From assembly GCA_945870025.1 (NCBI GenBank), contig CAMBQN010000006.1, positions 1 through 64,000 on the forward strand: 64,000 bases of DNA, written 5' to 3'. The notes under the pieces are model-generated. The model saw nothing but the letters and a program-made list of their open reading frames with translations. It ran no database searches and had not been told where the DNA came from. Shown here in pieces: positions 1-64,000 of the stretch; positions within the stretch are counted from its first letter, which is position 1; the number at the start of each line of letters is the position of its first letter. The position numbers and the translations under genes were made by a program. This DNA is from Akkermansia muciniphila. GTDB taxonomy: Bacteria > Verrucomicrobiota > Kiritimatiellia > RFP12 > JAAYNR01.

Positions 1-1454
1 TCGCCGGTGTAGACATCCGGCGAGAAGCTGCCCGCTGGCCCATACCAGCCGGCGTCAATCCAGTAGTAGTCATAATCGAGCTTGTGCTTGCGAATGTCCG
101 CAATCTGCTCCAGATGATGCACCGACTCCATCCCGCCCCAGGTGGCGGCGCAGACTGGTCCCGTCACCGGCAGGCCAGCAGCATCCTTGGGCACATGGTG
201 CGCGAGCAGGAAGCGCCGCAGCAGGTTGTGGCTCTCCTGCACCTCGCCTTCCCAGAAGAGCATCAGCATACGCGGCGTACGGATCTCCTCACCGGGGTGC
301 AGCACCAGATGCGTCAGCTCCTGACCCGCCCGCAGTCGGATCGTGCCCGCCTGATCGCGGGCAAACTCCGCCGCCCACTGCCCGCTCCAGCCGATGGCCG
401 TGATCACACCGCTCTTGCCGGTCTGCAGATTAAAGAACGGCAGCCAGGTGTTCGACGGGCGTCCGCCACCCGCGACCATCGGAATCGTTTCGCCAGCCGC
501 CAGCGGCGTAATCTGATATTCGAAGTCCGCGATCGTGCAGGGGGAACCGCGCGACCGACGCAACTGCACATCGCCGAAGATTGCCCCTTGCGTATCCAGC
601 GACCGGATATCCTCGAGCAAGGGCGTGTCTGTCTTGCCGGTATTACGGAAGCGCAGTAGCCACTCCACGGCCGGGAACCCGGCAAAGGTCTGCTGCTCCA
701 TCTCGCATTCAAGGCCGGACTGCGGATCGCGCCACGTCACCACCAGCGCCTTCACGCCCTCGGCAGCGGCCTTGGCCTCGCGCTTCACCTGCCACGTGGG
801 AAGCAGTTCGGCGGAAGATCGCCCGCCCAGCAGGAACGAGAACGGCGCTTGCAAGGGCAGGAACGACGCGGTGGACGCCCCTGATCGCACGGTGATTCCA
901 TCCGCCATCTCGACTTCCACGTCTGCCCAGTCGGCGTGGGCGTGGCCGATATCCCCGTTGATATCCCAAGCCTTGAGTACAAGTTCCTTCCCGCCAGATA
1001 AGGGCGCCTCCACGCGCACAGGTGGCGTGTCGATGCCCATCATCGCACTGCGCCAGATCTCTCGCCCACCGGCTTCCAGGGAGAAAAGCATGCGCTCGGC
1101 ACGTCCGGCATTCACTCCGCGACACGCCGGATTATCATCCATCCCGACCCAGGCCCGGAACGTACGCATCGGCTGAGTAGCGCGCAGGACAATTTCGCTG
1201 GCCGCATGCGTCCCCAGCCCATGCTCAAACGTTCTGCCGGCAATCTTAATGGGTTGGTCCACAATGGAGCGGTTAAACGCGAGTACGCCCCACCCTTGTT
1301 TCCAGGATGCCACCCGCAATATGCCCGCTTCTCCCGGCACAGCGGCAGCGGCTGCAGCCCACTCCCCGGCAAACTGGCGGACTGTCTCAACACCGGCAGG
1401 AACTAAATCGCCCGGTCGCGGCAGGCGGCTGGCATGACTGTCAGTCTTGCTCAT
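1..1454 (-). CDS. NPCBM + GH36-type alpha-galactosidase-like protein, C-terminus off the left edge
   Basis: Manual minus-strand translation from ATG at 1454 (MSKTDSHASRLPRPGDLVPAGVETVRQFAGEW...) is open to base 1 (...YYWIDAGWYGPAGSFSPDVYTG) and is strongly similar to ORF 11768..14305. Absent from the ORF track because its stop lies outside the window. Confidence 0.88.
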   Translation of the reverse strand, partial: MSKTDSHASRLPRPGDLVPAGVETVRQFAGEWAAAAAAVPGEAGILRVASWKQGWGVLAFNRSIVDQPIKIAGRTFEHGLGTHAASEIVLRATQPMRTFRAWVGMDDNPACRGVNAGRAERMLFSLEAGGREIWRSAMMGIDTPPVRVEAPLSGGKELVLKAWDINGDIGHAHADWADVEVEMADGITVRSGASTASFLPLQAPFSFLLGGRSSAELLPTWQVKREAKAAAEGVKALVVTWRDPQSGLECEMEQQTFAGFPAVEWLLRFRNTGKTDTPLLEDIRSLDTQGAIFGDVQLRRSRGSPCTIADFEYQITPLAAGETIPMVAGGGRPSNTWLPFFNLQTGKSGVITAIGWSGQWAAEFARDQAGTIRLRAGQELTHLVLHPGEEIRTPRMLMLFWEGEVQESHNLLRRFLLAHHVPKDAAGLPVTGPVCAATWGGMESVHHLEQIADIRKHKLDYDYYWIDAGWYGPAGSFSPDVYTG

Positions 1455-1600
1455 ATCGGATCTCCTGTTTCACGAATCGGTACATTTTACTTCAACTGCC
1501 CGTCCCCAACAACGATAAATACCGACGCCTCCGTAATCGGTTAGCCACAGGGGGGCGGCGTTCAGTACGAGGAGAGGCGAAAGGGCGATTCCATCGTCAT

Positions 1601-1779
1601 CGTCCTCGTCGTCGCTTTCACGATTCGAGGACGAGGACGCTGATGGGAGGCCCGGTCCGAATGGCGCTAAGTTAAGCGATGCTTCCGATCATAATCATAA
1701 TCATAATCGTAATCCGTTCTAAACCAGTAGATTAAGATTAGGATTACGATTAAGAAGGCCATAACCCCTTAACTTAGCC
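1601..1779. repeat. Compound intergenic hairpin/short-word element
   Basis: cgtcctcgtcgtcg (1601-1614) pairs 13/14 with cgaggacgaggacg (1626-1639). gctaagttaag (1666-1676) pairs perfectly with cttaacttagc (1769-1779). Inside, taatcgtaatcc (1704-1715) pairs with ggattacgatta (1742-1753), with iterated ATAATC / ATTAAG-type words. Confidence 0.85.
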
Positions 1780-1784
1780 ATTCA

Positions 1785-2846
1785 TCACTGACCCTTCCCG
1801 CCTGCCATCGCCTCAGCCTGCGGCAGCGCGGCGGCGATCGCCTCCCAGTATGCGGGCGCATCCAGAAGCTGGGGCGGCATGAGCATGATGTTGCGCAGGC
1901 CGTGTTCCACCTCGATCAGAAACTTCTTCGCCATGTTCTCCGGCCGCAGGTTCGGCCACGGATGCACCGTGTTTTCGCTGTAGAGGCGGGTGACATCCTT
2001 CACGATGGCCTTGTGCATCTCCATGCTCTGAATCAGAAACTCCTTACCCCAGGCCGGATCGAAAGAGGCGTCATCGAAATGCCCCTCGCCCACGCGCACC
2101 AGGCAGTCGGGCACCGCCTGGAGAATGGCCGGCAGGTCCACCCCGTGTTTGCGGTCGCCGTTGTGCATCACCATGATCCCGACCTGTATGCCGGGCAGGT
2201 TGACCGCTTTCATGAAGGCGGTCACCTTCTCGCAGTTGAAGTCCATCCATTGCTCGCAGATTGCGGCATGCTCGCCCGGATTCTGCACAAAACGGAGCAG
2301 ATCCTCTCGCGTGTACCGCGCACCGTGCCGCCGATTGAAGTCGGCAATACACGCCTCGCAAAAGCAGCCCATGATGTTGGTGCCCCAGTTCCCCATCCGC
2401 AGGTCGTCATCGAAGAATACCTTCTTGAATCCGGCATCCCGGAATGCCTTCGTCGCGGCCACCAGATCACGGACCAGGGGCTCCTCGATATCTGCGCACC
2501 CGTAGTCCGGCGTCCCGTCGCAGTTGATCCGGTACCGCCAGCCCTTTGCTGGCAGGACCTTTTGATTCGGATCGGGATGACCGACCGGCTCGCAGCAGAT
2601 GTAGACCTCCTTGCCAAGGCGCTCGAGCTTCTCCTTCGCGGCCTTCAGCAGCCCGATGTCCCGCATCGTGCCCTCCGCGGAACGGAATCCGTAGAGCCAA
2701 TAGGCGCTGACCTCCGCCTTGTCGAGATACCTCAGCTTCTTATCGAAGTCGCCGGTACAATCGATTCCCGCGAGCGGCCGCCGGGGACAGTCCGACTCGC
2801 CGGCTGCCACGACTTGCTCCGCCAAAAGTGCAACGTTGATCTTCAT
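1785..2846 (-). CDS. Glycosidase-like protein of unfamiliar family (DDDLRM...GCFCEAC motif)
   Basis: 353 aa; VFFDDDLRMGNWGTNIMGCFCEACIADFNRRHGARYTREDLLRF resembles IWVDDDIRMHCHGVMWGCFCPTCLALFATRAGRSYTREELVQAF in ORF 19011..21005. Confidence 0.7.
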   Translation of the reverse strand: MKINVALLAEQVVAAGESDCPRRPLAGIDCTGDFDKKLRYLDKAEVSAYWLYGFRSAEGTMRDIGLLKAAKEKLERLGKEVYICCEPVGHPDPNQKVLPAKGWRYRINCDGTPDYGCADIEEPLVRDLVAATKAFRDAGFKKVFFDDDLRMGNWGTNIMGCFCEACIADFNRRHGARYTREDLLRFVQNPGEHAAICEQWMDFNCEKVTAFMKAVNLPGIQVGIMVMHNGDRKHGVDLPAILQAVPDCLVRVGEGHFDDASFDPAWGKEFLIQSMEMHKAIVKDVTRLYSENTVHPWPNLRPENMAKKFLIEVEHGLRNIMLMPPQLLDAPAYWEAIAAALPQAEAMAGGKGQ

Positions 2847-2936
2847 TTTGCCCTATCCTCCTGTTGCCGATACACAGTCCCCGCCGCGTCGGGCTTGTCT
2901 TTGATCTCCACGTACTGACCTGGTCATCCAACACAC

Positions 2937-4124
2937 TCAGTGTTTTCCACTGCCGTCCGATGGCGGGATGTTCTTTACCGCGTCGCGGACGGCTTCCAGG
3001 ATTGCAAACTGGTCGGGCTGGATTTCCAGGAAAGGTCCGATGCGCGAGCCGTCAGGCTTCCGCCCCGTGGGGCAGGCAGTCGGTAGCTGCTCGAAACACC
3101 CCTCCTTGAACGTCCCGAGATCGAAGGTAAAGACCCCGCCCCCGCGAACCACATCCACGGCATACTGAACAAGGTCTTCCGGCTGCTTGTTGCATCCCGG
3201 GGCGCCCCAAGTGTGGCCGATATACTGGAGTACATGCCACTGGATGTTGAAGTCTCGATCCCATCGGCCATAGAAGGGCCTAACGACCTTCCTTTGGCGC
3301 TCCCAGTTATCCGGATTATCGTGGATCCCGATGCAATGGCCGTGGTTGAAATCCGAGATCTCGTAGTGGCCGCTGGTGACGATCGCGTTGGGGTTTCCGT
3401 GCTTGAGGGCCTCGCCGATGTTGACGCGATAGCCGGGGATGAATTCCTCCAAGCCGTCCACCCACCAACCTTTGCACTTGGTGCCGTAGTGATCGGAATA
3501 CCATTGCGCGACCTGGATCCAGCCCTCGAAGCGGTCTGCGTCTGTCATCGTCGGTGGGCGCGGCATTTTGCATTGGCTGTCCGCGCCGATGTAGAGCATC
3601 AACGGGATGCCGCGCCTATCGAGCGCCCTCCACAGATCCATGGGCAGATCACGGCGGGAGGTGTATTGGCCGGGCTCGGTCTTCCAGAGCGCATCGATAA
3701 CGGGGTTGGGAGCGCAGGAGTAGACGTGGTTTTGCCCAAGCGTAATGATAACGTAGCCGGCGCCGATGGCCTTGGCCTGGTCGGCCACTCTTTCGACATC
3801 CACGGCATCCACCCACGCATCCCATTCTCCCGGGGTCCACTCCCCGGCAGAGAGATAGTGGAAGAAGATTCCGTATTTGGCGGCATGGAACCACTGGACG
3901 CGCGCTTCATACACCTTTCTCTCTAGAGGGGCCCAGGTCATTCGCGGGAGACGCCCGGGCAGGTTCGGCTCTGGATTATTGGCTGGGTGGGGAAAACTCC
4001 AAGGGAACGGTTCGCGCGTCTGTGCCGGGGTAATCCCCTCCGGTGGGCTCAGCAGGGCATACGGAACCGGATTCTCCGCTTCCGTCGCCAGTCCGAGACC
4101 GGCGGTCTTCTCTGTCTGGTGCAT
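2937..4124 (-). CDS. GH29-like (alpha-L-fucosidase-like) protein
   Basis: Preferred start MHQTEKT at 4124; the ORF-track extension to 4448 overlaps hipA. WFHAAKYGIFFHYLSAGEW, AIGAGYVIITLGQNH, CKGWWVDGLEEF resemble the GH29 core. Confidence 0.7.
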   Translation of the reverse strand: MHQTEKTAGLGLATEAENPVPYALLSPPEGITPAQTREPFPWSFPHPANNPEPNLPGRLPRMTWAPLERKVYEARVQWFHAAKYGIFFHYLSAGEWTPGEWDAWVDAVDVERVADQAKAIGAGYVIITLGQNHVYSCAPNPVIDALWKTEPGQYTSRRDLPMDLWRALDRRGIPLMLYIGADSQCKMPRPPTMTDADRFEGWIQVAQWYSDHYGTKCKGWWVDGLEEFIPGYRVNIGEALKHGNPNAIVTSGHYEISDFNHGHCIGIHDNPDNWERQRKVVRPFYGRWDRDFNIQWHVLQYIGHTWGAPGCNKQPEDLVQYAVDVVRGGGVFTFDLGTFKEGCFEQLPTACPTGRKPDGSRIGPFLEIQPDQFAILEAVRDAVKNIPPSDGSGKH

Positions 4125-4212
4125 TGTGTCTTTCCTTTCGATACCTTCCAAGACCTGTCGACAGCCATCGACTCCTTTGGAGAGCCGCTTCACGGTTTGG
4201 TCGTGCCGGCGC

Positions 4213-5418
4213 CTACGGACTTCTCTTTGCAGTCTTTGCGATCCGCTTCCAGGTTGCCGGGCGCACGCCGCTGGCGCGTGCAAACACGGGCCACTGGTCC
4301 ACGGCTTCCCGCACCTGTGCGACGATCTGCGCGGCATCGTTCGCGCCAATGCCCGCAGCCTCGGCCACGCGCCGGAATTGCGCCAGGCCCGGCGCACGCC
4401 CCTCGCCGGCAAGCGTGGTGGTGTGTTCGCCACCCGGTCCGTCCGCATACGTCAGATCAAATCCCGGCGCCAGCCGCCAGCCGTCTTCCGGCCGATAGAG
4501 AAAGGCAAAGTTCTTCGCGTGATCGTCCCGATTGTGCGCCAGCACATTGAAAACCATCAACCGGTAGACCTGACGCACCTCAACCTGGTTTCCTGTCAAC
4601 AGGCGCGTCACCTTGTGTATTTCCTGATAGTCGAGGCACGGCACACGAAAGTCTGCGCCGATCAAGTTTGCCAGGCTGTGCATGTGGAGCCGGCGTCGCC
4701 CCTCGCGATCAAACCGTCTGACCCCGAAGAACCGGCCTTCCGGCACTTCAAACAAGCGGTGATCGGGAAAAGCGATGCCGGCGGCCTGGGCCATGCAGGC
4801 ATACGCCTCCTCGACGGCGCCGGTATCCGGCGGATCCCCCCGCGCAAAGAATTTGATCAGCCAGGGCTCGTATCCGTCCGGATACGGCTCAGGCCCGGTG
4901 ACGAGATCGTCGCCACGAACACCGGCCAGCACTTTGGGTCGCGCCCCGCCGGGCGAACCGCCGGCCTGCAGCAATTCCGGCAGCACTTCGCCGAACTCGC
5001 CCGCCATCACCACCTGCGATTCCCGCGCCAACCGCCCCAGTTCAATACCTTCCGGGCTGGCGTCGGGCATCCGCGCGGGTGGATGAAACGAGAGCGCGCC
5101 CAAGGCGTGTTCGCCCATCCACGCCAGCCTGTCCAGTTCAGTGAACGCGGATGGAGAAATGTCCTTCTGCCGCAAAAAACGATCCATCAATAACCGCCCC
5201 CACCCGTCCGGTAAAGCGTCGTCCAACACGCCCGGCAGATTCGCAAAGGTCTGCAGCCCCGGCGCCACCGGAAATTTGAAAGGCGAAAGCGGAAATCCGT
5301 GCGCGATAAAGGATTCGTCGAACGAGAAGAAGAATTGCCCGCAGTCCTCCGCCAACTCACCCACAGTCATCGTCCGGTCCGGCGATGCGTGATACCGCAC
5401 CTGTAAGCGCCGCATCAT
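4213..5418 (-). CDS. hipA: HipA-family serine/threonine kinase toxin
   Basis: 401 aa; LPGVLDDALPDGWGRLLMDR, NVLAHNRDDHAKNFAFL and LAPGFDLTYA match HipA kinase motifs. ATGA overlap with the upstream HTH gene. Confidence 0.9.
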   Translation of the reverse strand: MMRRLQVRYHASPDRTMTVGELAEDCGQFFFSFDESFIAHGFPLSPFKFPVAPGLQTFANLPGVLDDALPDGWGRLLMDRFLRQKDISPSAFTELDRLAWMGEHALGALSFHPPARMPDASPEGIELGRLARESQVVMAGEFGEVLPELLQAGGSPGGARPKVLAGVRGDDLVTGPEPYPDGYEPWLIKFFARGDPPDTGAVEEAYACMAQAAGIAFPDHRLFEVPEGRFFGVRRFDREGRRRLHMHSLANLIGADFRVPCLDYQEIHKVTRLLTGNQVEVRQVYRLMVFNVLAHNRDDHAKNFAFLYRPEDGWRLAPGFDLTYADGPGGEHTTTLAGEGRAPGLAQFRRVAEAAGIGANDAAQIVAQVREAVDQWPVFARASGVRPATWKRIAKTAKRSP

Positions 5419-5720
5419 CGCACACCCCGCTTCGGCGCGGGGCGGGATAGGCGCTGCTCCAATTCATCGATGCTCCGGGCCGGAGGCGGCGCCAGCAATT
5501 CCTCGAACTCGTTCAGGCGCCCCAATGACAGGGCGCTGCGCAAGACCAGCTCAAGGGAGGTCTTGCCGGTCTGCTCAAACCGCTTCAGCGAGGAAACGGT
5601 AATACCGGCGCGCTCCGCCAGTGTGGCGCGTTTCCATCCGGCCAGTAACCGCAGCGCCTTTATGCGGGCACCCATTTTCAAGGCCAGTTCCTCGGGCAGC
5701 ACCTGATTGAGTGGATCCAT
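5415..5720 (-). CDS. hipB: HipB-like XRE-family HTH antitoxin
   Basis: 101 aa; MGARIKALRLLAGWKRATLAERAGITVSSLKRFEQTGKTSLELVLR is an HTH; overlaps hipA by 4 bp. Confidence 0.85.
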   Translation of the reverse strand: MDPLNQVLPEELALKMGARIKALRLLAGWKRATLAERAGITVSSLKRFEQTGKTSLELVLRSALSLGRLNEFEELLAPPPARSIDELEQRLSRPAPKRGVR

Positions 5721-5725
5721 GGGGG

Positions 5726-5776
5726 CAATATATAGTCTATTGTTGTGATATATGCAATGCTAAAGACAATATATTG
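5726..5776. promoter_or_regulatory. Candidate hipBA operator region
   Basis: Just upstream of hipB: caatatatagtctattg (5726-5742) and the perfect palindrome caatatattg (5767-5776), AT-rich in GC-rich surroundings. Confidence 0.45.
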
Positions 5777-5884
5777 GTCGCCTCATTGTCGCGATCATTG
5801 TCGATCTTCCATCGTTGTCATTACACCCGATCTTGAACGGTTACACTTGCTCCACCCGCTTACTCCTGCGCAATAACCCATCAT

Positions 5885-8800
5885 TCACCAGGCAAACGCA
5901 TACGCCCCGGAGTCCAACGCCACGGATACCGTGCCTTCGACTACGCCCAGCAATTTGACACCCCGCGCGCCGGCCAGCGGGCGCCCCGCTTCGGTGACCG
6001 CGTCAGGCTTCTGTGTCAGCAGGAAGAGCGTGGCCGTGGTGTTCGGCGGGACGGCAACCTCCAGCGTCACCGCGCCGCCATCCTTCTTCCAACGGATCGA
6101 GATCGTGCCGTAGACCGAATCCGAGCTGGCCGCGAGGGAATCCATGTCTGGCGGAATGAACGGACGGAGCACCGCGTGCTGGAAGCCGGGTTGCGCCGGG
6201 TCATACTGGATACCGGCCAGGCCATTGATGAACCACTCGCCAATGCTCCCAAGCCCGGCGTGCGAGCGCGAGTGGGGGGGCTCTTCGTCCGGAGACATGA
6301 TCCAATCCTCCCAGATAGCGGCGTCACCGTTCTTGACCATCGCACCCCAACTCGGTCGGTCGGTCTGGTTCACCATCAGGTAGACCAGATCCGGCCGGTT
6401 GCGCGCCAGGAGATACCGCAGGAGATTGTGCATGCCGCCATCGCCGGATTGGGGATGCCCGTTGGCGACCACGCGGATGTGATTCTCCAAGGAGCGGAAC
6501 ACGGCGTCCTCTTCGTCCTTGGGCGGCACCTCCGCCAGCAACGGCTCCGCGAGGTACGTCATGTGGTCGATGCCATAGTTGGCGGCGGACTTCTTGTAGC
6601 AGTTGGCGTGAAACAGGCGTCGTTGCGCCTCGGCCTTGGCGCGATACCGGGCGGCCGACTTCCCGTCGCCAAGCACCTCCAGTCTCTTGCTCAAACGATC
6701 CAGGCTAACAATATACATGCAGTTAGTCTGAATCATCTTTGCCTCCGCACTTTGGCCGTATCTGTCGGCGCCTTCGACGCCCTCAGCCAACCAGTCGGCT
6801 ATGAAATCCAAATAAAGATAACACCAAGGGCCGTCGTTGTGGCTCGGGATCCCGGCCTTTTCGTCGAAATACTGCTCCATGCGCGTCAGGTACTTCTCCG
6901 ATGCGGCGAGAGACATCTCCAGGGCGCGCTTGTCGCCCGTGTAGAGGTAGATCTGCCAGGGCGTCTGGACAAAGACATAACCCCCGCCATTCTGAAAGGT
7001 CCACAGGGCACCCCCGCCATACCCGACCGGTGAACAGGTCGCGGAGAGGCCGTCCTGGCGCTGCGCGTCCACGCCATCGCGAACCATCTTTTCCAGGAAC
7101 ACAACCCCCTCCACAAAATGCTGCATCAGGAAGGGCGCATAATAGAGACCATAGCAGACATAGGCCCCCCGTTCGCGATCAGGACAATCCGAAATATAGC
7201 CGCCAAAGCTGTTGGCCAGAAAGGTGTTCATGCTCGCTTGATGAATGCGGTTGGCAAGGTCGTTGGAGCAGGAGAAGGAGAAGGCCGGCGTCAGGCCCGT
7301 CCCCAGGAGCATCGCCTTGATCTGCCCGGCGTCTGGCGCCTGGACCAACCCCTTGATCCGGACATAACGGAAGGTGTGGTAGTTGAACTTGTTGCAGAAG
7401 CGTACCCGTCCGCTGGCGTCCGGATCAACCAGGTCAACAAAATCTACCGTCACCATCCCAGCCGGTTTCGCATCGTAGGGCGCAAACGCCTGCATATAGT
7501 CCAGCGTGATGACCTGCCCGGGGGTGCCCTGCCCGGCAAACGTAAACCAACCCGTAATCATCTGCCCCATGTCCACCAGCCAGATCTGATTGGGTTCCGC
7601 CTGGACGGCCTTGGGCTGAACTTCTCTGATCACGATGTTCGGCGGGATCATCTGTGCCCGCAGCACCGGCGTCCCCGCAGGCGTATACACCTTCAACCGG
7701 TCCGGCAGATCCGCCTCCAGTGCCTCCCGCCGCGTGGGGGTACCGGCGGTCCTGACGCGGACCGGCTTCCACCCCATGTCGTCATGCGCCGCCCGGCACC
7801 AGTCGGGCAATTCCCGGCTGCCATCCCAGCGTTCGCCGCCGTAATCGCAAAACTTAAAACCCCCGATGCGCCGAATAGGACTAGGGCGCGTCTTCCAGGT
7901 TTCATCGCTGGTAATAGTCACGCGGCTGCCATCGCGACACTCGATCTCCAGTTGCACGATCCCCTGCGGCCGGGAGTCGGGGAAGAAGCGCCCGACGAAA
8001 CCATCTCCCAACCACAGCCCGAGGCAGTTCTGCCCCTCCTTGACAAGGGCGGAGACGTCATGCGTCACGTAGAACACATACAGGTCCATCACCGTGACCT
8101 GCGGCGCCAGCACGTCACGCCCGACCTTCTGTCCGTTGAGATACAACTCGTGATAGCCCACCGACGACACATAGACCGTGGCCCGCACGGGGGCCGCCGA
8201 CAAGTCGAAGGTCTTTCTGAAGAGCGGAGCGATCGGCTCCTGCTCCGGCGGCGCATCATCCTCAAGTATCCACTTGGCGGACCAATCATCCGGCCGCAGC
8301 AGCCCCATGGTCCACAAGGCGGGCGCCGACCAAGCGGAAACCTTGCCATCCTGATCCCAGGCGCGCACCTTCCAGTGGCACGCCAACCGTGATGTCAGCG
8401 GCTTGCCGGCATACTCGCATCGGTTCGCCTGCCCGGAGATCCTTCCGCTATCCCACAAGTCGCCCTGATCGTTGTCGAGCGCCTGCCGGCTGGAGGCCAC
8501 CAGCAGTTGGTAGGCCGTCTGCCGCAGGCCCCGGGCCGCCGGATCGCTGGATTCCAGCCGCCACGACAGACGCGGCTTGGTCTCGTCGATTCCCAGAGGG
8601 GCCTGCTGGTATTCGCAGCGCAACCCGGCGGGTGTGAGTGCCGCGCGGGCGACGCCCGCGCCGATCATGGCGCCAACCTCCTTCATGCGCTCGACAAAGA
8701 TCGGGGGCAACTGCCCGCTCATGTCCGGCGGCACATCCAGCAGATAGTTGGCGCGTTTCGAATTGAAATACGTCACCCGGCCCACAATCTCCGCCGAGGT

Positions 8801-9625
8801 CAGCAGATTCGTCTCCATGCACTTCTGCCAGAACCAGTAACCTTCGGGACTGATGCAGTCCGCCACTTCGGTGGGTGTGCGGCCCACACTGCTCTTGGCC
8901 TTTTCGAACCCGGCCACCATCGGCAGCTCGATGCCGTCCACGTCGCCGACGGCGTTATTCAAGATGACCACGCAGTTCGGCTGAAGCGATTTGATATGCG
9001 CTTTCAATGCCTCCTTTTCGCCACCCCCCTGATCGAGCCAGATCTCGTCGATCTTGCCATACCGGGTCAGCAACTCGGTGAACTGCTTCTTCATGAACTC
9101 AACGCGGTCAACGTTGAGAGCTTCCGGCGGCAGTGCGTGAAGATCGGGCTTGCCCTTCGGCATGGCTTGCTGCCGTCCCGGGGCAAGGCCGGGTTGCGGC
9201 ACGTAATTCCCTGGTAGGCAGTAATAGAACCCCACCTTCATGCCCCGCGCGCGGAAGGCGTCCACAAATTCACGGGCGATGTCGCCCTTGCCGTTGTGGT
9301 AGTTCGTGAACGCCTGCATCCCGTGGGTCGTGGTGTCGCTCTGCCACAAACACCAGCCGCTGGTATGCTTGACCGTCAGTATGGCGTATTCCATCCCCGC
9401 CTCGCGCGCGACATCGGCCCACTGACCGCAATCGAGCTTGGTCGGCGCGAACGTCGCCGGATCCTCATGGCCGGTCGCCCATTGCAGATCGTGAAAGGTA
9501 GCCATGCCGAAGTGGATAAACAGTCCGAACCGCCACTGCAGGAACTCCTCCTGCAACTGGAGCAGCGGCTTGACTTCCTCAACTACGGGTTTGGACGCGG
9601 GCGTTTCCCCCGACTTTCGGGTCAT
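5885..9625 (-). CDS. Two-domain GH29 (fucosidase-like) + GH78 (rhamnosidase-like) protein
   Basis: 1246 aa uninterrupted. N-terminal GH29 features (WRFGLFIHFGMATFH, YAILTVKHTSGWCLWQS, DEIWLDQGG), then GH78 features (LRCEYQQAPLGIDETKPRLSWRLES, QTAYQLLVASS, DLWDSGRI, GEWFINGLAGI). Confidence 0.85.
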   Translation of the reverse strand: MTRKSGETPASKPVVEEVKPLLQLQEEFLQWRFGLFIHFGMATFHDLQWATGHEDPATFAPTKLDCGQWADVAREAGMEYAILTVKHTSGWCLWQSDTTTHGMQAFTNYHNGKGDIAREFVDAFRARGMKVGFYYCLPGNYVPQPGLAPGRQQAMPKGKPDLHALPPEALNVDRVEFMKKQFTELLTRYGKIDEIWLDQGGGEKEALKAHIKSLQPNCVVILNNAVGDVDGIELPMVAGFEKAKSSVGRTPTEVADCISPEGYWFWQKCMETNLLTSAEIVGRVTYFNSKRANYLLDVPPDMSGQLPPIFVERMKEVGAMIGAGVARAALTPAGLRCEYQQAPLGIDETKPRLSWRLESSDPAARGLRQTAYQLLVASSRQALDNDQGDLWDSGRISGQANRCEYAGKPLTSRLACHWKVRAWDQDGKVSAWSAPALWTMGLLRPDDWSAKWILEDDAPPEQEPIAPLFRKTFDLSAAPVRATVYVSSVGYHELYLNGQKVGRDVLAPQVTVMDLYVFYVTHDVSALVKEGQNCLGLWLGDGFVGRFFPDSRPQGIVQLEIECRDGSRVTITSDETWKTRPSPIRRIGGFKFCDYGGERWDGSRELPDWCRAAHDDMGWKPVRVRTAGTPTRREALEADLPDRLKVYTPAGTPVLRAQMIPPNIVIREVQPKAVQAEPNQIWLVDMGQMITGWFTFAGQGTPGQVITLDYMQAFAPYDAKPAGMVTVDFVDLVDPDASGRVRFCNKFNYHTFRYVRIKGLVQAPDAGQIKAMLLGTGLTPAFSFSCSNDLANRIHQASMNTFLANSFGGYISDCPDRERGAYVCYGLYYAPFLMQHFVEGVVFLEKMVRDGVDAQRQDGLSATCSPVGYGGGALWTFQNGGGYVFVQTPWQIYLYTGDKRALEMSLAASEKYLTRMEQYFDEKAGIPSHNDGPWCYLYLDFIADWLAEGVEGADRYGQSAEAKMIQTNCMYIVSLDRLSKRLEVLGDGKSAARYRAKAEAQRRLFHANCYKKSAANYGIDHMTYLAEPLLAEVPPKDEEDAVFRSLENHIRVVANGHPQSGDGGMHNLLRYLLARNRPDLVYLMVNQTDRPSWGAMVKNGDAAIWEDWIMSPDEEPPHSRSHAGLGSIGEWFINGLAGIQYDPAQPGFQHAVLRPFIPPDMDSLAASSDSVYGTISIRWKKDGGAVTLEVAVPPNTTATLFLLTQKPDAVTEAGRPLAGARGVKLLGVVEGTVSVALDSGAYAFAW

Positions 9626-9661
9626 CCTTTGCTCCTTCTCTAGCTTCCGGATTGATCAATT

Positions 9662-11533
9662 TCATGATTTCTTCTTGTTTGGAGCTGTGATGTAGGCCGG
9701 AGGTGTCGGAAGAATTCGTGTCACCCCATTGAAGAGCGGTTTGCCTTCGGGGCGTGGCGCGCTGCCAACAATGGTGTTGCCGACCCAGTCGAAGGTCAGG
9801 TCTACAACAGGAACAATCTTCTCTTTCCACAGCCCGGCAGGGACATGGGTGAAGCTCATGAGCGGATACGTGATGGTCAGCTCGTCGCCCGGCTTGGCGT
9901 TGTCGAAACGGACATAGGCACCTGACCAAACCGCCTTCACCTCGCGTGTGCCAACGAAGGCGCGGACGCGATCACGCGACGCCCAGTGCGGGGGACGGAG
10001 GAAGAAGGTCTCAGCGACCGCTGCCTGCATTGTCAGTCGGCCGGCGTCGGGCAGGAATGACACCACCCGGCCCCAGCGCGATTGCCGGTTGAAGGAAAGG
10101 TTTACGTAAACTCCGGCCGGGCCCAACTTCGAAGCATCGAGGCGGTCAATGGTGTTGTTCCACGCGGTGTAAATGGCGCGCATGCCTTCGGGTGCACAGC
10201 ACCCGGCCAGACCGGCGTAAAAGCCTTTGAGCCTGCTGTTCTCGTAGTCATCGAGACCGGTGTAGCTCTGGATGCCGCCTTCGAACTTGTGCAGTTCGGC
10301 AAGCCCGGCCTGAATGTTCTCTTCGCCAGCCTCGGCATTGACCCGGCGATACTCGGCCTCGAACTCGGGCGTCATGATGAACTGCAGAAGGCTGATCCTG
10401 TTGCGCAGGTAGCGCTCCACAAAGTCGAAATACTCGGGATGTCCACCGCGGGCAATGGCAGCGGCATTGGACATCATGTCCGAGGTCAGGCACGTCTCAT
10501 CCGTGGGCTGGGTCGGCGTCATGGCCGGGAACCAGCCGGTTCCGGTTCCCAGCGTCAGCATCCAGTCCCATGATCGCTTGACAAAAGCCGTGTAGCGTTC
10601 ATCGCCAGTGACCAGAGCAAGCTCGGCAATGCCCCAGAGCGCGTGCATGGTGGTGTGGCTGTGGCCACCAAGGAAATTGCCGTCTGCGCCGAAGCGCAGC
10701 CCATCGGGCTGACTGCCAGCCATGATGCCTTCGGCATACGCCTTGGCAAAAGCAATCGCCTCAACATCGCCGGTGGCGCGAAAATAGTTGATCAAGGCGA
10801 TAATGACCGGCGCCGGCATCTTGTTCCACCACTCATTGGGTACCACCGTGCCGTCCAGCTTCATCGCGCCCAGGCCGGCAGGGAAATAACAGCAATCGGG
10901 CGTAGGATAGATGGCCAGTTTTTTCAGCCGCTGCATGATCAATTGCGCAGTGGCCTTGGCTTCCGGGTTGTGCGTGCGTCGGAACTCTTCGGCCAGTGCG
11001 AACAGGATTTTGGTCGCACCCCAGACGTGGTAACAGTATTCCTCCTTCGAATATATCTTGTGAATATTGCCTTCATTATAGCAACCCGGATGCGCCAGCA
11101 CCGTGCCATCAGGCTGGACGTAGTCGAGCAGGCGCTGATGAAAGCCTGCTTCCACGTCCTGGCCTGCCTTCGAGCCGCTGATTTCCCGCATGAAATACCA
11201 TTCCCAGTTCAGGCGCGCATCCGTGTCGCACGGGACCACGACATCGTGACCGGTTGGCACTGGCGGACATCGCAGCGGATAGCACTGGAACACCGGCTCG
11301 TAATTCAACTCCTTCCTCGGCGTGCGGATAAGGTAATTCATGGCCCATTGCGCCATGCGCTGCAGATCAATATCACCTTGCGGCAGTTGCGCTGGAAGCG
11401 GGGAGATGTGCGTAGGCGCTTCAACCGCAACCTTCACCTCCCCGACGGTGCCGGTTAAACCGAGAATCTTTTCCGACAAGTGTTTCGGAATGGCGGTCTG
11501 ATCTGACATAGTAGGTTTCTGCTGTCGAGGCAT
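9662..11533 (-). CDS. GH127-like / DUF1680-type beta-L-arabinofuranosidase-like protein
   Basis: 623 aa, alpha/alpha-barrel-like; GVYVNLSFNRQSRWGRVVSFLPDAGRLTMQAAVAETFFLRPPHWA and PGDELTITYPLMS resemble the GH127 C-terminal beta-sandwich. Confidence 0.6.
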   Translation of the reverse strand: MPRQQKPTMSDQTAIPKHLSEKILGLTGTVGEVKVAVEAPTHISPLPAQLPQGDIDLQRMAQWAMNYLIRTPRKELNYEPVFQCYPLRCPPVPTGHDVVVPCDTDARLNWEWYFMREISGSKAGQDVEAGFHQRLLDYVQPDGTVLAHPGCYNEGNIHKIYSKEEYCYHVWGATKILFALAEEFRRTHNPEAKATAQLIMQRLKKLAIYPTPDCCYFPAGLGAMKLDGTVVPNEWWNKMPAPVIIALINYFRATGDVEAIAFAKAYAEGIMAGSQPDGLRFGADGNFLGGHSHTTMHALWGIAELALVTGDERYTAFVKRSWDWMLTLGTGTGWFPAMTPTQPTDETCLTSDMMSNAAAIARGGHPEYFDFVERYLRNRISLLQFIMTPEFEAEYRRVNAEAGEENIQAGLAELHKFEGGIQSYTGLDDYENSRLKGFYAGLAGCCAPEGMRAIYTAWNNTIDRLDASKLGPAGVYVNLSFNRQSRWGRVVSFLPDAGRLTMQAAVAETFFLRPPHWASRDRVRAFVGTREVKAVWSGAYVRFDNAKPGDELTITYPLMSFTHVPAGLWKEKIVPVVDLTFDWVGNTIVGSAPRPEGKPLFNGVTRILPTPPAYITAPNKKKS

Positions 11534-11576
11534 TGGTTTGTCCTTTCCTAATGGCTGTTCACTTCATCTCCGTCAT

Positions 11577-11771
11577 TCACTCCTTCATCACCTTCTGCAC
11601 CTCCGCCGGCGACAGCGCCCTGCAGTACTCCACAATCACGGAGCCCGGGCGGTCGTCGATCACGACCTTGAACTTTTGCAGTTCGGCACCTTTCATCACC
11701 AGCGGCGCGTCGGGCTCATACGCGCGCAACCGGATTGAACGACGATGGTGGATGGCTGGATTGTCAATCAT
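11577..11771 (-). CDS. Small 64-aa ORF coupled to the upstream GH36 gene
   Basis: ATG overlaps the TGA of the GH36 gene (ATGA at 11771-11768) and fills the GH36/GH127 gap. No recognised family. Confidence 0.45.
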   Translation of the reverse strand: MIDNPAIHHRRSIRLRAYEPDAPLVMKGAELQKFKVVIDDRPGSVIVEYCRALSPAEVQKVMKE

Positions 11772-14305
11772 TGCTTCCTATAAAACACCAGCCTACTCTC
11801 CGGTGCCTGCTCCATCTCTACGCGCACGCCACGTTCGCCAAGCTCCTTACCGCTCTGCTTCCAGGTCTTGCCGGTGTCGGCATCCTGCAGCTCGTACGCC
11901 GCGGCCGGATCGAGCCCCTGCAGCCGGAACGCGGCATTAATGAACGGCGCATCCTTGCGCCGAAAGGCCAGCAACATTCCTTCCCCGAGATCCGGCCGAT
12001 GGTACTGCATGACCAGCCAGACATCCGATGCGGGCGTACCCACCGTGAGCGGATAGTAGTCGCCATAGAAGAACGGCCGGGCGCGCTTGTACTCCTCGAT
12101 CATCCGACGCTGCCAGTCCCACGGATGATCAGGCACGCCGTCGCCCTGGTTGAAATAGATCGGGAACTCAAGGCTCGCGGAGAGGTTGCTGCGAACATTG
12201 TACGTGTCGCCGCGCCGCGGATCATGCGTCCCACCGCACGTGCCGCAACCGTGGACCGGCAGCCAGTACGACAGCCCGTGCGTCTGCACCTGGCAGCCGG
12301 CTGGATCGAAACCGGGGCCACACTGGTAATCGCTGCGCCACAGCGGAATGCTGCGGCTGACCGTCTCCAGATCGATGCGCCGCCCGCCGCTGGCGCAGTT
12401 ATCGATCAGCAACCCCGGATGCCGCCGGAGCAGCTCGTCCCAGAACTCGTAGTGCCCTTCCACGTAGCGAATCTCCGCCATGCCCTGCCGATCCGGCGCA
12501 TCCGCCGCGCGCCAGTATGGCAGCGGCTCAAAGTTGAAATCCTGACGATAGCAGTCGATCCCCACCTCCCGGATCATGTTCGAGATAAAATCCGTCAGGA
12601 AGCGACGCGCTGCCGGGTTGCCTAGATTGTAGAGCAGGCTGGCGCCGGGTTTGCGCTCGCCCAGGAACCACTCGGGATGCTCGATCGTCCACGGTGTGTC
12701 GGTCAGTGCCCGCTCGGGCTCAAACCAGAGCAAAAACTTCAGCCCCGCCGCGTGCGCGGCATCCGCCAGCGGCTTCAGGCCATTGGGATGAGCACGCGGA
12801 TTGATATTCCAGTGGCCGACATACTTTGCCCACTCGCCCGTGTAGACATCCGGCGAGAAACTCCCGGCCGGCCCATACCAGCCGGCGTCAATCCAGTAGT
12901 AGTCATAATCCAGCTTGTGCTTGCGAATGTCCGCAATCTGCTCCAAATGATGCACCGACTCCATCCCGCCCCAGGTGGCGGCACAGACCGGCCCGATGAC
13001 CGGCTGGCCATCCTCCGCTTTTGGCACATGGTGCGTGAGGACAAAGCGCCGCCACGTATTGTGGCCGGCCTGCGGCACGCCGTCCCAGAACAGCAGCGCG
13101 ATGCGCGGCGTGCGGATCTCCTCGCCGGGGTGCAGCTTCAGCCGTGTCAGTTCCTGGCCGACGCGAACCCGGACGGCTCTGTCGTTCTCGCGCGCGAACT
13201 CCGCAGCCCACTGCCCGCTCCACCCAATACCCACCATGACGCCCTTCTTGCCGCTCTGCAGGTTGAAGAACGGCAGCCAGGCATTGGACGACCGCCCGCC
13301 GCCCGCGGCCATCCGGATCGTCTCACCAACGGGCAGCGGCGCCACGAGGTATTCGAAATCCCCCGGCGTGCACGGCGAGCCGCGCGACCGCCGCAGAAAC
13401 GTGTCATCCATGTTCCAGGTCCGGTCCTTGTCCGCCGCCCAGTCTATGTCCAGCGGCCGGATCTCCTCGATCAGCGGCGTATCCGTCTTGCCCGTGTTGC
13501 GGAAGCGCAGCACCCACTCTACCGCCGGAAAACCGGCGAAGGTCTGCTGCTCCATTTCGCACTCCAGGCCGGATTGCGGGTCGCGCCACGTCACGACCTG
13601 CACCTTCACCCCGGCCACGCCGGGCCGGACGGCCCGCGTCACCTGCCACGAGCCGAGCAGCTCGGCCGACGCCTTGCCGCCCAGCCGGAACGAGAAGGGC
13701 GGCGTCTGTACGGGCAGGATCTCTCCCTCGTACTTACCGATCCCTGCCACGTGCCCATCCGCAAGCACCACCTCGATCTCCACCCAGTTGGCATGCGCCC
13801 AGTCGTTGTTTCCGTTCACCTCGCGGACACGCAGGACGATATCCGTCGCCCCGTTCAAGGCGACGTCCACTCGCACCGCCGGCGTATCGATGCCCATGGC
13901 GGCTGAGCGCCACAGCTCGCGGCCACCTGCCTCAACCGAGAAGATCAACCGCGCCGGGCTCCCCTTGTTGGGTTCAGCGCCCCGGGCCCCGGGGGCATCA
14001 TTCATGCCGGCCCAGGCGCGCAAGACGCGCGCGGGCTGATGGGTTCGCAGCACAATCTCGCTCTCGGCATGGGTGCCCAGTCCGATCGCGTACGTCTTGC
14101 CGGCAATCGTAAGCGGACCGTCGCCATGGACCGCCTTGTTGGCCTTCAAATCGCCCCACCCCTGCTTGCATGTGTTCACACGCAAGCCATGCAGATCACC
14201 CGGCATGCCGGCCGCCGCCGCGGCCCACTCGCCGGCGAACTGCTTCGCCGCCTCTACACCAACGGGAATCAAATCAACATCTTTCGGAAATCGTGTCTCT
14301 TTCAT
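11768..14305 (-). CDS. NPCBM + GH36-type alpha-galactosidase-like protein
   Basis: 845 aa; YYWIDAGWYG, LLWFEPERAL, DCYRQDFNFEPLPYWR, DNCASGGRRIDLET are GH36 motifs; NPCBM-like N-terminus (IGLGTHAESEIVL). Confidence 0.85.
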   Translation of the reverse strand: MKETRFPKDVDLIPVGVEAAKQFAGEWAAAAAGMPGDLHGLRVNTCKQGWGDLKANKAVHGDGPLTIAGKTYAIGLGTHAESEIVLRTHQPARVLRAWAGMNDAPGARGAEPNKGSPARLIFSVEAGGRELWRSAAMGIDTPAVRVDVALNGATDIVLRVREVNGNNDWAHANWVEIEVVLADGHVAGIGKYEGEILPVQTPPFSFRLGGKASAELLGSWQVTRAVRPGVAGVKVQVVTWRDPQSGLECEMEQQTFAGFPAVEWVLRFRNTGKTDTPLIEEIRPLDIDWAADKDRTWNMDDTFLRRSRGSPCTPGDFEYLVAPLPVGETIRMAAGGGRSSNAWLPFFNLQSGKKGVMVGIGWSGQWAAEFARENDRAVRVRVGQELTRLKLHPGEEIRTPRIALLFWDGVPQAGHNTWRRFVLTHHVPKAEDGQPVIGPVCAATWGGMESVHHLEQIADIRKHKLDYDYYWIDAGWYGPAGSFSPDVYTGEWAKYVGHWNINPRAHPNGLKPLADAAHAAGLKFLLWFEPERALTDTPWTIEHPEWFLGERKPGASLLYNLGNPAARRFLTDFISNMIREVGIDCYRQDFNFEPLPYWRAADAPDRQGMAEIRYVEGHYEFWDELLRRHPGLLIDNCASGGRRIDLETVSRSIPLWRSDYQCGPGFDPAGCQVQTHGLSYWLPVHGCGTCGGTHDPRRGDTYNVRSNLSASLEFPIYFNQGDGVPDHPWDWQRRMIEEYKRARPFFYGDYYPLTVGTPASDVWLVMQYHRPDLGEGMLLAFRRKDAPFINAAFRLQGLDPAAAYELQDADTGKTWKQSGKELGERGVRVEMEQAPESRLVFYRKQ

Positions 14306-14320
14306 ATCAGTCTCCTTTTG

Positions 14321-16786
14321 TTAGTTTTCAATCCGATAGACAAACACCTTTGCCTGCGGCGCCCGGGGCATCTCCACCGGCAGTCCAGCTTCCTCAAGCT
14401 CACGGCCCGACATCTCCACGCTCCGGTCCGGTTCATCCATGTCCGTGATCCGGTAGATCGTTGCGGATTCAAGCCCGCGGAGCCGGACGCGCGCGGCCAC
14501 GAACGGACTCTCCTTGCGCCGGAACACCTGCACCACGCCCTGTCCGCGGTCCGGCCGATGGAACTGCCACGCCAACGAGTGACTCTCGGAACGGGTATGG
14601 TCCGTGAGCGGGTAGAAATCCCCGTAGAAGCAACCTGTCTGCGTCACCTGCCGCCATTCATCCGTCAGTTGCTTGAACCGGCGCCAGTCCACATCCACGC
14701 GCCGCAGGTCCTCGGTCAGCCCCGTGGCCAGAGTCAGGGAGCTACGGAAGGCGTAGTCGTCGGCCATGACACCGTGGCCGGCCGAACATTCAAACGCGCC
14801 GAAGAACGGGAGCCACTGCGCCAGCGTATGATGAAACGCCTGCTTGGCCGCCGCATCGCCGGGCCCGTAATCGGTCTTATGGATCGGAACCCCGAGTCGC
14901 ATGGTCTCCAGATCGTTACGTCGCCCGCCCGAGGAGCAGGAGTCGATCACCATATCCGGAAAACGCCGCCGCAGTTCCGACCAATAGGCCAGGTACCCCT
15001 CCACGTAGCGGATTTCCGTGAGCCCCTGACGGTCAGGCTTGTCGTTTGCCCGCCAGAACGCCAACGGATCCAGATTGAAATCCTGCCGATAGAGGTCAAT
15101 CCCCTGTTCCTGGATCGTGCGTGAGATATGCTCTACCAGCCAGTTCCATGCTGCCGGGTTGCCCAGATCGAGGAGCGACTCATTGACGTCTCCGCCCTCG
15201 TGCCGCAGCAGCCACTCCGGGTGGTTCAAGGCAAGCCATGAACCGCGATAGACGCGTTCCGGCTCGAACCAGAGCATGGAGCGGATCCCTTTTGTCCGGG
15301 CATAGTCAGAGATCTCACGGAGACCCTTAGGAAACCGCTGCTTGTCCGGCTCCCAGGTGCCGACGTTCTGCCATTGCCCGCCGCAGGGGTACCAGCCAGC
15401 GTCCATCCACCAGTAGTCGGGCCGGATGCCTTCCGTGAGATATCGGTCAATGAACGCACATTGGTTTTCCGTGGTGGCCAGGGCCATCTCGGCAAAATGC
15501 GCGCCCGTGTAGGCTGGCAGCATGGGCGGCGGCAACCCGGCCGCCACACGCGGCATATTGCACGCCATCATCCAGCGCCGCCAGAGGTTTTGTGAACGCA
15601 CGCGGTCACCGCGCCAGAACAACAGCACCGACAACGGCGTGCGCACCTCTTCGCCCGGCAACAGCTTGAACCGGGCGTCCGCCTGTCCGGCGGTAATACG
15701 GATACGGTCCAGCGTCGCCTGGAAACGCGACGCCCACTGGCCGGCCCACCCCACCACCGCGATTACGCCTCGCCGGTCTTCCACATACTCGAGATTGTAG
15801 TAGGGCCAGGCGCGATGCGTCGGCCGGCCGCCAGTCGGCGCAAAAGAGAGATCCGTGCCGGGCGTCAGCAGGACCTGCTGCGGCTGATAAGCATCCGGCG
15901 AAACCGAGTCGCCCAACTGATAGTGCAGCAGCCCCTCCGTCGGCAGCGCAATGTCCATGGAGCGAATATCCGCAAGGATCGGCGTCTCCCGCTCCCCGGC
16001 ATTGCGAAAACGAAGCATCCACTCGACCGCGGGAAACGCCGTGTACTCCTTGACCTCGATCTGCACGGCCAGCTTAGTGGCCGGATCCTGCCGGACAATC
16101 CGGTGCAGAATCCAGTCCGTCGCGCGGGACGAGGCGTCCTCAATCACCGGCCAGCTCCACAACAAATCCGCACTGGTCCGATCCCCGTACGTGAAGGAGC
16201 AGCAATCGCCGACGCCGGGCGTTCGGGCCAGCGACAACCGCGTCCCGTCGGCGAGCGTAGCCTCGATATCCACCCAGTTCGCATGGGCCCAATGCACGCT
16301 GCCAGTCACGCGCAGGACGAGTTCACGGGCGCCATTCAGATCCACATCCAGCACCGCCGGCGCATCCGTCACGGTCTGCGGTCCGCTCCGCCAGAGTTCG
16401 CGCCCATCCGCCTCGACCGAAAAGACCATCGCCTTGGAGTTGCTGCGCGTATGTGGACTGTCATCCACACCCGCCAGACCGGTCAATCGCACGCCTGCAT
16501 CCGGCAATTGAATGCGGATCACGCTGTCCGCATGCGTGCCAAACCCGTTGGCATACTGCTTACCCTGCAGGCAGAGCGGCGTCTTGAAGACGGAACGTTC
16601 GACCTGCAGCGAGCCCCACCCTTGTTTGACCACTTCTATGGCGGCCGTACGTCGGCCACTGGCCGGCGATTGACGCAAGGCCTGGAGCACCGGCGCCAGC
16701 CAGGCATCCCGATCCTGCATCTCGTCCGCAGTCACAATCGCGGCGTAGTCCATCTCGTTCTGTTTTTTCGGCGGCTGCTCATTCAT
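14321..16786 (-). CDS. NPCBM + GH36-type alpha-galactosidase-like protein, near-identical to ORF 21002..23524
   Basis: 821 aa; YANGFGTHADSVIRI, WWMDAGWYPCGG, LWFEPERVY, DLYRQDFNLDPLAFWR, DSCSSGGRRNDLET. Confidence 0.85.
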   Translation of the reverse strand: MNEQPPKKQNEMDYAAIVTADEMQDRDAWLAPVLQALRQSPASGRRTAAIEVVKQGWGSLQVERSVFKTPLCLQGKQYANGFGTHADSVIRIQLPDAGVRLTGLAGVDDSPHTRSNSKAMVFSVEADGRELWRSGPQTVTDAPAVLDVDLNGARELVLRVTGSVHWAHANWVDIEATLADGTRLSLARTPGVGDCCSFTYGDRTSADLLWSWPVIEDASSRATDWILHRIVRQDPATKLAVQIEVKEYTAFPAVEWMLRFRNAGERETPILADIRSMDIALPTEGLLHYQLGDSVSPDAYQPQQVLLTPGTDLSFAPTGGRPTHRAWPYYNLEYVEDRRGVIAVVGWAGQWASRFQATLDRIRITAGQADARFKLLPGEEVRTPLSVLLFWRGDRVRSQNLWRRWMMACNMPRVAAGLPPPMLPAYTGAHFAEMALATTENQCAFIDRYLTEGIRPDYWWMDAGWYPCGGQWQNVGTWEPDKQRFPKGLREISDYARTKGIRSMLWFEPERVYRGSWLALNHPEWLLRHEGGDVNESLLDLGNPAAWNWLVEHISRTIQEQGIDLYRQDFNLDPLAFWRANDKPDRQGLTEIRYVEGYLAYWSELRRRFPDMVIDSCSSGGRRNDLETMRLGVPIHKTDYGPGDAAAKQAFHHTLAQWLPFFGAFECSAGHGVMADDYAFRSSLTLATGLTEDLRRVDVDWRRFKQLTDEWRQVTQTGCFYGDFYPLTDHTRSESHSLAWQFHRPDRGQGVVQVFRRKESPFVAARVRLRGLESATIYRITDMDEPDRSVEMSGRELEEAGLPVEMPRAPQAKVFVYRIEN

Positions 16787-16787
16787 G

Positions 16788-18947
16788 TCATTTCACCGCC
16801 TCGCACATCAATAGTTCTGAAGTCAGCGCGCCCTCGAGCCGGATCGTAAGGCCCTGCTTCATCAGGGTAAAGCCGTCGACTTCGCAGGTCTGTCCGGCAT
16901 TGTCCCAGGTGACGCGATAGCGGCGGCCAGCATCCAGGCCGCGCAGGCGCAGCAAGTACTCCGGCTGCGTCGGACCGCCCAGTTGAAACAGCCCGCAAAT
17001 CGCGCGCGAACGATCCTCCGACGCCAGTTCCAGCACGCCCCATCCACGTGGTTCCGGCCCGGCTGCGACTGGCGTGTGATGGTAGATGCGCCCCGACGGC
17101 ATGAATGGCCGTACGAAGTCTTTGTAGAGCGTCACCCAGTGCTTGAGTCGCGCAAGAAGCGCCGGATTCCACTCGGAACCCAGGGGTTTCAGAAAGCCGA
17201 AGGTGGGCCGGACGAACAGCAGCAGGCGCCACTGAAAGTCGAGTTCCGCCGCCGTATGCCCGTTCTGCCCGCCAAGGAGCCGATCCACCGATTCCGGCGG
17301 CAGCGCCATGGTCATGCCGTTGGTGATGGTGAACGACCGCGGCGCGATCTGCCAGTCGGTGACCCAGGTGTGACTGAAGCGCCGCACCATGCCGAGGTCG
17401 GTTCGCCCGCCGCCACCAGCGCAGTTCTCGAAGATCACCTTCGGGAAGCGCGCGCGCAGCCTGTCATAGATCGCGTATTGCGCCTCGTAATAGCGCCAGT
17501 AGTGGTTCTCGACGAAACCGTTCCGCTCGATGCGCCCGCAACCGTGGGTGTTGTAATCCAGGCGGAAGAAGTCGAGATCGTTGCCCTCGATGACCGAGGC
17601 AATCTGCTCCTCCATCCACGCCGCAGCCTCGGGATTGGTCAGATCGAGCATGGCGCCGATCTCCTGACCGTCGAACCCGCGCATCACCCATTCGGGATGC
17701 GCCTTGGCGACGCGACTTTCCGTTCCAATGCGTTCCGCATCCATCCAGAGGCCCCACAACATGCCGGCCTCCCTGACCTTGTCGCGAAACGCCGCGACGC
17801 CCTTGGGAAAACGCTTCAGGTTGAATTCCCAGTCGCCTACCGTGTTCCACCATTGACTGTACGGCGCTGCATACCAACTGGCATCGATAAAGAAAACCTC
17901 CGCGCCCACCTCCGCCGCGCAGTCGATGGCGTGCCAGACTTGATCCTCAGTGATCTCCAGTTCCGGACCGATTCCGCACTCAATCCAACACCCGCGCCCG
18001 CGCGGTTGCGGCATGAACACCGTCTGGCGGATATGCACGTGCATCGCCTGAATCGCGGCATCCAGATCGCCGAATGTCATGCCCAGGTGCAGTTCCGGCG
18101 TGCTGACGGTCTCGCCCGGAGTCAGCGTGCGCTGCGGCGCCGGGCCATGGATCCCGGCGCGGAAGGCCAGATGCGCCGCCGCATCTGAAGTGGCAGGCGA
18201 CGCATCGAGATCGAAACGGAACACGTAGCCGCCGGACCAGGCGAACTGGCCGACAAAATGCTCGCCGGTTGCGTTATTGCGAAGCACGAACATCGGATGC
18301 CGGTACCGGTCGCGCGGATAGCGGCCCTCGATCGCGAAGCCGGCGTCGGGCAGATCCATCCAGTGGAAGTCGCCCTCATTCCCCCAATGCGGGTTGGCCA
18401 TATACCCAACCGAGTAGAGCGCGGCGCCCGACGCCAGCCGTTCGCGCCAGCGCGCCGTGGTCTGCATGCGGCCGCTCCAGGTGTCCGCAACAGCAACTGC
18501 CGCGACGGCTTTGCCGGTGTTCGTGATCTCCAGCCAGCGGGTCAGCACCGCCGTGCCGTCCAGTCCGGTATGAACCTTCACCGACACCGGACGCAACTTG
18601 TGCCGGAGCGTGACGATTGCATGACAGTCAAAGGGCTGGCCCATGGCCGCCACGGGCTGGTCCCGGCGCTTGACTTCAAACCCCGCCCACTCCCAGTCCG
18701 ACATCAACAACTGCCCGTCAATCTCCAGCCGGAACGCGTGCGTCATCTCGTCGTTACCCGGCTGCACACGACCGTCGTAAAAGTTGACCAGCCCAGCCCC
18801 GTTCCAGCCGCGGCCGACGAAACGTCCGCCCGTGAGCGACTCCTCGTACACCACCATCCCAGAACGGTAGGTAAGTATCGGCTCCGGCGATTCAATCATC
18901 GTTACATCAGACCATGCCGTGTTTGCCTTTGACGTAATCTTCTTCAT
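16788..18947 (-). CDS. GH36-type alpha-galactosidase-like protein, divergent
   Basis: 719 aa; VFFIDASWYAAP, LWGLWMDAERIG, DLDFFRLDYNTHGC, FENCAGGGGRTDLGM. Confidence 0.8.
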   Translation of the reverse strand: MKKITSKANTAWSDVTMIESPEPILTYRSGMVVYEESLTGGRFVGRGWNGAGLVNFYDGRVQPGNDEMTHAFRLEIDGQLLMSDWEWAGFEVKRRDQPVAAMGQPFDCHAIVTLRHKLRPVSVKVHTGLDGTAVLTRWLEITNTGKAVAAVAVADTWSGRMQTTARWRERLASGAALYSVGYMANPHWGNEGDFHWMDLPDAGFAIEGRYPRDRYRHPMFVLRNNATGEHFVGQFAWSGGYVFRFDLDASPATSDAAAHLAFRAGIHGPAPQRTLTPGETVSTPELHLGMTFGDLDAAIQAMHVHIRQTVFMPQPRGRGCWIECGIGPELEITEDQVWHAIDCAAEVGAEVFFIDASWYAAPYSQWWNTVGDWEFNLKRFPKGVAAFRDKVREAGMLWGLWMDAERIGTESRVAKAHPEWVMRGFDGQEIGAMLDLTNPEAAAWMEEQIASVIEGNDLDFFRLDYNTHGCGRIERNGFVENHYWRYYEAQYAIYDRLRARFPKVIFENCAGGGGRTDLGMVRRFSHTWVTDWQIAPRSFTITNGMTMALPPESVDRLLGGQNGHTAAELDFQWRLLLFVRPTFGFLKPLGSEWNPALLARLKHWVTLYKDFVRPFMPSGRIYHHTPVAAGPEPRGWGVLELASEDRSRAICGLFQLGGPTQPEYLLRLRGLDAGRRYRVTWDNAGQTCEVDGFTLMKQGLTIRLEGALTSELLMCEAVK

Positions 18948-19010
18948 AGCTGTTCCTCTCCCCCTGTACTTGTTAGAAAACTAAACCACTCTTCAACACG
19001 TTATCCGTGA

Positions 19011-21005
19011 TCACACGAGCACCCGCAATCCCCACGGCTCCACGTCCTTCAGCGTGATGCGTCCGCCCGTAGTTTCCGGTTCAACCGGTAACACTTGTGC
19101 CCGCCGTCCGATGGTCAAGAGGCGGACCTGACTGCAAGAGAATCGCAGATGTACCGTCGCCTCGGGAATCGGATCAAAGCCGACATTCAGCAGCATGACC
19201 GCCCCACGCTGACAATCGGCGGCGACACGCGCCACAGCGACCAGCGGCACGGTCTCGTCCACCCGCACGGGCATGGTGTCGCGGCTGAGCCAGTCCGACG
19301 CATTTTGCAATTGCAGGCGCTTCCCCACGGAGTGCAGGAAGATCCACGGCGCGTACCCCATGACCACGACGCGACCGCCCAACTCATTCTCAAAGGCGGT
19401 CATCCCCGGGCCCTGCGGACGCGCGAAGTAATCCTCAATATTCGTCAGCACGCGGACACCCTGGGCGATCGGCTCCAGCACATCGCCCATCCCCTTGGCG
19501 TCGCCCCAGAACTCGATGCGCGCGTCGCGGATCTCACCCGCCGCACGGCCGTTCATCGGATCGGCCGTGAATCGTTCCCAAAGCCCGTTGTCCAGCCGCT
19601 TGGCCAGCCGTACGCCCGTGAGATGCCCCATGCCACGCTCGGTCAGCAACTCGAGCGCCGTCGAATCCATGAGCACACCGCGCGCCAGCATGGCCTTCAG
19701 TTCGTCGTCGCTGAACACCTCCGCTACATGGCCGCAGAGCACCGTGCCGCAGGCCGGTGTGTCCGAAGCCAGCGGCAGACCGATATCGCCCAGAACCTTC
19801 GGAATATTGATGTTGTGGCGACCCGACCAACCCAGCCAACTTTCGCCCGTACGTACCGAGCGCCGAGCCATCATCCGCGCGCTCCAAGCCGGCCAGAGCC
19901 CGGCTGTCGGCAGACCGGCAGCCTGCGCCACCCACTTCTCCCACACCGGCCGGGCAGCGGGGATGGCCTTCACCCACGGCAGGATGTCCTCAAAAGTAGT
20001 CCCTATTGCCAGCATGTTGAACGCTACCCCGTTCAGGCCATGGGCCAGGGCCAAACTGCATTCGTTGACCACCGATGCTGGCGACTTCTTCAACCGCTGA
20101 TACGGGAAGTTTTCCAGTTCGTATTGCACGTCGCGCACGGACGGCGGCAGCGTGGCGCGCTGGCGACCGCACTCCAGTGCCTTGTCCAGCATGTCGAGCG
20201 GCCGCTCGTCCGTGTAAAACCCGCCGCCGGGGCGTCCCTTGGTTGCACCCAGCGCCGTGAACCAACGATCGAAAGCCTGTCCCGAATAGGTTGTCCACCC
20301 GGCTCCGGCGGTCATCTTGCCGATGACGATGCCCGCATTGACCTTGTGAATGGTCGTGCGCACCTCGGTCATCAGCGACTCAATGGTGGCGATGTTCTGT
20401 TCCACCCAAAGCTCACGTACCCCGCCCTGGCCGGGCACGTCGAACGCCTGGACCAACTCCTCGCGGGTATAGGACCGCCCGGCCCGCGTGGCAAAGAGCG
20501 CGAGGCAGGTGGGGCAGAAGCAGCCCCACATCACGCCGTGACAGTGCATACGGATGTCGTCATCCACCCAGATGAAATCCGGCCTGGCTCTGGCCACCCG
20601 TTCGTACTTGGCCCGCACATAGGCCCGCATCTCAGGCGTGTTGGGACAGGCGCAGCTATGCGAAACCGACCCGTCGTGTCCAACCATGGGCTGGCACGGC
20701 AGCGGCGGCATGCACGACCAGGCCTCGTTGACGTGCCCGATGGTGCAGAGCACGTTGATGCCGACCGACGGGATGCCGGCCTGGCGAAAGGCCTCCAGCC
20801 GCTTCGCGGCGAGTTCCATCCGGCGGGTGTAGATATCGAGCGGAATGTAGAGATGATGCGTGATCGTCTCGAACATCGCCACTTCGTCCACCACGGACTT
20901 GTGCTCCTGCAACAGCGCCAGCAGGTTTTCAAAAGGCTCGTCGGTTTCCCACTGCGGAAGCCCGATGCGCCAGGAGAGCGTGAGTTTCTTATCTGCGTTC
21001 TTCAT
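19011..21005 (-). CDS. DDD/CFCxxC family protein with additional C-terminal region
   Basis: Preferred start MKNADKK at 21005, overlapping the upstream GH36 stop (ATGA at 21005-21002). Shares DDD(I/L)RM...GCFC..C with ORF 1785..2846. Confidence 0.7.
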   Translation of the reverse strand: MKNADKKLTLSWRIGLPQWETDEPFENLLALLQEHKSVVDEVAMFETITHHLYIPLDIYTRRMELAAKRLEAFRQAGIPSVGINVLCTIGHVNEAWSCMPPLPCQPMVGHDGSVSHSCACPNTPEMRAYVRAKYERVARARPDFIWVDDDIRMHCHGVMWGCFCPTCLALFATRAGRSYTREELVQAFDVPGQGGVRELWVEQNIATIESLMTEVRTTIHKVNAGIVIGKMTAGAGWTTYSGQAFDRWFTALGATKGRPGGGFYTDERPLDMLDKALECGRQRATLPPSVRDVQYELENFPYQRLKKSPASVVNECSLALAHGLNGVAFNMLAIGTTFEDILPWVKAIPAARPVWEKWVAQAAGLPTAGLWPAWSARMMARRSVRTGESWLGWSGRHNINIPKVLGDIGLPLASDTPACGTVLCGHVAEVFSDDELKAMLARGVLMDSTALELLTERGMGHLTGVRLAKRLDNGLWERFTADPMNGRAAGEIRDARIEFWGDAKGMGDVLEPIAQGVRVLTNIEDYFARPQGPGMTAFENELGGRVVVMGYAPWIFLHSVGKRLQLQNASDWLSRDTMPVRVDETVPLVAVARVAADCQRGAVMLLNVGFDPIPEATVHLRFSCSQVRLLTIGRRAQVLPVEPETTGGRITLKDVEPWGLRVLV

Positions 21006-23524
21006 TGCATACCTCCAAGGATTATATAGATCAACACCTTCGCCTGCGGCGCACGGGGCATCTCCACCGGCAGTCCGCATTCCTCAAGTTCACGGCCCGA
21101 CATCTCGACGCTCCGGTCCGGCTCATCCATGTCCGTGATCCGGTAGGTCGTCGCGGCTTCAAGCCCGCGGAGACGGACCCGCGCGGCCACGAACGGACTC
21201 TCCTTGCGCCGGAAAAGCTGCACCACGCCCTGACCCCGGTCCGGCCGATGGAACTGCCACGCCAGGGAGTGATTCTCGGAACGGGTATGGTCCGTGAGCG
21301 GATAGAAATCCCCGTAGAAACACCCCGTCTCCGTCACCCACCGCCATTCGTCCGTCAATTGCTTGAACCGGCGCCAGTCCACATCCGCGCGCCGCAGGTC
21401 CTCGACGAGCGCCGTGGACAGGGCCAGGGAGCTTCGAAAAGCGTAGTCGTCGGCAACGCCGTGGCTCGCAGAGCACTCCGTCGCGCCGAAGAACGGGAGC
21501 CACTGCGCCAGCGAATGATGAAACGCCTGCTTGGCCGCGGCATCGCCGGGCGGATAATCCGTCTTGTGGAGCGGAACTCCAAGCCGCATGGTCTCCAGGT
21601 CGTTCCGCCGCCCGCCCGAGGAGCAGGAGTCGATCACCATGTCCGAGAAGCGCCGGCGCAGTTCCGTCCAATAGGCCAGGTACCCCTCCACGTAGCGGAT
21701 TTCCGTGAGCCCCTGTCGGTCCGGCGCGTCGTGTGCCCGCCAGAACGCCAACGGATCGAGGTTGAAATCCTGCCGGTAGAGGTCGATCCCCTGCTCTTGG
21801 ATCGTGCGGGAAACATGCTCGACCAGCCAGTTCCACGCCGCCGGGTTGCCGAGATCGAGGAGCGACTCATTGACGTCCCCACCGTCATAGCGCAGCAGCC
21901 ACTCCGGGTGGTTCACGGCGAGCCAGGAACCGCGATAGACGCGTTCCGGCTCGAACCAGAGTATGGACCGGATCCCCTTTGACCGGGCATAGTCGGAGAT
22001 CTCGCGGATGCCCTGCGGAAACCGCTGCTTGTCCGGCTCCCAGGTGCCGACGTTCTGCCATTGTCCGCCGCAGGGATACCAGCCGGCATCCATCCACCAG
22101 TAGTCAGGCCGTATGCCTTCCGCGAGGTATCGGTCCATGAACGCGCACTGGTTTTCCGGGGTGGCCAGGGCCATCTCAGCGAAATACGGGCAAGCGGAGG
22201 CCGGCAGCATGGGCGGCGGCAACCCGCCCGCCACGCGCGGCATGTTGCACGCCATCATCCAGCGCCGCCAAAGGTTTTGCGAACGCACGCGGTCGCCGCG
22301 CCAGAACAGCAACACCGACAACGGCGTGCGCACCTCTTCGCCCGGCAACAGCTTGAACCGAGCGCTCGCCTGTCCGGCGCTGATTCGGATGCGGTCCAGC
22401 GTCGCCTGGAAACGCGACGCCCACTGCCCGGCCCACCCGACCACCGCGATCACGCCACGCCGGGCTTCCACATACTCGAGATTGTAGTAGGGCCAGGCGC
22501 GATGCGTCGGCCGGCCGCCGGTCGGCGCAAACGCCAGATCCATGCCGGGCGTCAGCATGACCTGCTGCGGCTGATAGGCATCCGGCGAAACCCAGTCGCC
22601 CGACTGATAGTGCAGCAGCCCTTCCGTCGGCAGCGCAATGTCCATGGAGCGAATATCCGCCAGAATCGGCGTCTCCCGATCCCCGGCATTGCGAAATCGG
22701 AGCATCCACTCGACTGCGGGAAACGCCGTGTACTCCTTGACCTCGATCTGCACGGCCAGCTTCGTGGCCGGATCCTGCCGGACAATCCGATGCAGCGTCC
22801 AGTCCGTCGCGCGGGACGAGGCGTCCTCAATCACCGGCCAGCTCCACCACAGATCATCACCCGACCGCTCCCCGTAAGCGAAGGAGCAGCAATCGCCGGC
22901 GCCGGGCGTCCGGGCCAACGGCAGCCGCGTCCCGTCGGCCAGCGTAGCCTCGAGATCCACCCAGTTAGCATGCGCCCAATGCACGCTGCCGGTTACGCGC
23001 AGGACGAGTTCGCGGGCGCCACTGAGAGCCACATCCAGCACCGCTGGCGCATCCGCCACGGTCTGCGAGCCGCTCCTCCAAAGTTCGCGCCCCTCCGCTT
23101 CAACCGAAAACACCATCGCCTTGGAGTTGATGCGCGTATGCGGGCTGTCATCCACACCCGCTAGACCGGTCAGCCGCACGCCTGCATCCGGCAGTTGAAT
23201 GCGGATCACGCTGTCCGCATGCGTGCCAAACCCGTTGGCATATTGCTTGCCCTGCAGACAGAGCGGCGTCTTGAAAACGGAACGTCCCACCTGCAGCGAG
23301 CCCCACCCTTGCTTGACCACCTCTATGGCGGCCGCACGGCGACCACTTGCCGGGGGCTGCCGCAAGCTCTGGAGCACCGGCGCCAGCCAGACGTCCTTAT
23401 CCTGCATCTCGTCCGCGGTCACGATCGCGGCGTAGTCCATCTCTTTCTGGTTTGGCTTTTCCATGACCGGATGCAAGGTATCACTGACTTTGACTTCCAG
23501 CGTTTGCGAATCCCTCATGTTCAT
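21002..23524 (-). CDS. NPCBM + GH36-type alpha-galactosidase-like protein, recent duplicate of ORF 14321..16786
   Basis: 840 aa; nearly collinear with 14321..16786 across NPCBM and catalytic domains, with obvious DNA similarity. Confidence 0.85.
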   Translation of the reverse strand: MNMRDSQTLEVKVSDTLHPVMEKPNQKEMDYAAIVTADEMQDKDVWLAPVLQSLRQPPASGRRAAAIEVVKQGWGSLQVGRSVFKTPLCLQGKQYANGFGTHADSVIRIQLPDAGVRLTGLAGVDDSPHTRINSKAMVFSVEAEGRELWRSGSQTVADAPAVLDVALSGARELVLRVTGSVHWAHANWVDLEATLADGTRLPLARTPGAGDCCSFAYGERSGDDLWWSWPVIEDASSRATDWTLHRIVRQDPATKLAVQIEVKEYTAFPAVEWMLRFRNAGDRETPILADIRSMDIALPTEGLLHYQSGDWVSPDAYQPQQVMLTPGMDLAFAPTGGRPTHRAWPYYNLEYVEARRGVIAVVGWAGQWASRFQATLDRIRISAGQASARFKLLPGEEVRTPLSVLLFWRGDRVRSQNLWRRWMMACNMPRVAGGLPPPMLPASACPYFAEMALATPENQCAFMDRYLAEGIRPDYWWMDAGWYPCGGQWQNVGTWEPDKQRFPQGIREISDYARSKGIRSILWFEPERVYRGSWLAVNHPEWLLRYDGGDVNESLLDLGNPAAWNWLVEHVSRTIQEQGIDLYRQDFNLDPLAFWRAHDAPDRQGLTEIRYVEGYLAYWTELRRRFSDMVIDSCSSGGRRNDLETMRLGVPLHKTDYPPGDAAAKQAFHHSLAQWLPFFGATECSASHGVADDYAFRSSLALSTALVEDLRRADVDWRRFKQLTDEWRWVTETGCFYGDFYPLTDHTRSENHSLAWQFHRPDRGQGVVQLFRRKESPFVAARVRLRGLEAATTYRITDMDEPDRSVEMSGRELEECGLPVEMPRAPQAKVLIYIILGGMQ

Positions 23525-23539
23525 TCCTCTCTGCTTGTC

Positions 23540-24820
23540 CTAACATTCTTTCTCTGTGCCTCGAACAGAGCAGATCATCTTGGCCGCCTTGTGAAGCACG
23601 TTGATGCGGGCGCCGGCGCCATGCCGACGGAGCGCGAGCGCCAGCGCCGCCGCCGGGTCGGAAGCATACTCGAGTCCCATTGCCGTGGCCTCAGCCGCCG
23701 ACACACCTTTTGTCACCAGAATCACATGCGACCGTTCGAGCATCCGCGCACCCAGCCAGATGGCTGCCGCCGGGATGGGACAGAGCTGGCCGGTCGCCAC
23801 TAGGTTCTCGATATGGCCACCCGGATGCCTGAACCCAATATCCGCAATCTCGGGATGCGATGGACACACCCCTTCTGTGCAGGGCGCCGCGAAGATCACG
23901 GTGCCTCCCGGCCGTAACGCGCTGCACGCCGCGTTCAACCCTTTGAGCGATTGCCAGAAATCCAGGTCAGACGGATACGGATCGGCCACCACAATATCGG
24001 CGAGTTCGGAGACGGCGACCGTACACGCGGACCGCGCAAAGTCGCACGCCGCGCGGTGGGCCAGAATGGGATCGCCAGCAAACACGCCAGCCAGCGCGTC
24101 GTTTTTCCCTGGCACCTCATTAATAATAAACTTGAGCCCTGCTTTGAGGCCCACCTCGTCGATAACCCGGCGAACCGGATTGTCACGCACGGCAAACAGC
24201 CGCCCATCCTCGGCCGTGCTGCACAGCCAATGCATGCGCCCGATCGTCTCCGCATCTGCGCAGCCGGGATTGATGATCTTGCACCCACCGCCAAAACCGG
24301 CGATCAGATGCGGCACGGTCTGCCCGACGCCGATGACGAAATCGGCCTGCAAAAGTTCGCGATGAATGTGAACCGGAAAATCCCCCGATGATTCGACGTG
24401 CTCAAAATCACCAGCGTTCTGCCAATTGGGAAGGATGAATCGATGGCTGGCAACGATGCCGGGTGTGTATTTCTGCTCCATCTCGAGACGGCTCATCGGA
24501 CGATGGGTGCCGAGGGCGACCAGTACGTGGATGTCGCCAGCCGACACGCCCGCGGCCGACAACTCGGAAATCACCGCTGGCAGCATCAGCTCGGTCCGCG
24601 TCGAGCGCGTGTTGTCGTCCACCACGATCAACACCTTCATGCCGGGTCGAACCCGATCCTTGAGCCTTGGCGATCCGATCGGATTCGCCAGCGCTTCGGT
24701 GATGAGATCCCCGGGGGAGCGCCGGGAACCGCCGGCCTCGCCAATGGAATAGACGCCAGACAGTTGGCGGTCGGGGAGCTCGATCGGATCGAAATCGTCA
24801 TAGGGAAACCGGTACTCCAT
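23540..24820 (-). CDS. larA: LarA-family (nickel-dependent lactate racemase-like) protein
   Basis: 426 aa; VVDDNTRSTRTELMLPAV, HVLVALGTHRPMS, VIGVGQTVPHLIAGFGGGCKIINPG match the LarA family. Substrate not determinable. Confidence 0.8.
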   Translation of the reverse strand: MEYRFPYDDFDPIELPDRQLSGVYSIGEAGGSRRSPGDLITEALANPIGSPRLKDRVRPGMKVLIVVDDNTRSTRTELMLPAVISELSAAGVSAGDIHVLVALGTHRPMSRLEMEQKYTPGIVASHRFILPNWQNAGDFEHVESSGDFPVHIHRELLQADFVIGVGQTVPHLIAGFGGGCKIINPGCADAETIGRMHWLCSTAEDGRLFAVRDNPVRRVIDEVGLKAGLKFIINEVPGKNDALAGVFAGDPILAHRAACDFARSACTVAVSELADIVVADPYPSDLDFWQSLKGLNAACSALRPGGTVIFAAPCTEGVCPSHPEIADIGFRHPGGHIENLVATGQLCPIPAAAIWLGARMLERSHVILVTKGVSAAEATAMGLEYASDPAAALALALRRHGAGARINVLHKAAKMICSVRGTEKEC

Positions 24821-24847
24821 GGTCGCCTCCTTCAGGCTAGTGCGGCA

Positions 24848-25240
24848 TCAGCCGTTCCGTTCACAAAGTTCAATCCGGATCTGGTCCGGTCCCTCGATAT
24901 AGGCGATCTGCAAGCCCGGCCGCACAAGGACCGGCCCTTCCAGTATCCTGACGCCGAGGCCCCGCAGCTCGGCAAGGGTTTCCGACAGATTGCCTACCGA
25001 AAACCCAAAATGGTCAACACCGGTCTTCGGAGCCACGGTGCCCGGAACCGGTGCTGCATCGTTTTCCAGTTTCCCGAAAACAACGAAGGTCGTTCCGGCT
25101 ATGTCCAGGTAGTACACCGTGGAGCCTCGATACGAGCCTTGGAATGTAACCCGGGCCCCCAGCACGCGGACATACCATTGCCGGGTCGCTTCCACGTCCG
25201 CGGCAATCAGGTGAATATGGTCGCATCGCAACAGATTCAT
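24848..25240 (-). CDS. VOC-family (glyoxalase-like) protein
   Basis: Start MNLLRCDHIHLIAADVEATRQWYVRVLGARV; GVDHFGFSVGNLSETLAELRGLGVRILEGP. Confidence 0.8.
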   Translation of the reverse strand: MNLLRCDHIHLIAADVEATRQWYVRVLGARVTFQGSYRGSTVYYLDIAGTTFVVFGKLENDAAPVPGTVAPKTGVDHFGFSVGNLSETLAELRGLGVRILEGPVLVRPGLQIAYIEGPDQIRIELCERNG

Positions 25241-25247
25241 AGGCACG

Positions 25248-27413
25248 CTAGACCTCCCTTCGCGCGGCTTTTCGTATGACCGCGGCAGTCTTCTCCACAT
25301 CCGGCAGACACATCAGTTCCAAACGCCGCGACACCCCGAGCGGAATGTCCAGCGCGTTGACAGATGCAGCCGGCGCGTCCAGGTCATCAAACCAACGCTG
25401 CTCGCAAGCCCGAATCAGCTTGGATCCAATGCCATTACAAGCCTGGGCCTCCTCCACGGTGACCAGCGCGCCGGTCTTGCGGAGTGAACGCCCGATGGCC
25501 TCGTAGTCCATACCGGCATCGTCCACGGTCCGCAAATCCAGCACCTCGGCCGACACCCCCTCTGCCGCCAGTTGCGCGGCCGCCCGTTCCGCCAACCGGA
25601 CTCCCCAGCCGTACGCCAGCACGGTCACATCCTTACCCTCACGCCGCACCGCCGCTTTCCCAATCTCCACGGTGTGGTCGGGCGGTCCATCCGGGATCAC
25701 ACCCTTCTCGCCGTAGAACCCGTGATGCTCGACCAGCAGGGTCGGACTCTTCAGTTTCATGGCCGCATTGAAGAGACCGATATAGTCGAACGGCGTAGTC
25801 GGCACGAGAATACGCCATCCAGGAAAGAGCGCGAAGAGCGCCACCGGGTCCATGCTGTGCTGGGCACCATAACCGAGGCCGGCCGCAATCCGGGTTCGCA
25901 CCACCAGCGGCACCGAAACATGCCCGCCGTAGATGTGACTGAGTTGGCCGATCTGGTTAAAAAGCTGATCCGCCGCCACCAGCCCGAAACTGGAAAACAT
26001 CAACTCCACGACCGGATGCATCCCGTTCATGGCCGCGCCACAGGCCAGTCCGCTGAACCCCGCCTCGGTGATCGGCGTATTCCGGACCCGCCCGGGGAAC
26101 CGGGCTGCCAGCCCTTTGGTCGCCCCATAGGCGCCCCCCCCCATGTTGGCGATTTCCTCACCCATGACGACCACTGTGTGATCCTGTTCCAACCAACGTC
26201 CGGTGACGGCCGCGATGGCATCTGGAAACTTGATCTCGCGCGTGCATTCGGTGGTCGCCGCCTCTGCGAATGGACCGATCTCAAGGGTGCGCTCATCACG
26301 CAAGCCGCAGACGGCGCTCTCCGCCGTGGGCCAGAGGCAGTCGCGAATCACGGTCGCGCCGGTGGTGGTCGTTTCCAGAATTGCACCGGCGGCCGCCTCA
26401 ACACAAGCGTGCGCCTGTTGCCGCAGTTGTTCAATCTGCGATTCGCCGACCCGGCGCTCGCGCAAGGACGCCTCGAAGCGCGTCAACGGATCCTTCCGCT
26501 GCCACTCGGCTTCCTCCTCCTTGCTCCGATAGCCGTACGCGCTGCCCGGAATACAGCCGGCGTGGTGATAGTGACGATAGGTCTCGATCTCCAGCACACA
26601 CGGCAGATTGGCAGGATCCGCCAAAATATGCCGCAGCGCGCTTTTCACGCTGACGGGATCCATGCCGTCGACACAAAACCCCGGCATGCCATACGCCGTC
26701 GCCACCTGACACAGATGCGGTGCCGAGCAGCCCTCGGTCCGCGAAGTGGCCACGGCATACTGGTTGTTCTCGATCACGTAGATGATCGGCGCCTTCCAAA
26801 GCGCGGCCAAGTTGCACGCCTCATGTACCGCACCCTGGTACACCGCGCCATCCCCGTAGAAACAGAGCGTGACGCACTCGCGCCCCAGCATCTTGTCGGC
26901 CCAGGCCACGCCGGTGGCCGGCGGAACACCTCCGCCTACAATCGCGTTGGTGCCGGCCACGCCGATGTCGGCATTGTAAAGATGCATCGACCCCCCGCGA
27001 CCGCCGCTGCATCCGTCGGCAAGGCCCATGATCTCCTTCATCAGGGTCAGAACGTGCGCCTGCATCGCGTCGGTGAGACCATCGCGCAAGGGGTCGTAGC
27101 CGCCCGGCGCACAGGCGCTAAGCGCCTTGGCCAGATACTGATGGTGCGCCCGGTGCGTGCCGCAAAACTTGTCCTCGCGCCGGACAGCCAGCGCCGCACC
27201 CACCGCCACGGCCTCCTGCCCCACGCTGGAGTGGACGGGACCGTTGACCAGATTCGCATCCTTGAGCGCCAGCAGTTTCATCTCGAACGCCCGGATCAGC
27301 GCCATCTGCTGATACATCCAGAGCAGTTCCAGGCGCGGCACCGCGGTCCAGTCCTCGTCGCCGGCCGATAACGTCAACAACGGCGCGGGTGTCCGCACTT
27401 TCGTCTGTTTCAT
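25248..27413 (-). CDS. 2-oxoacid dehydrogenase E1, alpha-beta fusion
   Basis: 721 aa; E1 alpha features (GRGGSMHLYNADIGVAGTNAIVG, CFYGDGAVYQGAVHEACNLAALWKAPIIYVIENNQYA) followed by E1 beta features (TEAGFSGLACGAAMNGMHPVVELMF, YGWGVRLAERAAAQLAAEG). Confidence 0.88.
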   Translation of the reverse strand: MKQTKVRTPAPLLTLSAGDEDWTAVPRLELLWMYQQMALIRAFEMKLLALKDANLVNGPVHSSVGQEAVAVGAALAVRREDKFCGTHRAHHQYLAKALSACAPGGYDPLRDGLTDAMQAHVLTLMKEIMGLADGCSGGRGGSMHLYNADIGVAGTNAIVGGGVPPATGVAWADKMLGRECVTLCFYGDGAVYQGAVHEACNLAALWKAPIIYVIENNQYAVATSRTEGCSAPHLCQVATAYGMPGFCVDGMDPVSVKSALRHILADPANLPCVLEIETYRHYHHAGCIPGSAYGYRSKEEEAEWQRKDPLTRFEASLRERRVGESQIEQLRQQAHACVEAAAGAILETTTTGATVIRDCLWPTAESAVCGLRDERTLEIGPFAEAATTECTREIKFPDAIAAVTGRWLEQDHTVVVMGEEIANMGGGAYGATKGLAARFPGRVRNTPITEAGFSGLACGAAMNGMHPVVELMFSSFGLVAADQLFNQIGQLSHIYGGHVSVPLVVRTRIAAGLGYGAQHSMDPVALFALFPGWRILVPTTPFDYIGLFNAAMKLKSPTLLVEHHGFYGEKGVIPDGPPDHTVEIGKAAVRREGKDVTVLAYGWGVRLAERAAAQLAAEGVSAEVLDLRTVDDAGMDYEAIGRSLRKTGALVTVEEAQACNGIGSKLIRACEQRWFDDLDAPAASVNALDIPLGVSRRLELMCLPDVEKTAAVIRKAARREV

Positions 27414-27441
27414 AGACAGGTCTCCCGATTATTCATTCCAA

Positions 27442-28893
27442 TCACCGATACTTCAAGTAAGCCACCTTATGCCGCGTGAAAAACTCGATTCCCGTTTTTC
27501 CGGCTTCCGGCAGGCCGACCCCAGACTGCTTGATGCCGCCGAATGAAAGCTGCGGCTCCTTGTACGCCGTCGGCAGATTGACATGCGTCAGCCCCACATC
27601 CGTCGCCTCGACAAAACGCAACGCCTTCTCCAGCGAGGTGGTGAACACCGATGAACTGAGTCCGAACACCACGTCATTGGCCAGACGCACAGCCTCGTCG
27701 AAGTCGGCTACCTTCATCAGGCACAGCACCGGCCCGAAGACCTCCTCGCGTGCGATCACCATGTCCGGCGTGACACCGGTAAACACCGTCGGCTCAATGA
27801 AACACCCGTCGCCCGAACGGTTCCCGCCGACAGCCAGCTTCGCGCCTTCGCGCTTTCCGATCTCAATATACCGAAGGATATCGCGGACCTGCTGCTCGCC
27901 GCACACCGGCCCCATGGTCGTAGCCGGATCCATGCCGTTGCCGATCTTGATCTTTGCCACGCGCTTGAGCACTTCCTGCTGAAACCGATCGAACACCGAC
28001 GCCTCGACAATCGCGCGACTGGTGGACGTACACCATTGGCCCGCGCAAGCGTACGCGGCCAACACCACGGCGTCAGCCGCGGCTCCCAGGTCGGCATCGG
28101 CCAGGATCACCGCCGGATTCTTCCCGCCCATCTCGAGCTGTGTGCGGGCCAGCGTGGCCGCCGCCTTTTGATGAATCCCCATGCCCACCGGCGTGGATCC
28201 CGTAAATGAGATCGCGCGGATCGCCGGGTTGACCACCAGTTCATCGCCTGCCGTGCTTCCAGGGCCGGTAATGAAGTTGAGAACACCACGTGGCAGCCCC
28301 GCCTCTTCCATGGCCTCCACGAGATACGCCGCCGTGCGCGGCGTCAGACTCGCAGGTTTCAGCACCACCGTGTTGCCGCCCATCAGCGCCGGAACGCACT
28401 TGCGGCAGACCACATTGAACGGAAAGTTCCACGGACTGATGACGCTCACCACGCCCAGCGGCTGCCGGATCGAATAGGCGAACACCCCATCGCGTTCCAC
28501 CGGGAGGGTCTCGCCGTACAGACGCCGACCTTCGCCGATCAACCAGTCCATCTCCTTGATCGCTGCGGCAACTTCGACCCTGGATTCGGCAAGCGTTTTT
28601 CCATTTTCCTGTGTGATGGACGCCGCGATCTCTTCCTGACGCCTTACGATCACGGCCTGCGCCCGCCCCAGAAACTCCGCCCGCTTTGGCGCCGTCAGCG
28701 CACTCCATGCGGGCAGCGCAACCTCAGCCGCCGCAATGGCAGCACGGGCATCCTCCCGGCCCGACTGCTGAAAGCGGCAGGTCACGACCGACAGATCGGC
28801 CGGATCGCGCTGTTCCGCCACAGAGCCTGTCGCGGCTTCAACCCATTTGCCATTGATGTAATTGCGCAGCACCGGAATGTCAGTTGTGTTCAT
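27442..28893 (-). CDS. NAD(P)-dependent aldehyde dehydrogenase family protein
   Basis: 483 aa; SPWNFPFNVVCRKCVPALMGGNTVVLKPA, FTGSTPVGM, QLEMGGKNPAVILADADL, CAGQWCTSTSR, EEVFGPVLCLMKV. Confidence 0.92.
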   Translation of the reverse strand: MNTTDIPVLRNYINGKWVEAATGSVAEQRDPADLSVVTCRFQQSGREDARAAIAAAEVALPAWSALTAPKRAEFLGRAQAVIVRRQEEIAASITQENGKTLAESRVEVAAAIKEMDWLIGEGRRLYGETLPVERDGVFAYSIRQPLGVVSVISPWNFPFNVVCRKCVPALMGGNTVVLKPASLTPRTAAYLVEAMEEAGLPRGVLNFITGPGSTAGDELVVNPAIRAISFTGSTPVGMGIHQKAAATLARTQLEMGGKNPAVILADADLGAAADAVVLAAYACAGQWCTSTSRAIVEASVFDRFQQEVLKRVAKIKIGNGMDPATTMGPVCGEQQVRDILRYIEIGKREGAKLAVGGNRSGDGCFIEPTVFTGVTPDMVIAREEVFGPVLCLMKVADFDEAVRLANDVVFGLSSSVFTTSLEKALRFVEATDVGLTHVNLPTAYKEPQLSFGGIKQSGVGLPEAGKTGIEFFTRHKVAYLKYR

Positions 28894-28956
28894 GTCTGTA
28901 TTACCTGTATTGGTTTGTCTTCACACATATCAGTCAGCAAACAAGCCAGCATGCCG

Positions 28957-29541
28957 TCATGGGTCAATCGCCCGCGGCATCGGCACGGCCGTCTCGCGGC
29001 TGATCTTTTCAAGGGATGCCACGGTCTCCGCAAACAGCGGCACGCCCGAGCGCTTCACTTCGGCTTCGTGCTCAAACTCCTTGTTGGTTGCAGCGATCCC
29101 GATCATGTCGCGTTCAAGCGCCTGCATGGCATAAAAGCCCGCAATACCGAAGTGATTCGAATCCCGCACGCAACCGAAGGCCGATCCATTCACCGAAGCC
29201 TTCTCGATGATCCGGTTCATCGTGTCCACACTCACGGGAAACCCCATGCCGCCGTGCGCATCAATGACCAGCGAACCCGGCGTATCGGCCACGATCTCCG
29301 GCTTCGCGTCCACCAGCATCAGCCCCGACTTCAGTCCGTTGACGTAGCGCCACAGCCGGCCAATGCCGTGCGAGGGAATCCCGCGTACGTCGGCGGCCAC
29401 CATCACTTCCGCCGATTGCGTGGCTTGCTCTTGGTTCAATCCGGAGGAGATGAAGACATCCCGGCAGAAAGTCTCCAGTGCTTGCGTTTTGAATCGCAGA
29501 TGTTCGGATTGCTTGTGCATGATGGTTTCACCGTTTCTCAT
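28957..29541 (-). pseudogene. Internally truncated Ldh2-type (malate/L-lactate dehydrogenase family) ORF
   Basis: 194 aa, versus about 330-350 typical. Ldh2 N-terminal region (DVRGIPSHGIGRLWRYVNGLKSG, SNHFGIAGFYAMQALERDMIGIAATN) joins directly at about 29083 to a C-terminal-like segment (KEFEHEAEVKRSGVPLFAETVASLEKI). Confidence 0.7.
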
Positions 29542-30073
29542 TCACATAGATCCATTCCTGTTTCACAACACCCGGGGTCCGGCCATCGCTGCCCGGGGTG
29601 GGCTGCAGGATCTCGATCACAAATCCAACCAGTTTCTCCGTGTCGTAGTTCGCCCAGTACGACCCCTCGCGAATCCCCGCGCCCTCCTGCGTCTTCCCGA
29701 TGCCCTTCTCCAGCAAATAGGCGCTGAGCGCCTTCTCATCGGGCACATTGAACCGGATGTGGTGAATGCCGGGCCCTCGCTCGGCAAGGAAGTCGGACCA
29801 GATCGTCTGTCCCTCCACCGGCTGAATCAGTTCCAACTCGACCGACCCCAGATCGGCAAACGCCTGCCGCATCCGAAAACGGGCGGGGTCGCCATGATAG
29901 AACTGCTGCTCCTCGCGTCCCGGCGGCGGCGATTCCACCACCCGGAACGGACCAATGCCGAAAACAGCAGTTAACGCCGCCATGCTCTGGTCCAGATCGC
30001 GCACAACCACGCCTATCTGGATGGCCCTGCGGAAGGGCTCAACGATCGATGCCGGAACGCCGGTGGCCGTCAT
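29528..30073 (-). CDS. VOC-family protein (methylmalonyl-CoA epimerase-like)
   Basis: 181 aa; IQIGVVVRDLDQSMAALTAVFGIGPFRV, RGPGIHHIRFNVPDEKALSAYLLEKGI. Confidence 0.8.
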   Translation of the reverse strand: MTATGVPASIVEPFRRAIQIGVVVRDLDQSMAALTAVFGIGPFRVVESPPPGREEQQFYHGDPARFRMRQAFADLGSVELELIQPVEGQTIWSDFLAERGPGIHHIRFNVPDEKALSAYLLEKGIGKTQEGAGIREGSYWANYDTEKLVGFVIEILQPTPGSDGRTPGVVKQEWIYVNEKR

Positions 30074-30114
30074 GCTTTCACTCCCCTATTCCTACCGAAC
30101 CTTCTGAGTTTCGC

Positions 30115-31320
30115 CTAAACTTCCGACGCCCCCTGAAATGATCCCAATACGTCAGCCGCCGCCTCATTCCACTCACGGATCTTTGCCATGTCCCGCTCGA
30201 CGGTCCGCACGATCTGGAACCCGTCGGCGCGGACCGCGTATTTCACGCGGCCCTCGCATGCGGCCTTAATGGTCTGCAATTTCTGCCGCATTTCCGCCGG
30301 TGTGCGATCGTACACATCGGCCGTCGCATTCACGCAGATATCCAGGGCAATCCCCGTGCCCTCGAACACCTTCGCCGCCCGGACCACGCTCGACCACGGC
30401 CCGATGTGCATCATTTGCAGGTTCGGAATGGTTCGCACCGACTCATAAAACTCGTCGGTCACCCCGCAACTGTGCCAGTAGTGAACCCGGCCATGCCACG
30501 CCGCCAGCTCCAACTCGTACGGCAGGACGAATTCCTCGTAGAGCCGCTGCGAAATCATGGGTGTGGCAACCTCGTCGTTAAACAGCTTGGCCGGCGCGAT
30601 CGGCTCGCTGATGAACTTCGCCCGCAGTTGCGCGTGCCGCTTCAAGCCGTCGGTAATGCGCCGCATCAGCGCATGCACGAACGGCGGGTCATCAAGCATG
30701 TCCATCAGCAGGTTGGTGGTCTCCCGCAGTTGCGTGGCCACGGAAAACGGACCGCGAATCACCGTCGGATACCTGACCGTGATGCCCGAACCGGCGCACA
30801 GTTCCCGCATGCGCTGGTAGAAGGCATGCGTGCGCGGGCCCAGGCCGTGCGCGTCCAGCTCAATCGTGTGCATCTTGTCGAGATCCCGCCGCTCGGCAAG
30901 CAACGGCTTCTTCATGTTCACCCACGGCGCCTGCCCGGGCGGAAACTCGATTTGCGCGCCGAACAGACTGGCCGAATAGCAGGCGCCAAACGACACAAAC
31001 GCATTCTTCTCGAAGAACCGGTTGGACCGCAGGTTCTCATGCTCCCAAAGTTGGTACCGCATCTGCTCGTACAGTTGCGCCTCGGCCTGGCCATAGTAGG
31101 CCGCGGTATCGATCCCCAGCACAGTCGCATAGCCGGCCATGTCGAGAGCCATCGTGAAGGCGCCGGTCGGGGTGGCGGAAATCCCCCGCCACCGCTCGAT
31201 CAGCCACGGGTCGTCCGCGTTCGCCCAGAATCGGCGGTTGCGCTGGTTCTCCCGCGACTCGCACAGTGCCAAATACCGCTTCAACACATCCGCCATCTGA
31301 TCACTCAGGTCTTGTTGCAT
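30115..31320 (-). CDS. Uroporphyrinogen decarboxylase (URO-D)-like family protein
   Basis: Preferred start MQQDLSDQ with an upstream GGAG; RGPFSVATQLRETTNLLMDMLDDPPFVHALMRRITDG, VHYWHSCGVTDEFYESVRTIPNLQMMHIGPW. Confidence 0.7.
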   Translation of the reverse strand: MQQDLSDQMADVLKRYLALCESRENQRNRRFWANADDPWLIERWRGISATPTGAFTMALDMAGYATVLGIDTAAYYGQAEAQLYEQMRYQLWEHENLRSNRFFEKNAFVSFGACYSASLFGAQIEFPPGQAPWVNMKKPLLAERRDLDKMHTIELDAHGLGPRTHAFYQRMRELCAGSGITVRYPTVIRGPFSVATQLRETTNLLMDMLDDPPFVHALMRRITDGLKRHAQLRAKFISEPIAPAKLFNDEVATPMISQRLYEEFVLPYELELAAWHGRVHYWHSCGVTDEFYESVRTIPNLQMMHIGPWSSVVRAAKVFEGTGIALDICVNATADVYDRTPAEMRQKLQTIKAACEGRVKYAVRADGFQIVRTVERDMAKIREWNEAAADVLGSFQGASEV

Positions 31321-31350
31321 ACGTTCTCTCCTTCGTTTCACGGATTCGTA

Positions 31351-32643
31351 CTAGTCACAGGACGGCCCTTGTGCACGCCCAGTCACAGACGGCACCAATC
31401 CCAGCGTCATGGCCACGACCATCACCAGCGTTCCGCAAATGAGCAGAAGCGCGTCGTAGTCGCTCCGCACTGTCCCGGCAAAAGACCAGTCATTCCGAAA
31501 GATGCCCAGCCGGACGGCCCCGGCCATCAGCATACCGCCCAGCGCCACGCCTGTTCCCTGCAGCGTCAGGAACACCGAAGTCGAGAGCGACTTGCCCCCC
31601 GGCGGAATCAGCGCATACATCTCCACGGTAAATGCGACCGACGACGCGGCCCAGACCATCCCGAACAGGAATTCAGGCAGCATGAGCATCGGCACCAAAG
31701 GCCCCCCGCAGGCATCCCGCCACAGGAAGAGGAACAGGATGGCGCCAAAGGCAAAATGACACCCGAGAAACATCGCCTTGGTCCCCATTCGCGCCACGAA
31801 CCGTCCGCCGATCAGGAAACCGAGCATGGCACCAAGCATCCGCACGTTGGCCAGGAGCACAACCGTGCCATCCGAAAGATGCAGATACGTCTTTTCGATC
31901 ATGCCAAACAAGATGGGGCATCCGCCCGCAAACAGGGACAGCAAGAATGCATACGCGCAAAACGGCAGGTAGGTCGGAAGCCGAATCACATTCCCCAGGG
32001 CGACGCGAAGAGGCGGAACCGCCGGGTCCGGCTTTTCCACCTCAGGCATGCGCATGTAGAGCCATTGCCACACGACGGTCATTGCCCAAAACAAGACAAA
32101 CAGCCCGGCAAAACTCGCCGGTGAGGAGCGCCATTCGAGAAGGGCCGAGCAGCCAAGGCCAACAGCCACACTCACGGCTTGATAGATCAAGCGCATGCGC
32201 CCGAAATAGGCAGCCCGTATCGGCGCCGGAATCATGGGCAGGAGCAAGGCAAACCACCCGGAAATAAACAGGCAGCAGCCGACGGCATAGACCGCAACAG
32301 CCCCCAGCGCAAGCATACGTCCTGCGAACGGCGACACGAACGTCGCGGCCAGCAGGCCGATAAACGTCAGGTTGACGAGCACCATCCCCGCGTGACCGAG
32401 CTTTTTCTTGCCGACCCGATCCGCCACGTGCGCAAACGGGATCTGAAATACGGCGGCCACGAAAGCGGGGATGGACAGACACACCATGATTCCCACACGG
32501 TTCATCGCCAGCGAAGTGAGAAACAACAACAGGACACTGCCCAGAAAAACCTGGCCCGGTATGCAACCGAAACAGTTGATGGTCGTAATCAACCGCCGTC
32601 CGTGCGCCTGTTCGCTCTCACTTAACACCGGATTCAACCTCAT
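31351..32643 (-). CDS. MFS-type transporter
   Basis: About 430 aa, many hydrophobic segments; QIPFAHVADRVGKKKLGHAGM loop; FLIGGRFVARMGTKAMFLG. Confidence 0.8.
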   Translation of the reverse strand: MRLNPVLSESEQAHGRRLITTINCFGCIPGQVFLGSVLLLFLTSLAMNRVGIMVCLSIPAFVAAVFQIPFAHVADRVGKKKLGHAGMVLVNLTFIGLLAATFVSPFAGRMLALGAVAVYAVGCCLFISGWFALLLPMIPAPIRAAYFGRMRLIYQAVSVAVGLGCSALLEWRSSPASFAGLFVLFWAMTVVWQWLYMRMPEVEKPDPAVPPLRVALGNVIRLPTYLPFCAYAFLLSLFAGGCPILFGMIEKTYLHLSDGTVVLLANVRMLGAMLGFLIGGRFVARMGTKAMFLGCHFAFGAILFLFLWRDACGGPLVPMLMLPEFLFGMVWAASSVAFTVEMYALIPPGGKSLSTSVFLTLQGTGVALGGMLMAGAVRLGIFRNDWSFAGTVRSDYDALLLICGTLVMVVAMTLGLVPSVTGRAQGPSCD

Positions 32644-32654
32644 TTCACCGACGA

Positions 32655-33623
32655 TCAACCGCCCACACCATTCACGACATTCGGCAGCTTCTCGCCGCGC
32701 AGCGCCATGGCCGCGATCCTGGCGACATCGGTGCGCAATCGCTTGACCGACTGCGGCGTGGCCGAGGCATCATGCGGCGTAATCACGACGTTCGCCAGCT
32801 TCAGCAGCGGGTTGTCGGGGTTGATCGGCTCCGGATCGGTCACGTCCATGGCCGCCGCGGACAACTGTCCGCTCTGCAGCGCTGCCACCAGCGCGGGGGT
32901 ATCCACCAGCGTACCGCGCGAGGCGTTCACCAGGATCGCGCCCTTCTTCATCTTCGCGATGGTTGTCGCATTGATCATGTACTTGGTCTTCTCCGTGCTC
33001 GGGCAGTGCAGGCTAAGCAGATCGCTCTGCGCGATCACCTCGTCCAGCGTCGCGGCCACGCAGCCAGCGTCCTGCACAACGGATGCTGGCACCGCCGGAT
33101 CGAACACCAGAATGCGGCACTTGAATGGCTTGAGGCGCGCGGCCACCTCGCGGGCGATCCGCCCGAACGCCACCAACCCGACCGTCATATCCTTGAGCCC
33201 GTGAAGCGCCGACAGCGGCACTGGTAGCTTCCACTGCCCCGACTTGATCACGTTGTCGCACGGCACGATCTGGCGCGTCGCCGCCAGGATCAGGGCCAGG
33301 GTGTGATCCGCCACCTCGTCAATGCAGTAGTCGGGGACGTTGCAAACCGGAATCCCCTTCGCGGCCGCCGCCTTCAGGTCCACGTTGTCCACGCCGATCC
33401 CGTAGCGGACGATGACCTTCGCCTTCTGCATCGCGCCGATGATCTCGGCATTGACGGGCGCGAACTGCACCATGACAGCATCCGCATCCTTCACCAACGC
33501 AGCCAGCGCCACCGGATCCTTGCCCGATTTCAGGGCCTCCAACGTATAGCCCTGCGGCTCCAAAACATCCTTTTCGACATCAATCTGGTCAAATGAATAA
33601 TCCGTGATCACTACCTTTTTCAT
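32655..33623 (-). CDS. D-isomer-specific 2-hydroxyacid dehydrogenase (SerA-like family)
   Basis: 322 aa; VIVRYGIGVDNVDLKAAAAKGIPVCNVPDYCIDEVADHTLALILA, SLHCPSTEKTKYMINATTIAKMKKGAILVNASRGTLVDTPALVAAL. Confidence 0.9.
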   Translation of the reverse strand: MKKVVITDYSFDQIDVEKDVLEPQGYTLEALKSGKDPVALAALVKDADAVMVQFAPVNAEIIGAMQKAKVIVRYGIGVDNVDLKAAAAKGIPVCNVPDYCIDEVADHTLALILAATRQIVPCDNVIKSGQWKLPVPLSALHGLKDMTVGLVAFGRIAREVAARLKPFKCRILVFDPAVPASVVQDAGCVAATLDEVIAQSDLLSLHCPSTEKTKYMINATTIAKMKKGAILVNASRGTLVDTPALVAALQSGQLSAAAMDVTDPEPINPDNPLLKLANVVITPHDASATPQSVKRLRTDVARIAAMALRGEKLPNVVNGVGG

Positions 33624-33704
33624 CTGAGTCTATCCTTTTCTTGGTTTGAATCCTGCTTCACATCCGTTTGAAAACCTACCGTTCATGCGTGAATTCATGG
33701 CCGC

Positions 33705-34493
33705 TTAAGCTTCCAGAATCATCGGATTCCGCAACACGCCCACGCCCTCGACATCCACCTCGAACACGTCGCCGACCTTGAGAAATACCGGCGGCTTGCG
33801 GGCAAAGCCGACACCGGCCGGCGTCCCGGTCAGCAGCAGCGTGCCGGGCAGCAACGTCATGCCGCGCGAGAGGTAGCTGATCAGGAAGGGAATGCTGAAG
33901 ATCATCAGCGAGGTCTTGGCATCCTGCATGGTCTGTCCGTTCAAGCGCCCCTGCACGCGTACGTCCAAGGGGTTGAGTTCCGTTTCGAGCCACGGACCGA
34001 TCGGGCAGAACGTCTCGAACGACTTGGCCCGCACCCACTGGCCGTCGTTGCGCTGGCAGTCTCGGGCGCTCACGTCGTGGGCGCAGGTGTAGCCCAGCAC
34101 GTACTCCAGCGCGCGGCTCTCCGGCACGTGGCGGGCGGTCTTGCCGATCACCAGGGCCAGTTCGGCCTCGTAATCAATCTCGGTGGGCGCGAGCTTCGGG
34201 ATCATGATCGGCTCGTTAGGTCCGATCACCGAAGTCGTCGTCTTCATAAACAGAATCGGCGCCTTGGGCAGGTTGGCCCCGCCCTCCTCGACGTGCGCCT
34301 TGTAGTTCTGCCCGATGCAAAGCACGTTCACCGGCTCGATTGGCGCCAGCAGTTTCACACCTGCCAGGGGTACGGAAACGCCTGTGCGCTTCATCCCCTT
34401 GATCGGATCGCCCGTCGCAACGGCGATTTCATCCCCTTCGACAATTCCGTACTGTGCCTGACTTGATGCATTCCTGAATCGAACGATTCTCAT
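33705..34493 (-). CDS. Fumarylacetoacetate hydrolase (FAH) family protein
   Basis: Start MRIVRFRN at 34493; CIGQNYKAHVEEGG, DYEAELALVIGKTARHVPESRALEYVLGYTCAHDVSARDCQ, GTLLLTGTPAGVG. Confidence 0.92.
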   Translation of the reverse strand: MRIVRFRNASSQAQYGIVEGDEIAVATGDPIKGMKRTGVSVPLAGVKLLAPIEPVNVLCIGQNYKAHVEEGGANLPKAPILFMKTTTSVIGPNEPIMIPKLAPTEIDYEAELALVIGKTARHVPESRALEYVLGYTCAHDVSARDCQRNDGQWVRAKSFETFCPIGPWLETELNPLDVRVQGRLNGQTMQDAKTSLMIFSIPFLISYLSRGMTLLPGTLLLTGTPAGVGFARKPPVFLKVGDVFEVDVEGVGVLRNPMILEA

Positions 34494-34553
34494 GTGTCCC
34501 TCTCTTTCTTTGTGTTTCTTGCAATCTTTGTGGTTCAACATTCCGTTCCAAGA

Positions 34554-34598
34554 TCATACCGTCTCGCAAATCAGCAGTTCCGAGGTCAGCGCGCCTTC
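34554..34598 (-). pseudogene. C-terminal scar of a GH36-type gene
   Basis: Minus-strand codons give EGALTSELLICETV* versus EGALTSELLMCEAVK* at the end of ORF 16788..18947; DNA is similar over the same stretch; preceded in frame by a TAG at 34608-34610. Confidence 0.75.
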
Positions 34599-34666
34599 GC
34601 TATCGAACTACCGATACCTGATCGAGACCGTTTCTTAGAAGTGGCCTAGTCATATTCATAGACGAT

Positions 34667-35452
34667 TCACCAGATTGTGTATCCGCCATCGATCAGCAAC
34701 GTGCTGCCCGTCATAAAGGACGATGCATCCGACGCCAGAAAGACGATGGCTCCTTTCAATTCGTCAATCCGGCCATAGCGCTTCATGGGCGTGTTCTCGA
34801 TGTTGCGCTTGAGCGCTTCCGGAATCGCTGCGGTGGCCGCGGTCTGACTGGTATGAATGTAGCCAGGGGCCAGCGTATTGACCCGGATGTTCTGTGGCGC
34901 CCACTGCGCGGCCATGCTCTTGCTGAGGTTCTCCACCGCCGCCTTGGCAGCGCAGTAGGTCGCATTGTAGCGGGGCGCAATGTTGCTGATCACATGCGCG
35001 TTGATCGAAGCGATGTTGACGATGCTGCCCCCCGCGCCGGCCGCCGCCATCCGTGCCGCCGCGCGTTTGCCGAAATAGAAGACGCTGGAGAGATTCGTCT
35101 CCAGGATTTCGCGCCAGAGAGCGTCGTCTAGGTCGGCCAAGGCGCAACCCTCCGAAGGCCGCGCCGCGTTGTTCACAAGAATGCGGATGGTGCCCAGATT
35201 CTCCTCGACCGACCGGATGAACCCGTCGATCTGCTCGGGCCGGGTAATGTCCACCTTCCCAAACAAGGACCGCACCCCCAGCGTCTCGATCTCGCTCCGG
35301 GTACGCGCACCCTCCTCTTCCAGCAGGTCACAGATCGCGACATCCGCCCCGGCCTCGGCCAGCGCCAGCGCGTGCTGACGTCCCAGCCCCCGCGCGCCAC
35401 CCGTGACGATCGCCACACGTCCATTCAGGCGATAGGAGTCGAGCACATTCAT
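34667..35452 (-). CDS. Short-chain dehydrogenase/reductase (SDR)
   Basis: Start MNVLDSYRLNGRVAIVTGGARGLG; TGGARGLG, NNAA, YNATYCAAKAAVENL. Confidence 0.9.
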   Translation of the reverse strand: MNVLDSYRLNGRVAIVTGGARGLGRQHALALAEAGADVAICDLLEEEGARTRSEIETLGVRSLFGKVDITRPEQIDGFIRSVEENLGTIRILVNNAARPSEGCALADLDDALWREILETNLSSVFYFGKRAAARMAAAGAGGSIVNIASINAHVISNIAPRYNATYCAAKAAVENLSKSMAAQWAPQNIRVNTLAPGYIHTSQTAATAAIPEALKRNIENTPMKRYGRIDELKGAIVFLASDASSFMTGSTLLIDGGYTIW

Positions 35453-35456
35453 CAGG

Positions 35457-36128
35457 TCAAGCCTCCGGCCAGGTTGCTTCGCCAAACGCTTGCTTCCAGT
35501 CGGCCATAAACCCGTTCACGCGTTGATCGGTGTAGGGATGCTCAAACAGAAGCTTCATGAACTCGAAACGCATCGTGCAGATATCCGTCCCCGCCTCGGC
35601 AAACTGTCCGAAGGCGCGGGGGAACCGTCCGCAGGAGAGGATCTTCGTCTTGAACCCGTAATTGGCGTAAATTTTCCGGACGGGCGCAACCATATCCACT
35701 TCCTGGTCGAGAACCTGTTCAAGTGGCCCGTTGAAGAGCGCCACAATGTCCGCACCGAGTTTTCCCGCCAGGTAGGCCTGGGCGATGGAGGCGACCAGCG
35801 TGATGGCAATCTTTATCTCTGGCGATTCCCGCTTCAGATCCTGCAGCGCACGCAATCCGGCCGGACTGGGCGGCAGCTTGACCACGATCTTCTCGGAAAA
35901 CCGATGCAGCCACCGCGCCTGTGCCTTGAGCGGGACCACCTCGCGCGAACCGACGGCCTGGCACAGCACAACCCCCGGCGATGCCTCCACAACCTTGCGG
36001 AGCGTCGCCTGCATATCCGGACCGCCCTTCGATATCAGCGCCGGATTCGTCGTCACGCCGTCGATGATCCCCCACTCGCACGCTTGCCGGATCTCATCCG
36101 GACTCGAACTGTCGATGAATAGTTGCAT
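35457..36128 (-). CDS. Transaldolase / fructose-6-phosphate aldolase-like protein
   Basis: 223 aa; MQLFIDSSSPDEIRQACEWGIIDGVTTNPALISK, VVKLPPSPAGLRALQDL, KIAITLVASIAQAYLAGKLGADIVA. Confidence 0.88.
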   Translation of the reverse strand: MQLFIDSSSPDEIRQACEWGIIDGVTTNPALISKGGPDMQATLRKVVEASPGVVLCQAVGSREVVPLKAQARWLHRFSEKIVVKLPPSPAGLRALQDLKRESPEIKIAITLVASIAQAYLAGKLGADIVALFNGPLEQVLDQEVDMVAPVRKIYANYGFKTKILSCGRFPRAFGQFAEAGTDICTMRFEFMKLLFEHPYTDQRVNGFMADWKQAFGEATWPEA

Positions 36129-36143
36129 GTTTGATTCCTTTTC

Positions 36144-37832
36144 CTAAAACAGATCCCCCGCCAGCCCGCACAGGCGCACGGCGACCCGACGGGTGTAATC
36201 TTTCTGAAATGCGTCTGACAACGCATAGAACCGATCCCGGTTCATAAACCGACCCGCCTTGTCGCGGCGGCCGACAAAGGCAAAACTGTAGTGATGAAAT
36301 ACCTGGTGCTTGGAAGAAGGCGACGCTTTGCCAGCCCCATCCGCCCGCAGACACGCTGCCGCAAAGGTCGAACCCGCCTGCGCTTCGCGCCGCGCATAGG
36401 CCCGCGCGTCGTCCCACCACTCGCGAAAGAGTCGCGTATCGTGGTCCGCGAGCGTCTCCGCGAACAGCAGTTGAAGCGACGGCGAAATCTTGTAGTGGAT
36501 CCGGCCGCCGGTGGCACGACGGATCACGCGCCGGACCGGCGTCGAAAGATCGTCGGCGGAGTGCACGTCCAGCATGATTCCGAACGTATCCGCAATAGCC
36601 ATCTGCTCGCGCATCCGTTTCTCGAGTCCGGTCAAGCCGTCCGGACAGCGGTAGTCGTGCCCCTTTTCCTGCCCGAGGTTTGGGGCGACATGTGTCACAG
36701 GTAACCCGCGGCGCCGGATCTCGCGGAGCACAAAACACAACTCCTCGGCCGTGGTCAGGCAATCGAACGCCGCCACCTCCGGCGGATGCTCGTCGATCGT
36801 GAACTCCAAATCGAAGGCTTCGCCGTCCTTGAGCCTGCTGATGTATTCGCTCAGTTCCGTCAATGCACCGAGCGCATCCCAGTACTTGCCGAGCAGCCGT
36901 CCAATGGTCTGATCGTCGAGCACGTACCGGCGCTTCCCGATGCGCAACGGTTGCCGGTGCCAGGCCATGACCATCCGCTGCTCGCGGCTGTCGGAGAGCC
37001 GGCGCTCGCACCCCGTGTAGTCGAGGATATCGGCCATGTCGAGTGTGTAGAACGTGTAGTAGCGCGCCGCATTCACTAATCGCTTGGCACGGGCAAGCCC
37101 ACGGGCACCCCGCTTGACCTGCAGATGGTCGGCATCCGCGCCGTAACGCACGGGAGCGGCGTGCTGCAGGCCCGCCAATACGCCCGCCACCCAGAGTCCC
37201 TCCCACGTGCTGCCGGTGTACCCCGTCTCGATCGTACCGAACCCGCAGGCGTAATTCGTCGGCGCCGGGCGGGCGGCAAGCAGGTCCGCCAGAAAGTTCA
37301 ATTCGCGGACGGAATTCTGGATCGTATTCGCGGCGAAGTTCCCGCGCCGCATGGCCTCGAACATGCCGGGCCAGACCAAGGTGGTCATTCGACAACCGAC
37401 GCCGAGTCGGGGCGTGGCGCCCAGTGCCTGCGGCCGGTTGTCTGGACGCAGCACCCGACAGTAACGGTCCACTACCGCCGCGTCGGTGGGGTAGGCCGCT
37501 ACGCGCAAGCCATTCTTCAGTGTCATCTCGCCCAACGGTTCGCCGAGCACCGCCCCGCCGCGGCCCAACTCAACGAAAACCTGCTGGCCATCGGGTAAGC
37601 CGGCCAGCAGAAACGTCGCCGCGCCCCGCCGAACCGCAGATCCGCCGTACGCCGTCACACCCTCGCCGACCGCGCCGGCCTCGCGCGCCGCCGTCCATCG
37701 TTCACCCGTCCGTTTCACAGCGCGCCAAGCTGCGGCACGATCCCACGTAGCCGTGTCGAGCACGGCCGGATTGCGCGAGGGGTCGAAGTCCGGTGTGCGG
37801 CATTCGGTGTTCGGTTGTCGCCGTTCAGTCAT
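36144..37832 (-). CDS. UxaE-like (tagaturonate epimerase-type) family protein
   Basis: About 562 aa; EFTIDEHPPEVAAFDCLTTAEELCFVLREIRRRGLPVTHVAPNLGQEKGHDY..., MLDVHSADDLSTPVRR. Family recalled from motif layout only. Confidence 0.5.
   Translation of the reverse strand: MTERRQPNTECRTPDFDPSRNPAVLDTATWDRAAAWRAVKRTGERWTAAREAGAVGEGVTAYGGSAVRRGAATFLLAGLPDGQQVFVELGRGGAVLGEPLGEMTLKNGLRVAAYPTDAAVVDRYCRVLRPDNRPQALGATPRLGVGCRMTTLVWPGMFEAMRRGNFAANTIQNSVRELNFLADLLAARPAPTNYACGFGTIETGYTGSTWEGLWVAGVLAGLQHAAPVRYGADADHLQVKRGARGLARAKRLVNAARYYTFYTLDMADILDYTGCERRLSDSREQRMVMAWHRQPLRIGKRRYVLDDQTIGRLLGKYWDALGALTELSEYISRLKDGEAFDLEFTIDEHPPEVAAFDCLTTAEELCFVLREIRRRGLPVTHVAPNLGQEKGHDYRCPDGLTGLEKRMREQMAIADTFGIMLDVHSADDLSTPVRRVIRRATGGRIHYKISPSLQLLFAETLADHDTRLFREWWDDARAYARREAQAGSTFAAACLRADGAGKASPSSKHQVFHHYSFAFVGRRDKAGRFMNRDRFYALSDAFQKDYTRRVAVRLCGLAGDLF
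37787..37828 (-). repeat. Heptamer-word element spanning the E2 stop and the downstream N-terminus
   Basis: Minus strand: CTGAACG GCGACAA CCGAACA CCGAATG CCGCACA CCGGACT, six consecutive 7-mers. Confidence 0.75.
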
Positions 37833-39075
37833 GCGCACTCACCTTCTCGATCCGCCCCTTCACCGCTTCCAGAAAACGCGCCGCCGGCGCGCCATCCACG
37901 AGGCGGTGGTCGAAGGTCAGGCTCAGCCACAGGCGGTCACCAATGACGATCTGCTCCCCCTGCACCACCGGCTCCTTCGTGATCCGGCCGACGCCCAGCA
38001 CGGCGCACTCGGGCCAGTTGATGATTGGCGTGAATCCGTCGATCCCCGCCATGCCCAGGTTGGTGATGGTAAACGTCCCGCCGCTCATTTCCTCCACCGA
38101 CAGGCGGCGCGCCTTAGCCCGCTCCGCCAGATCGCGCGTCAAACCCGCCAACTCCGGCAGCGCGTGTTTCGGTGCGTCGCGCACGACTGGCACCACCAGC
38201 CCCGCCTCCGTGTCCACCGCAAACCCGATGTTCACGGAGTCAGGGAAACGGATGTGGTCGTCCTCCCACCGGGCGTTGAGCGCCGGGTGCTCCAGCAGAG
38301 CCTGCGCCACTTCCCGCATAATGATATCGCCGTAAGCTGGCACGCTCTTTCCATCAGCCTTCGCCTTCATCCCTTCGCGCAAAGCTACCAGCGCGTCGGC
38401 GTCAACCCGCGTGGTCAGCGTCACCGGCGCGGTGATCGTCTTGCTGCGGTGCATGCGGTCGGCGATGGTCCAGCGCAGCGTCGTCATTTTTTCACCCCGG
38501 CCCGGGATTGACGGAACGGCAGGCACCACCGGCGCAGAAGCCGCCTGAGTTGGCGCGGCTTTCCCCTGCTTGGCCGCCACGACATCGGACTCTCGGACAC
38601 GGCCGCCCTTGCCTGTGCCCTGCACCGCGCGCAAATCCACGCCTTCCTGCATCGCGCGCCGCGCCGCGCGCGGGGAGACGGGACGGCCGGTGGCATCCTT
38701 GGGTAGGGACGCCTCGCCGAGGCGTCCACGGACGGCTGGGACAGCCGTCCCTACCTGTGGCCCGATTGGTTGAGCGTGAACTTCCGCCTTGGCCTGCGGC
38801 GCAGCCGCCTTCCCCGTCGGCGTCGCCTCGCCAGAGGCCACCAGATACCCCAGCACGTCCCCCACCCGCACCTTATCGTCCTTCTTGGGCGAGTTCGGCG
38901 TCAGCCGCAGGATGCCAGCGTCCATCGATTCGATTTCTTGCACCGCCTTGTCGGTCTCGACCGCGAACAACGGTTCGCCGGCCTTCACGGTGTCGCCGTC
39001 TTTCTTGATCCACTCAACAAAGGCAGCCTCTTCCATCGACCAACCCTGTCGCGGTAGTGTCACGTCAATTGCCAT
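37825..39075 (-). CDS. 2-oxoacid dehydrogenase E2 (dihydrolipoyllysine acyltransferase)
   Basis: 416 aa; lipoyl domain AVETDKAVQEIESMDAG, peripheral subunit-binding domain SPRAARRAMQEGVDLRAVQGTGKGGRVRESDV, catalytic LSLTFDHRLVDGAPAARFL. Confidence 0.93.
   Translation of the reverse strand: MAIDVTLPRQGWSMEEAAFVEWIKKDGDTVKAGEPLFAVETDKAVQEIESMDAGILRLTPNSPKKDDKVRVGDVLGYLVASGEATPTGKAAAPQAKAEVHAQPIGPQVGTAVPAVRGRLGEASLPKDATGRPVSPRAARRAMQEGVDLRAVQGTGKGGRVRESDVVAAKQGKAAPTQAASAPVVPAVPSIPGRGEKMTTLRWTIADRMHRSKTITAPVTLTTRVDADALVALREGMKAKADGKSVPAYGDIIMREVAQALLEHPALNARWEDDHIRFPDSVNIGFAVDTEAGLVVPVVRDAPKHALPELAGLTRDLAERAKARRLSVEEMSGGTFTITNLGMAGIDGFTPIINWPECAVLGVGRITKEPVVQGEQIVIGDRLWLSLTFDHRLVDGAPAARFLEAVKGRIEKVSAHD
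38703..38754. repeat. 52-bp double-hairpin element with 7-bp terminal inverted repeats, inside the E2 CDS
   Basis: gtaggga (38703-38709) / tccctac (38748-38754). Hairpin 1: ggacgcctcg (38707-38716) / cgaggcgtcc (38718-38727). Hairpin 2: ggacggctg (38730-38738) / cagccgtcc (38742-38750). Confidence 0.85.
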
Positions 39076-39077
39076 GA

Positions 39078-41084
39078 TTATTCCTCCATCAGCTCCCGAA
39101 CGGCCCGCGCAATTCCTTCCACGTCCGGCACCAAAACCTTCTCCAGCGGCGGGCTGTACGGCACCGGTGCAAAGGCGCCATGCAGGCGCTTCACGGGCGC
39201 GTCCAGATCGTTGAAGCCATCGGCGGCGGCGGCGGCGGCAATTTCGCTGGCCACGCTGTAGGGCGCAAAATCCTCGTCCACGATCAGCAGCCGCCCGGTC
39301 TTGCGCACGGACGCCAGGATCGTGGCCGTGTCCAGCGGTGCCAACGTGCGCGGATCAATCAGTTCCACCTCGATCCCTTCGGCCGCCAGCGCCTCGCACG
39401 CCTTCTTCGCCTGATGCACCATCATCGCCAGCGCCACCACCGTCACATCCCGCCCCTCGCGCACAATTGACGCCTTGCCGAACTCAATCTCGTAGTCGCC
39501 CTCCGGCACGGGACACTTGAAGCCGATCAGTTCGCGGTGTTCGAGGAAGAGAACCGGATCGCGGCCGCGCAGGGCGCGCAGGAACAGCCCCTTGGCATCA
39601 TATGCCGTGGACGGCATCGCCACCTTCAAGCCGGGGAAATGCGCGAACATCGAGCCGTAATTGCCCGAGTGATGTGTCGCCGCGCAATGCCCTACGCCGA
39701 TACATCCGCGCAGGATCACCGGCATGTTCAGCCGGCCGTCGCTCATGTAGCGCATCTTGGCGATCTGGTTGATGATCTCACCGACACCGTCGAGGACAAA
39801 GTCGGCAAACATGAAATCAATCACCGGCCGCGCGCCAGCCATGGCGGCGCCGCAGGCCAGGCCCACAAAACCGCGCTCGCAAATCGGCGTGTCACACAGC
39901 CTCACCGGACCGTATTTTTCGAAAAGCCCGGTGGTCGTGGCAAAGTTGCCGCCGCGCGCGCCGATCCCCTCGCCCATCACGAAGATGGAAGGTGCGCGAT
40001 CCATCTCGCCGGACAGCGCCTCGAGCGTGGCGCGGGTGAAATTGATCTCCCTCGTTCCGGCCGGCAATTCCGGCGCGGCCGACGGCGGGTTCTCGTCCAG
40101 AACATGCAACACGGCGGTGACCGGCTCGGGCCAGGGATCGGCCTCGGCCTGCTTGAGCGCGGCCGCCGCAACCTCGGCGCGCTCTTTCTCGATGACCGCG
40201 AGTTCTTCCTCCGTGACCGCGCCGTCCGCGATCAGGCGCTTGCGCAGAGCCTGGATCGGACACTTGGCTTTCCACGCTTCCACGTCCTCCCGCGTGCGGT
40301 AGGTGTAGTCGCCCATCCCTTCGGCATGCGGACGCGTCCGGTAGGTCTTGCACTCGATCAGCGTGGGACCTTCGCCGGCCCGCGCGCGGCGCACGGCCTC
40401 CTCCGCCACCGCGGCCACCGCCACCGCGTCATTTCCATCCACGGCCACGCCGGGGATGTTGTAGGCAGCCGCCCGCTGTGCAATCTCCGGGTTACCGCCG
40501 GAGTAGCGAAGCGGGATCTCGGTTGCGAACTGGTTGTTCTCGCAGACGAACAGCACCGGCAGCTTCCAGATGGCGGCCATGTTCAGCCCTTCGTGGAATG
40601 CGCCGTTGTTGGAGGCGCCGTCGCCGAAGAAGGCGACGGACACCCGGCCGTCCTTCGCCAGCTTGGCCGCGTAGCCCGCGCCGGTGGCCTGAAGGATGCA
40701 CGGACCCACGATGCCGGTGGTGCCCATGAGGCCAATCTCCGGGGCAAAGAGGTGCATGCTCCCGCCACGCCCGCTGGAGCACCCCGTGGCGCGGCCAAGC
40801 AGTTCGGCAATCAGCGCGCGCGGCTCCAGCCCCTTGGCCAACGCATGACCATGGCCTCGATGCGTGCTGAAGACCGGGTCCTGTGGCCGCAGATGCGCGC
40901 AGACGCCAGCCGCAATCGCCTCCTCTCCGATGTAGGTATGGCAGGCGCCATGAATGAGCCCGCGCTGATGCGCGCGGAGCAGTTGTTCCTCGGTCAGCCG
41001 GATCGTCAGCATCGTGCGGTAGAGGTACAGAAGTCCCTCACGGTTCTCGCTCGATGCGTGCTTTGTCGTCTTCTTCGTTGCCAT
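39078..41084 (-). CDS. 2-oxoacid dehydrogenase E1, alpha-beta fusion (second copy)
   Basis: 668 aa; GRGGSMHLFAPEIGLMGTTGIVG, AFFGDGASNNGAFHEGLNMAAIWKLPVLFVCENNQFATEI, then beta part ICERGFVGLACGAAMAGARPVIDFMFADF. Confidence 0.92.
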   Translation of the reverse strand: MATKKTTKHASSENREGLLYLYRTMLTIRLTEEQLLRAHQRGLIHGACHTYIGEEAIAAGVCAHLRPQDPVFSTHRGHGHALAKGLEPRALIAELLGRATGCSSGRGGSMHLFAPEIGLMGTTGIVGPCILQATGAGYAAKLAKDGRVSVAFFGDGASNNGAFHEGLNMAAIWKLPVLFVCENNQFATEIPLRYSGGNPEIAQRAAAYNIPGVAVDGNDAVAVAAVAEEAVRRARAGEGPTLIECKTYRTRPHAEGMGDYTYRTREDVEAWKAKCPIQALRKRLIADGAVTEEELAVIEKERAEVAAAALKQAEADPWPEPVTAVLHVLDENPPSAAPELPAGTREINFTRATLEALSGEMDRAPSIFVMGEGIGARGGNFATTTGLFEKYGPVRLCDTPICERGFVGLACGAAMAGARPVIDFMFADFVLDGVGEIINQIAKMRYMSDGRLNMPVILRGCIGVGHCAATHHSGNYGSMFAHFPGLKVAMPSTAYDAKGLFLRALRGRDPVLFLEHRELIGFKCPVPEGDYEIEFGKASIVREGRDVTVVALAMMVHQAKKACEALAAEGIEVELIDPRTLAPLDTATILASVRKTGRLLIVDEDFAPYSVASEIAAAAAADGFNDLDAPVKRLHGAFAPVPYSPPLEKVLVPDVEGIARAVRELMEE

Positions 41085-41096
41085 GTTGTCTCCCCC

Positions 41097-41389
41097 GTTC
41101 AGGTTTCAGGTGTCCGGTGTCAGAAAACACTCCCCATCTTCATCGTGATCCTTATCTTGGAGCCGCTTGCAAAACCCTGTTTTGCAAGCGGAGTGTTCAG
41201 GTGTCAGGTTTCGGGTATCAGGATGAACCACACGATGTTGCATCTTCCTGAAACCTGAACACTGAAACCTGAAACCGGCGCTTGCAGGGGTTCTGCAAGC
41301 GCCTCCTTGATCTTGATTCGACCGACGCCGGATCAAGCCAACGATCAAGATCATTCCTTTCCTGAAACCTGACACATGAAACCCGAAAC
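41097..41389. repeat. Large composite heptamer-word and hairpin element
   Basis: Heptamer clusters at 41097-41123 and 41193-41221 (minus reading) and 41248-41275 and 41362-41389 (plus reading). Perfect hairpins at 41163-41191 (13 bp), 41277-41303 (11 bp) and 41308-41353 (10 bp). Confidence 0.9.
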
Positions 41390-41398
41390 CTCTATTCC

Positions 41399-42181
41399 CT
41401 AAAAGTCTCTCGAATACCCCGCGGTCCAGCCGCCATCCACGGTCATGATCGAGCCGGTGACATAGTCGTTCTCCGGCGCCACGAGGAACAGCGCGGCATT
41501 GGCGATATCCTTGCACGTGCCGAAGCGATGGAGCGGAATGTGCGACAACATCGCATCCATCCGGGCCTTCATAATCGGATCCTTGCCGGTAAAGAGACCC
41601 TGGGGGCCCTCGATCGGAATCGAGCCGGGCGCGATGGCGTTGACCAGCACGCCGCGCTCGGCAAACTCCATGGCCATGGCCTTGGTAAGATTCACCACAC
41701 CCGCCTTGGCCGCCACGAAGGCGCACTGCAACCGCGCCGGCACCAGACCGAAGACCGACGCAATGTTCACGATCCGTCCGCCACCGCGTTCGAACAGCGC
41801 CGGCACCACCGCCTTGGTCACGCGATAGCAACCGGTCAGATCCGTGTTCACGATCCAGTCCCATTCTTCCTGGGGAAACTGCTCCAGCGTGACGCGGTGC
41901 TTCATCGTATTCACGCCGGCATTGTTGATGAGGATGTCAATGCCGCCGAACGTTTCGCGCATCCAGCGCACACCGGCCTCGATGTCGTCCTGGCTCGTCA
42001 CGTCCAGACGCCGCCCGGCGCAGCCTGGCTTGGCTGCGGCGGCCTGCTGCGCGCCTTCGGCGAGAATATCCGTGTACCCCACCTTTGCGCCGTTATCGGC
42101 CAACGTGTCGGCAATGGCTTTGCCAATCCCGCGCGCCGCACCGGTCACCAGAGCCACCTTGCCGTTCAGGTCCACTTTCAT
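41399..42181 (-). CDS. Short-chain dehydrogenase/reductase (SDR)
   Basis: Start MKVDLNGKVALVTGAARGIGKAIADTLADNGAKVGYTD at 42181; NNAGVN; IVNIASVFG; C-terminal VTGSIMTVDGGWTAGY. Confidence 0.92.
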   Translation of the reverse strand: MKVDLNGKVALVTGAARGIGKAIADTLADNGAKVGYTDILAEGAQQAAAAKPGCAGRRLDVTSQDDIEAGVRWMRETFGGIDILINNAGVNTMKHRVTLEQFPQEEWDWIVNTDLTGCYRVTKAVVPALFERGGGRIVNIASVFGLVPARLQCAFVAAKAGVVNLTKAMAMEFAERGVLVNAIAPGSIPIEGPQGLFTGKDPIMKARMDAMLSHIPLHRFGTCKDIANAALFLVAPENDYVTGSIMTVDGGWTAGYSRDF

Positions 42182-42194
42182 GATACGATCTCCT

Positions 42195-42247
42195 GTTTGC
42201 AGGTTCCAGGAAAAACAAGGAATACGTTCCTCCCTGAAACCTGAAAC
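42195..42247. repeat. Small heptamer-word element in the divergent SDR/AraC intergenic region
   Basis: gtttgcag gttccag (42195-42209) opposed to ctgaaac ctgaaac (42234-42247). Confidence 0.65.
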
Positions 42248-42327
42248 CTCTTGTTGTCGGCTAGTGTACCAAGCCACTATTTATCTGTCTTGACCTTATA
42301 TGGACATTTGTTTTACCATTTTGTGCC

Positions 42328-43173
42328 ATGGATGTGATCGATGACAAGGCAGGGACTCCCATCGGCATGACCGCCACGTCTCATTCCCCGCTGTCCGGGC
42401 CTGGCGACGAGATGGGTGCCTATGAGATGCATCAGCACACGGAGGTCGAACTCATTATTTATGAGCACGGCTCCGTGACCATGCTCTTCGGGGGCCGCAA
42501 GATGAAGATCCCGCCCCGCCAACTGGCCGTCTTCTGGGGCGCCATGCCGCATCATGCTCTGGGCGCCGATCCGAAAGCCATGGCGTACCTGCTCAGGATT
42601 CCGATGCCGCTGGTGCTTCAATGGAATCTTCCGGGCTGGCTCATCCATCAGTTGGTCAACTTTCAGGTGCTGCTGGATGCGCCGCATCAGGTGCCCTGCG
42701 CCGATCTGGATCTCCTGAAGCACTGGATTCGCCTGATGGACAAGCCATCCATCGATGCGGAACGAATCGTCATGCTCGAAGCCGAAGCCCGCCTGCGGCG
42801 CATGGCCCTTGACCGCCACGCTTCCCCGATGCTCGCGCCTCGCGCCTCCGGCGCCGGACGTCTGGAAAGGATGGTCGACGTGATTGCCAGGCGCTGTCTC
42901 GGCCGCCTGCGGATTCCGGAAGTGGCCAGGGAAGCCGGCCTGACGCGGGCCTATGCCATGCGCCTCTTCCGGGCCAGCATGGGCATGACGATGCTGGAAT
43001 ACATCACGCGGCAACGTGTCTCCCACGCCCAGCGACTTCTGGCGACCACGGATCGGGGAATTCTCGACGTGATGGAAGCCTGCGGATTCACATCCACGAC
43101 CCGCTTTTACAAGGTCTTCCGCGACATCGCAGGCTGCAAGCCCGGCGACTATCGGCGCAAGTTCCAGCTTTAG
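42328..43173 (+). CDS. AraC-family regulator with cupin-like N-terminal sensor domain
   Basis: 281 aa; MHQHTEVELIIYEHGSVTMLFGG sensor; LRIPEVAREAGLTRAYAMRLFRASMGMTMLEYITRQRVSHAQRLLATTDRGILDVMEACGFTSTTRFYKVFRDIAGCKPGDYRR AraC HTH. Confidence 0.93.
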   Translation: MDVIDDKAGTPIGMTATSHSPLSGPGDEMGAYEMHQHTEVELIIYEHGSVTMLFGGRKMKIPPRQLAVFWGAMPHHALGADPKAMAYLLRIPMPLVLQWNLPGWLIHQLVNFQVLLDAPHQVPCADLDLLKHWIRLMDKPSIDAERIVMLEAEARLRRMALDRHASPMLAPRASGAGRLERMVDVIARRCLGRLRIPEVAREAGLTRAYAMRLFRASMGMTMLEYITRQRVSHAQRLLATTDRGILDVMEACGFTSTTRFYKVFRDIAGCKPGDYRRKFQL

Positions 43174-43174
43174 C

Positions 43175-43301
43175 CTATAGTTTTAGTGCCGCGCCCGCCG
43201 CATTCGGTTTCTCGACCGGAGTCACGGTGATCGATATCGTGGCCTCGATCGAGTGGTTCGTCTCCATCGCCTTGCCGTCTGCCGCCTTGAAGACGTCGCT
43301 C
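43175..43301 (-). pseudogene. Duplicated fragment of the C-terminal Ig-like domain of the upstream gene
   Basis: Minus frame reads DVFKAADGKAMETNHSIEATISITVTPVEKPNAAGAALKL*, resembling KAWDAVKAPDGTVQTNYTKEATVSITVEPR* at the end of ORF 43327..47106. Confidence 0.6.
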
Positions 43302-43326
43302 GCCTACTTGCCACAGACGTCCCGGT

Positions 43327-46300
43327 CTACCTCGGCTCAACCGTGATGGAGACCGTGGCCTCCTTGGTATAATTCGTCTGCACCGTACCGTCCGGAGCCT
43401 TGACGGCGTCCCAGGCCTTGAAGGTAAAGGAATCGGGGCCACGATAGGCATCCTTCGACTTGTACTCCAGCGCCCGTGCATAGCAGGTTACCTCGCCATG
43501 CTGCGGCTGAGTCACGATGCTGCACTGCAACGGATCGTCGTCGTCGTCCCGCACAGGCAGCTTGATGCTTGAGGGCATGCCCGATTTGTTGGTTATGCTT
43601 GAGTCCCAGGCCACCGGCAGGCGGTTCGCGCCGCGCGTCACCACGATCGCCAGTCTGTTCGAAATGCCGTCCCCCTTGCCGTCCGTAACAAACAGACTCA
43701 CGAGATTGGTGCCGAACTTCTCGTAGGTATTGGTCACGACCGAACCCGAAGCGGCGCCGCCGCCCCTCTGGTTCTTATCTCCGAATTTCCAGTAGTAGCT
43801 GATCATGTCGCCATCCGCGTCCGTGACCGTCGCCTTGAACTCCACCGTCAATGGCGCGGTGCCGTTCGTCGCCGAAGCAGTCATCGCCGTGATCACCGGC
43901 TCCTGGTTCATGACGCAGACGAGACGAATGCCCGTATCGAAACTGTTAAAGGGTGGCGTGAAATCGCCCAACCAGGGCGACAGGTCGGGCTGACGATACG
44001 CCGCACGGCAATAGGACGGCATCGACAACCAGCTACCGCCACGCATGGCCGGGCGGTCGCCATCTTTAGCTGCTGCGAGATCAAAAAGACGGAATGGATC
44101 GGTTACGGCAGCCGTGCCGAGATCGTTGCTGTACACTTCGCACGTCCACTCCGCGACGTTGCCGATCATGTCGTACAAGCCAAAGGCGTTGGGCTTCTTC
44201 TGGCCCACGGGATGGGTGCCGGAATAGGGGCTGTCGAACTGGCGTTCGCGCCACTTGCGGGTGTCGAAGGCCAATGCATTCGAGGTGCCGCTGTTACCGC
44301 CGTACCAGGCGATTTCGTCCAGTTCCGGCCCGTTATACGCACCCTTGATGGTCAGCGCGCCGTTGTACAGCGCGGTCTTGGAACCCGCACGGCAGGCATA
44401 TTCCCACTGCGCCTCGGTCGGGAGGAGATACCGAACACCGGACCCATAGGCGAGGTCGTTGAGCCTACCGACAAATCCTCCAACGCCCAGGAAACCCACG
44501 TTCTCGACCGGTGCCTGGTCGCCGGCATACTTGAATTTCGAGGGGTTGTTTCCCGTGATCCGCATCCACTGCCCCTGCGTGATCTCGTACTTGCTCATCC
44601 AGAACCCCTTGGTGAGCGTCACGTGATGCAGGGTCTCGTTATCCGAACGGCCGGCTTCGGACGCGGGACTGCCCATGTCGAACTCGCCGGCCGGGATCCA
44701 GACGAACTCGATGCCGGTGTAAGGGGCGGTCCACGGCTTGCCGGCCTCCGGTTTTTCCGGCCCTTCCGGAATCCTGGGCCTGGCATTGCCTTCCAGCGCC
44801 TCGATCGTGCAGTCGGCCCAGTAGAAGGTCTCGGACAAGAGATCATTAAACTTGTGCGTCTCTCCCACCCTGACCGTCGGCCAGGTGAAGCCAATGCCTT
44901 CCTTCCCGCGTCCCAGAATCTGCCGGTCGGGATAGAGTTTGCCGTCCACTTCAGCAACCACAGTGAAATCCCCGCCGCTCAAGCCGTTGCCGCCTATGGC
45001 CATCGCACCGAGCTTGACGCGGAAAGTGCCGTCCCTGGCCGTGCGGACGGTGACCAGCGGCTTAACCTTGCTTTGCTCCATCTTCTCCACGACCGGCACA
45101 CCGCTGCTACCGAAAGCATACACCGGCGCGTCGGCCACGGGCGTGCGCTTGCCGTCCTTCGTCACCCGCCACACGCTACCGACCACGCCACCCTCCGGCG
45201 CGGCGGACGCCGTGAGCAGGCGCATGCCGCGGGCGGGGATGTAGAGCGGACCGAACAAGGTGAACCCGGGCCCCATCTTGCTCGTTTTCACATAGCCACC
45301 GGTAATCGGATCCTGCAGACAGCCGACCACCTTCGCGGCCCGGACCGCCTTGTCCTTCTGCGTCCTGAGCTTGATGTTCACCTTGACGTCTTCATCGCCC
45401 ATCGGAAGCGTTATGATCGACTCCTTGCGACGCCAGTCACTGGCGTCAGGGATGTACGACGTGTCCTGCTCGGCCAGGACGTGGACAAAATTGACCTTGT
45501 TATCGCCGCCGAATAGGAAATCGGGATTCTCGACATACAGAAGCTCGCGAACCGGATGGTCGCTCTCGTTGACGAGCACCATCATCACCTTTCGTCCGGC
45601 GGCTGGCTCGCGATCCGATACCGGGCGCAGGAATAGCGAGGTGCGCACGCGGCCGGCCGGATTCTCCGTGGTGAGCGCAAAGCCCTGCTTGGCGTCGGCC
45701 TCGAATTGCGTGCCATAGCGCACCAACCCAATGCCGAAGTCCTCAGCGCGCCAGTACGGCAGGAACTCGGTCTGGCCGTCGTTCTTGAAGTAGCCGAACG
45801 ATTCCAGGGCGTTGACCACGTCGGCGGCATAGGAGCAGTTCGCCAGCCCGGCGACATCCACGCCGATGTCGTGCACGAGCGCGCGGCCCAGAATCATGTT
45901 GTCCACGGCCAGTGAGCCACCCGGCATGGCCAATGTCCCGCCGTTCGAGCGCAGTTGCGCGGCCAGGGCGGTGTGCGTGGCGGCGAGATACCGGAACAGC
46001 GCCAATGGATAGCGGTCGGCGACGGTGTTTGTCGCCGTCAGAGCGTCGCCGCCGATCGGGCCTTCCAGGATGGCGCGCGCCGCGACGGCTTCGCAGACCG
46101 ACCCGGCGTCAGCCCGGACCAGGAGATTGCTGCCCGTGAGGGTGCCGCGCGATGCCGCATCGAGCGCCGGGGCGGCCGCCTTGTCCGTCCACGGCTGCCA
46201 CTGCTGCTGCCGCCGGTCATCCGCAGGCAAACGGGAAGGATGCACCAGGAGGGTGAAGGCGGCGGTTTGCTCGCCGCTGCGCGGGGACTTGTTGGCGATG

Positions 46301-47106
46301 GCGATCTTCCAGATAGCCGGCCCGTCCTTCTTACGCTCAACCGTCATCGAGGGCTCCTTGCCTCCGATGGCGAAGCCGCCTTCGCCGTTCGGCAGCCAGG
46401 TAAACCCGTGGTCACCGTTGCCCAGGAAGAAATGGCGGATCTGCCCTTTCTGCTTGCTGCCGTCGCCCACGGGAGTGTCACCGTCGCTCCAGACGATGCC
46501 CGAACCCGTGGCCAAGGTCCCATAGTCCGGCGCCAGTTGCTGTTTGCCTGCGAGAAGTACCGCCGGACTGCCCGCGATCACCGTGTCCAGCGGCCCGCTG
46601 AGTTCCATCACCAAGTCGAGCCGTTCGAGATCCGTCCCCTTGGCGTCGTAGGTAATCTGTCCCGTCATGGAACCGTCGTTCGCGTACAACACGCTCAGGC
46701 GGCCCTTCAAGGAACCCGCCTGCCAGGTCGACGTTGCTTCCGTGCCCTTGTCCGTCTTGTTGATTGTGGCCGGCGCATCGGCCTTGGCGGGAATTACGGA
46801 CTTGTCCACCGTCGCATCGAGCCGCATAGGCGACGCCAACTGCGGCCCCCGGCTCAACATTTTCAGCAGGGCGTCCTGCCATTTCTTCTCGGCGCGATAG
46901 GCCAGCGGGATATCATTCGTAAACGCCCGGATCGCCAACTGAGCCGGCAGTCCGGTGTCGTCGAGCGTAAAGATGTGCCGCGGGGTCGTAACCGTGCGAT
47001 TCGACACCGCCACATCCGCGCGCGCCGAAACAACGGCCAAGAACAAGACCGCGACCGGCGCGATTACGTAGTGACAAACGGGATGCATCTTCTTTCTCAT
47101 GCTCAT
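43327..47106 (-). CDS. Secreted multidomain protein: DUF6067-like module + FGE-sulfatase (SUMF1-type) + PKD + Ig-like
   Basis: Start MSMRKKMHPVCHYVIAPVAVLFLAVVSARA (signal peptide). FGE-like FVWIPAGEFDMGSPASEAGRSDNETLHHVTLTKGFWMSKYEITQGQW...MRGGSWLSMPSYCRAAYR; PKD APLTVEFKATVTDADGDMISYYWKFGDKN. Confidence 0.85.
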   Translation of the reverse strand: MSMRKKMHPVCHYVIAPVAVLFLAVVSARADVAVSNRTVTTPRHIFTLDDTGLPAQLAIRAFTNDIPLAYRAEKKWQDALLKMLSRGPQLASPMRLDATVDKSVIPAKADAPATINKTDKGTEATSTWQAGSLKGRLSVLYANDGSMTGQITYDAKGTDLERLDLVMELSGPLDTVIAGSPAVLLAGKQQLAPDYGTLATGSGIVWSDGDTPVGDGSKQKGQIRHFFLGNGDHGFTWLPNGEGGFAIGGKEPSMTVERKKDGPAIWKIAIANKSPRSGEQTAAFTLLVHPSRLPADDRRQQQWQPWTDKAAAPALDAASRGTLTGSNLLVRADAGSVCEAVAARAILEGPIGGDALTATNTVADRYPLALFRYLAATHTALAAQLRSNGGTLAMPGGSLAVDNMILGRALVHDIGVDVAGLANCSYAADVVNALESFGYFKNDGQTEFLPYWRAEDFGIGLVRYGTQFEADAKQGFALTTENPAGRVRTSLFLRPVSDREPAAGRKVMMVLVNESDHPVRELLYVENPDFLFGGDNKVNFVHVLAEQDTSYIPDASDWRRKESIITLPMGDEDVKVNIKLRTQKDKAVRAAKVVGCLQDPITGGYVKTSKMGPGFTLFGPLYIPARGMRLLTASAAPEGGVVGSVWRVTKDGKRTPVADAPVYAFGSSGVPVVEKMEQSKVKPLVTVRTARDGTFRVKLGAMAIGGNGLSGGDFTVVAEVDGKLYPDRQILGRGKEGIGFTWPTVRVGETHKFNDLLSETFYWADCTIEALEGNARPRIPEGPEKPEAGKPWTAPYTGIEFVWIPAGEFDMGSPASEAGRSDNETLHHVTLTKGFWMSKYEITQGQWMRITGNNPSKFKYAGDQAPVENVGFLGVGGFVGRLNDLAYGSGVRYLLPTEAQWEYACRAGSKTALYNGALTIKGAYNGPELDEIAWYGGNSGTSNALAFDTRKWRERQFDSPYSGTHPVGQKKPNAFGLYDMIGNVAEWTCEVYSNDLGTAAVTDPFRLFDLAAAKDGDRPAMRGGSWLSMPSYCRAAYRQPDLSPWLGDFTPPFNSFDTGIRLVCVMNQEPVITAMTASATNGTAPLTVEFKATVTDADGDMISYYWKFGDKNQRGGGAASGSVVTNTYEKFGTNLVSLFVTDGKGDGISNRLAIVVTRGANRLPVAWDSSITNKSGMPSSIKLPVRDDDDDPLQCSIVTQPQHGEVTCYARALEYKSKDAYRGPDSFTFKAWDAVKAPDGTVQTNYTKEATVSITVEPR

Positions 47107-47120
47107 GATCTCTCCTCGCA

Positions 47121-47160
47121 CTGACACCTGAACACTAAACACTAAACACTGAACACTGAT
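47121..47160 (+). repeat. Heptamer-word array
   Basis: CTGACAC CTGAACA CTAAACA CTAAACA CTGAACA CTGAT, exact 7-bp period, filling the gap between two genes. Confidence 0.88.
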
Positions 47161-47161
47161 C

Positions 47162-50100
47162 CTACTGCCTGCACTCCGCATACAGGATCCGGTAGTCGTG
47201 ATACGGCACGAACACCGGACCATACCGTTCGGCCTTGTCACCGGCCCGCAGAATCAGCGCGTCGGTCTCGAAGTCCCGCAGCGCCGGCGTGACCGCGGCC
47301 TTGGCGTCCGCGCTCCAGGCGGCCTTCAACACGTCCGGCACTTGCTTGAGCGCCACAACCTCGCCGCCGCGCAGGGAATTGGCACCGCCGAGAAGGCGCT
47401 TCGAATCCAACAGGTTCAGCGGCAGCTCGATATCGGCGTCCGATTCGTTGAGAATCACAAAGATCGCCTGGTACCCCTTGCCGTTGTCCAGCGGGCGGCG
47501 GTAGACCGTCACACGCGCCTTGCTCTCCTCGTTCGGCTTGTCGCCCAGGCGCACCAGCGCGTCGTTGCGCCAGAAGGGGAGTTTCTCGACGTCGTCGTCG
47601 CGGAAGAACCCGAACCTCGCCAGGCGGCCCAGCAGCCGCAGGCCCTGGTCAATATCCTGGATATGTCCCCCGGGACCGCCCTGGTACGCCACTGACGATG
47701 CATCGCGCGTGACACCAAAGTCGTGCAGCAACGCCAACCCCAGTTTCTGCCGGTCGAACCGCGGGTCGTCGCCCGGTCCCACCGGGGACGCCTGCGGCGC
47801 CAGGGTCGTGATGACGCCGGCATAGTTCATCGCCATCGTCCGGTACAGCGCGTTGGGATAGAGCAGGATCAGGTCCACGTCATACGAAGGGGCATTCGGT
47901 CCGACCCCGACCGTCTTCATCATGACGGTGTTCCACAGGAACGACTCCAGCAGCCGGCCCGCGCCATTGGCCTTGGCCTGCTGGCGAGGCGACACGTTCT
48001 CCACCATCTGCACGCGGGCCAGCCGCTTGTACAGGTCCCGCATGGGGAAGACCGTGAAACCCGGCTGCCACGGCAATTCATTCGTGCCGACCTGCTTCAG
48101 GGGCCGCAGATAGGCGTCTCCCATGGCCAGATTCATGGATTGCGAGATCGGCGAATAGTCGGCCACCAGCCAGCCTGTCCGCCGGCCGTAGCCGATCAGT
48201 CGGCTCAGGTAGAACGCGCCCTTCTCCTCGAACAGCCGGTTCATGTCCGGCAGGTTCAGCGCGGCGCCGCCGCCGCTGATACCATAACGGTAATAGGGGG
48301 GCATGTCGTTGCGCCACGCAGTGCGCTGTTCGTCCGGAATCTCCATCGCCGCGCCCGCCGCGTCCCGCCACCAGCCCCGCAGCCGATCATCGTCAATCAT
48401 GTAGGTAAGCAATTCGGAATTGTCGGACCAGTTGGCCGACGCGTGAATCTGCATAAACGCAAACATGTTGCCCACCGTGTAATGCCAGGCGTGCTGCCGG
48501 AAGTTCTCCGGCTTGGGCTTCGCCGGATGAGTGAGGATGGCGAAATCGATCGTGCGCCGGCCCGTGACCTCGGCCGGATGGTTCACAAACGCCACGCGCC
48601 AGGTCACCTCCCCGTTCTTGTTGCGCTCCAACTGCATGCTCGATCCGTCCCGATCCAGGATCCAGCCGCGATCGCTGTCGCAGTAATACGACCAGCCGCG
48701 GTCGGCGCTCCCGAACCAGAAGGAGGGCACAAACCTCGAATAGAATAACTCCAACCGCGTCATCGTGCTGTCCCACACCACGCCGGGCTTGTTCGGCAGA
48801 CCGCACTCGCCGCGGTCGGAGTTCACGTCTCCCATGCCCAGGCCGGTGTCGGAAACCGCCAGATCCACGATCCCGGCCACGTCCGTCACCAACTCCAGGC
48901 GGTCAATCTTGACCGGCGTATCGCCACCGTAGCGCAGAGATGCGCGGAACGAGCCGTCGCAGTCGTAGCGAATCTTGAGTTCGGCCGGCATCGAGCCGAT
49001 CTCCAGAGTGGAGGCATACTCGATCTCGCTCTTCCCGGTCCGTATCGCCTTGGCCGGCGTCACCACCTTGGCCTTCACCGGCTTGCCTCCGACCACCGCT
49101 TCCAGGCGCATCGGGGCGCGGAACTGCGCGCCGCGGCCGATGGTCTGCAGGACGTCAGGCGTCGCCTGCCCGCCCGTGCGCAATTCCAGCGGCAGTTCCC
49201 GCGGGTCGGGCACGATCGCGATCTGCGCCGGCAAACCGGACTCGTCAATCGTGAAGCGATGTTTCAGCGTCTCGAAACCTGTCGCCGTCACGCGGATCGG
49301 CGTGAACGGCTCCCAGACCTCGTCCATGAGCCCAACCTTGTTGTTCATCCACGGCGCCATCTGGAAGCTGTCGATCTTGCGAGTGGCTGCGGGCCGCTCA
49401 TTTTGCGTAAACATCAGGCGCGGATTCAGTTTGGTCGTCGCTTCAATCTCGGGCAACACGGTGAACTTGTCGGCACGCGTGCCCGTCGTCTGGGCAACGC
49501 CGCCATGATTGAGCTTGATGAAGGGCTCCTTCTCCGTCTGCTCGCCGACGATCTTCATGTTCTCGTCGAACATGTACGCGGTGACGCTGTACACCTCGCC
49601 GGGCACCAGGTTGCTGGCAATCACGTCAAACGTCGCGAAATTGCCGATCACCGGCGCCTTGAACTCATGGACGTCCTTCTCATCGCCATCCACGATGTTC
49701 CTGACCACCAACTGCGCCTCGACAGCGGTCTTCACCTCTTCTTTCACGCCCACGATCCCGCGGTCGAGTACGGCCATCAGGCGCTTGGTGTAGGGGGACA
49801 CCTCGACCCGGAAATCGAAGAAGGGGATACGCTCCGGACGCAGGCTCTTGATCACGTCCAGACGCCGCTCGCGGAAGCTCTTCTTGGGACTGCCCGCCGC
49901 GCCGCCGTCCATCAGGTGGGTTTTGATCAGGCGGGTGCAGAACAAGGTCTTCGACGGAGTGCCAAAGCTACGCACGTCGAACCAGAGCACGTTGCCATCG
50001 AGCGTCATTTTGGGGTTCGAGTGGCGCAACCGCAGTTTCTTCGTCTCGCCCGGTCGCAGTTGGACGATCCCATTGGGGGTTTCCGGGGAATTGTAGCTTG

Positions 50101-51082
50101 AATAAATCTGCTCTTGCGCACTCTCGACGTGAAAGCCAAGCCGCACCGTTTCCGAGCGGGTGTTGTGATTCTTCAGCGTCACCTGGACATCGATCTGGTT
50201 GTCCATGATCCGGCCCATGTCGTTGATCTGGATGACCGGCGACTTCGAATCGAAAATGAACTTGCTCTGCATGGTCTCCCAGTCGGAGTCATCGAAATTG
50301 TTGAAGAACGCGCCGTTGCCTCCGATGCCGCGCGCGCAATAAAAGCGGTAGGTCGTGCCGTCTGCGGGAGGAATTTGGACCAGCGGACGGCCGATCTCGT
50401 CCTTACCGTCGTAGCCCGCGTAACGCAGCGCCGTTAGCGGGATCTTGTATTCGATCACCCAGGCCTTGTCGTCCGCAACGGAGCGGATCTCCGCTCTGGA
50501 GGTGTACTTGAAATCCGAGCCGCCGGCTGTGCTGTAGAGCCAATCGCAGATTGTGCCGATCGGGTTGACATCCCAGCGCAGAAGCCCCAGCTTCTGGCCC
50601 AGTTTCAGGTCTTCGACAGGACGTATTTCCAGCTCGGTGTGATCGTCGTTGAGCATGCCGTAGAGCGGATGTTGCAGGGTGTCCTGGAAACGGCCGCGGG
50701 CCTTGAGCCAGGAACCCTCGGGATAGACCGGCGACATCTTGCAGAAATACAGAAACTCATGGTCGTAGCCGACGTACAACTTGACCTGCGTCTGATGCGG
50801 GGCCAGGCAGGTGAAGATGCCGTTGTCGATGTCGTATCGGAAGGCCGACAGCGCCGAGGCGTCATCCCACTCCCCCGGCGACATGACGCCATCAATCGTG
50901 GGCGGTTTGGCCATGAGAGGCACGCGCAGAATCGGCGTGTCAACCTTGCTCGCCTCCTCGTAGGATTTGGGCACTTCCACGGCCTCCTGTGCCCTGGCCT
51001 GGATCACACCGGCGGCAATCAGCGCAACCGCAAAACCGGCATACGCCGGCAACCGCTTCGTTTCACTTCCCGATTTCAGCAT
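47162..51082 (-). CDS. Secreted DUF6067/GH123-like protein with N-terminal CBM9/DOMON-like domain
   Basis: Start MLKSGSETKRLPAYAGFAVALIAAGVIQARAQ; PPTIDGVMSPGEWDDASALSAF; KHRFTIDESGLPAQIAIVPDPRELPLELR; WFGSADRGWSYYCDSDRGWILDRDGSSMQLER. Confidence 0.7.
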   Translation of the reverse strand: MLKSGSETKRLPAYAGFAVALIAAGVIQARAQEAVEVPKSYEEASKVDTPILRVPLMAKPPTIDGVMSPGEWDDASALSAFRYDIDNGIFTCLAPHQTQVKLYVGYDHEFLYFCKMSPVYPEGSWLKARGRFQDTLQHPLYGMLNDDHTELEIRPVEDLKLGQKLGLLRWDVNPIGTICDWLYSTAGGSDFKYTSRAEIRSVADDKAWVIEYKIPLTALRYAGYDGKDEIGRPLVQIPPADGTTYRFYCARGIGGNGAFFNNFDDSDWETMQSKFIFDSKSPVIQINDMGRIMDNQIDVQVTLKNHNTRSETVRLGFHVESAQEQIYSSYNSPETPNGIVQLRPGETKKLRLRHSNPKMTLDGNVLWFDVRSFGTPSKTLFCTRLIKTHLMDGGAAGSPKKSFRERRLDVIKSLRPERIPFFDFRVEVSPYTKRLMAVLDRGIVGVKEEVKTAVEAQLVVRNIVDGDEKDVHEFKAPVIGNFATFDVIASNLVPGEVYSVTAYMFDENMKIVGEQTEKEPFIKLNHGGVAQTTGTRADKFTVLPEIEATTKLNPRLMFTQNERPAATRKIDSFQMAPWMNNKVGLMDEVWEPFTPIRVTATGFETLKHRFTIDESGLPAQIAIVPDPRELPLELRTGGQATPDVLQTIGRGAQFRAPMRLEAVVGGKPVKAKVVTPAKAIRTGKSEIEYASTLEIGSMPAELKIRYDCDGSFRASLRYGGDTPVKIDRLELVTDVAGIVDLAVSDTGLGMGDVNSDRGECGLPNKPGVVWDSTMTRLELFYSRFVPSFWFGSADRGWSYYCDSDRGWILDRDGSSMQLERNKNGEVTWRVAFVNHPAEVTGRRTIDFAILTHPAKPKPENFRQHAWHYTVGNMFAFMQIHASANWSDNSELLTYMIDDDRLRGWWRDAAGAAMEIPDEQRTAWRNDMPPYYRYGISGGGAALNLPDMNRLFEEKGAFYLSRLIGYGRRTGWLVADYSPISQSMNLAMGDAYLRPLKQVGTNELPWQPGFTVFPMRDLYKRLARVQMVENVSPRQQAKANGAGRLLESFLWNTVMMKTVGVGPNAPSYDVDLILLYPNALYRTMAMNYAGVITTLAPQASPVGPGDDPRFDRQKLGLALLHDFGVTRDASSVAYQGGPGGHIQDIDQGLRLLGRLARFGFFRDDDVEKLPFWRNDALVRLGDKPNEESKARVTVYRRPLDNGKGYQAIFVILNESDADIELPLNLLDSKRLLGGANSLRGGEVVALKQVPDVLKAAWSADAKAAVTPALRDFETDALILRAGDKAERYGPVFVPYHDYRILYAECRQ

Positions 51083-51104
51083 CGTCTTATCCTCCAATTC
51101 CTTC

Positions 51105-51131
51105 GACTGAATCGATCCAATCGATTCAGTC
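51105..51131. repeat. Perfect 12-bp stem, 3-nt loop hairpin in gene junction
   Basis: gactgaatcgat (51105-51116) cca atcgattcagtc (51120-51131). Confidence 0.85.
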
Positions 51132-51147
51132 CACAACCAACAACCTG

Positions 51148-52779
51148 CTATCTTACCGCCGGCAACCCCTGCAGCACCGGACTCGCTTCCTCTTCGTTCC
51201 GCACGGTGTTCCAATTCGCCTGCTCCGGCGCGGTGCGCGCCCCGCGGAAGCCGTAGATCTTGTTGCGCTCCGGATCGTTGAGGTTCGCTTCAAGGCGGCA
51301 GGACGTACACCACATCGGTCCCCTGAGTTCAGTAATGCCGCAGGCCGCTTCCTGTCCATTGCGGATGCCCGTGCCATTCGCCGTCTTGTTGTTCGGCCAG
51401 TCCGCCGGCCAGTTGGTCGGCGAGCCGTTGCCATGCGTCCCCTTGAACGCGAGACCGTTGGTCGTGGCAACCGTGACATCCATTTCGCGCGGATGCGCGT
51501 TGTATCGGCCGCCGCCGTAACTGCCGCCCCAGAACGAACTCCCGCACTCCTCGGGCGCGGCCATTCTTGGCCCACGCAAAGCCTTCTCGTTCTCCAGTTC
51601 CGTCATGGGCCGCAAACCGGCCCAGGCGGCGAACGAAGTGCCAATTTCCCATGACAACCACCATGTGCACGTGGATTTCAAGCGGCCGTGATGGAATTCA
51701 TAGGGATTATCAGGGTCCTGAAACTTCCCAATGAAGCCAGCCCAGCCCCCTTCGGTGGCGTGGCCGCCTTTCTCGTGATATTCCGCAGCCAGATCCGGCG
51801 GGACCGAACTGAGGAAACAGGCATACACAGCCTGCGGAATCGGCCGGTCCATCATGTAGAACGCCCTGTAGCCGGTGGGAAACGTGGCCGGTATCTCACC
51901 GCCGTCCGGCGGTTCGGCGGCGCGCGCCCAGAGCTTGCCCGGCACCTTGCCGGTCGGAATCGCGTTGGAACTGGTGACACGATATGGCGGGAATTCGACG
52001 GTGGCGTCCACGGCCTCGTGAATCACCATGGTAGCGCCGCCAGCCGTAATGCGATCCTTCTCGGCGCCCCGCTGCTTTTCGGGCTGGAATGCATAGAAAG
52101 CGCCCGTTTCCGTGCCGCCCGAGCCCAGGTCGAAAGCCCCCTCGGCGACATACACCATTTTGATGCCATAGCCCTTGATCGCGACCTTCGTTTCCTTCTT
52201 CACGTCCGGACATGCCGCCAGGTCCCACAGCACCGTGAGTTTCGCTCCGGAGGCCGTGCCCATGCCGTGGTCAGCCCGGCGCACGAAAGCGCCGGCGAAA
52301 CCGTCCTCGCCTTCTGGCACCAGGAAATCGAACTGCGTGTCCCCGGCGGCGGTGAACTTCTTGCGATCCGTGGGTGAGCAGCCCCAGTCGAAACTCAATG
52401 GGTCGCCGGTCGTCACCGGACCCTGACCGTAGCCGGTCGGATTCAGAACCTTGTCCGCAGCCAGGCGGACCTGCCGCCAGGTCCGCGTCTCGTCGCCTTC
52501 GACGCGAAACTTGAAGAAGACCCAGGCCGCGTCGTGGTTGACGTCGGTCCGCCAGGAGCCGGTCCAGCCGATATCGAACTGGATCACTGCCGTCTTTTCG
52601 TCGCGCGGGATCACGCTGATGTTGCTGAAATACACGTTGCAGCCCAACGGGCTCTTCGCCGGCTGTTGCACAGGCACCAGCACCTGCGCCTGCGCCGCGC
52701 TGGCGGCAAAAAACGCCACCGCCAGCCAACAACCGAACGCCGGCCACCTGCTTTGGTTTGTGCATTGCGCTTTCATCAT
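51148..52779 (-). CDS. Secreted FGE/SUMF1-like protein with conserved N-terminal module (paralog A)
   Basis: 543 aa; VIPRDEKTAVIQFDIGWTGSWRTDVNHDAAWVFFKFRVEGDETRTWRQVRLAADKVLNPTGYGQG; MVYVAEGAFDLGSGGTE; CGSSFWGGSYGGGRYNAHPREMDV. Confidence 0.75.
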   Translation of the reverse strand: MMKAQCTNQSRWPAFGCWLAVAFFAASAAQAQVLVPVQQPAKSPLGCNVYFSNISVIPRDEKTAVIQFDIGWTGSWRTDVNHDAAWVFFKFRVEGDETRTWRQVRLAADKVLNPTGYGQGPVTTGDPLSFDWGCSPTDRKKFTAAGDTQFDFLVPEGEDGFAGAFVRRADHGMGTASGAKLTVLWDLAACPDVKKETKVAIKGYGIKMVYVAEGAFDLGSGGTETGAFYAFQPEKQRGAEKDRITAGGATMVIHEAVDATVEFPPYRVTSSNAIPTGKVPGKLWARAAEPPDGGEIPATFPTGYRAFYMMDRPIPQAVYACFLSSVPPDLAAEYHEKGGHATEGGWAGFIGKFQDPDNPYEFHHGRLKSTCTWWLSWEIGTSFAAWAGLRPMTELENEKALRGPRMAAPEECGSSFWGGSYGGGRYNAHPREMDVTVATTNGLAFKGTHGNGSPTNWPADWPNNKTANGTGIRNGQEAACGITELRGPMWCTSCRLEANLNDPERNKIYGFRGARTAPEQANWNTVRNEEEASPVLQGLPAVR

Positions 52780-52801
52780 TGCTTCTCCTGTTTACTCGAC
52801 G

Positions 52802-52877
52802 GAATCGACCGAATCGAATGATTCGATTCAGTCGATTCACCCGAGGCCCCACAACCGACCACCGACCACCGACAACC
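52802..52877. repeat. Hairpin plus heptamer-word element
   Basis: gaatcgaccgaatcga (52802-52817) / tcgattcagtcgattc (52823-52838), 15/16 pairing; then CCGACCA CCGACCA CCGACAA CC (52855-52877). Confidence 0.85.
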
Positions 52878-52883
52878 TCTCCC

Positions 52884-54527
52884 CTACTCCCCCCTCGCCG
52901 GCATTCCTTCCAGCAACGGGCTCGACTCCTGTTCGTTCTTCACCGAATTCCACTTCGCCTCGTCCGGCGCCGTGCGGGCCGGGCGGAAACCGTAGGTGAT
53001 GTACCGTTCCGCATCCGCAATCGCCGTGTCAATGCGGCTGGACGTGCACCAGAACGGCGGCCTGAGTTCCGGGGGGCCGGAGGCCGCTTCCTGGCCGCCG
53101 CGCACGCCCGTGCCCTTGGCGTCCTTCTGCGGCCAGTCCGACGGCCAGTTGGTTGCCGTGCAACTTCCGTGCGTACCCGTGAATGCAAGTCCGTTGGTGT
53201 CGCCGACCGTCACGTTCATCTCGCGCGCATGCGCGTTGTACCGGCCACCGCCGAAACTGCCGCCCCAGAACGAACTCCCGCACTCTTCAGGTTCCGGCAC
53301 CCGCGGACCGCGTAGCGACTTCTCGTATTCCAGTTCTGTCATCGGCCGCAGGCCCGCCCAGTCCGCATACGTGGCGCAGTCTGCCCAGCACATGTAGAAC
53401 ATGCACCTGCTCTTTCTCGACCCATCGCCGCTATAGAAATAACCGGGTCCTTCACCAATCAGTTTGCGCCCAATGCTGCCATGCGCCGGAAAGCCTTCAG
53501 GATGATAGCGATCATCCGCCACTTCGGGAGACAGTAGATTGAGCATACCAGCATAGCTGCTTTTGTCCAACGGATACCGCTTGGCATAGAACGCCTTGTA
53601 GCCGTTGGGGAACGTGGCCGGTATCTCGCCGCCGTCGGGCGGTTCAGCGCCGCGCGCCCAGAGCTTGCCAGGCTTTGCCCCCGTCGGAATCGCGTTGGAA
53701 CTGGTGACACGATACGGCGGACATTCGTCGGAGCCGTCCACCTCCTCGTGAATCACCATGGTGGCGCTTCCTACGGTGATTCGCTCCTTCTCGGCGCCAC
53801 GCTTCTTCTCCGCCTGGAACTTGTAGAAGGAATAGGTTTCCGTGCCGCCCGAGCCCAGATAAAAGGGGCCTTCGGCAACATACATCATGACGGAATCATA
53901 GGCCAGGAACTGCACCTTCGTATCCTTCTTCACGTCCGGACACGTCGTCAGGTCCCACAGCACCGTCAGTTTTCCGCCCGACACGGTGCCCATCCCGTGG
54001 TCCGCCCGGCGCACGAACGCGCCGGCGCGTATCTCCTTGGTCTTGCCTTCGCCTTCGGGCAACCGGTCAACGGGCACCAGGAAATCGAACTTCGTGTCGC
54101 CGTCGGCGGTCCAGGCGTGGTCCCCCTTGTTGCGGCTGAACGTCAGTTTCGCGCCGGCGGGGGCCTGGCCATAGCCGGTCGGATTCAGGACCTTGTCCGC
54201 CTTCAGGAAGACATGCCGCCACCCCCCTTTTACCGGGTCGTTCTCGGTGCGGAACTTGAAGAAGACCCAAACGGCGTCGTGGTTGACCTCGGTCCGCCAG
54301 GAACCACCCCATGCGAGGTCAAATTGGATCACGGCCGTCTCGTCATCGCGCGGGATGACCGTAACATTGTTGATCCAGGCGTGGGCACTGGAGTCATAAC
54401 TGCCGATGGGCGGCGGGTCCGTGGGCATCATCACCTGGGCCTGGGCCGTGGCGGCGACAAGAAGCGCCGCCGCCAGCCAGCCATAGGCCGGCAAACGCTG
54501 TTTTCGATATATGCGTTGCGTCTTCAT
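52884..54527 (-). CDS. Secreted FGE/SUMF1-like protein (paralog B)
   Basis: 547 aa; VIPRDDETAVIQFDLAWGGSWRTEVNHDAVWVFFKFR; MYVAEGPFYLGSGGTE; ECGSSFWGGSFGGGRYNAHAREMNV, collinear with 51148..52779. Confidence 0.75.
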   Translation of the reverse strand: MKTQRIYRKQRLPAYGWLAAALLVAATAQAQVMMPTDPPPIGSYDSSAHAWINNVTVIPRDDETAVIQFDLAWGGSWRTEVNHDAVWVFFKFRTENDPVKGGWRHVFLKADKVLNPTGYGQAPAGAKLTFSRNKGDHAWTADGDTKFDFLVPVDRLPEGEGKTKEIRAGAFVRRADHGMGTVSGGKLTVLWDLTTCPDVKKDTKVQFLAYDSVMMYVAEGPFYLGSGGTETYSFYKFQAEKKRGAEKERITVGSATMVIHEEVDGSDECPPYRVTSSNAIPTGAKPGKLWARGAEPPDGGEIPATFPNGYKAFYAKRYPLDKSSYAGMLNLLSPEVADDRYHPEGFPAHGSIGRKLIGEGPGYFYSGDGSRKSRCMFYMCWADCATYADWAGLRPMTELEYEKSLRGPRVPEPEECGSSFWGGSFGGGRYNAHAREMNVTVGDTNGLAFTGTHGSCTATNWPSDWPQKDAKGTGVRGGQEAASGPPELRPPFWCTSSRIDTAIADAERYITYGFRPARTAPDEAKWNSVKNEQESSPLLEGMPARGE

Positions 54528-54545
54528 GGTCGCGCTCCTCTATTC

Positions 54546-54588
54546 GTCAGACCGGTCGGACAGGTCAGACCGGTCAGACCTGTCCGAC
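54546..54588. repeat. 9-bp word array containing a perfect 12-bp inverted repeat
   Basis: GTCAGACCG GTCGGACAG GTCAGACCG GTCAGACCT GTCCGAC; gtcggacaggtc (54555-54566) / gacctgtccgac (54577-54588). Confidence 0.88.
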
Positions 54589-54614
54589 AACCGTCACCTG
54601 CCTCCTAGCCCCTC

Positions 54615-56927
54615 TTACTCCCCAACCACAAACTTCGGATAGTTCCGCCGCGTAAACGGCTCGGTGCGCTCCGGCGCCCACTGGAGCCGGCGCACCTGAG
54701 GTGTCGGCAGCAAGCGGTTTCCATCTCGCTTCACCGTCATGAATCCGTCGTTGTCAAAGAAGTTGAAATAGAACGTACAATCCGCTCCGGCACCCACCCC
54801 GAAGTCCGCAAACGGCAGGCGGAACTCGTAACGGGTGACTCCGGCGGCATCGTCACGCTTGACGGCACACTTGGCGCTCTTGAGGAGTGCGTCGTTCGGG
54901 CCATCCCACTGCTGCAACTCCACGCCCTTGGCGGTCAGGGCAGCGCCGATATTCCATTGGGTGCCCTCCGCATTGACCAGGCCGACCTGCATGCAATCGC
55001 CGATGTAGATCTCCGTGCCGGTCTTGTCATTGACATGCTTGTCGTCGGTCACTTCGCCGGCGACCAGCAGCGCGTCGCCATCCGTCGCCAACCACGCCTT
55101 GGCGCTGAAATCCTTCGCTCCGTGCCACCAGGTAGGCGTGAAGATGGAGGGGTAGCGCTCATGAACCGGAAAGACAAAGACCGCACTGTCGGCAACCGCC
55201 ACCGGCTTGACCCCCGCCCACTCGTCGAGCGCGCCGTCGAGCTGAAAGGTTTTGGGCAGCTTGGTCAGACGCTTGGTCTCCAGGTCCAGCTCGCCGGTGA
55301 CCGGCCCCACGGTCGTATCCCCTGCCGGAGCGGTGCGCGCGCCGCGCCAGCCGGCCAGCGTCCATGTCGCGGCGGGCCCGCCGTGCGTTCCCGTCCAGCC
55401 ATGCCGGTCGGCATTCTGGCTGGCCGCGTACATCCGACCGCCGACGAGCAGATGCATGGGCGCGTGCGAAGCGCCGAAAAAATAGTCGCTGCGGATAATC
55501 GCGCCGCGGATATCCGGCGGCCAGTCGGCCGGCAGTTCCGGCGTGCCGCTGCCGTGCGTGCCCTTGAAGCCGCGGCCCATCGCGTTGGCGATCGAAACCG
55601 GCCGCTCGTAATAACCGGCGTTGGCGGTCTCAGCCACGCCCCAGCAGGAGGGCACGGCGTCGTTCGGAATGGCCGGCCTGACGCCACGGTTGAACTTCTC
55701 GTATTCCAGTTCCGTCGTCGGCCGGATCCCGGCCCAGGCGGCGAAAACGGCGCCGTCCGCGAACGAAACCCACTGCTGCAGTTCGTCGGGCTTGAGTGCG
55801 GTGTACGTGTCGACCGGCGCCGTGCCGGTGCGCTTGATATCCATGCCGTGCCCGTGCTCGTAGAAGCGTGGCTTGGCCTGCGCATCGGTCAGTGTATTAA
55901 GGAACTCGGCATACTGACCGGCCGTCGGGCCGATCCGTTTCATGCAGTAGAACGCCCCGTACCCCTTGGGAAACGCCGCCGGGATTTCGCCGCCGTCCTC
56001 GGGGGTGATATTCACCGCCCAGAGCGCGCCCTTCTTCTTGCCGGTCGGAATGGCGTTCTCGCTCTCAATCCGGAACGGAGGCGGGTCGTATTTCTCCGTT
56101 CTGGCCCTGCCCACGGCCCAGCCATCCACGTCCCCGCCATTCAAGTACGGCATCGGCGCCAGGGTTTCCTTGCCGTTGTGCTTGTAGAGCCAGTTCTGTT
56201 CCAGCCCACCCGAGCCCGGGCCCATATACCGGGCCGGCATTCCGTTGCCGCGGCCGACGAGGAACGGACCTTCTGGAATGAAAACCATCTCAATACCGAT
56301 CACCTTGACCGACGCCTTGGCGATGTCCGCGACGCCCTTGAGTGACTTCACATCCAGCACCGCCGTGACCTTCTTGGCGTCCGTCAGCCCGTCACCCGGC
56401 CCCGCGCGGCGCACGATCATGCCGACGGCGTCCTCCGAAACGACGAAATCGAGCGGTGTACCGCCCTTGTCCTGCCCGAAGCCGGTCGGATTCAGAACCT
56501 TGTCGGCAGACAACTTGGCGTGCTGCCAGCCGGTCGTCCCGTCCCCTCGCACCTTGAAGAACACCCACGCCGCGTCAAAGAAGTTCCCGTAACGCCAGGA
56601 GTTGGTCCAGACGATGTCAAACTTCACCGTCGCCGTCTTCTCGTCGCGCGGTTCCACCGACACATTCTTGATCCGCAACCCCGCCAACAGTGCCGACGAC
56701 GTCTCGCCCACGGCATTGGTCTGAGTGTCCTCCTCATCCTTCTGGTCGGCTGACGCCGCCTTGCCCTTGGCATCATTCACCGCCGCACCCTTGGCGGCGG
56801 CTGCCGGTGCAGCCGGCGCGGCTGTCTTGGCCTCCTGCGCCAACGCGCCTCCCACTCCCAGCATCAATCCGCAGACCAGTACGATCGCCGCCCTGAAATA
56901 CCCGCAAGCCCTATGCCTCCACGTCAT
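54615..56927 (-). CDS. Secreted FGE/SUMF1-like protein with C-terminal CBM9/DOMON-like domain (paralog C)
   Basis: Start MTWRHRACGYFRAAIVLVCGLMLGVGGALAQE; VEPRDEKTATVKFDIVWTNSWRYGNFFDAAWVFFKVR; C-terminal LDGALDEWAGVKPVAVADSAV...TEIYIGDCMQVGL. Confidence 0.75.
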   Translation of the reverse strand: MTWRHRACGYFRAAIVLVCGLMLGVGGALAQEAKTAAPAAPAAAAKGAAVNDAKGKAASADQKDEEDTQTNAVGETSSALLAGLRIKNVSVEPRDEKTATVKFDIVWTNSWRYGNFFDAAWVFFKVRGDGTTGWQHAKLSADKVLNPTGFGQDKGGTPLDFVVSEDAVGMIVRRAGPGDGLTDAKKVTAVLDVKSLKGVADIAKASVKVIGIEMVFIPEGPFLVGRGNGMPARYMGPGSGGLEQNWLYKHNGKETLAPMPYLNGGDVDGWAVGRARTEKYDPPPFRIESENAIPTGKKKGALWAVNITPEDGGEIPAAFPKGYGAFYCMKRIGPTAGQYAEFLNTLTDAQAKPRFYEHGHGMDIKRTGTAPVDTYTALKPDELQQWVSFADGAVFAAWAGIRPTTELEYEKFNRGVRPAIPNDAVPSCWGVAETANAGYYERPVSIANAMGRGFKGTHGSGTPELPADWPPDIRGAIIRSDYFFGASHAPMHLLVGGRMYAASQNADRHGWTGTHGGPAATWTLAGWRGARTAPAGDTTVGPVTGELDLETKRLTKLPKTFQLDGALDEWAGVKPVAVADSAVFVFPVHERYPSIFTPTWWHGAKDFSAKAWLATDGDALLVAGEVTDDKHVNDKTGTEIYIGDCMQVGLVNAEGTQWNIGAALTAKGVELQQWDGPNDALLKSAKCAVKRDDAAGVTRYEFRLPFADFGVGAGADCTFYFNFFDNDGFMTVKRDGNRLLPTPQVRRLQWAPERTEPFTRRNYPKFVVGE

Positions 56928-57312
56928 AACCCGCTCCTTTCGCTGAATCACCCTTCAGCCCGAAATCTCCGCCCGACATGAGTTCCCAGCGCCCTGCTCC
57001 CAATCAGCTTCGCACAAAATCACGCAACTAAACAGAAAAACATGACACCTGCTTCACACAAATCTAAACAGATAGTCAAGCACATAACATGCCAAATGAA
57101 CGTAATCGCTGTCGTTATAACCGATCTTCTTTACCCAAGGCACTTGCACAACCCCTTGGAAGTGCCGGGAATCAAGGTTCCAGCGGTGAACAAATCAACG
57201 CGAGATGCGTTCAACAGTACGCAGGACTGCCAGCAGATGGCCATCGTCCCGCACAGAAGAGCCTCGGAAAGAAAAAGGACGCGATGACCCGGTGACGGGG
57301 CGACTTGAGGGA

Positions 57313-58362
57313 TCAGGCAATCCCATCGTCGCCCAGCAACTGCCGTGCGGCCCGGGCGACCGCATCACGGGGACCCCGGAACGCCCAGACGCGCGATTCG
57401 TCGCGGATGACCGCTTCGCCGGATCGGGCCGTTACGGCCGGGGCATGGTACTCCAGTTCATTGAAGCACTCGGCGCCGTTGCGCACGCAGCAGGACTGAA
57501 AGGCCCACCCGGCTTCGTGAGGCGGCGCCCATAAGGCGTCCACATAGTCGCGCTCAGCACCCACCGAGAATTCGCGCACCACGAGGTCCTGCATGCCTGA
57601 CGTGTCGGACGCACGACTGTAGCCGACCCGCCCCGTCAACGGCTGCGGCTTGAGGCTGATCTTGGCATCGCCGCCGGGAGGCGCCATGTTCCAGCGCACG
57701 AGGCCAGGCGTCACCGTGAGCTCGCCTGCGGCCGGCGCGCCAAAGACGACGTGAGGCCGGGCCGGTGCGCGGGTCGGGATCCACATCGTGCCGGGCTGCG
57801 GCAGTTGCAGCAGGTTCCAGATGCCGAGGCGAGTCGGCACGCCCGGTTGCGACTCCACCTCCAGGGTGGTGGCCAGAGTATAGCCGGCAACCTGCAACCC
57901 GGCCACATCCCGCAACGGGTTGGGCGCCACGCTGTAGGTCTTGGTCAGGCGCACCCCGACATCACGGTTCTGCCGATGGAGGCGCACACGGGTTTCGTTG
58001 ACCAGTCTGACTTCTGCGGCGGTGGCCGCCGCCACCTTCCATTGGCCGGGATCGAGCGCGGACTGCACGGCATAGGTTTCGAAAACCCGATCCACATCGC
58101 CGATGAACAGTTCGATTTCGGGCGCGAGCCAGGTGCGGTCGCCGCCGGGGTTGGACCATCCACGGCGGGCGAAATAGGCCCGGGCCGAAGCCTCATCGCG
58201 CAACGCGGGATTCGTCCAGAGGAAGTTTTCGTCCGCATCATCCGGGTAGAGGCCGAGCAGACGCCCGTGTTCCGGAAGTACCAGCAACCGGGCACCATCG
58301 GCAAATGTTGCACAAATCGGATGTTTGCCGGCACGAGTCAGATTGTCATGCAACCGGTTCAT
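57313..58362 (-). CDS. DUF6786-like protein
   Basis: Start MNRLHDNLTRAGKHPICATFADGARLLVLPEHGRLLGLYP; family recalled from general layout, function unknown. Confidence 0.5.
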   Translation of the reverse strand: MNRLHDNLTRAGKHPICATFADGARLLVLPEHGRLLGLYPDDADENFLWTNPALRDEASARAYFARRGWSNPGGDRTWLAPEIELFIGDVDRVFETYAVQSALDPGQWKVAAATAAEVRLVNETRVRLHRQNRDVGVRLTKTYSVAPNPLRDVAGLQVAGYTLATTLEVESQPGVPTRLGIWNLLQLPQPGTMWIPTRAPARPHVVFGAPAAGELTVTPGLVRWNMAPPGGDAKISLKPQPLTGRVGYSRASDTSGMQDLVVREFSVGAERDYVDALWAPPHEAGWAFQSCCVRNGAECFNELEYHAPAVTARSGEAVIRDESRVWAFRGPRDAVARAARQLLGDDGIA

Positions 58363-58403
58363 GGTGGTTCCTGTGCATTGTTCTATCGGAAGGGTTGTCC
58401 TTA

Positions 58404-59234
58404 CTACACGCCCGGCACATACCCCTGACCGAACTGGGCGGTCATGGGCTGTTTGAAGTCCTCGCTGAAATGCATCCACGACGTCGTTCCGCCGTCCGCC
58501 ACCAGCGTCTGGCCGACGATGTACCGCGATTCGTCCGACGCCAGAAACACCGCGATATTGCCGACGTCGCGCGGCGTGCCCGCAAACCCGCAGGGAATAC
58601 TCTTACCGAATTCCTTGATCGCCTGCTCCATGTCCACCCCGGGCGACGACTTGAAGTGACTGGGGATCGGTACCGCACCCGGCGCGAGACCCACCACCCG
58701 GATGCCGCGCGGAGCCAGTTCCACAGCGAGATTGCGCGTCAGGGTCACGATTGCGCCGCGGGTGCTGGCGTAGACCGTGTGCTCGATAAACGCCTGAAAC
58801 GCATGAATCGAGGCGATGTTGATGATCACCCCATGGCTTTTCTCCAGATCGGGCAACACCGCCTGACTCATGAAATACGGTGCGCGCACGTTCACCGCAT
58901 ACAGCGTGTCGAACTGCTCAACCGTGGTCTTCTCGAATGCCCGATTCATAGTGATGCCTGCGTTGTTGACCAGCACATCCAGTCCGCCGAGAAAGGCGAC
59001 CGCCTCGCGGGCCATGGCCTGCAACGGGGCGACTTCCCTGAAATCGGCCTTGAACGCAGCCGCTTTTCCGCCTGCGGCCACGATCTCCTTGACCGTCGCA
59101 TCGGCACCCGCCGAACTCTGCGAATAGTGCACCGCCAGAATCGCGCCGCGCCGGGCGAATTCCAACGCAATGCCGCGTCCCAACCCGGTTCCCGAGCCGG
59201 TCACCAAAACCCGTTGGTTCTTCATGTCACTCAT
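58404..59234 (-). CDS. Short-chain dehydrogenase/reductase (glucose 1-dehydrogenase-like)
   Basis: 276 aa; VLVTGSGTGLGRGIALEFARRGA, NNAGITMNRAFEKTTVEQF, YASTRGAIVTLTRNLAVELAPRGIRV, YIVGQTLVADGGTTSW. Confidence 0.9.
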   Translation of the reverse strand: MSDMKNQRVLVTGSGTGLGRGIALEFARRGAILAVHYSQSSAGADATVKEIVAAGGKAAAFKADFREVAPLQAMAREAVAFLGGLDVLVNNAGITMNRAFEKTTVEQFDTLYAVNVRAPYFMSQAVLPDLEKSHGVIINIASIHAFQAFIEHTVYASTRGAIVTLTRNLAVELAPRGIRVVGLAPGAVPIPSHFKSSPGVDMEQAIKEFGKSIPCGFAGTPRDVGNIAVFLASDESRYIVGQTLVADGGTTSWMHFSEDFKQPMTAQFGQGYVPGV

Positions 59235-59247
59235 GGTTCCGATTCTC

Positions 59248-60090
59248 CTATTCTGAATACTGAATACTGGCTTCTGAATACTGCGTTTGCAAAACCGACG
59301 AAGGAGGTTTTGGAAACGACTCCACCGTCAGCCCCTCGCCGGGTCGCACCAGCATGGCCTTCACGTCGGGGCACATCGTTGCACACGCATGGATGAAGCC
59401 GGCTGGATCGCCCCCGCCCTGCTCGGCCAGCGTCCAGAAATGACACGGAATCGCGATGCGGGGCTTCGCCTCGGATACCAGCCGGGCCGCGTCCACGTGG
59501 TTCATGTTGCCGAACACGCCGTTGATCGCCGGCAGCACCACGTCGGGGTTCAAGTCGTAAAGCGGCTTGAACAGGACCGGCCGCCACGACGTGTCGCCTG
59601 TGGCCATCACGCGGACGCCGCCGAAATCGAGAACCAGCGCCACGGCGCTCGGCGCCAAGTCGCCGTGATCGGCCGGCACGGTGTGCACCACGAGATCCCC
59701 CAGATCGTGGCGGCGGTTCGATTCCAGCAGGACGCGCCGCGCCGCAGGCACGCCAGCGGCTGCCAACCCGGCCAGGCAACCGGCGGGAGCGGCAAATCGA
59801 CAGGCGGGATTGTTTCGCGCGATCACGGGAATGGCGTCCGGATCGAGATGATCCGTGTGCTCGTGCGTCAGCACCACCCAGTCCGCCTCGACCTCCTCCG
59901 GACGCAGCGCCGGAAGCGACAGGCGTTTGAACCCGTGCAGCCGCTCGCACGCATCGGACAGGTACGGATCCAGAAAGATCCGCCGCCCCGCCGGCGTCCG
60001 AAAGGCAAACCCCGCCTGCCCCAGCCAGTACAGCCGCACCCCGCCGACGGGAACATCCGCCTGCCTAAAATCATCGGTCCATTCGCTCAT
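59248..60090 (-). CDS. MBL-fold metallohydrolase (UlaG-like)
   Basis: 280 aa; YWLGQAGFAFRTPAGRRIFLDPYLSDACE, VLTHEHTDHLDPDAI, VMATGDTSW, AIPCHFW. Confidence 0.85.
   Translation of the reverse strand: MSEWTDDFRQADVPVGGVRLYWLGQAGFAFRTPAGRRIFLDPYLSDACERLHGFKRLSLPALRPEEVEADWVVLTHEHTDHLDPDAIPVIARNNPACRFAAPAGCLAGLAAAGVPAARRVLLESNRRHDLGDLVVHTVPADHGDLAPSAVALVLDFGGVRVMATGDTSWRPVLFKPLYDLNPDVVLPAINGVFGNMNHVDAARLVSEAKPRIAIPCHFWTLAEQGGGDPAGFIHACATMCPDVKAMLVRPGEGLTVESFPKPPSSVLQTQYSEASIQYSE
59253..59317. repeat. Heptamer-word array plus hairpin, coding for the MBL protein C-terminus
   Basis: CTGAATA CTGAATA CTGGCTT CTGAATA CTGCG (59253-59285); gtttgcaaaacc (59285-59296) / ggttttggaaac (59306-59317), 11/12 pairing. 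Confidence 0.85.
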
Positions 60091-60142
60091 GTCGTATCTC
60101 CCGACCTAGTCCTTCGCATCCGATCGATTCCCACAATACCAC

Positions 60143-60179
60143 ACGCCGTTGCACTTCGGCAACACTTCGGCAACGGCGT
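60143..60179. repeat. Hairpin with internal 11-bp tandem repeat in divergent intergenic region
   Basis: acgccgttgc (60143-60152) / gcaacggcgt (60170-60179); acttcggcaac repeated at 60153-60163 and 60164-60174. Confidence 0.75.
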
Positions 60180-60261
60180 TTCTCCTTGAAGAAGCGACGC
60201 ACGTTGAGATAAACTGGTCGGCATGTACGGGCGGTTCCGTGCGAGACAGAGGAGTAGCACC

Positions 60262-61641
60262 ATGAGTGATGTGATTCGGGTTGTTCTTTCGCAGGATGAG
60301 ATGCCCAAGGCCTGGTACAACCTCGCGGCCGACTTTCCTAAGCCGATGCTGCCGCCGATCGACAAGGACGGCCATGTGGTCAGGCCTGAGGCTTTGACCG
60401 CCATCTTCCCTGAAAATCTGGTAGAGCAGGAGGTCTCGACCGAACGGTGGATACCGATCCCCGAGCCGGTGCGCGAGCAGCTCTACCTCTGGCGTCCGAC
60501 CGTCTTGCGCCGCGCGCGGAACCTGGAGCGGCTGCTGCAGACGCCGGCGAAAATCTACTTCAAGGACGAGTCGGGGTCGCCCTCCGGTTCGCACAAGTCC
60601 AACACCGCCGTGGCGCAGGCCTACTACAACAAGGTGTACGGAACGAAACGGCTCACCACCGAGACCGGCGCCGGGCAGTGGGGTTCGGCGCTCTCCCAGG
60701 CCTGCCAAGTCATGGGGCTGCCCTTGCGGGTCTACATGGTGAAGGTGAGCTTTGAGCAAAAGCCGTTCCGCAAGCTCATGATGCAGACGTGGGGGGGCGA
60801 ATGCGTCTCGTCGCCGTCCACCCTGACCCAAGCCGGCCGCGACGTGCTGGCGAAATGGCCCGACACGCCGGGATCACTCGGCATCGCCATCTCCGAGGCG
60901 ATCGAAGACGCCGTCACGTCGAAGGACACCAAGTACACCCTCGGTTCGGTCCTCAACCATGTGTTGCTGCATCAGACGGTGATCGGCCTCGAGGCGCGGG
61001 CGCAGTTCCGCAAGATCGGCATCTACCCCGACGTCATCATCGGCTGCGCGGGCGGAGGGTCAAATCTCGCCGGCATCGCCTTCCCGTTCCTGGCCGACAA
61101 GATTGACGGCTCGCGGCCCAACCTGCGGGTGATCGCCGCCGAGCCCACGGCGTGTCCGAAGCTCACCAAGGGCGAGTTCATGTACGACTCGGGCGACGTG
61201 GCGATGATGACTCCCTTGCTGCCGATGTATTCACTGGGTCACGAATACCAGCCCGCCGCGATCCATGCTGGCGGCCTGCGCTATCACGGTATGGCGCCGA
61301 TGGTCTCGCACATGCGTCGCCTGGGAATGATCGAGGCGGTGGCGCTGCCTCAGAACGAATGCTTCCGCGCCGCCATCCAGTTCGCCAACACCGAGGGGTT
61401 GATCCCCGCGCCGGAGAGTTCGCATGCCATCGCCTCCGCGATACGCGAGGCGCTCCGCGCCAAGGAGGAGGGGGTCGAGCGGACGATTCTCTTCAACCTC
61501 TCGGGGCACGGCATCCTCGACCTCTCGGGCTATCAAGCCTTTCTCGAAGGCAAGCTGGAGGATTACGAGTTCGGTGCCGCTGACCTGGAAAAGTCCCTCG
61601 CCTGCACGCGCGGACTGCCCAAGCCGCCGCCACTGGGGTAA
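60262..61641 (+). CDS. trpB: Tryptophan synthase beta-like protein (TrpB2 type)
   Basis: Start MSDVIRVVLSQDEMPKAWYNLAADFP; DESGSPSGSHKSNTAVAQAYYNK, TTETGAGQWGSALS, IIGCAGGGSNLAGIAFPFL. Confidence 0.92.
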   Translation: MSDVIRVVLSQDEMPKAWYNLAADFPKPMLPPIDKDGHVVRPEALTAIFPENLVEQEVSTERWIPIPEPVREQLYLWRPTVLRRARNLERLLQTPAKIYFKDESGSPSGSHKSNTAVAQAYYNKVYGTKRLTTETGAGQWGSALSQACQVMGLPLRVYMVKVSFEQKPFRKLMMQTWGGECVSSPSTLTQAGRDVLAKWPDTPGSLGIAISEAIEDAVTSKDTKYTLGSVLNHVLLHQTVIGLEARAQFRKIGIYPDVIIGCAGGGSNLAGIAFPFLADKIDGSRPNLRVIAAEPTACPKLTKGEFMYDSGDVAMMTPLLPMYSLGHEYQPAAIHAGGLRYHGMAPMVSHMRRLGMIEAVALPQNECFRAAIQFANTEGLIPAPESSHAIASAIREALRAKEEGVERTILFNLSGHGILDLSGYQAFLEGKLEDYEFGAADLEKSLACTRGLPKPPPLG

Positions 61642-61648
61642 AGGAACC

Positions 61649-62065
61649 ATGGACTCGCCGTATCTGAAAACGCAGTCGCTGACGCGGATCAAGGAGGCGC
61701 TCGCACGGGCGGGCGTAGACGAGGCCGATCTCGACGAGCGTTTTGTGGTGGGATCGGGCGCGGGCGGGCAAAAAATGAACAAGACGTCGTCGGCGGTGGT
61801 GCTGCGCCACCCGCCGACGCAGACGGTCGTCAAATGCCAGGCCACCCGCTCGCGCGAGGTCAACCGCTGGCTCGCCCGCCGCCTGCTCGCCGAGCGCATT
61901 CTGGAACGGACCGCTGGCGAACGCTCCGTCCGCCAGCAGGCCGCCGAAAAGATCCGCCGTCAGAAGCGGCGGCGCTCCCGGCGACAAAAGGCGCGGATGC
62001 TCGACGACAAGCGGGAGCATGCCGAACGGAAGACCTCCCGTAAAACGGTCGACTGGGAAGCGTAA
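61649..62065 (+). CDS. GGQ-motif peptide chain release factor-like protein
   Basis: Start MDSPYLKTQSLTRIKEAL; VVGSGAGGQKMNKTSSAVVLRHPPTQTVVKCQATRSREVNR; basic C-terminal tail. Confidence 0.88.
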   Translation: MDSPYLKTQSLTRIKEALARAGVDEADLDERFVVGSGAGGQKMNKTSSAVVLRHPPTQTVVKCQATRSREVNRWLARRLLAERILERTAGERSVRQQAAEKIRRQKRRRSRRQKARMLDDKREHAERKTSRKTVDWEA

Positions 62066-62301
62066 ACCCGCCGGGTAATGAACCGAAAATATTAAAAAAA
62101 TAAGCGGCAACACGCGCAGATGGAGATCGTGCCCGGCATCCGTGGGCAGCACGACATCCAACGGATGCAGTGCGTCCATTTCCAGAAGGAACTGGCGCGC
62201 GCAGGTTCCCAACCCCTTGGATGCCATCCACTGCTCCAAGGTCCGCCACATCGCCTGCATGGCAAGTCTTTGTTCACGGTGACGGAGTTTGCCAATGCCT
62301 T

Positions 62302-64000
62302 TCAGCGTTCGATCGCGCTCGAATCTGCCGGTGCCACCTCTAACTCCGAAATCTTTCGGAAATCGATTGCAGCCAAGCCAAAATGCCCCTTCATTTCAAT
62401 CTGTTTGAGATCGATCTTCCCCTCCAATAAGTCGCCCTTGCGAAGCCGAATGGAATCTGCCGCATCTCCCGTTCCGGGCTTGATCGTCGACACGTGCGTG
62501 ATCGGCACGATGAGAATGGAGTCGGCCATCCGAAGCGATGCCACCCGCATCGTGGTGATCCCGGTGAGCGTATCTCCGTTCGCCATGCGCAGCCGTAGGC
62601 TCACACGCTCAACAGCGTCGTCGGTCGGCAGGGCGGCAGTGCCGCCCTGCCGCTGCCCCGCCACCACGGCGTTCGTCAGGCTGTAGCAGAACTCGAATGC
62701 GGCCGCGCCGACGTCGGTGACGTGCATCGCGCCGGCCACGTTCGCCAGACGATAGCAACCGTCGAACGCCCGCGCACCGATCCGGCGTACGCTGGCGGGA
62801 ATCGTAACCCCGGTCAGTTCCCGGCAGCCCGCAAACGCTTTCGGCCCGATCCCTCCAACGGGCTTCCCGTCCGTCTCCGCAGGCACGGTCACCGTGCGGT
62901 TGGTGTCGAAACACCGGACCAGCACCAGGCTGCCGTCCGTATCCGGCATGAAGGCAAAGCCGCGGTCATACGAACACGTCATGGCCGGACGTCCTGCGAA
63001 TTGACCGTTCCATCCTTGCGTGTCCAACCGGTGGTAGGCAACCGCTGGAGTATTCTCGAACACGTCTGCGTCGGCCAGGGGAGCGTGGCCCTCGAAAAAA
63101 ACGCTTTCCAGGTTGGCACACGACGCAAACGCGCGCGTGGCGATCCCGGTGACGCCGGCGGGAATCATCACGCTTGTCAGGAAGGTATTGGACGCAAATG
63201 CATTCGCTCCGATTGCCGTCACCGGCAGGCCTGCCAGCCATACAGGAACCCGCACATCGTTTCGAGTGCCGAGGTAGTGCCGGATCGAAACGGTTTGCCC
63301 GTTCTGCACGGAAAAATGGAAGCGCCCATCCGTGGAAACGCCCCAGGCCGTCTTTCCGTAGGCCGTATCGTTGGTCCATCCTTTGGCCCCCTCCGGGTAG
63401 CATACGGTTGCCGGCGTGTTCGCGAAGATGTCCGCATTTAAAGGCGGCCGATCGCCCTCGAAAAGCACCATGTCGAGTTGGGGACAGGAACTGAACGCCT
63501 GGCGCCCGATTTGCCGGATGCCGGCCGGTATGGATACTTGTCGAAGGGTTGCGCGCTGAAAGGCGCCTGCCCCGATGTTTGTCACGGTCGATGAAAAAGA
63601 CAGTTTCGTCAGTGAGGCCACCTCCGCGAAGGCGTTCGCGCTCACGGTCGTAACGCCGTCCGGTACCCGGTACTCGGTCTCCTTGCGCTTTTGTGGATAG
63701 CGTAAAAGCTCGGTCATGGCACGGTTGAACAATACCCCATCCAAGGTCCGGAATGCGGTGTTGCCTTCCGCCACGACGAACTCCTCCAGATTCGGGCAAT
63801 TGGTAAATTCCTGCTCGAGCTTCTTCAGCGTGGCCGGAAGGACAACCCGCATCAGTTTCGGGTTACTCCCAAAGGTCCAGGAGTCCAGGGACGTGATGCT
63901 TCCGAGTGATCTCACGCTGCGCAGGGACTCGCACCCCATGAACGCGCAGCCTTCGATGACGGTCACACTGTCGGGCAACGTAAGCTCTTCCAGCCCGCTG
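62302..64000 (-). CDS. BspA-type leucine-rich repeat (LRR_5) protein, N-terminus off the right edge
   Basis: Repeats such as VTVIEGCAFMGCESLRSV, VTTVSANAFAEVASLTKL, VTGIATRAFASCANLESV, VRRIGARAFDGCYRLANV; reading frame continues upstream of 63978 (SGLEELTLPDSV). Confidence 0.88.
   Translation of the reverse strand, partial: SGLEELTLPDSVTVIEGCAFMGCESLRSVRSLGSITSLDSWTFGSNPKLMRVVLPATLKKLEQEFTNCPNLEEFVVAEGNTAFRTLDGVLFNRAMTELLRYPQKRKETEYRVPDGVTTVSANAFAEVASLTKLSFSSTVTNIGAGAFQRATLRQVSIPAGIRQIGRQAFSSCPQLDMVLFEGDRPPLNADIFANTPATVCYPEGAKGWTNDTAYGKTAWGVSTDGRFHFSVQNGQTVSIRHYLGTRNDVRVPVWLAGLPVTAIGANAFASNTFLTSVMIPAGVTGIATRAFASCANLESVFFEGHAPLADADVFENTPAVAYHRLDTQGWNGQFAGRPAMTCSYDRGFAFMPDTDGSLVLVRCFDTNRTVTVPAETDGKPVGGIGPKAFAGCRELTGVTIPASVRRIGARAFDGCYRLANVAGAMHVTDVGAAAFEFCYSLTNAVVAGQRQGGTAALPTDDAVERVSLRLRMANGDTLTGITTMRVASLRMADSILIVPITHVSTIKPGTGDAADSIRLRKGDLLEGKIDLKQIEMKGHFGLAAIDFRKISELEVAPADSSAIER
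62627..62651. repeat. GC-rich perfect hairpin inside the LRR gene
   Basis: ggcagggcggca (62627-62638) g tgccgccctgcc (62640-62651), 12-bp arms. Confidence 0.8.

Follow-up and report, generated by a model that had tools for sequence, protein, structure and literature searches.

The 314-bp gap at positions 41085-41398 of the window (the whole 64,000-nucleotide stretch of DNA analyzed) raises the question of what kind of feature fills the space between two genes with ordered heptamers and hairpins. Both flanking genes are on the minus strand. The upstream gene (41399-42277) encodes a short-chain dehydrogenase/reductase (SDR; adh_short_C2, adh_short), and the downstream gene (39078-41084) encodes a 2-oxoacid dehydrogenase E1 protein with fused alpha and beta parts (E1_dh, Transket_pyr, Transketolase_C). 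An E2 gene is located further along from E1 and SDR. A second E1-type dehydrogenase homologue, 38% identical to this E1, is found at 25269-27047.

A previous reading, made from the letters of the window only, described the gap as heptamer words in opposed orientations around three perfect stems, and all of these motifs were located. The outer heptamer arrays occupy 41096-41123 (minus strand, ending beside the E1 ribosome-binding site) and 41362-41389 (plus strand, adjoining the SDR stop codon). Between them are two inner arrays, at 41201-41221 (minus strand; CTGATAC, CCGAAAC, CTGACAC) and 41248-41275 (plus strand; CTGAAAC, CTGAACA, CTGAAAC, CTGAAAC). The left palindrome, CCGCTTGCAAAAC-CCT-GTTTTGCAAGCGG, spans 41163-41191 and has 13-bp arms (41163-41175 and 41179-41191), and the right palindrome, GGCGCTTGCAG/CTGCAAGCGCC, spans 41277-41303 and has 11-bp arms (41277-41287 and 41293-41303). 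The third inverted repeat, TGATCTTGAT..ATCAAGATCA, extends from 41308 to 41353 with 10-bp arms (41308-41317 and 41344-41353). Runs of at least two CTGAAAC-like heptamers occur four times in the window and never in 10 Markov-shuffled sequences of 64 kb, which answers the concern that shuffled sequence might yield such runs equally well.

The same reading proposed that the stretch fits no standard feature type. This is correct for CRISPR arrays, because repeat finders report only 7-bp words and inverted pairs, and identical 23-50-nucleotide repeats with unique spacers are absent. It is also correct for intrinsic terminators (a GC-rich stem followed by a T-run), of which none was found in 40900-41500. 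However, the proposal fails for MITEs, whose hallmarks are present.

A 146-bp repeated unit

The source of this DNA is a draft genome of 2.76 Mb in 59 contigs (81% complete), in which two of the hairpins recur together approximately 115 bp apart. The hairpin pattern is found at 99 genome sites and at none in the control. An ordered, recurrent, non-coding composite, as had been proposed, is therefore present, and the possibility that it is unique in the genome can be set aside. Comparison by BLAST with approximately 0.8 Mb of sequence places the repeated unit in the center of the 314 bp, and genome searches fix it at 146 bp (type A; 41160-41305, plus strand). The gap is thus not the single 314-bp element that was first envisaged; the outer heptamers and the third stem represent a pre-existing site, and the TGATCTTGAT stem is missing from the flanks of other copies of the element.

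The 146-bp core comprises a terminal inverted repeat (TIR), the left palindrome, the inverted pair of inner heptamer arrays, the right palindrome, and a second TIR. The TIRs conform to GAG(C/G)CGCTTGCA / TGCAAGCGCCTC, and each end is itself palindromic, the left palindrome consisting of the TIR and an inverted partial copy of it. The element begins with GAGCCGCTTGCA (41160-41171, plus strand) and its last bases are TGCAAGCGCCTC, with the right TIR, GAGGCGCTTGCA, on the minus strand (41294-41305). Both ends are common to the copies, and the inner plus-strand array recurs word for word in most of them.

At least 40 copies of the element are present in the genome, and five, including that of the window, are identical at 100%; the count is a lower bound, with 40 of 118 candidates scored. 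Several copies sit at the ends of contigs, where a repeat that interrupts assembly is expected to lie. Overlap with called genes was seen for none of 39 copies, in sequence that a home-made gene caller finds to be 85.5% coding. Relative to co-directional genes, 8 copies are in the same orientation and 7 in the opposite one, which reveals no bias. This intergenic placement and the lack of orientation bias argue against a directional signal, and fit insertions that are tolerated between genes.

Copy lengths of 132, 139, 146, 153, and 167 bp differ mainly by 7-bp steps. The change is often confined to one arm, and the arms vary independently of each other. Slippage of tandem repeats would be expected to produce such variation, and a tightly constrained RNA would not. 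Both partners of one left-stem pair are changed in 4 of 31 copies, which could be explained by a dyad in the DNA as well as by a stem in RNA.

Insertion and a partner transposase

Exact direct repeats of at least 4 bp abut 24 of the 34 full copies for which both flanks are available (20 of 4 bp and 4 of 5 bp); when the flank pairs were shuffled 5000 times, the number averaged 0.89 and never exceeded 6. These target-site duplications (TSDs), scored on BLAST-defined copies and with a modal length of 4 bp, are found in 29 of 40 copies in a wider sample. Elements that have the same ends and other payloads exhibit a TSD in 25 of 51 cases (shuffled mean 0.79, maximum 5). In the window, the TSD is an exact CTTG that abuts the left end at 41156-41159 and the right end at 41306-41309. 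Because the outer arrays and the TGATCTTGAT stem lie outside these duplications, they are older than the insertion. Without the element and one CTTG, the site continues to fold into a long stem built from the outer arrays (-44.7 kcal/mol, z = -4.0). A natural empty site was not found at the E1-SDR junction, as relatives with E1 have no adjacent SDR.

The core is best explained as a MITE, that is, a non-autonomous DNA transposon. This assignment follows from TIRs, 4-bp TSDs, high copy number, absence of coding capacity, and ends shared with a transposase-encoding insertion sequence (IS), all of which can be read from the genomes themselves. We place the probability of this explanation, including the partner IS and the nesting of the element in an older site, at roughly 0.9.

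The partner IS came to light when GTDB genomes were scanned with the 17-base end GAGGCKCTTGCAAAACC. A Hydrogenedentes contig among the sources (L238) contains a complete 1.5-kb IS bounded by such ends, whose protein of 375 amino acids has DUF772 and DDE_Tnp_1 domains (Pfam). Its best NCBIfam scores are 96.2 bits for IS1182 and 63.9 bits for IS5_4, far below the respective equivalog cut-offs of 270 and 140. The transposase apparently falls between IS1182 and IS5 as a separate subgroup, and is filed here in neither. No solved structure resembles it by sequence.

The same TIR bounds related IS copies in other genomes. The congener G001 has an intact full-length homologue on contig C20 that is 77% identical to the L238 transposase, with the TIR at both ends, and further homologues with this TIR are found in G012 (C420; 78%) and G378 (C359; 72% identical to that of G001). 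Transposase relatives at approximately 50% identity have matching diverged TIRs (GAGGTAATTGCAAAACC, GAGGTTCTTGCGAAACC, GAGGTAATTTCAAAA), and these altered ends tie the transposase clade to the end type. After each IS end, part of that end recurs in inverted orientation (GGTTTTGTAAG), which is the doubled arrangement seen in the end hairpins of the MITE. Judged by this shared layout, the end hairpins are putative paired transposase sites.

The source genome keeps just decayed pieces of the IS, one with stop codons on contig C26 and one end on C42, and a copy of the 146-bp element is inserted within the C42 remnant. This genome bin, at 81% completeness, yielded no intact transposase. Nor was the transposase detected in the bins G200 (63 ends) and G029 (14 ends), although these are drafts in which absence is weak evidence; G461, of the same genus as G200, has an 88% copy. 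No TSD was found at the close autonomous IS copies that have both ends (L238, G001, and G012). The sole autonomous copy with one is a distant IS in G544, flanked by a 4-bp GAGA.

Some other ends were considered as those of further autonomous IS copies and rejected. Two ends that are 1584 bp apart on contig C41 of G001 are separate MITE ends around ordinary genes. Ends at the terminus of G000 C3 and on C23 of G001 are part of a different inverted-repeat element, GGGCGCATGGCAGTTCTGATGAGG..CCTCATCAGAACTGCCATGCGCCC with TCGTAATC runs, in which no gene was seen; it occupies G000 C3 from 138602 to the contig end, and approximately 6100-6524 of the G001 contig (L153).

The element would be mobilized in trans. 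A DDE transposase from a related IS of 1.5-1.6 kb with the same TIRs would bind the doubled palindromic end sites, excise or copy the element, and insert it at a staggered cut, which would produce the 4-bp TSD. The internal heptamer arrays would be tandem-repeat cargo that grows and shrinks by slippage. In the window, the element inserted, with duplication of CTTG, between genes at a site where two older heptamer arrays in inverted orientation were already present, and the nested appearance of the gap results from that insertion. An odd intergenic pattern is explained in this way as a transposon insertion, with a probable transposase assigned.

Heptamer arrays and competing explanations

CTGA at a period of 7 forms 54 runs in 1.15 Mb of the genome, the highest number among the 256 tetramers and tied only with its reverse complement. 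At periods of 5, 6, 8, 9, 10, and 11, the runs number 0, 1, 12, 0, 0, and 0. A second genome-wide period-7 signal, with the core AACC/CCAA, is enriched beside CTGA. Heptamer arrays without TIRs occur in the source genome and also in G040 and G050. The full end sequence was not found in either of the latter; G050 is outside one of the samples scanned for the end and has one short 12-base match. Within the window, arrays without transposon ends are located at 47119-47159 (CACTGAACACTAAACACTGAAC) and at 42233-42248 (CCTGAAACCTGAAACC), the second just upstream of the SDR gene.

Such arrays might have a function of their own, for example as sites at which a protein binds RNA or DNA, with the MITE merely spreading them. 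This idea concerns the cargo and is compatible with the MITE explanation. A protein-binding role has been proposed for the TAACTGA repeats of Beggiatoaceae (PMC4679880). The occurrence of arrays that lack TIRs and the outer array that terminates beside the E1 ribosome-binding site would both suit independent sites. Arrays within 200 bp of each other are in the fold-back orientation in 92 of 92 cases and never in the opposite one, a regularity that also agrees with the idea, although a single element accounts for the majority of these cases, which are therefore not independent. However, the slippage-like variation in array length suggests that the heptamers are passenger repeats. Moreover, lone arrays show no evident pattern of placement around genes (10 of 22 are in predicted ORFs), and there is no candidate binding protein. 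A role of this kind is thus unlikely. There is a comparably slim chance that CTGAnnn arrays constitute a distinct type of element in unrelated bacteria, generated or kept up by some further process and functional when paired head to head (as an RNA hairpin that is processed or bound by a protein, for example), and that the transposon ends are a cassette that acquires such and other payloads and spreads them between lineages.

A conserved cis-regulatory RNA selected at the SDR-E1 junction, such as an attenuator, a terminator, or a hairpin processed by RNase, is very improbable. The minus-strand core has a very stable fold (z = -8.9), the gap is operon-like and adjoins the E1 ribosome-binding site, and the left stem contains the covarying pair. 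However, the stability of the fold follows from the inverted repeats. The element is dispersed with TSDs at unrelated loci, has no orientation preference, and has arms whose lengths vary independently, all of which argue against selection at this junction. A terminator-like T-run or a promoter was not found, and no Rfam match reaches its gathering score. A match to a plant microRNA family, at 37.8 bits against a gathering score of 100, was rejected. As an inserted MITE, the element may still influence E1 expression.

Least credible is a REP/REPIN-type element moved by a Y1 (HUH) tyrosine transposase (RAYT) acting on hairpins: the element ends are hairpins and the genome has three Y1 transposase genes, one of them with a lone TIR-like end approximately 180 bp upstream of its start, but TSDs accompany 24 of 34 copies whereas Y1 enzymes are not known to make target duplications, the TIR belongs to an IS with a DDE transposase, and the repeats on either side of the Y1 genes are different ones, with 0 of 3 genes flanked by element ends as a unit. 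One Y1 gene (G000 C1:135988-136720; L137) is flanked by its own hairpin repeats, CCCCAACGGGGCA and GTTGCCGCAACGCGGC, and has a lone GAGGCGCTTGCAAAACC end upstream.

Payload variety and related elements

The MITE ends also bound other interiors, including other heptamers, GC-rich inverted repeats, and bare palindromes of 30-57 bp. The named sources of these elements are mostly Kiritimatiellae, Lentisphaerae, Verrucomicrobia, and unassigned PVC drafts. Elements of approximately 100-120 bp from Lentisphaerae, Kiritimatiellae, and G001 (L178, L184, L200, L219, L163) have 4-5-bp TSDs and contain a GC-rich inverted repeat, CACGGGCATCTTGCCCGTG..CATGGGCGGGACGCCCATG or GTGCAGGCGTCCCGCCTGCA. A 450-bp element with these ends in a member of the Kiritimatiellae (L205:387-836) is flanked by the 6-bp repeat AACCAT. 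G008, from another family of the same order, has an element copy that is 94.5% identical over 146 bp, and its E1 homologues are approximately 39-48% identical to the window E1. Horizontal spread is the simplest reading of this element identity.

One end type bounds unrelated payloads in PVC-group and other drafts, and a large part of the unexplained repeats between genes in these drafts could accordingly be assigned to a single MITE superfamily. Inverted heptamer pairs inside a mobile element also represent a concrete route by which short tandem repeats could spread through genomes.

The nearest precedents are the BrickBuilt and PgRS/MITE464 elements of Porphyromonas gingivalis, which are intergenic MITEs with IS5-family ends (GAGACCTTTGCA / GAGACTGTTGCA) and internal tandem repeats (PMC4596501). 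In those elements, repeat units of 23 or 41 nucleotides run in one direction, whereas the 7-nucleotide arrays described here form two inverted blocks. Doubled palindromic ends, regular 4-bp TSDs, and one end type that bounds many payloads in several bacterial groups are further differences. The partner IS resembles IS5-family members (ISPg1, ISNme1) and IS1182 in its DUF772 and DDE_Tnp_1 domains, and its ends, GAG..TTGCAAAA, are like those of the IS5 family, for which the TIR form GAGnCnnTTGCAAAA is tabulated (PMC4596501, Table 2). REP, BIME, and REPIN elements are likewise short intergenic palindromes in many copies and in inverted pairs, but here there are TSDs and DDE-type ends, and a link to a RAYT gene is absent. 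In the literature searched, which lay outside subscription journals and ISfinder, work on such repeats does not include these sequences, and the few exact matches to the end sequences are in unrelated papers. Provisionally, the kind of element is already known, and its new features are inverted blocks of 7-nucleotide words, doubled ends, TSDs that are regularly 4 bp long, and the range of payloads.

The heptamer STRRs of cyanobacteria and the TAACTGA repeats of Beggiatoaceae (PMC4679880) are also short intergenic arrays of 7-nucleotide words, and TAACTGA contains CTGA. However, the words described here are CTGAAAC and variants such as CTGAACA and CTGAATT, not TAACTGA in direct repeats upstream of start codons, and they occur in other lineages as inverted pairs inside a transposable element. 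The TAACTGA arrays are not described as transposon cargo (PMC4679880). A 57-bp palindromic element with the same ends and the TSD ATTA lies directly beside TAACTGA-type repeats in Candidatus Parabeggiatoa (L235:7115-7171), a possible link between the two repeat types. Heptamers of yet another kind, CTGAATA, accompany the decayed end of a related type B element (TATTCTGAATACTGAATACTGGCTTCTGAATACTGCGTTTGCAAAACC...) at 59250-59325 of the window.

Follow-up and report, generated by a model that had tools for sequence, protein, structure and literature searches.

A heterogeneous TTCAG heptamer array in a bacterial gene junction: a probable mutable spacer with dispersed relatives

The reason for heptamer arrays between bacterial genes is an old question, and it arises anew at a junction in the 64,000-nucleotide stretch of DNA from an uncultured bacterium analysed here (the window). 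Two co-directional genes are separated by 55 bases (47107-47161), 40 of which (47121-47160) read CTGACAC CTGAACA CTAAACA CTAAACA CTGAACA CTGAT on the plus strand. The issue is whether such an array is a fixed control site or a mutable spacer. The answer favored here, and considered probable, is a slippage-grown, heterogeneous heptamer array, tolerated as a mutable spacer between the stop codon and the ribosome-binding site (RBS). It would do no more than vary the distance between the two, with no recognition function of its own.

The junction and its array

The features of the junction include:
47162..51082 (-), upstream gene, GH123_N-like (PF19543), with stop codon TAG at 47164-47162; 21.9 bits against a Pfam cut-off of 22
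47121..47160 (-), heptamer array of 5.7 units with coding-strand consensus TTCAGTG; units ATCAGTG TTCAGTG TTTAGTG TTTAGTG TTCAGGT GTCAG
47111..47118 (-), Shine-Dalgarno GAGGAGAG, ending at 47111 and identical in the congeneric genome G001
43327..47106 (-), downstream gene with a GH123_N-like N-terminal part, FGE-sulfatase (PF03781), PKD (PF18911) and Big_9 (PF17963) domains; ATG at 47106-47104

On the coding (minus) strand, the junction reads TAG-G-ATCAGTG TTCAGTG TTTAGTG TTTAGTG TTCAGGT GTCAG-TGCGAGGAGAGATC-ATG. A single base separates the stop codon from the array, and 14 bases, which include the Shine-Dalgarno, separate the array from the ATG. The initial annotation, which counted five-and-a-half heptamers over 40 of 55 bp and saw room left only for an RBS, is exact on both points by direct reading of the sequence. 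It also held that the open reading frame extension upstream of MSMRKK is the array in translation; the in-frame extension reads SVQCLVFSVQVSV-RGEI-MSMRKK, which is the translated array plus the RBS, and a codon-usage gene caller (a simple codon model, used for all gene calls) places the start of the downstream gene at 47106. The flanking genes are likewise of the types it named, with the upstream match falling just under the Pfam cut-off; PF19543 is presumably the former DUF6067. Part of the upstream protein shares ~30% identity with the N-terminal part of the downstream protein. The gene pair has three more copies in the same genome, two of which share contig C10, and is carried by only three genomes.

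The periodicity of the array stands out from its surroundings. Tandem Repeats Finder (TRF) reports a period of 7 with 5.9 copies (score 52), and the lag-7 self-similarity (27 of 33 positions) is the top value of the 64-kb window. Other short lags give 7-12 matches, and lag 14 gives 21. Across 180 windows simulated with Markov models of orders 1, 3 and 5, the lag-7 score never exceeds 24. The junction RNA has no extra structure compared to shuffled sequences (z -0.37), by which a structured leader was rejected, and no known RNA families were found at the array junction.

Related arrays in the genome and its relatives

The genome contains dozens of arrays related to this one, a point missed by the initial annotation. 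In this draft assembly (2.76 Mb, 59 contigs, 81% complete), TTCAGNNTTCAGNNTTCAG has 148 matches compared to 0 for the same pattern reversed, and GTGTTYAGTGTTYAG has 20 compared to 0. Five contigs chosen regardless of the repeat, which provide a sample of 516 kb (91% coding) rather than a census, hold six TTCAG arrays of at least three units, all six intergenic; other permutations of TTCAG in this sample mostly yield no arrays, and the best of them yield four. Strict heptamer arrays are fewer than hexamer arrays. The TTCAG heptamers occur in two settings: (i) simple arrays in gene junctions and (ii) arrays within a palindrome-ended element of ~146 bases. Both are found elsewhere in the window:
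41099..41123 (+), short TTCAG-family array with 3.6 copies of TCAGGTG, upstream of a gene that ends at 39078
41160..41305 (-), one copy of the dispersed element with palindromic ends, its inner arms made of the same heptamers in inverted orientation
59253..59283 (-), TTCAG-family array TATTCAG, 4.4 copies, directly ahead of a Shine-Dalgarno and ATG

The genes downstream of the arrays are of mixed function, with housekeeping ilvB and ilvN among them. The ilvB RBS is directly preceded by a 19-unit heptamer array (C12 80928-81058, L201), and the ilvB-ilvN junction has a 4-unit array. Some arrays seemingly lie inside genes; in at least two cases (C24 and C26), this reflects a gene call that extends across the array to a start further upstream. 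Tandem repeats of other unit lengths are also noted: hexamers (TAATCN/GATTAN, CCTCGT/GAGGAC) and octamers (GGTGACTG) form inverted intergenic arrays, that is, hairpins with tandem-repeat arms (L299-L318; e.g., C8 8562-8655, C1 24313-24393, C8 34239-34328 and, in the window, 1687-1752).

Comparison of orthologous junctions reveals how readily the arrays change. In G001, of the same genus, the flanking proteins are 74% and 70% identical and the RBS and start region are the same as in the window; the junction reads TAG-GAG-GTGTCAG-GTGTCAG-TGG-GAGGAGAGATC-ATGAGCATGAGAAAGAAGATG, with two units, both of the GTGTCAG type. In G008, of the same order (flanking proteins 73% and 72% identical), the array is absent. 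The progression from six units here to about two in the same genus and none in the same order, with the RBS and start unchanged in the congener, bears out the initial view that the repeat is dynamic and the site not fixed. Conservation of the array over distant genomes, which would speak for a fixed site, is not what the empty G008 junction displays. Paralogous junctions of the gene pair vary similarly: the two on contig C10 are near-identical and recent but differ greatly in their arrays, and the C5 paralog lacks one altogether.

The copy-number comparison across sister genomes that the initial annotation proposed was run at this junction and at seven further orthologous junctions, found by searching with joined pieces of the neighboring proteins, and both counts and units differ. 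The ilvB-ilvN junction has 4 units here, 7 in G001 and none in G002, G008 and G006; the FGGY kinase junction 5 units compared to 6, and none in G002; the HK-RR junction 3 compared to none; the ABC-FGE junction 3 compared to 3 with other variable bases; the Fd-Hcp junction 4 compared to none in G001 and G002; the C5 junction 5 compared to ~5 with other variable bases (G008); and the C14 junction 5 compared to 4 (G008). Six junctions, that of the window included, have an ortholog in G001, where four still carry an array; G008 keeps the C5 and C14 arrays, and G002 has no array in the four orthologous junctions tried. Where both orthologs have an array, the orientation is the same, while the two or three variable bases and, mostly, the copy number differ. 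The core A and G are invariant in all 27 units of the ortholog arrays, which were found without selection by pattern, and the NN positions are the most variable.

Beyond these relatives, TTCAGNNTTCAGNNTTCAG is present in 119 of 387 genomes of the phylum, with a patchy distribution and lineage-specific NN bases. Co-directional simple arrays of the own genome lean to the sense orientation (~10 compared to 3 antisense), which is only a trend, while those of G040 are mostly antisense (8 compared to 1); a fixed-polarity RNA motif was rejected by this comparison. The G040 arrays (L237-L247) reach 35 units, mix TTCAGTG with TCCAGTG and in several cases lie 3-36 nt from start codons. In G012, of the same order, it is the reversed pattern that is abundant (15 and 27 matches), and the heptamer family of this genome is thus a different one. 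TTTCAGG heptamers, 7-8 in number, also fill an intergenic gap of a small mobilizable plasmid from Salmonella (NZ_CP064913.1, L319 400-455).

Explanations for the array

The favored reading of a mutable spacer would operate as follows. The array would be a local outgrowth of the TTCAGNN heptamer family scattered over intergenic DNA. Replication slippage and unit-to-unit copying, proposed from the comparison of species, would add, remove and homogenise units, and selection would discard the variants that reach coding sequence or the RBS. The array may survive because the space between the stop codon and the Shine-Dalgarno tolerates changes in length, the repeat is weakly structured, and the RBS and reading frames stay intact. 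Its role would be at most that of a spacer of variable length separating the two co-directional genes. As related species differ in both copy number and sequence, a mutable spacer is likelier than a fixed control site. A fixed signal fits poorly with orthologous junctions that lack an array, with the reversed orientation in G040 and with the mixed gene functions. Two observations count against this explanation: the arrays persist in the same junctions and orientation in sister species (twice in another family), and their persistence outlasts the alignability of the remaining junction sequence. Pure slippage, moreover, is expected to duplicate complete units, but the arrays retain the core TCAG and drift at the remaining three bases; selection could therefore act on the core, and its retention speaks for some recognition.

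The same persistence also counts for the next explanation, which is possible but unlikely: a translational control site, in which TCAG repeats of the leader bind an RNA-binding protein or ribosomal component, or set the spacing for translational coupling, with copy number tuning expression. The position of the array between stop codon and RBS, the constancy of the core A and G against drifting NN bases in ortholog arrays found without the pattern, and the junctions and orientation kept by sister species are consistent with such a role, and a similar proposal is made for the TAACTGA repeats (PMC4679880). It is opposed by orthologous junctions that lack arrays though their genes stay intact, by the reversed G040 orientation, by downstream genes of no common function, and by the normal Shine-Dalgarno that follows the array, unlike in the Maribeggiatoa BOGUAY genome.

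The palindrome-ended element raises the question of a shared origin. Its ends are palindromic (GAGGCGCTTGCAAAACC and GGTTTTGCAAGCGGCTC), the own genome has 78 GCTTGCA...TGCAAGC palindromes, and the copy at 41160-41305 folds far better than shuffled sequences (z -8.95). The only RNA-family match on the element, MIR1511, is sub-threshold, far below the gathering score, and is read as chance. The arms have the fixed order TTCAGGT TTCAGTG TTCAGGT TTCAG. Among the matches listed, the exact 26-mer TTCAGGTTTCAGTGTTCAGGTTTCAG occurs in large numbers in Desulfobacterota metagenome-assembled genomes (MAGs) and also in Victivallales, Lentisphaerae, Planctomycetaceae and Wenzhouxiangella records; one archaeal MAG contig among them may be a binning error, and viral carriage of the 26-base composite yielded no match. 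A CCTGACAYC arm lies within 70 nt on the 3' side of the 26-mer in 58 of 78 sites and on the 5' side in none, counted over all listed records, Desulfobacterota and others (L088-L167; e.g., L090, L121 and L137). A slightly looser CCTGACAYC form follows 17 of 20 such sites of the own genome on the 3' side and none on the 5' side. This one-sided partner arm was not selected for and suggests a shared element, a polar hairpin common to the phylum of the own genome and Desulfobacterota. The palindromic ends of the own element recur in Lentisphaerae bacterium RIFOXYA12_64_32 (L137), which makes an origin of the window on the Lentisphaerae/Kiritimatiellae side of Verrucomicrobiota probable.

A broader proposal, speculative and rather improbable, is a cross-phylum system in which the polar hairpin (sense arm TTCAGGT TTCAGTG TTCAGGT TTCAG, short linker, antisense arm CCTGACAYC...) would spread among Desulfobacterota, the phylum of the window and others by transfer or a dedicated recognition protein, seeding single-arm arrays like 47121-47160 that are kept since TCAG is recognised. 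If the hairpin shared with Desulfobacterota is homologous across phyla, it points to a source of such arrays. A link of the element to RAYT transposases was also considered and rejected: the own genome has three Y1_Tnp genes (G000; C1:136216-136551 (L085), C2:105164-105496 and C25:23819-24037), and an element-like end lies close to just one of them, next to other palindromes. The Y1_Tnp gene L085 is set amid other palindromic repeats (GCAATGCCCCAACGGGGC and CAACCCCGTTGGGGTTG), like a RAYT with its REPs.

That the window array is itself a stray or decayed arm of such an element, inserted in the junction and trimmed, is improbable. While the arms carry the same heptamer family and the element is multi-copy, no palindrome or inverted partner occurs within 120 nt of 47121-47160 (at best 8 of 14 bases are complementary), the array is of the TTCAGTG type with TTTAG units rather than the fixed order of the arms, and the congener junction has only GTGTCAG units. 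Phase variation, in which slippage in a contingency repeat would switch a surface-type downstream gene on and off, is very improbable. A short tandem repeat ahead of a gene with PKD and Big domains, varying in copy number between species, has the appearance of such a switch; however, the array is outside the reading frame, a promoter-like site overlapping it was not found, and sister arrays precede the housekeeping genes ilvB and ilvN. Chance periodicity or an assembly artefact has a negligible likelihood, as the simulations never reach the observed score and, although the genome is a 59-contig draft, no support for an artefact was found and a related array occupies this junction in another genome that was assembled separately.

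Comparison with known repeat systems

The value of the probable mutable spacer as a study system lies in paired genomes in which the genes and start sites are the same while array length, units or presence differ, such that effects on expression can be separated from slippage and from selection on the core. The closest known parallels are the heterogeneous heptamer repeats of Xanthomonas, GGGAATC/(GGGANTN)n, and Nostoc, GGGGA(C/T)T, which have a fixed core with variable positions and are dispersed and mostly intergenic (PMC4692102). The Xanthomonas heptamers often closely follow the upstream gene, often form inverted pairs and are associated with no functional gene class; the same genes flank them in two species, with length and sequence varying (PMC4692102). 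The TTCAG arrays similarly have 7-nt tandem units of conserved core and variable positions, many dispersed and mainly intergenic copies (148 matches compared to 0 reversed; 6/6 intergenic), and sister-species junctions kept with variation (4/6 G001 orthologs). They differ in unit (TTCAGNN, not GGGANTN) and in phylum. The window array also has no run of three G; without G-tracts, no quadruplex is expected, unlike for the Xanthomonas/Nostoc subtype. The cyanobacterium Calothrix PCC 7601, cited in PMC4692102 for three different tandem heptanucleotides in its genome, is a further likeness at the level of that brief description.

The TAACTGA direct repeats of marine Beggiatoaceae, cyanobacteria and Bacteroidetes are intergenic, have 2-6 units upstream of start codons, change in 7-nt steps between close strains and are patchy over phyla (PMC4679880). 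The window array resembles these as an intergenic heptamer array ahead of a start codon, and the reverse complement TCAGTTA also contains TCAG. By contrast, its plus-strand units are CACTGAA/CACTAAA, its coding strand has TCAG rather than CTGA, and its units are more variable. It does not take the place of the RBS either, as a normal Shine-Dalgarno lies between array and ATG. REPINs and REPs with RAYT transposases (PMC3116915) are comparable to the palindrome-ended element of the window, while the array at 47121-47160 differs in having no palindrome. Although an earlier description of TTCAG heptamers may exist, TTCAGNN is, against the open-licence papers searched, a new unit of a kind already known from Xanthomonas and Beggiatoaceae.
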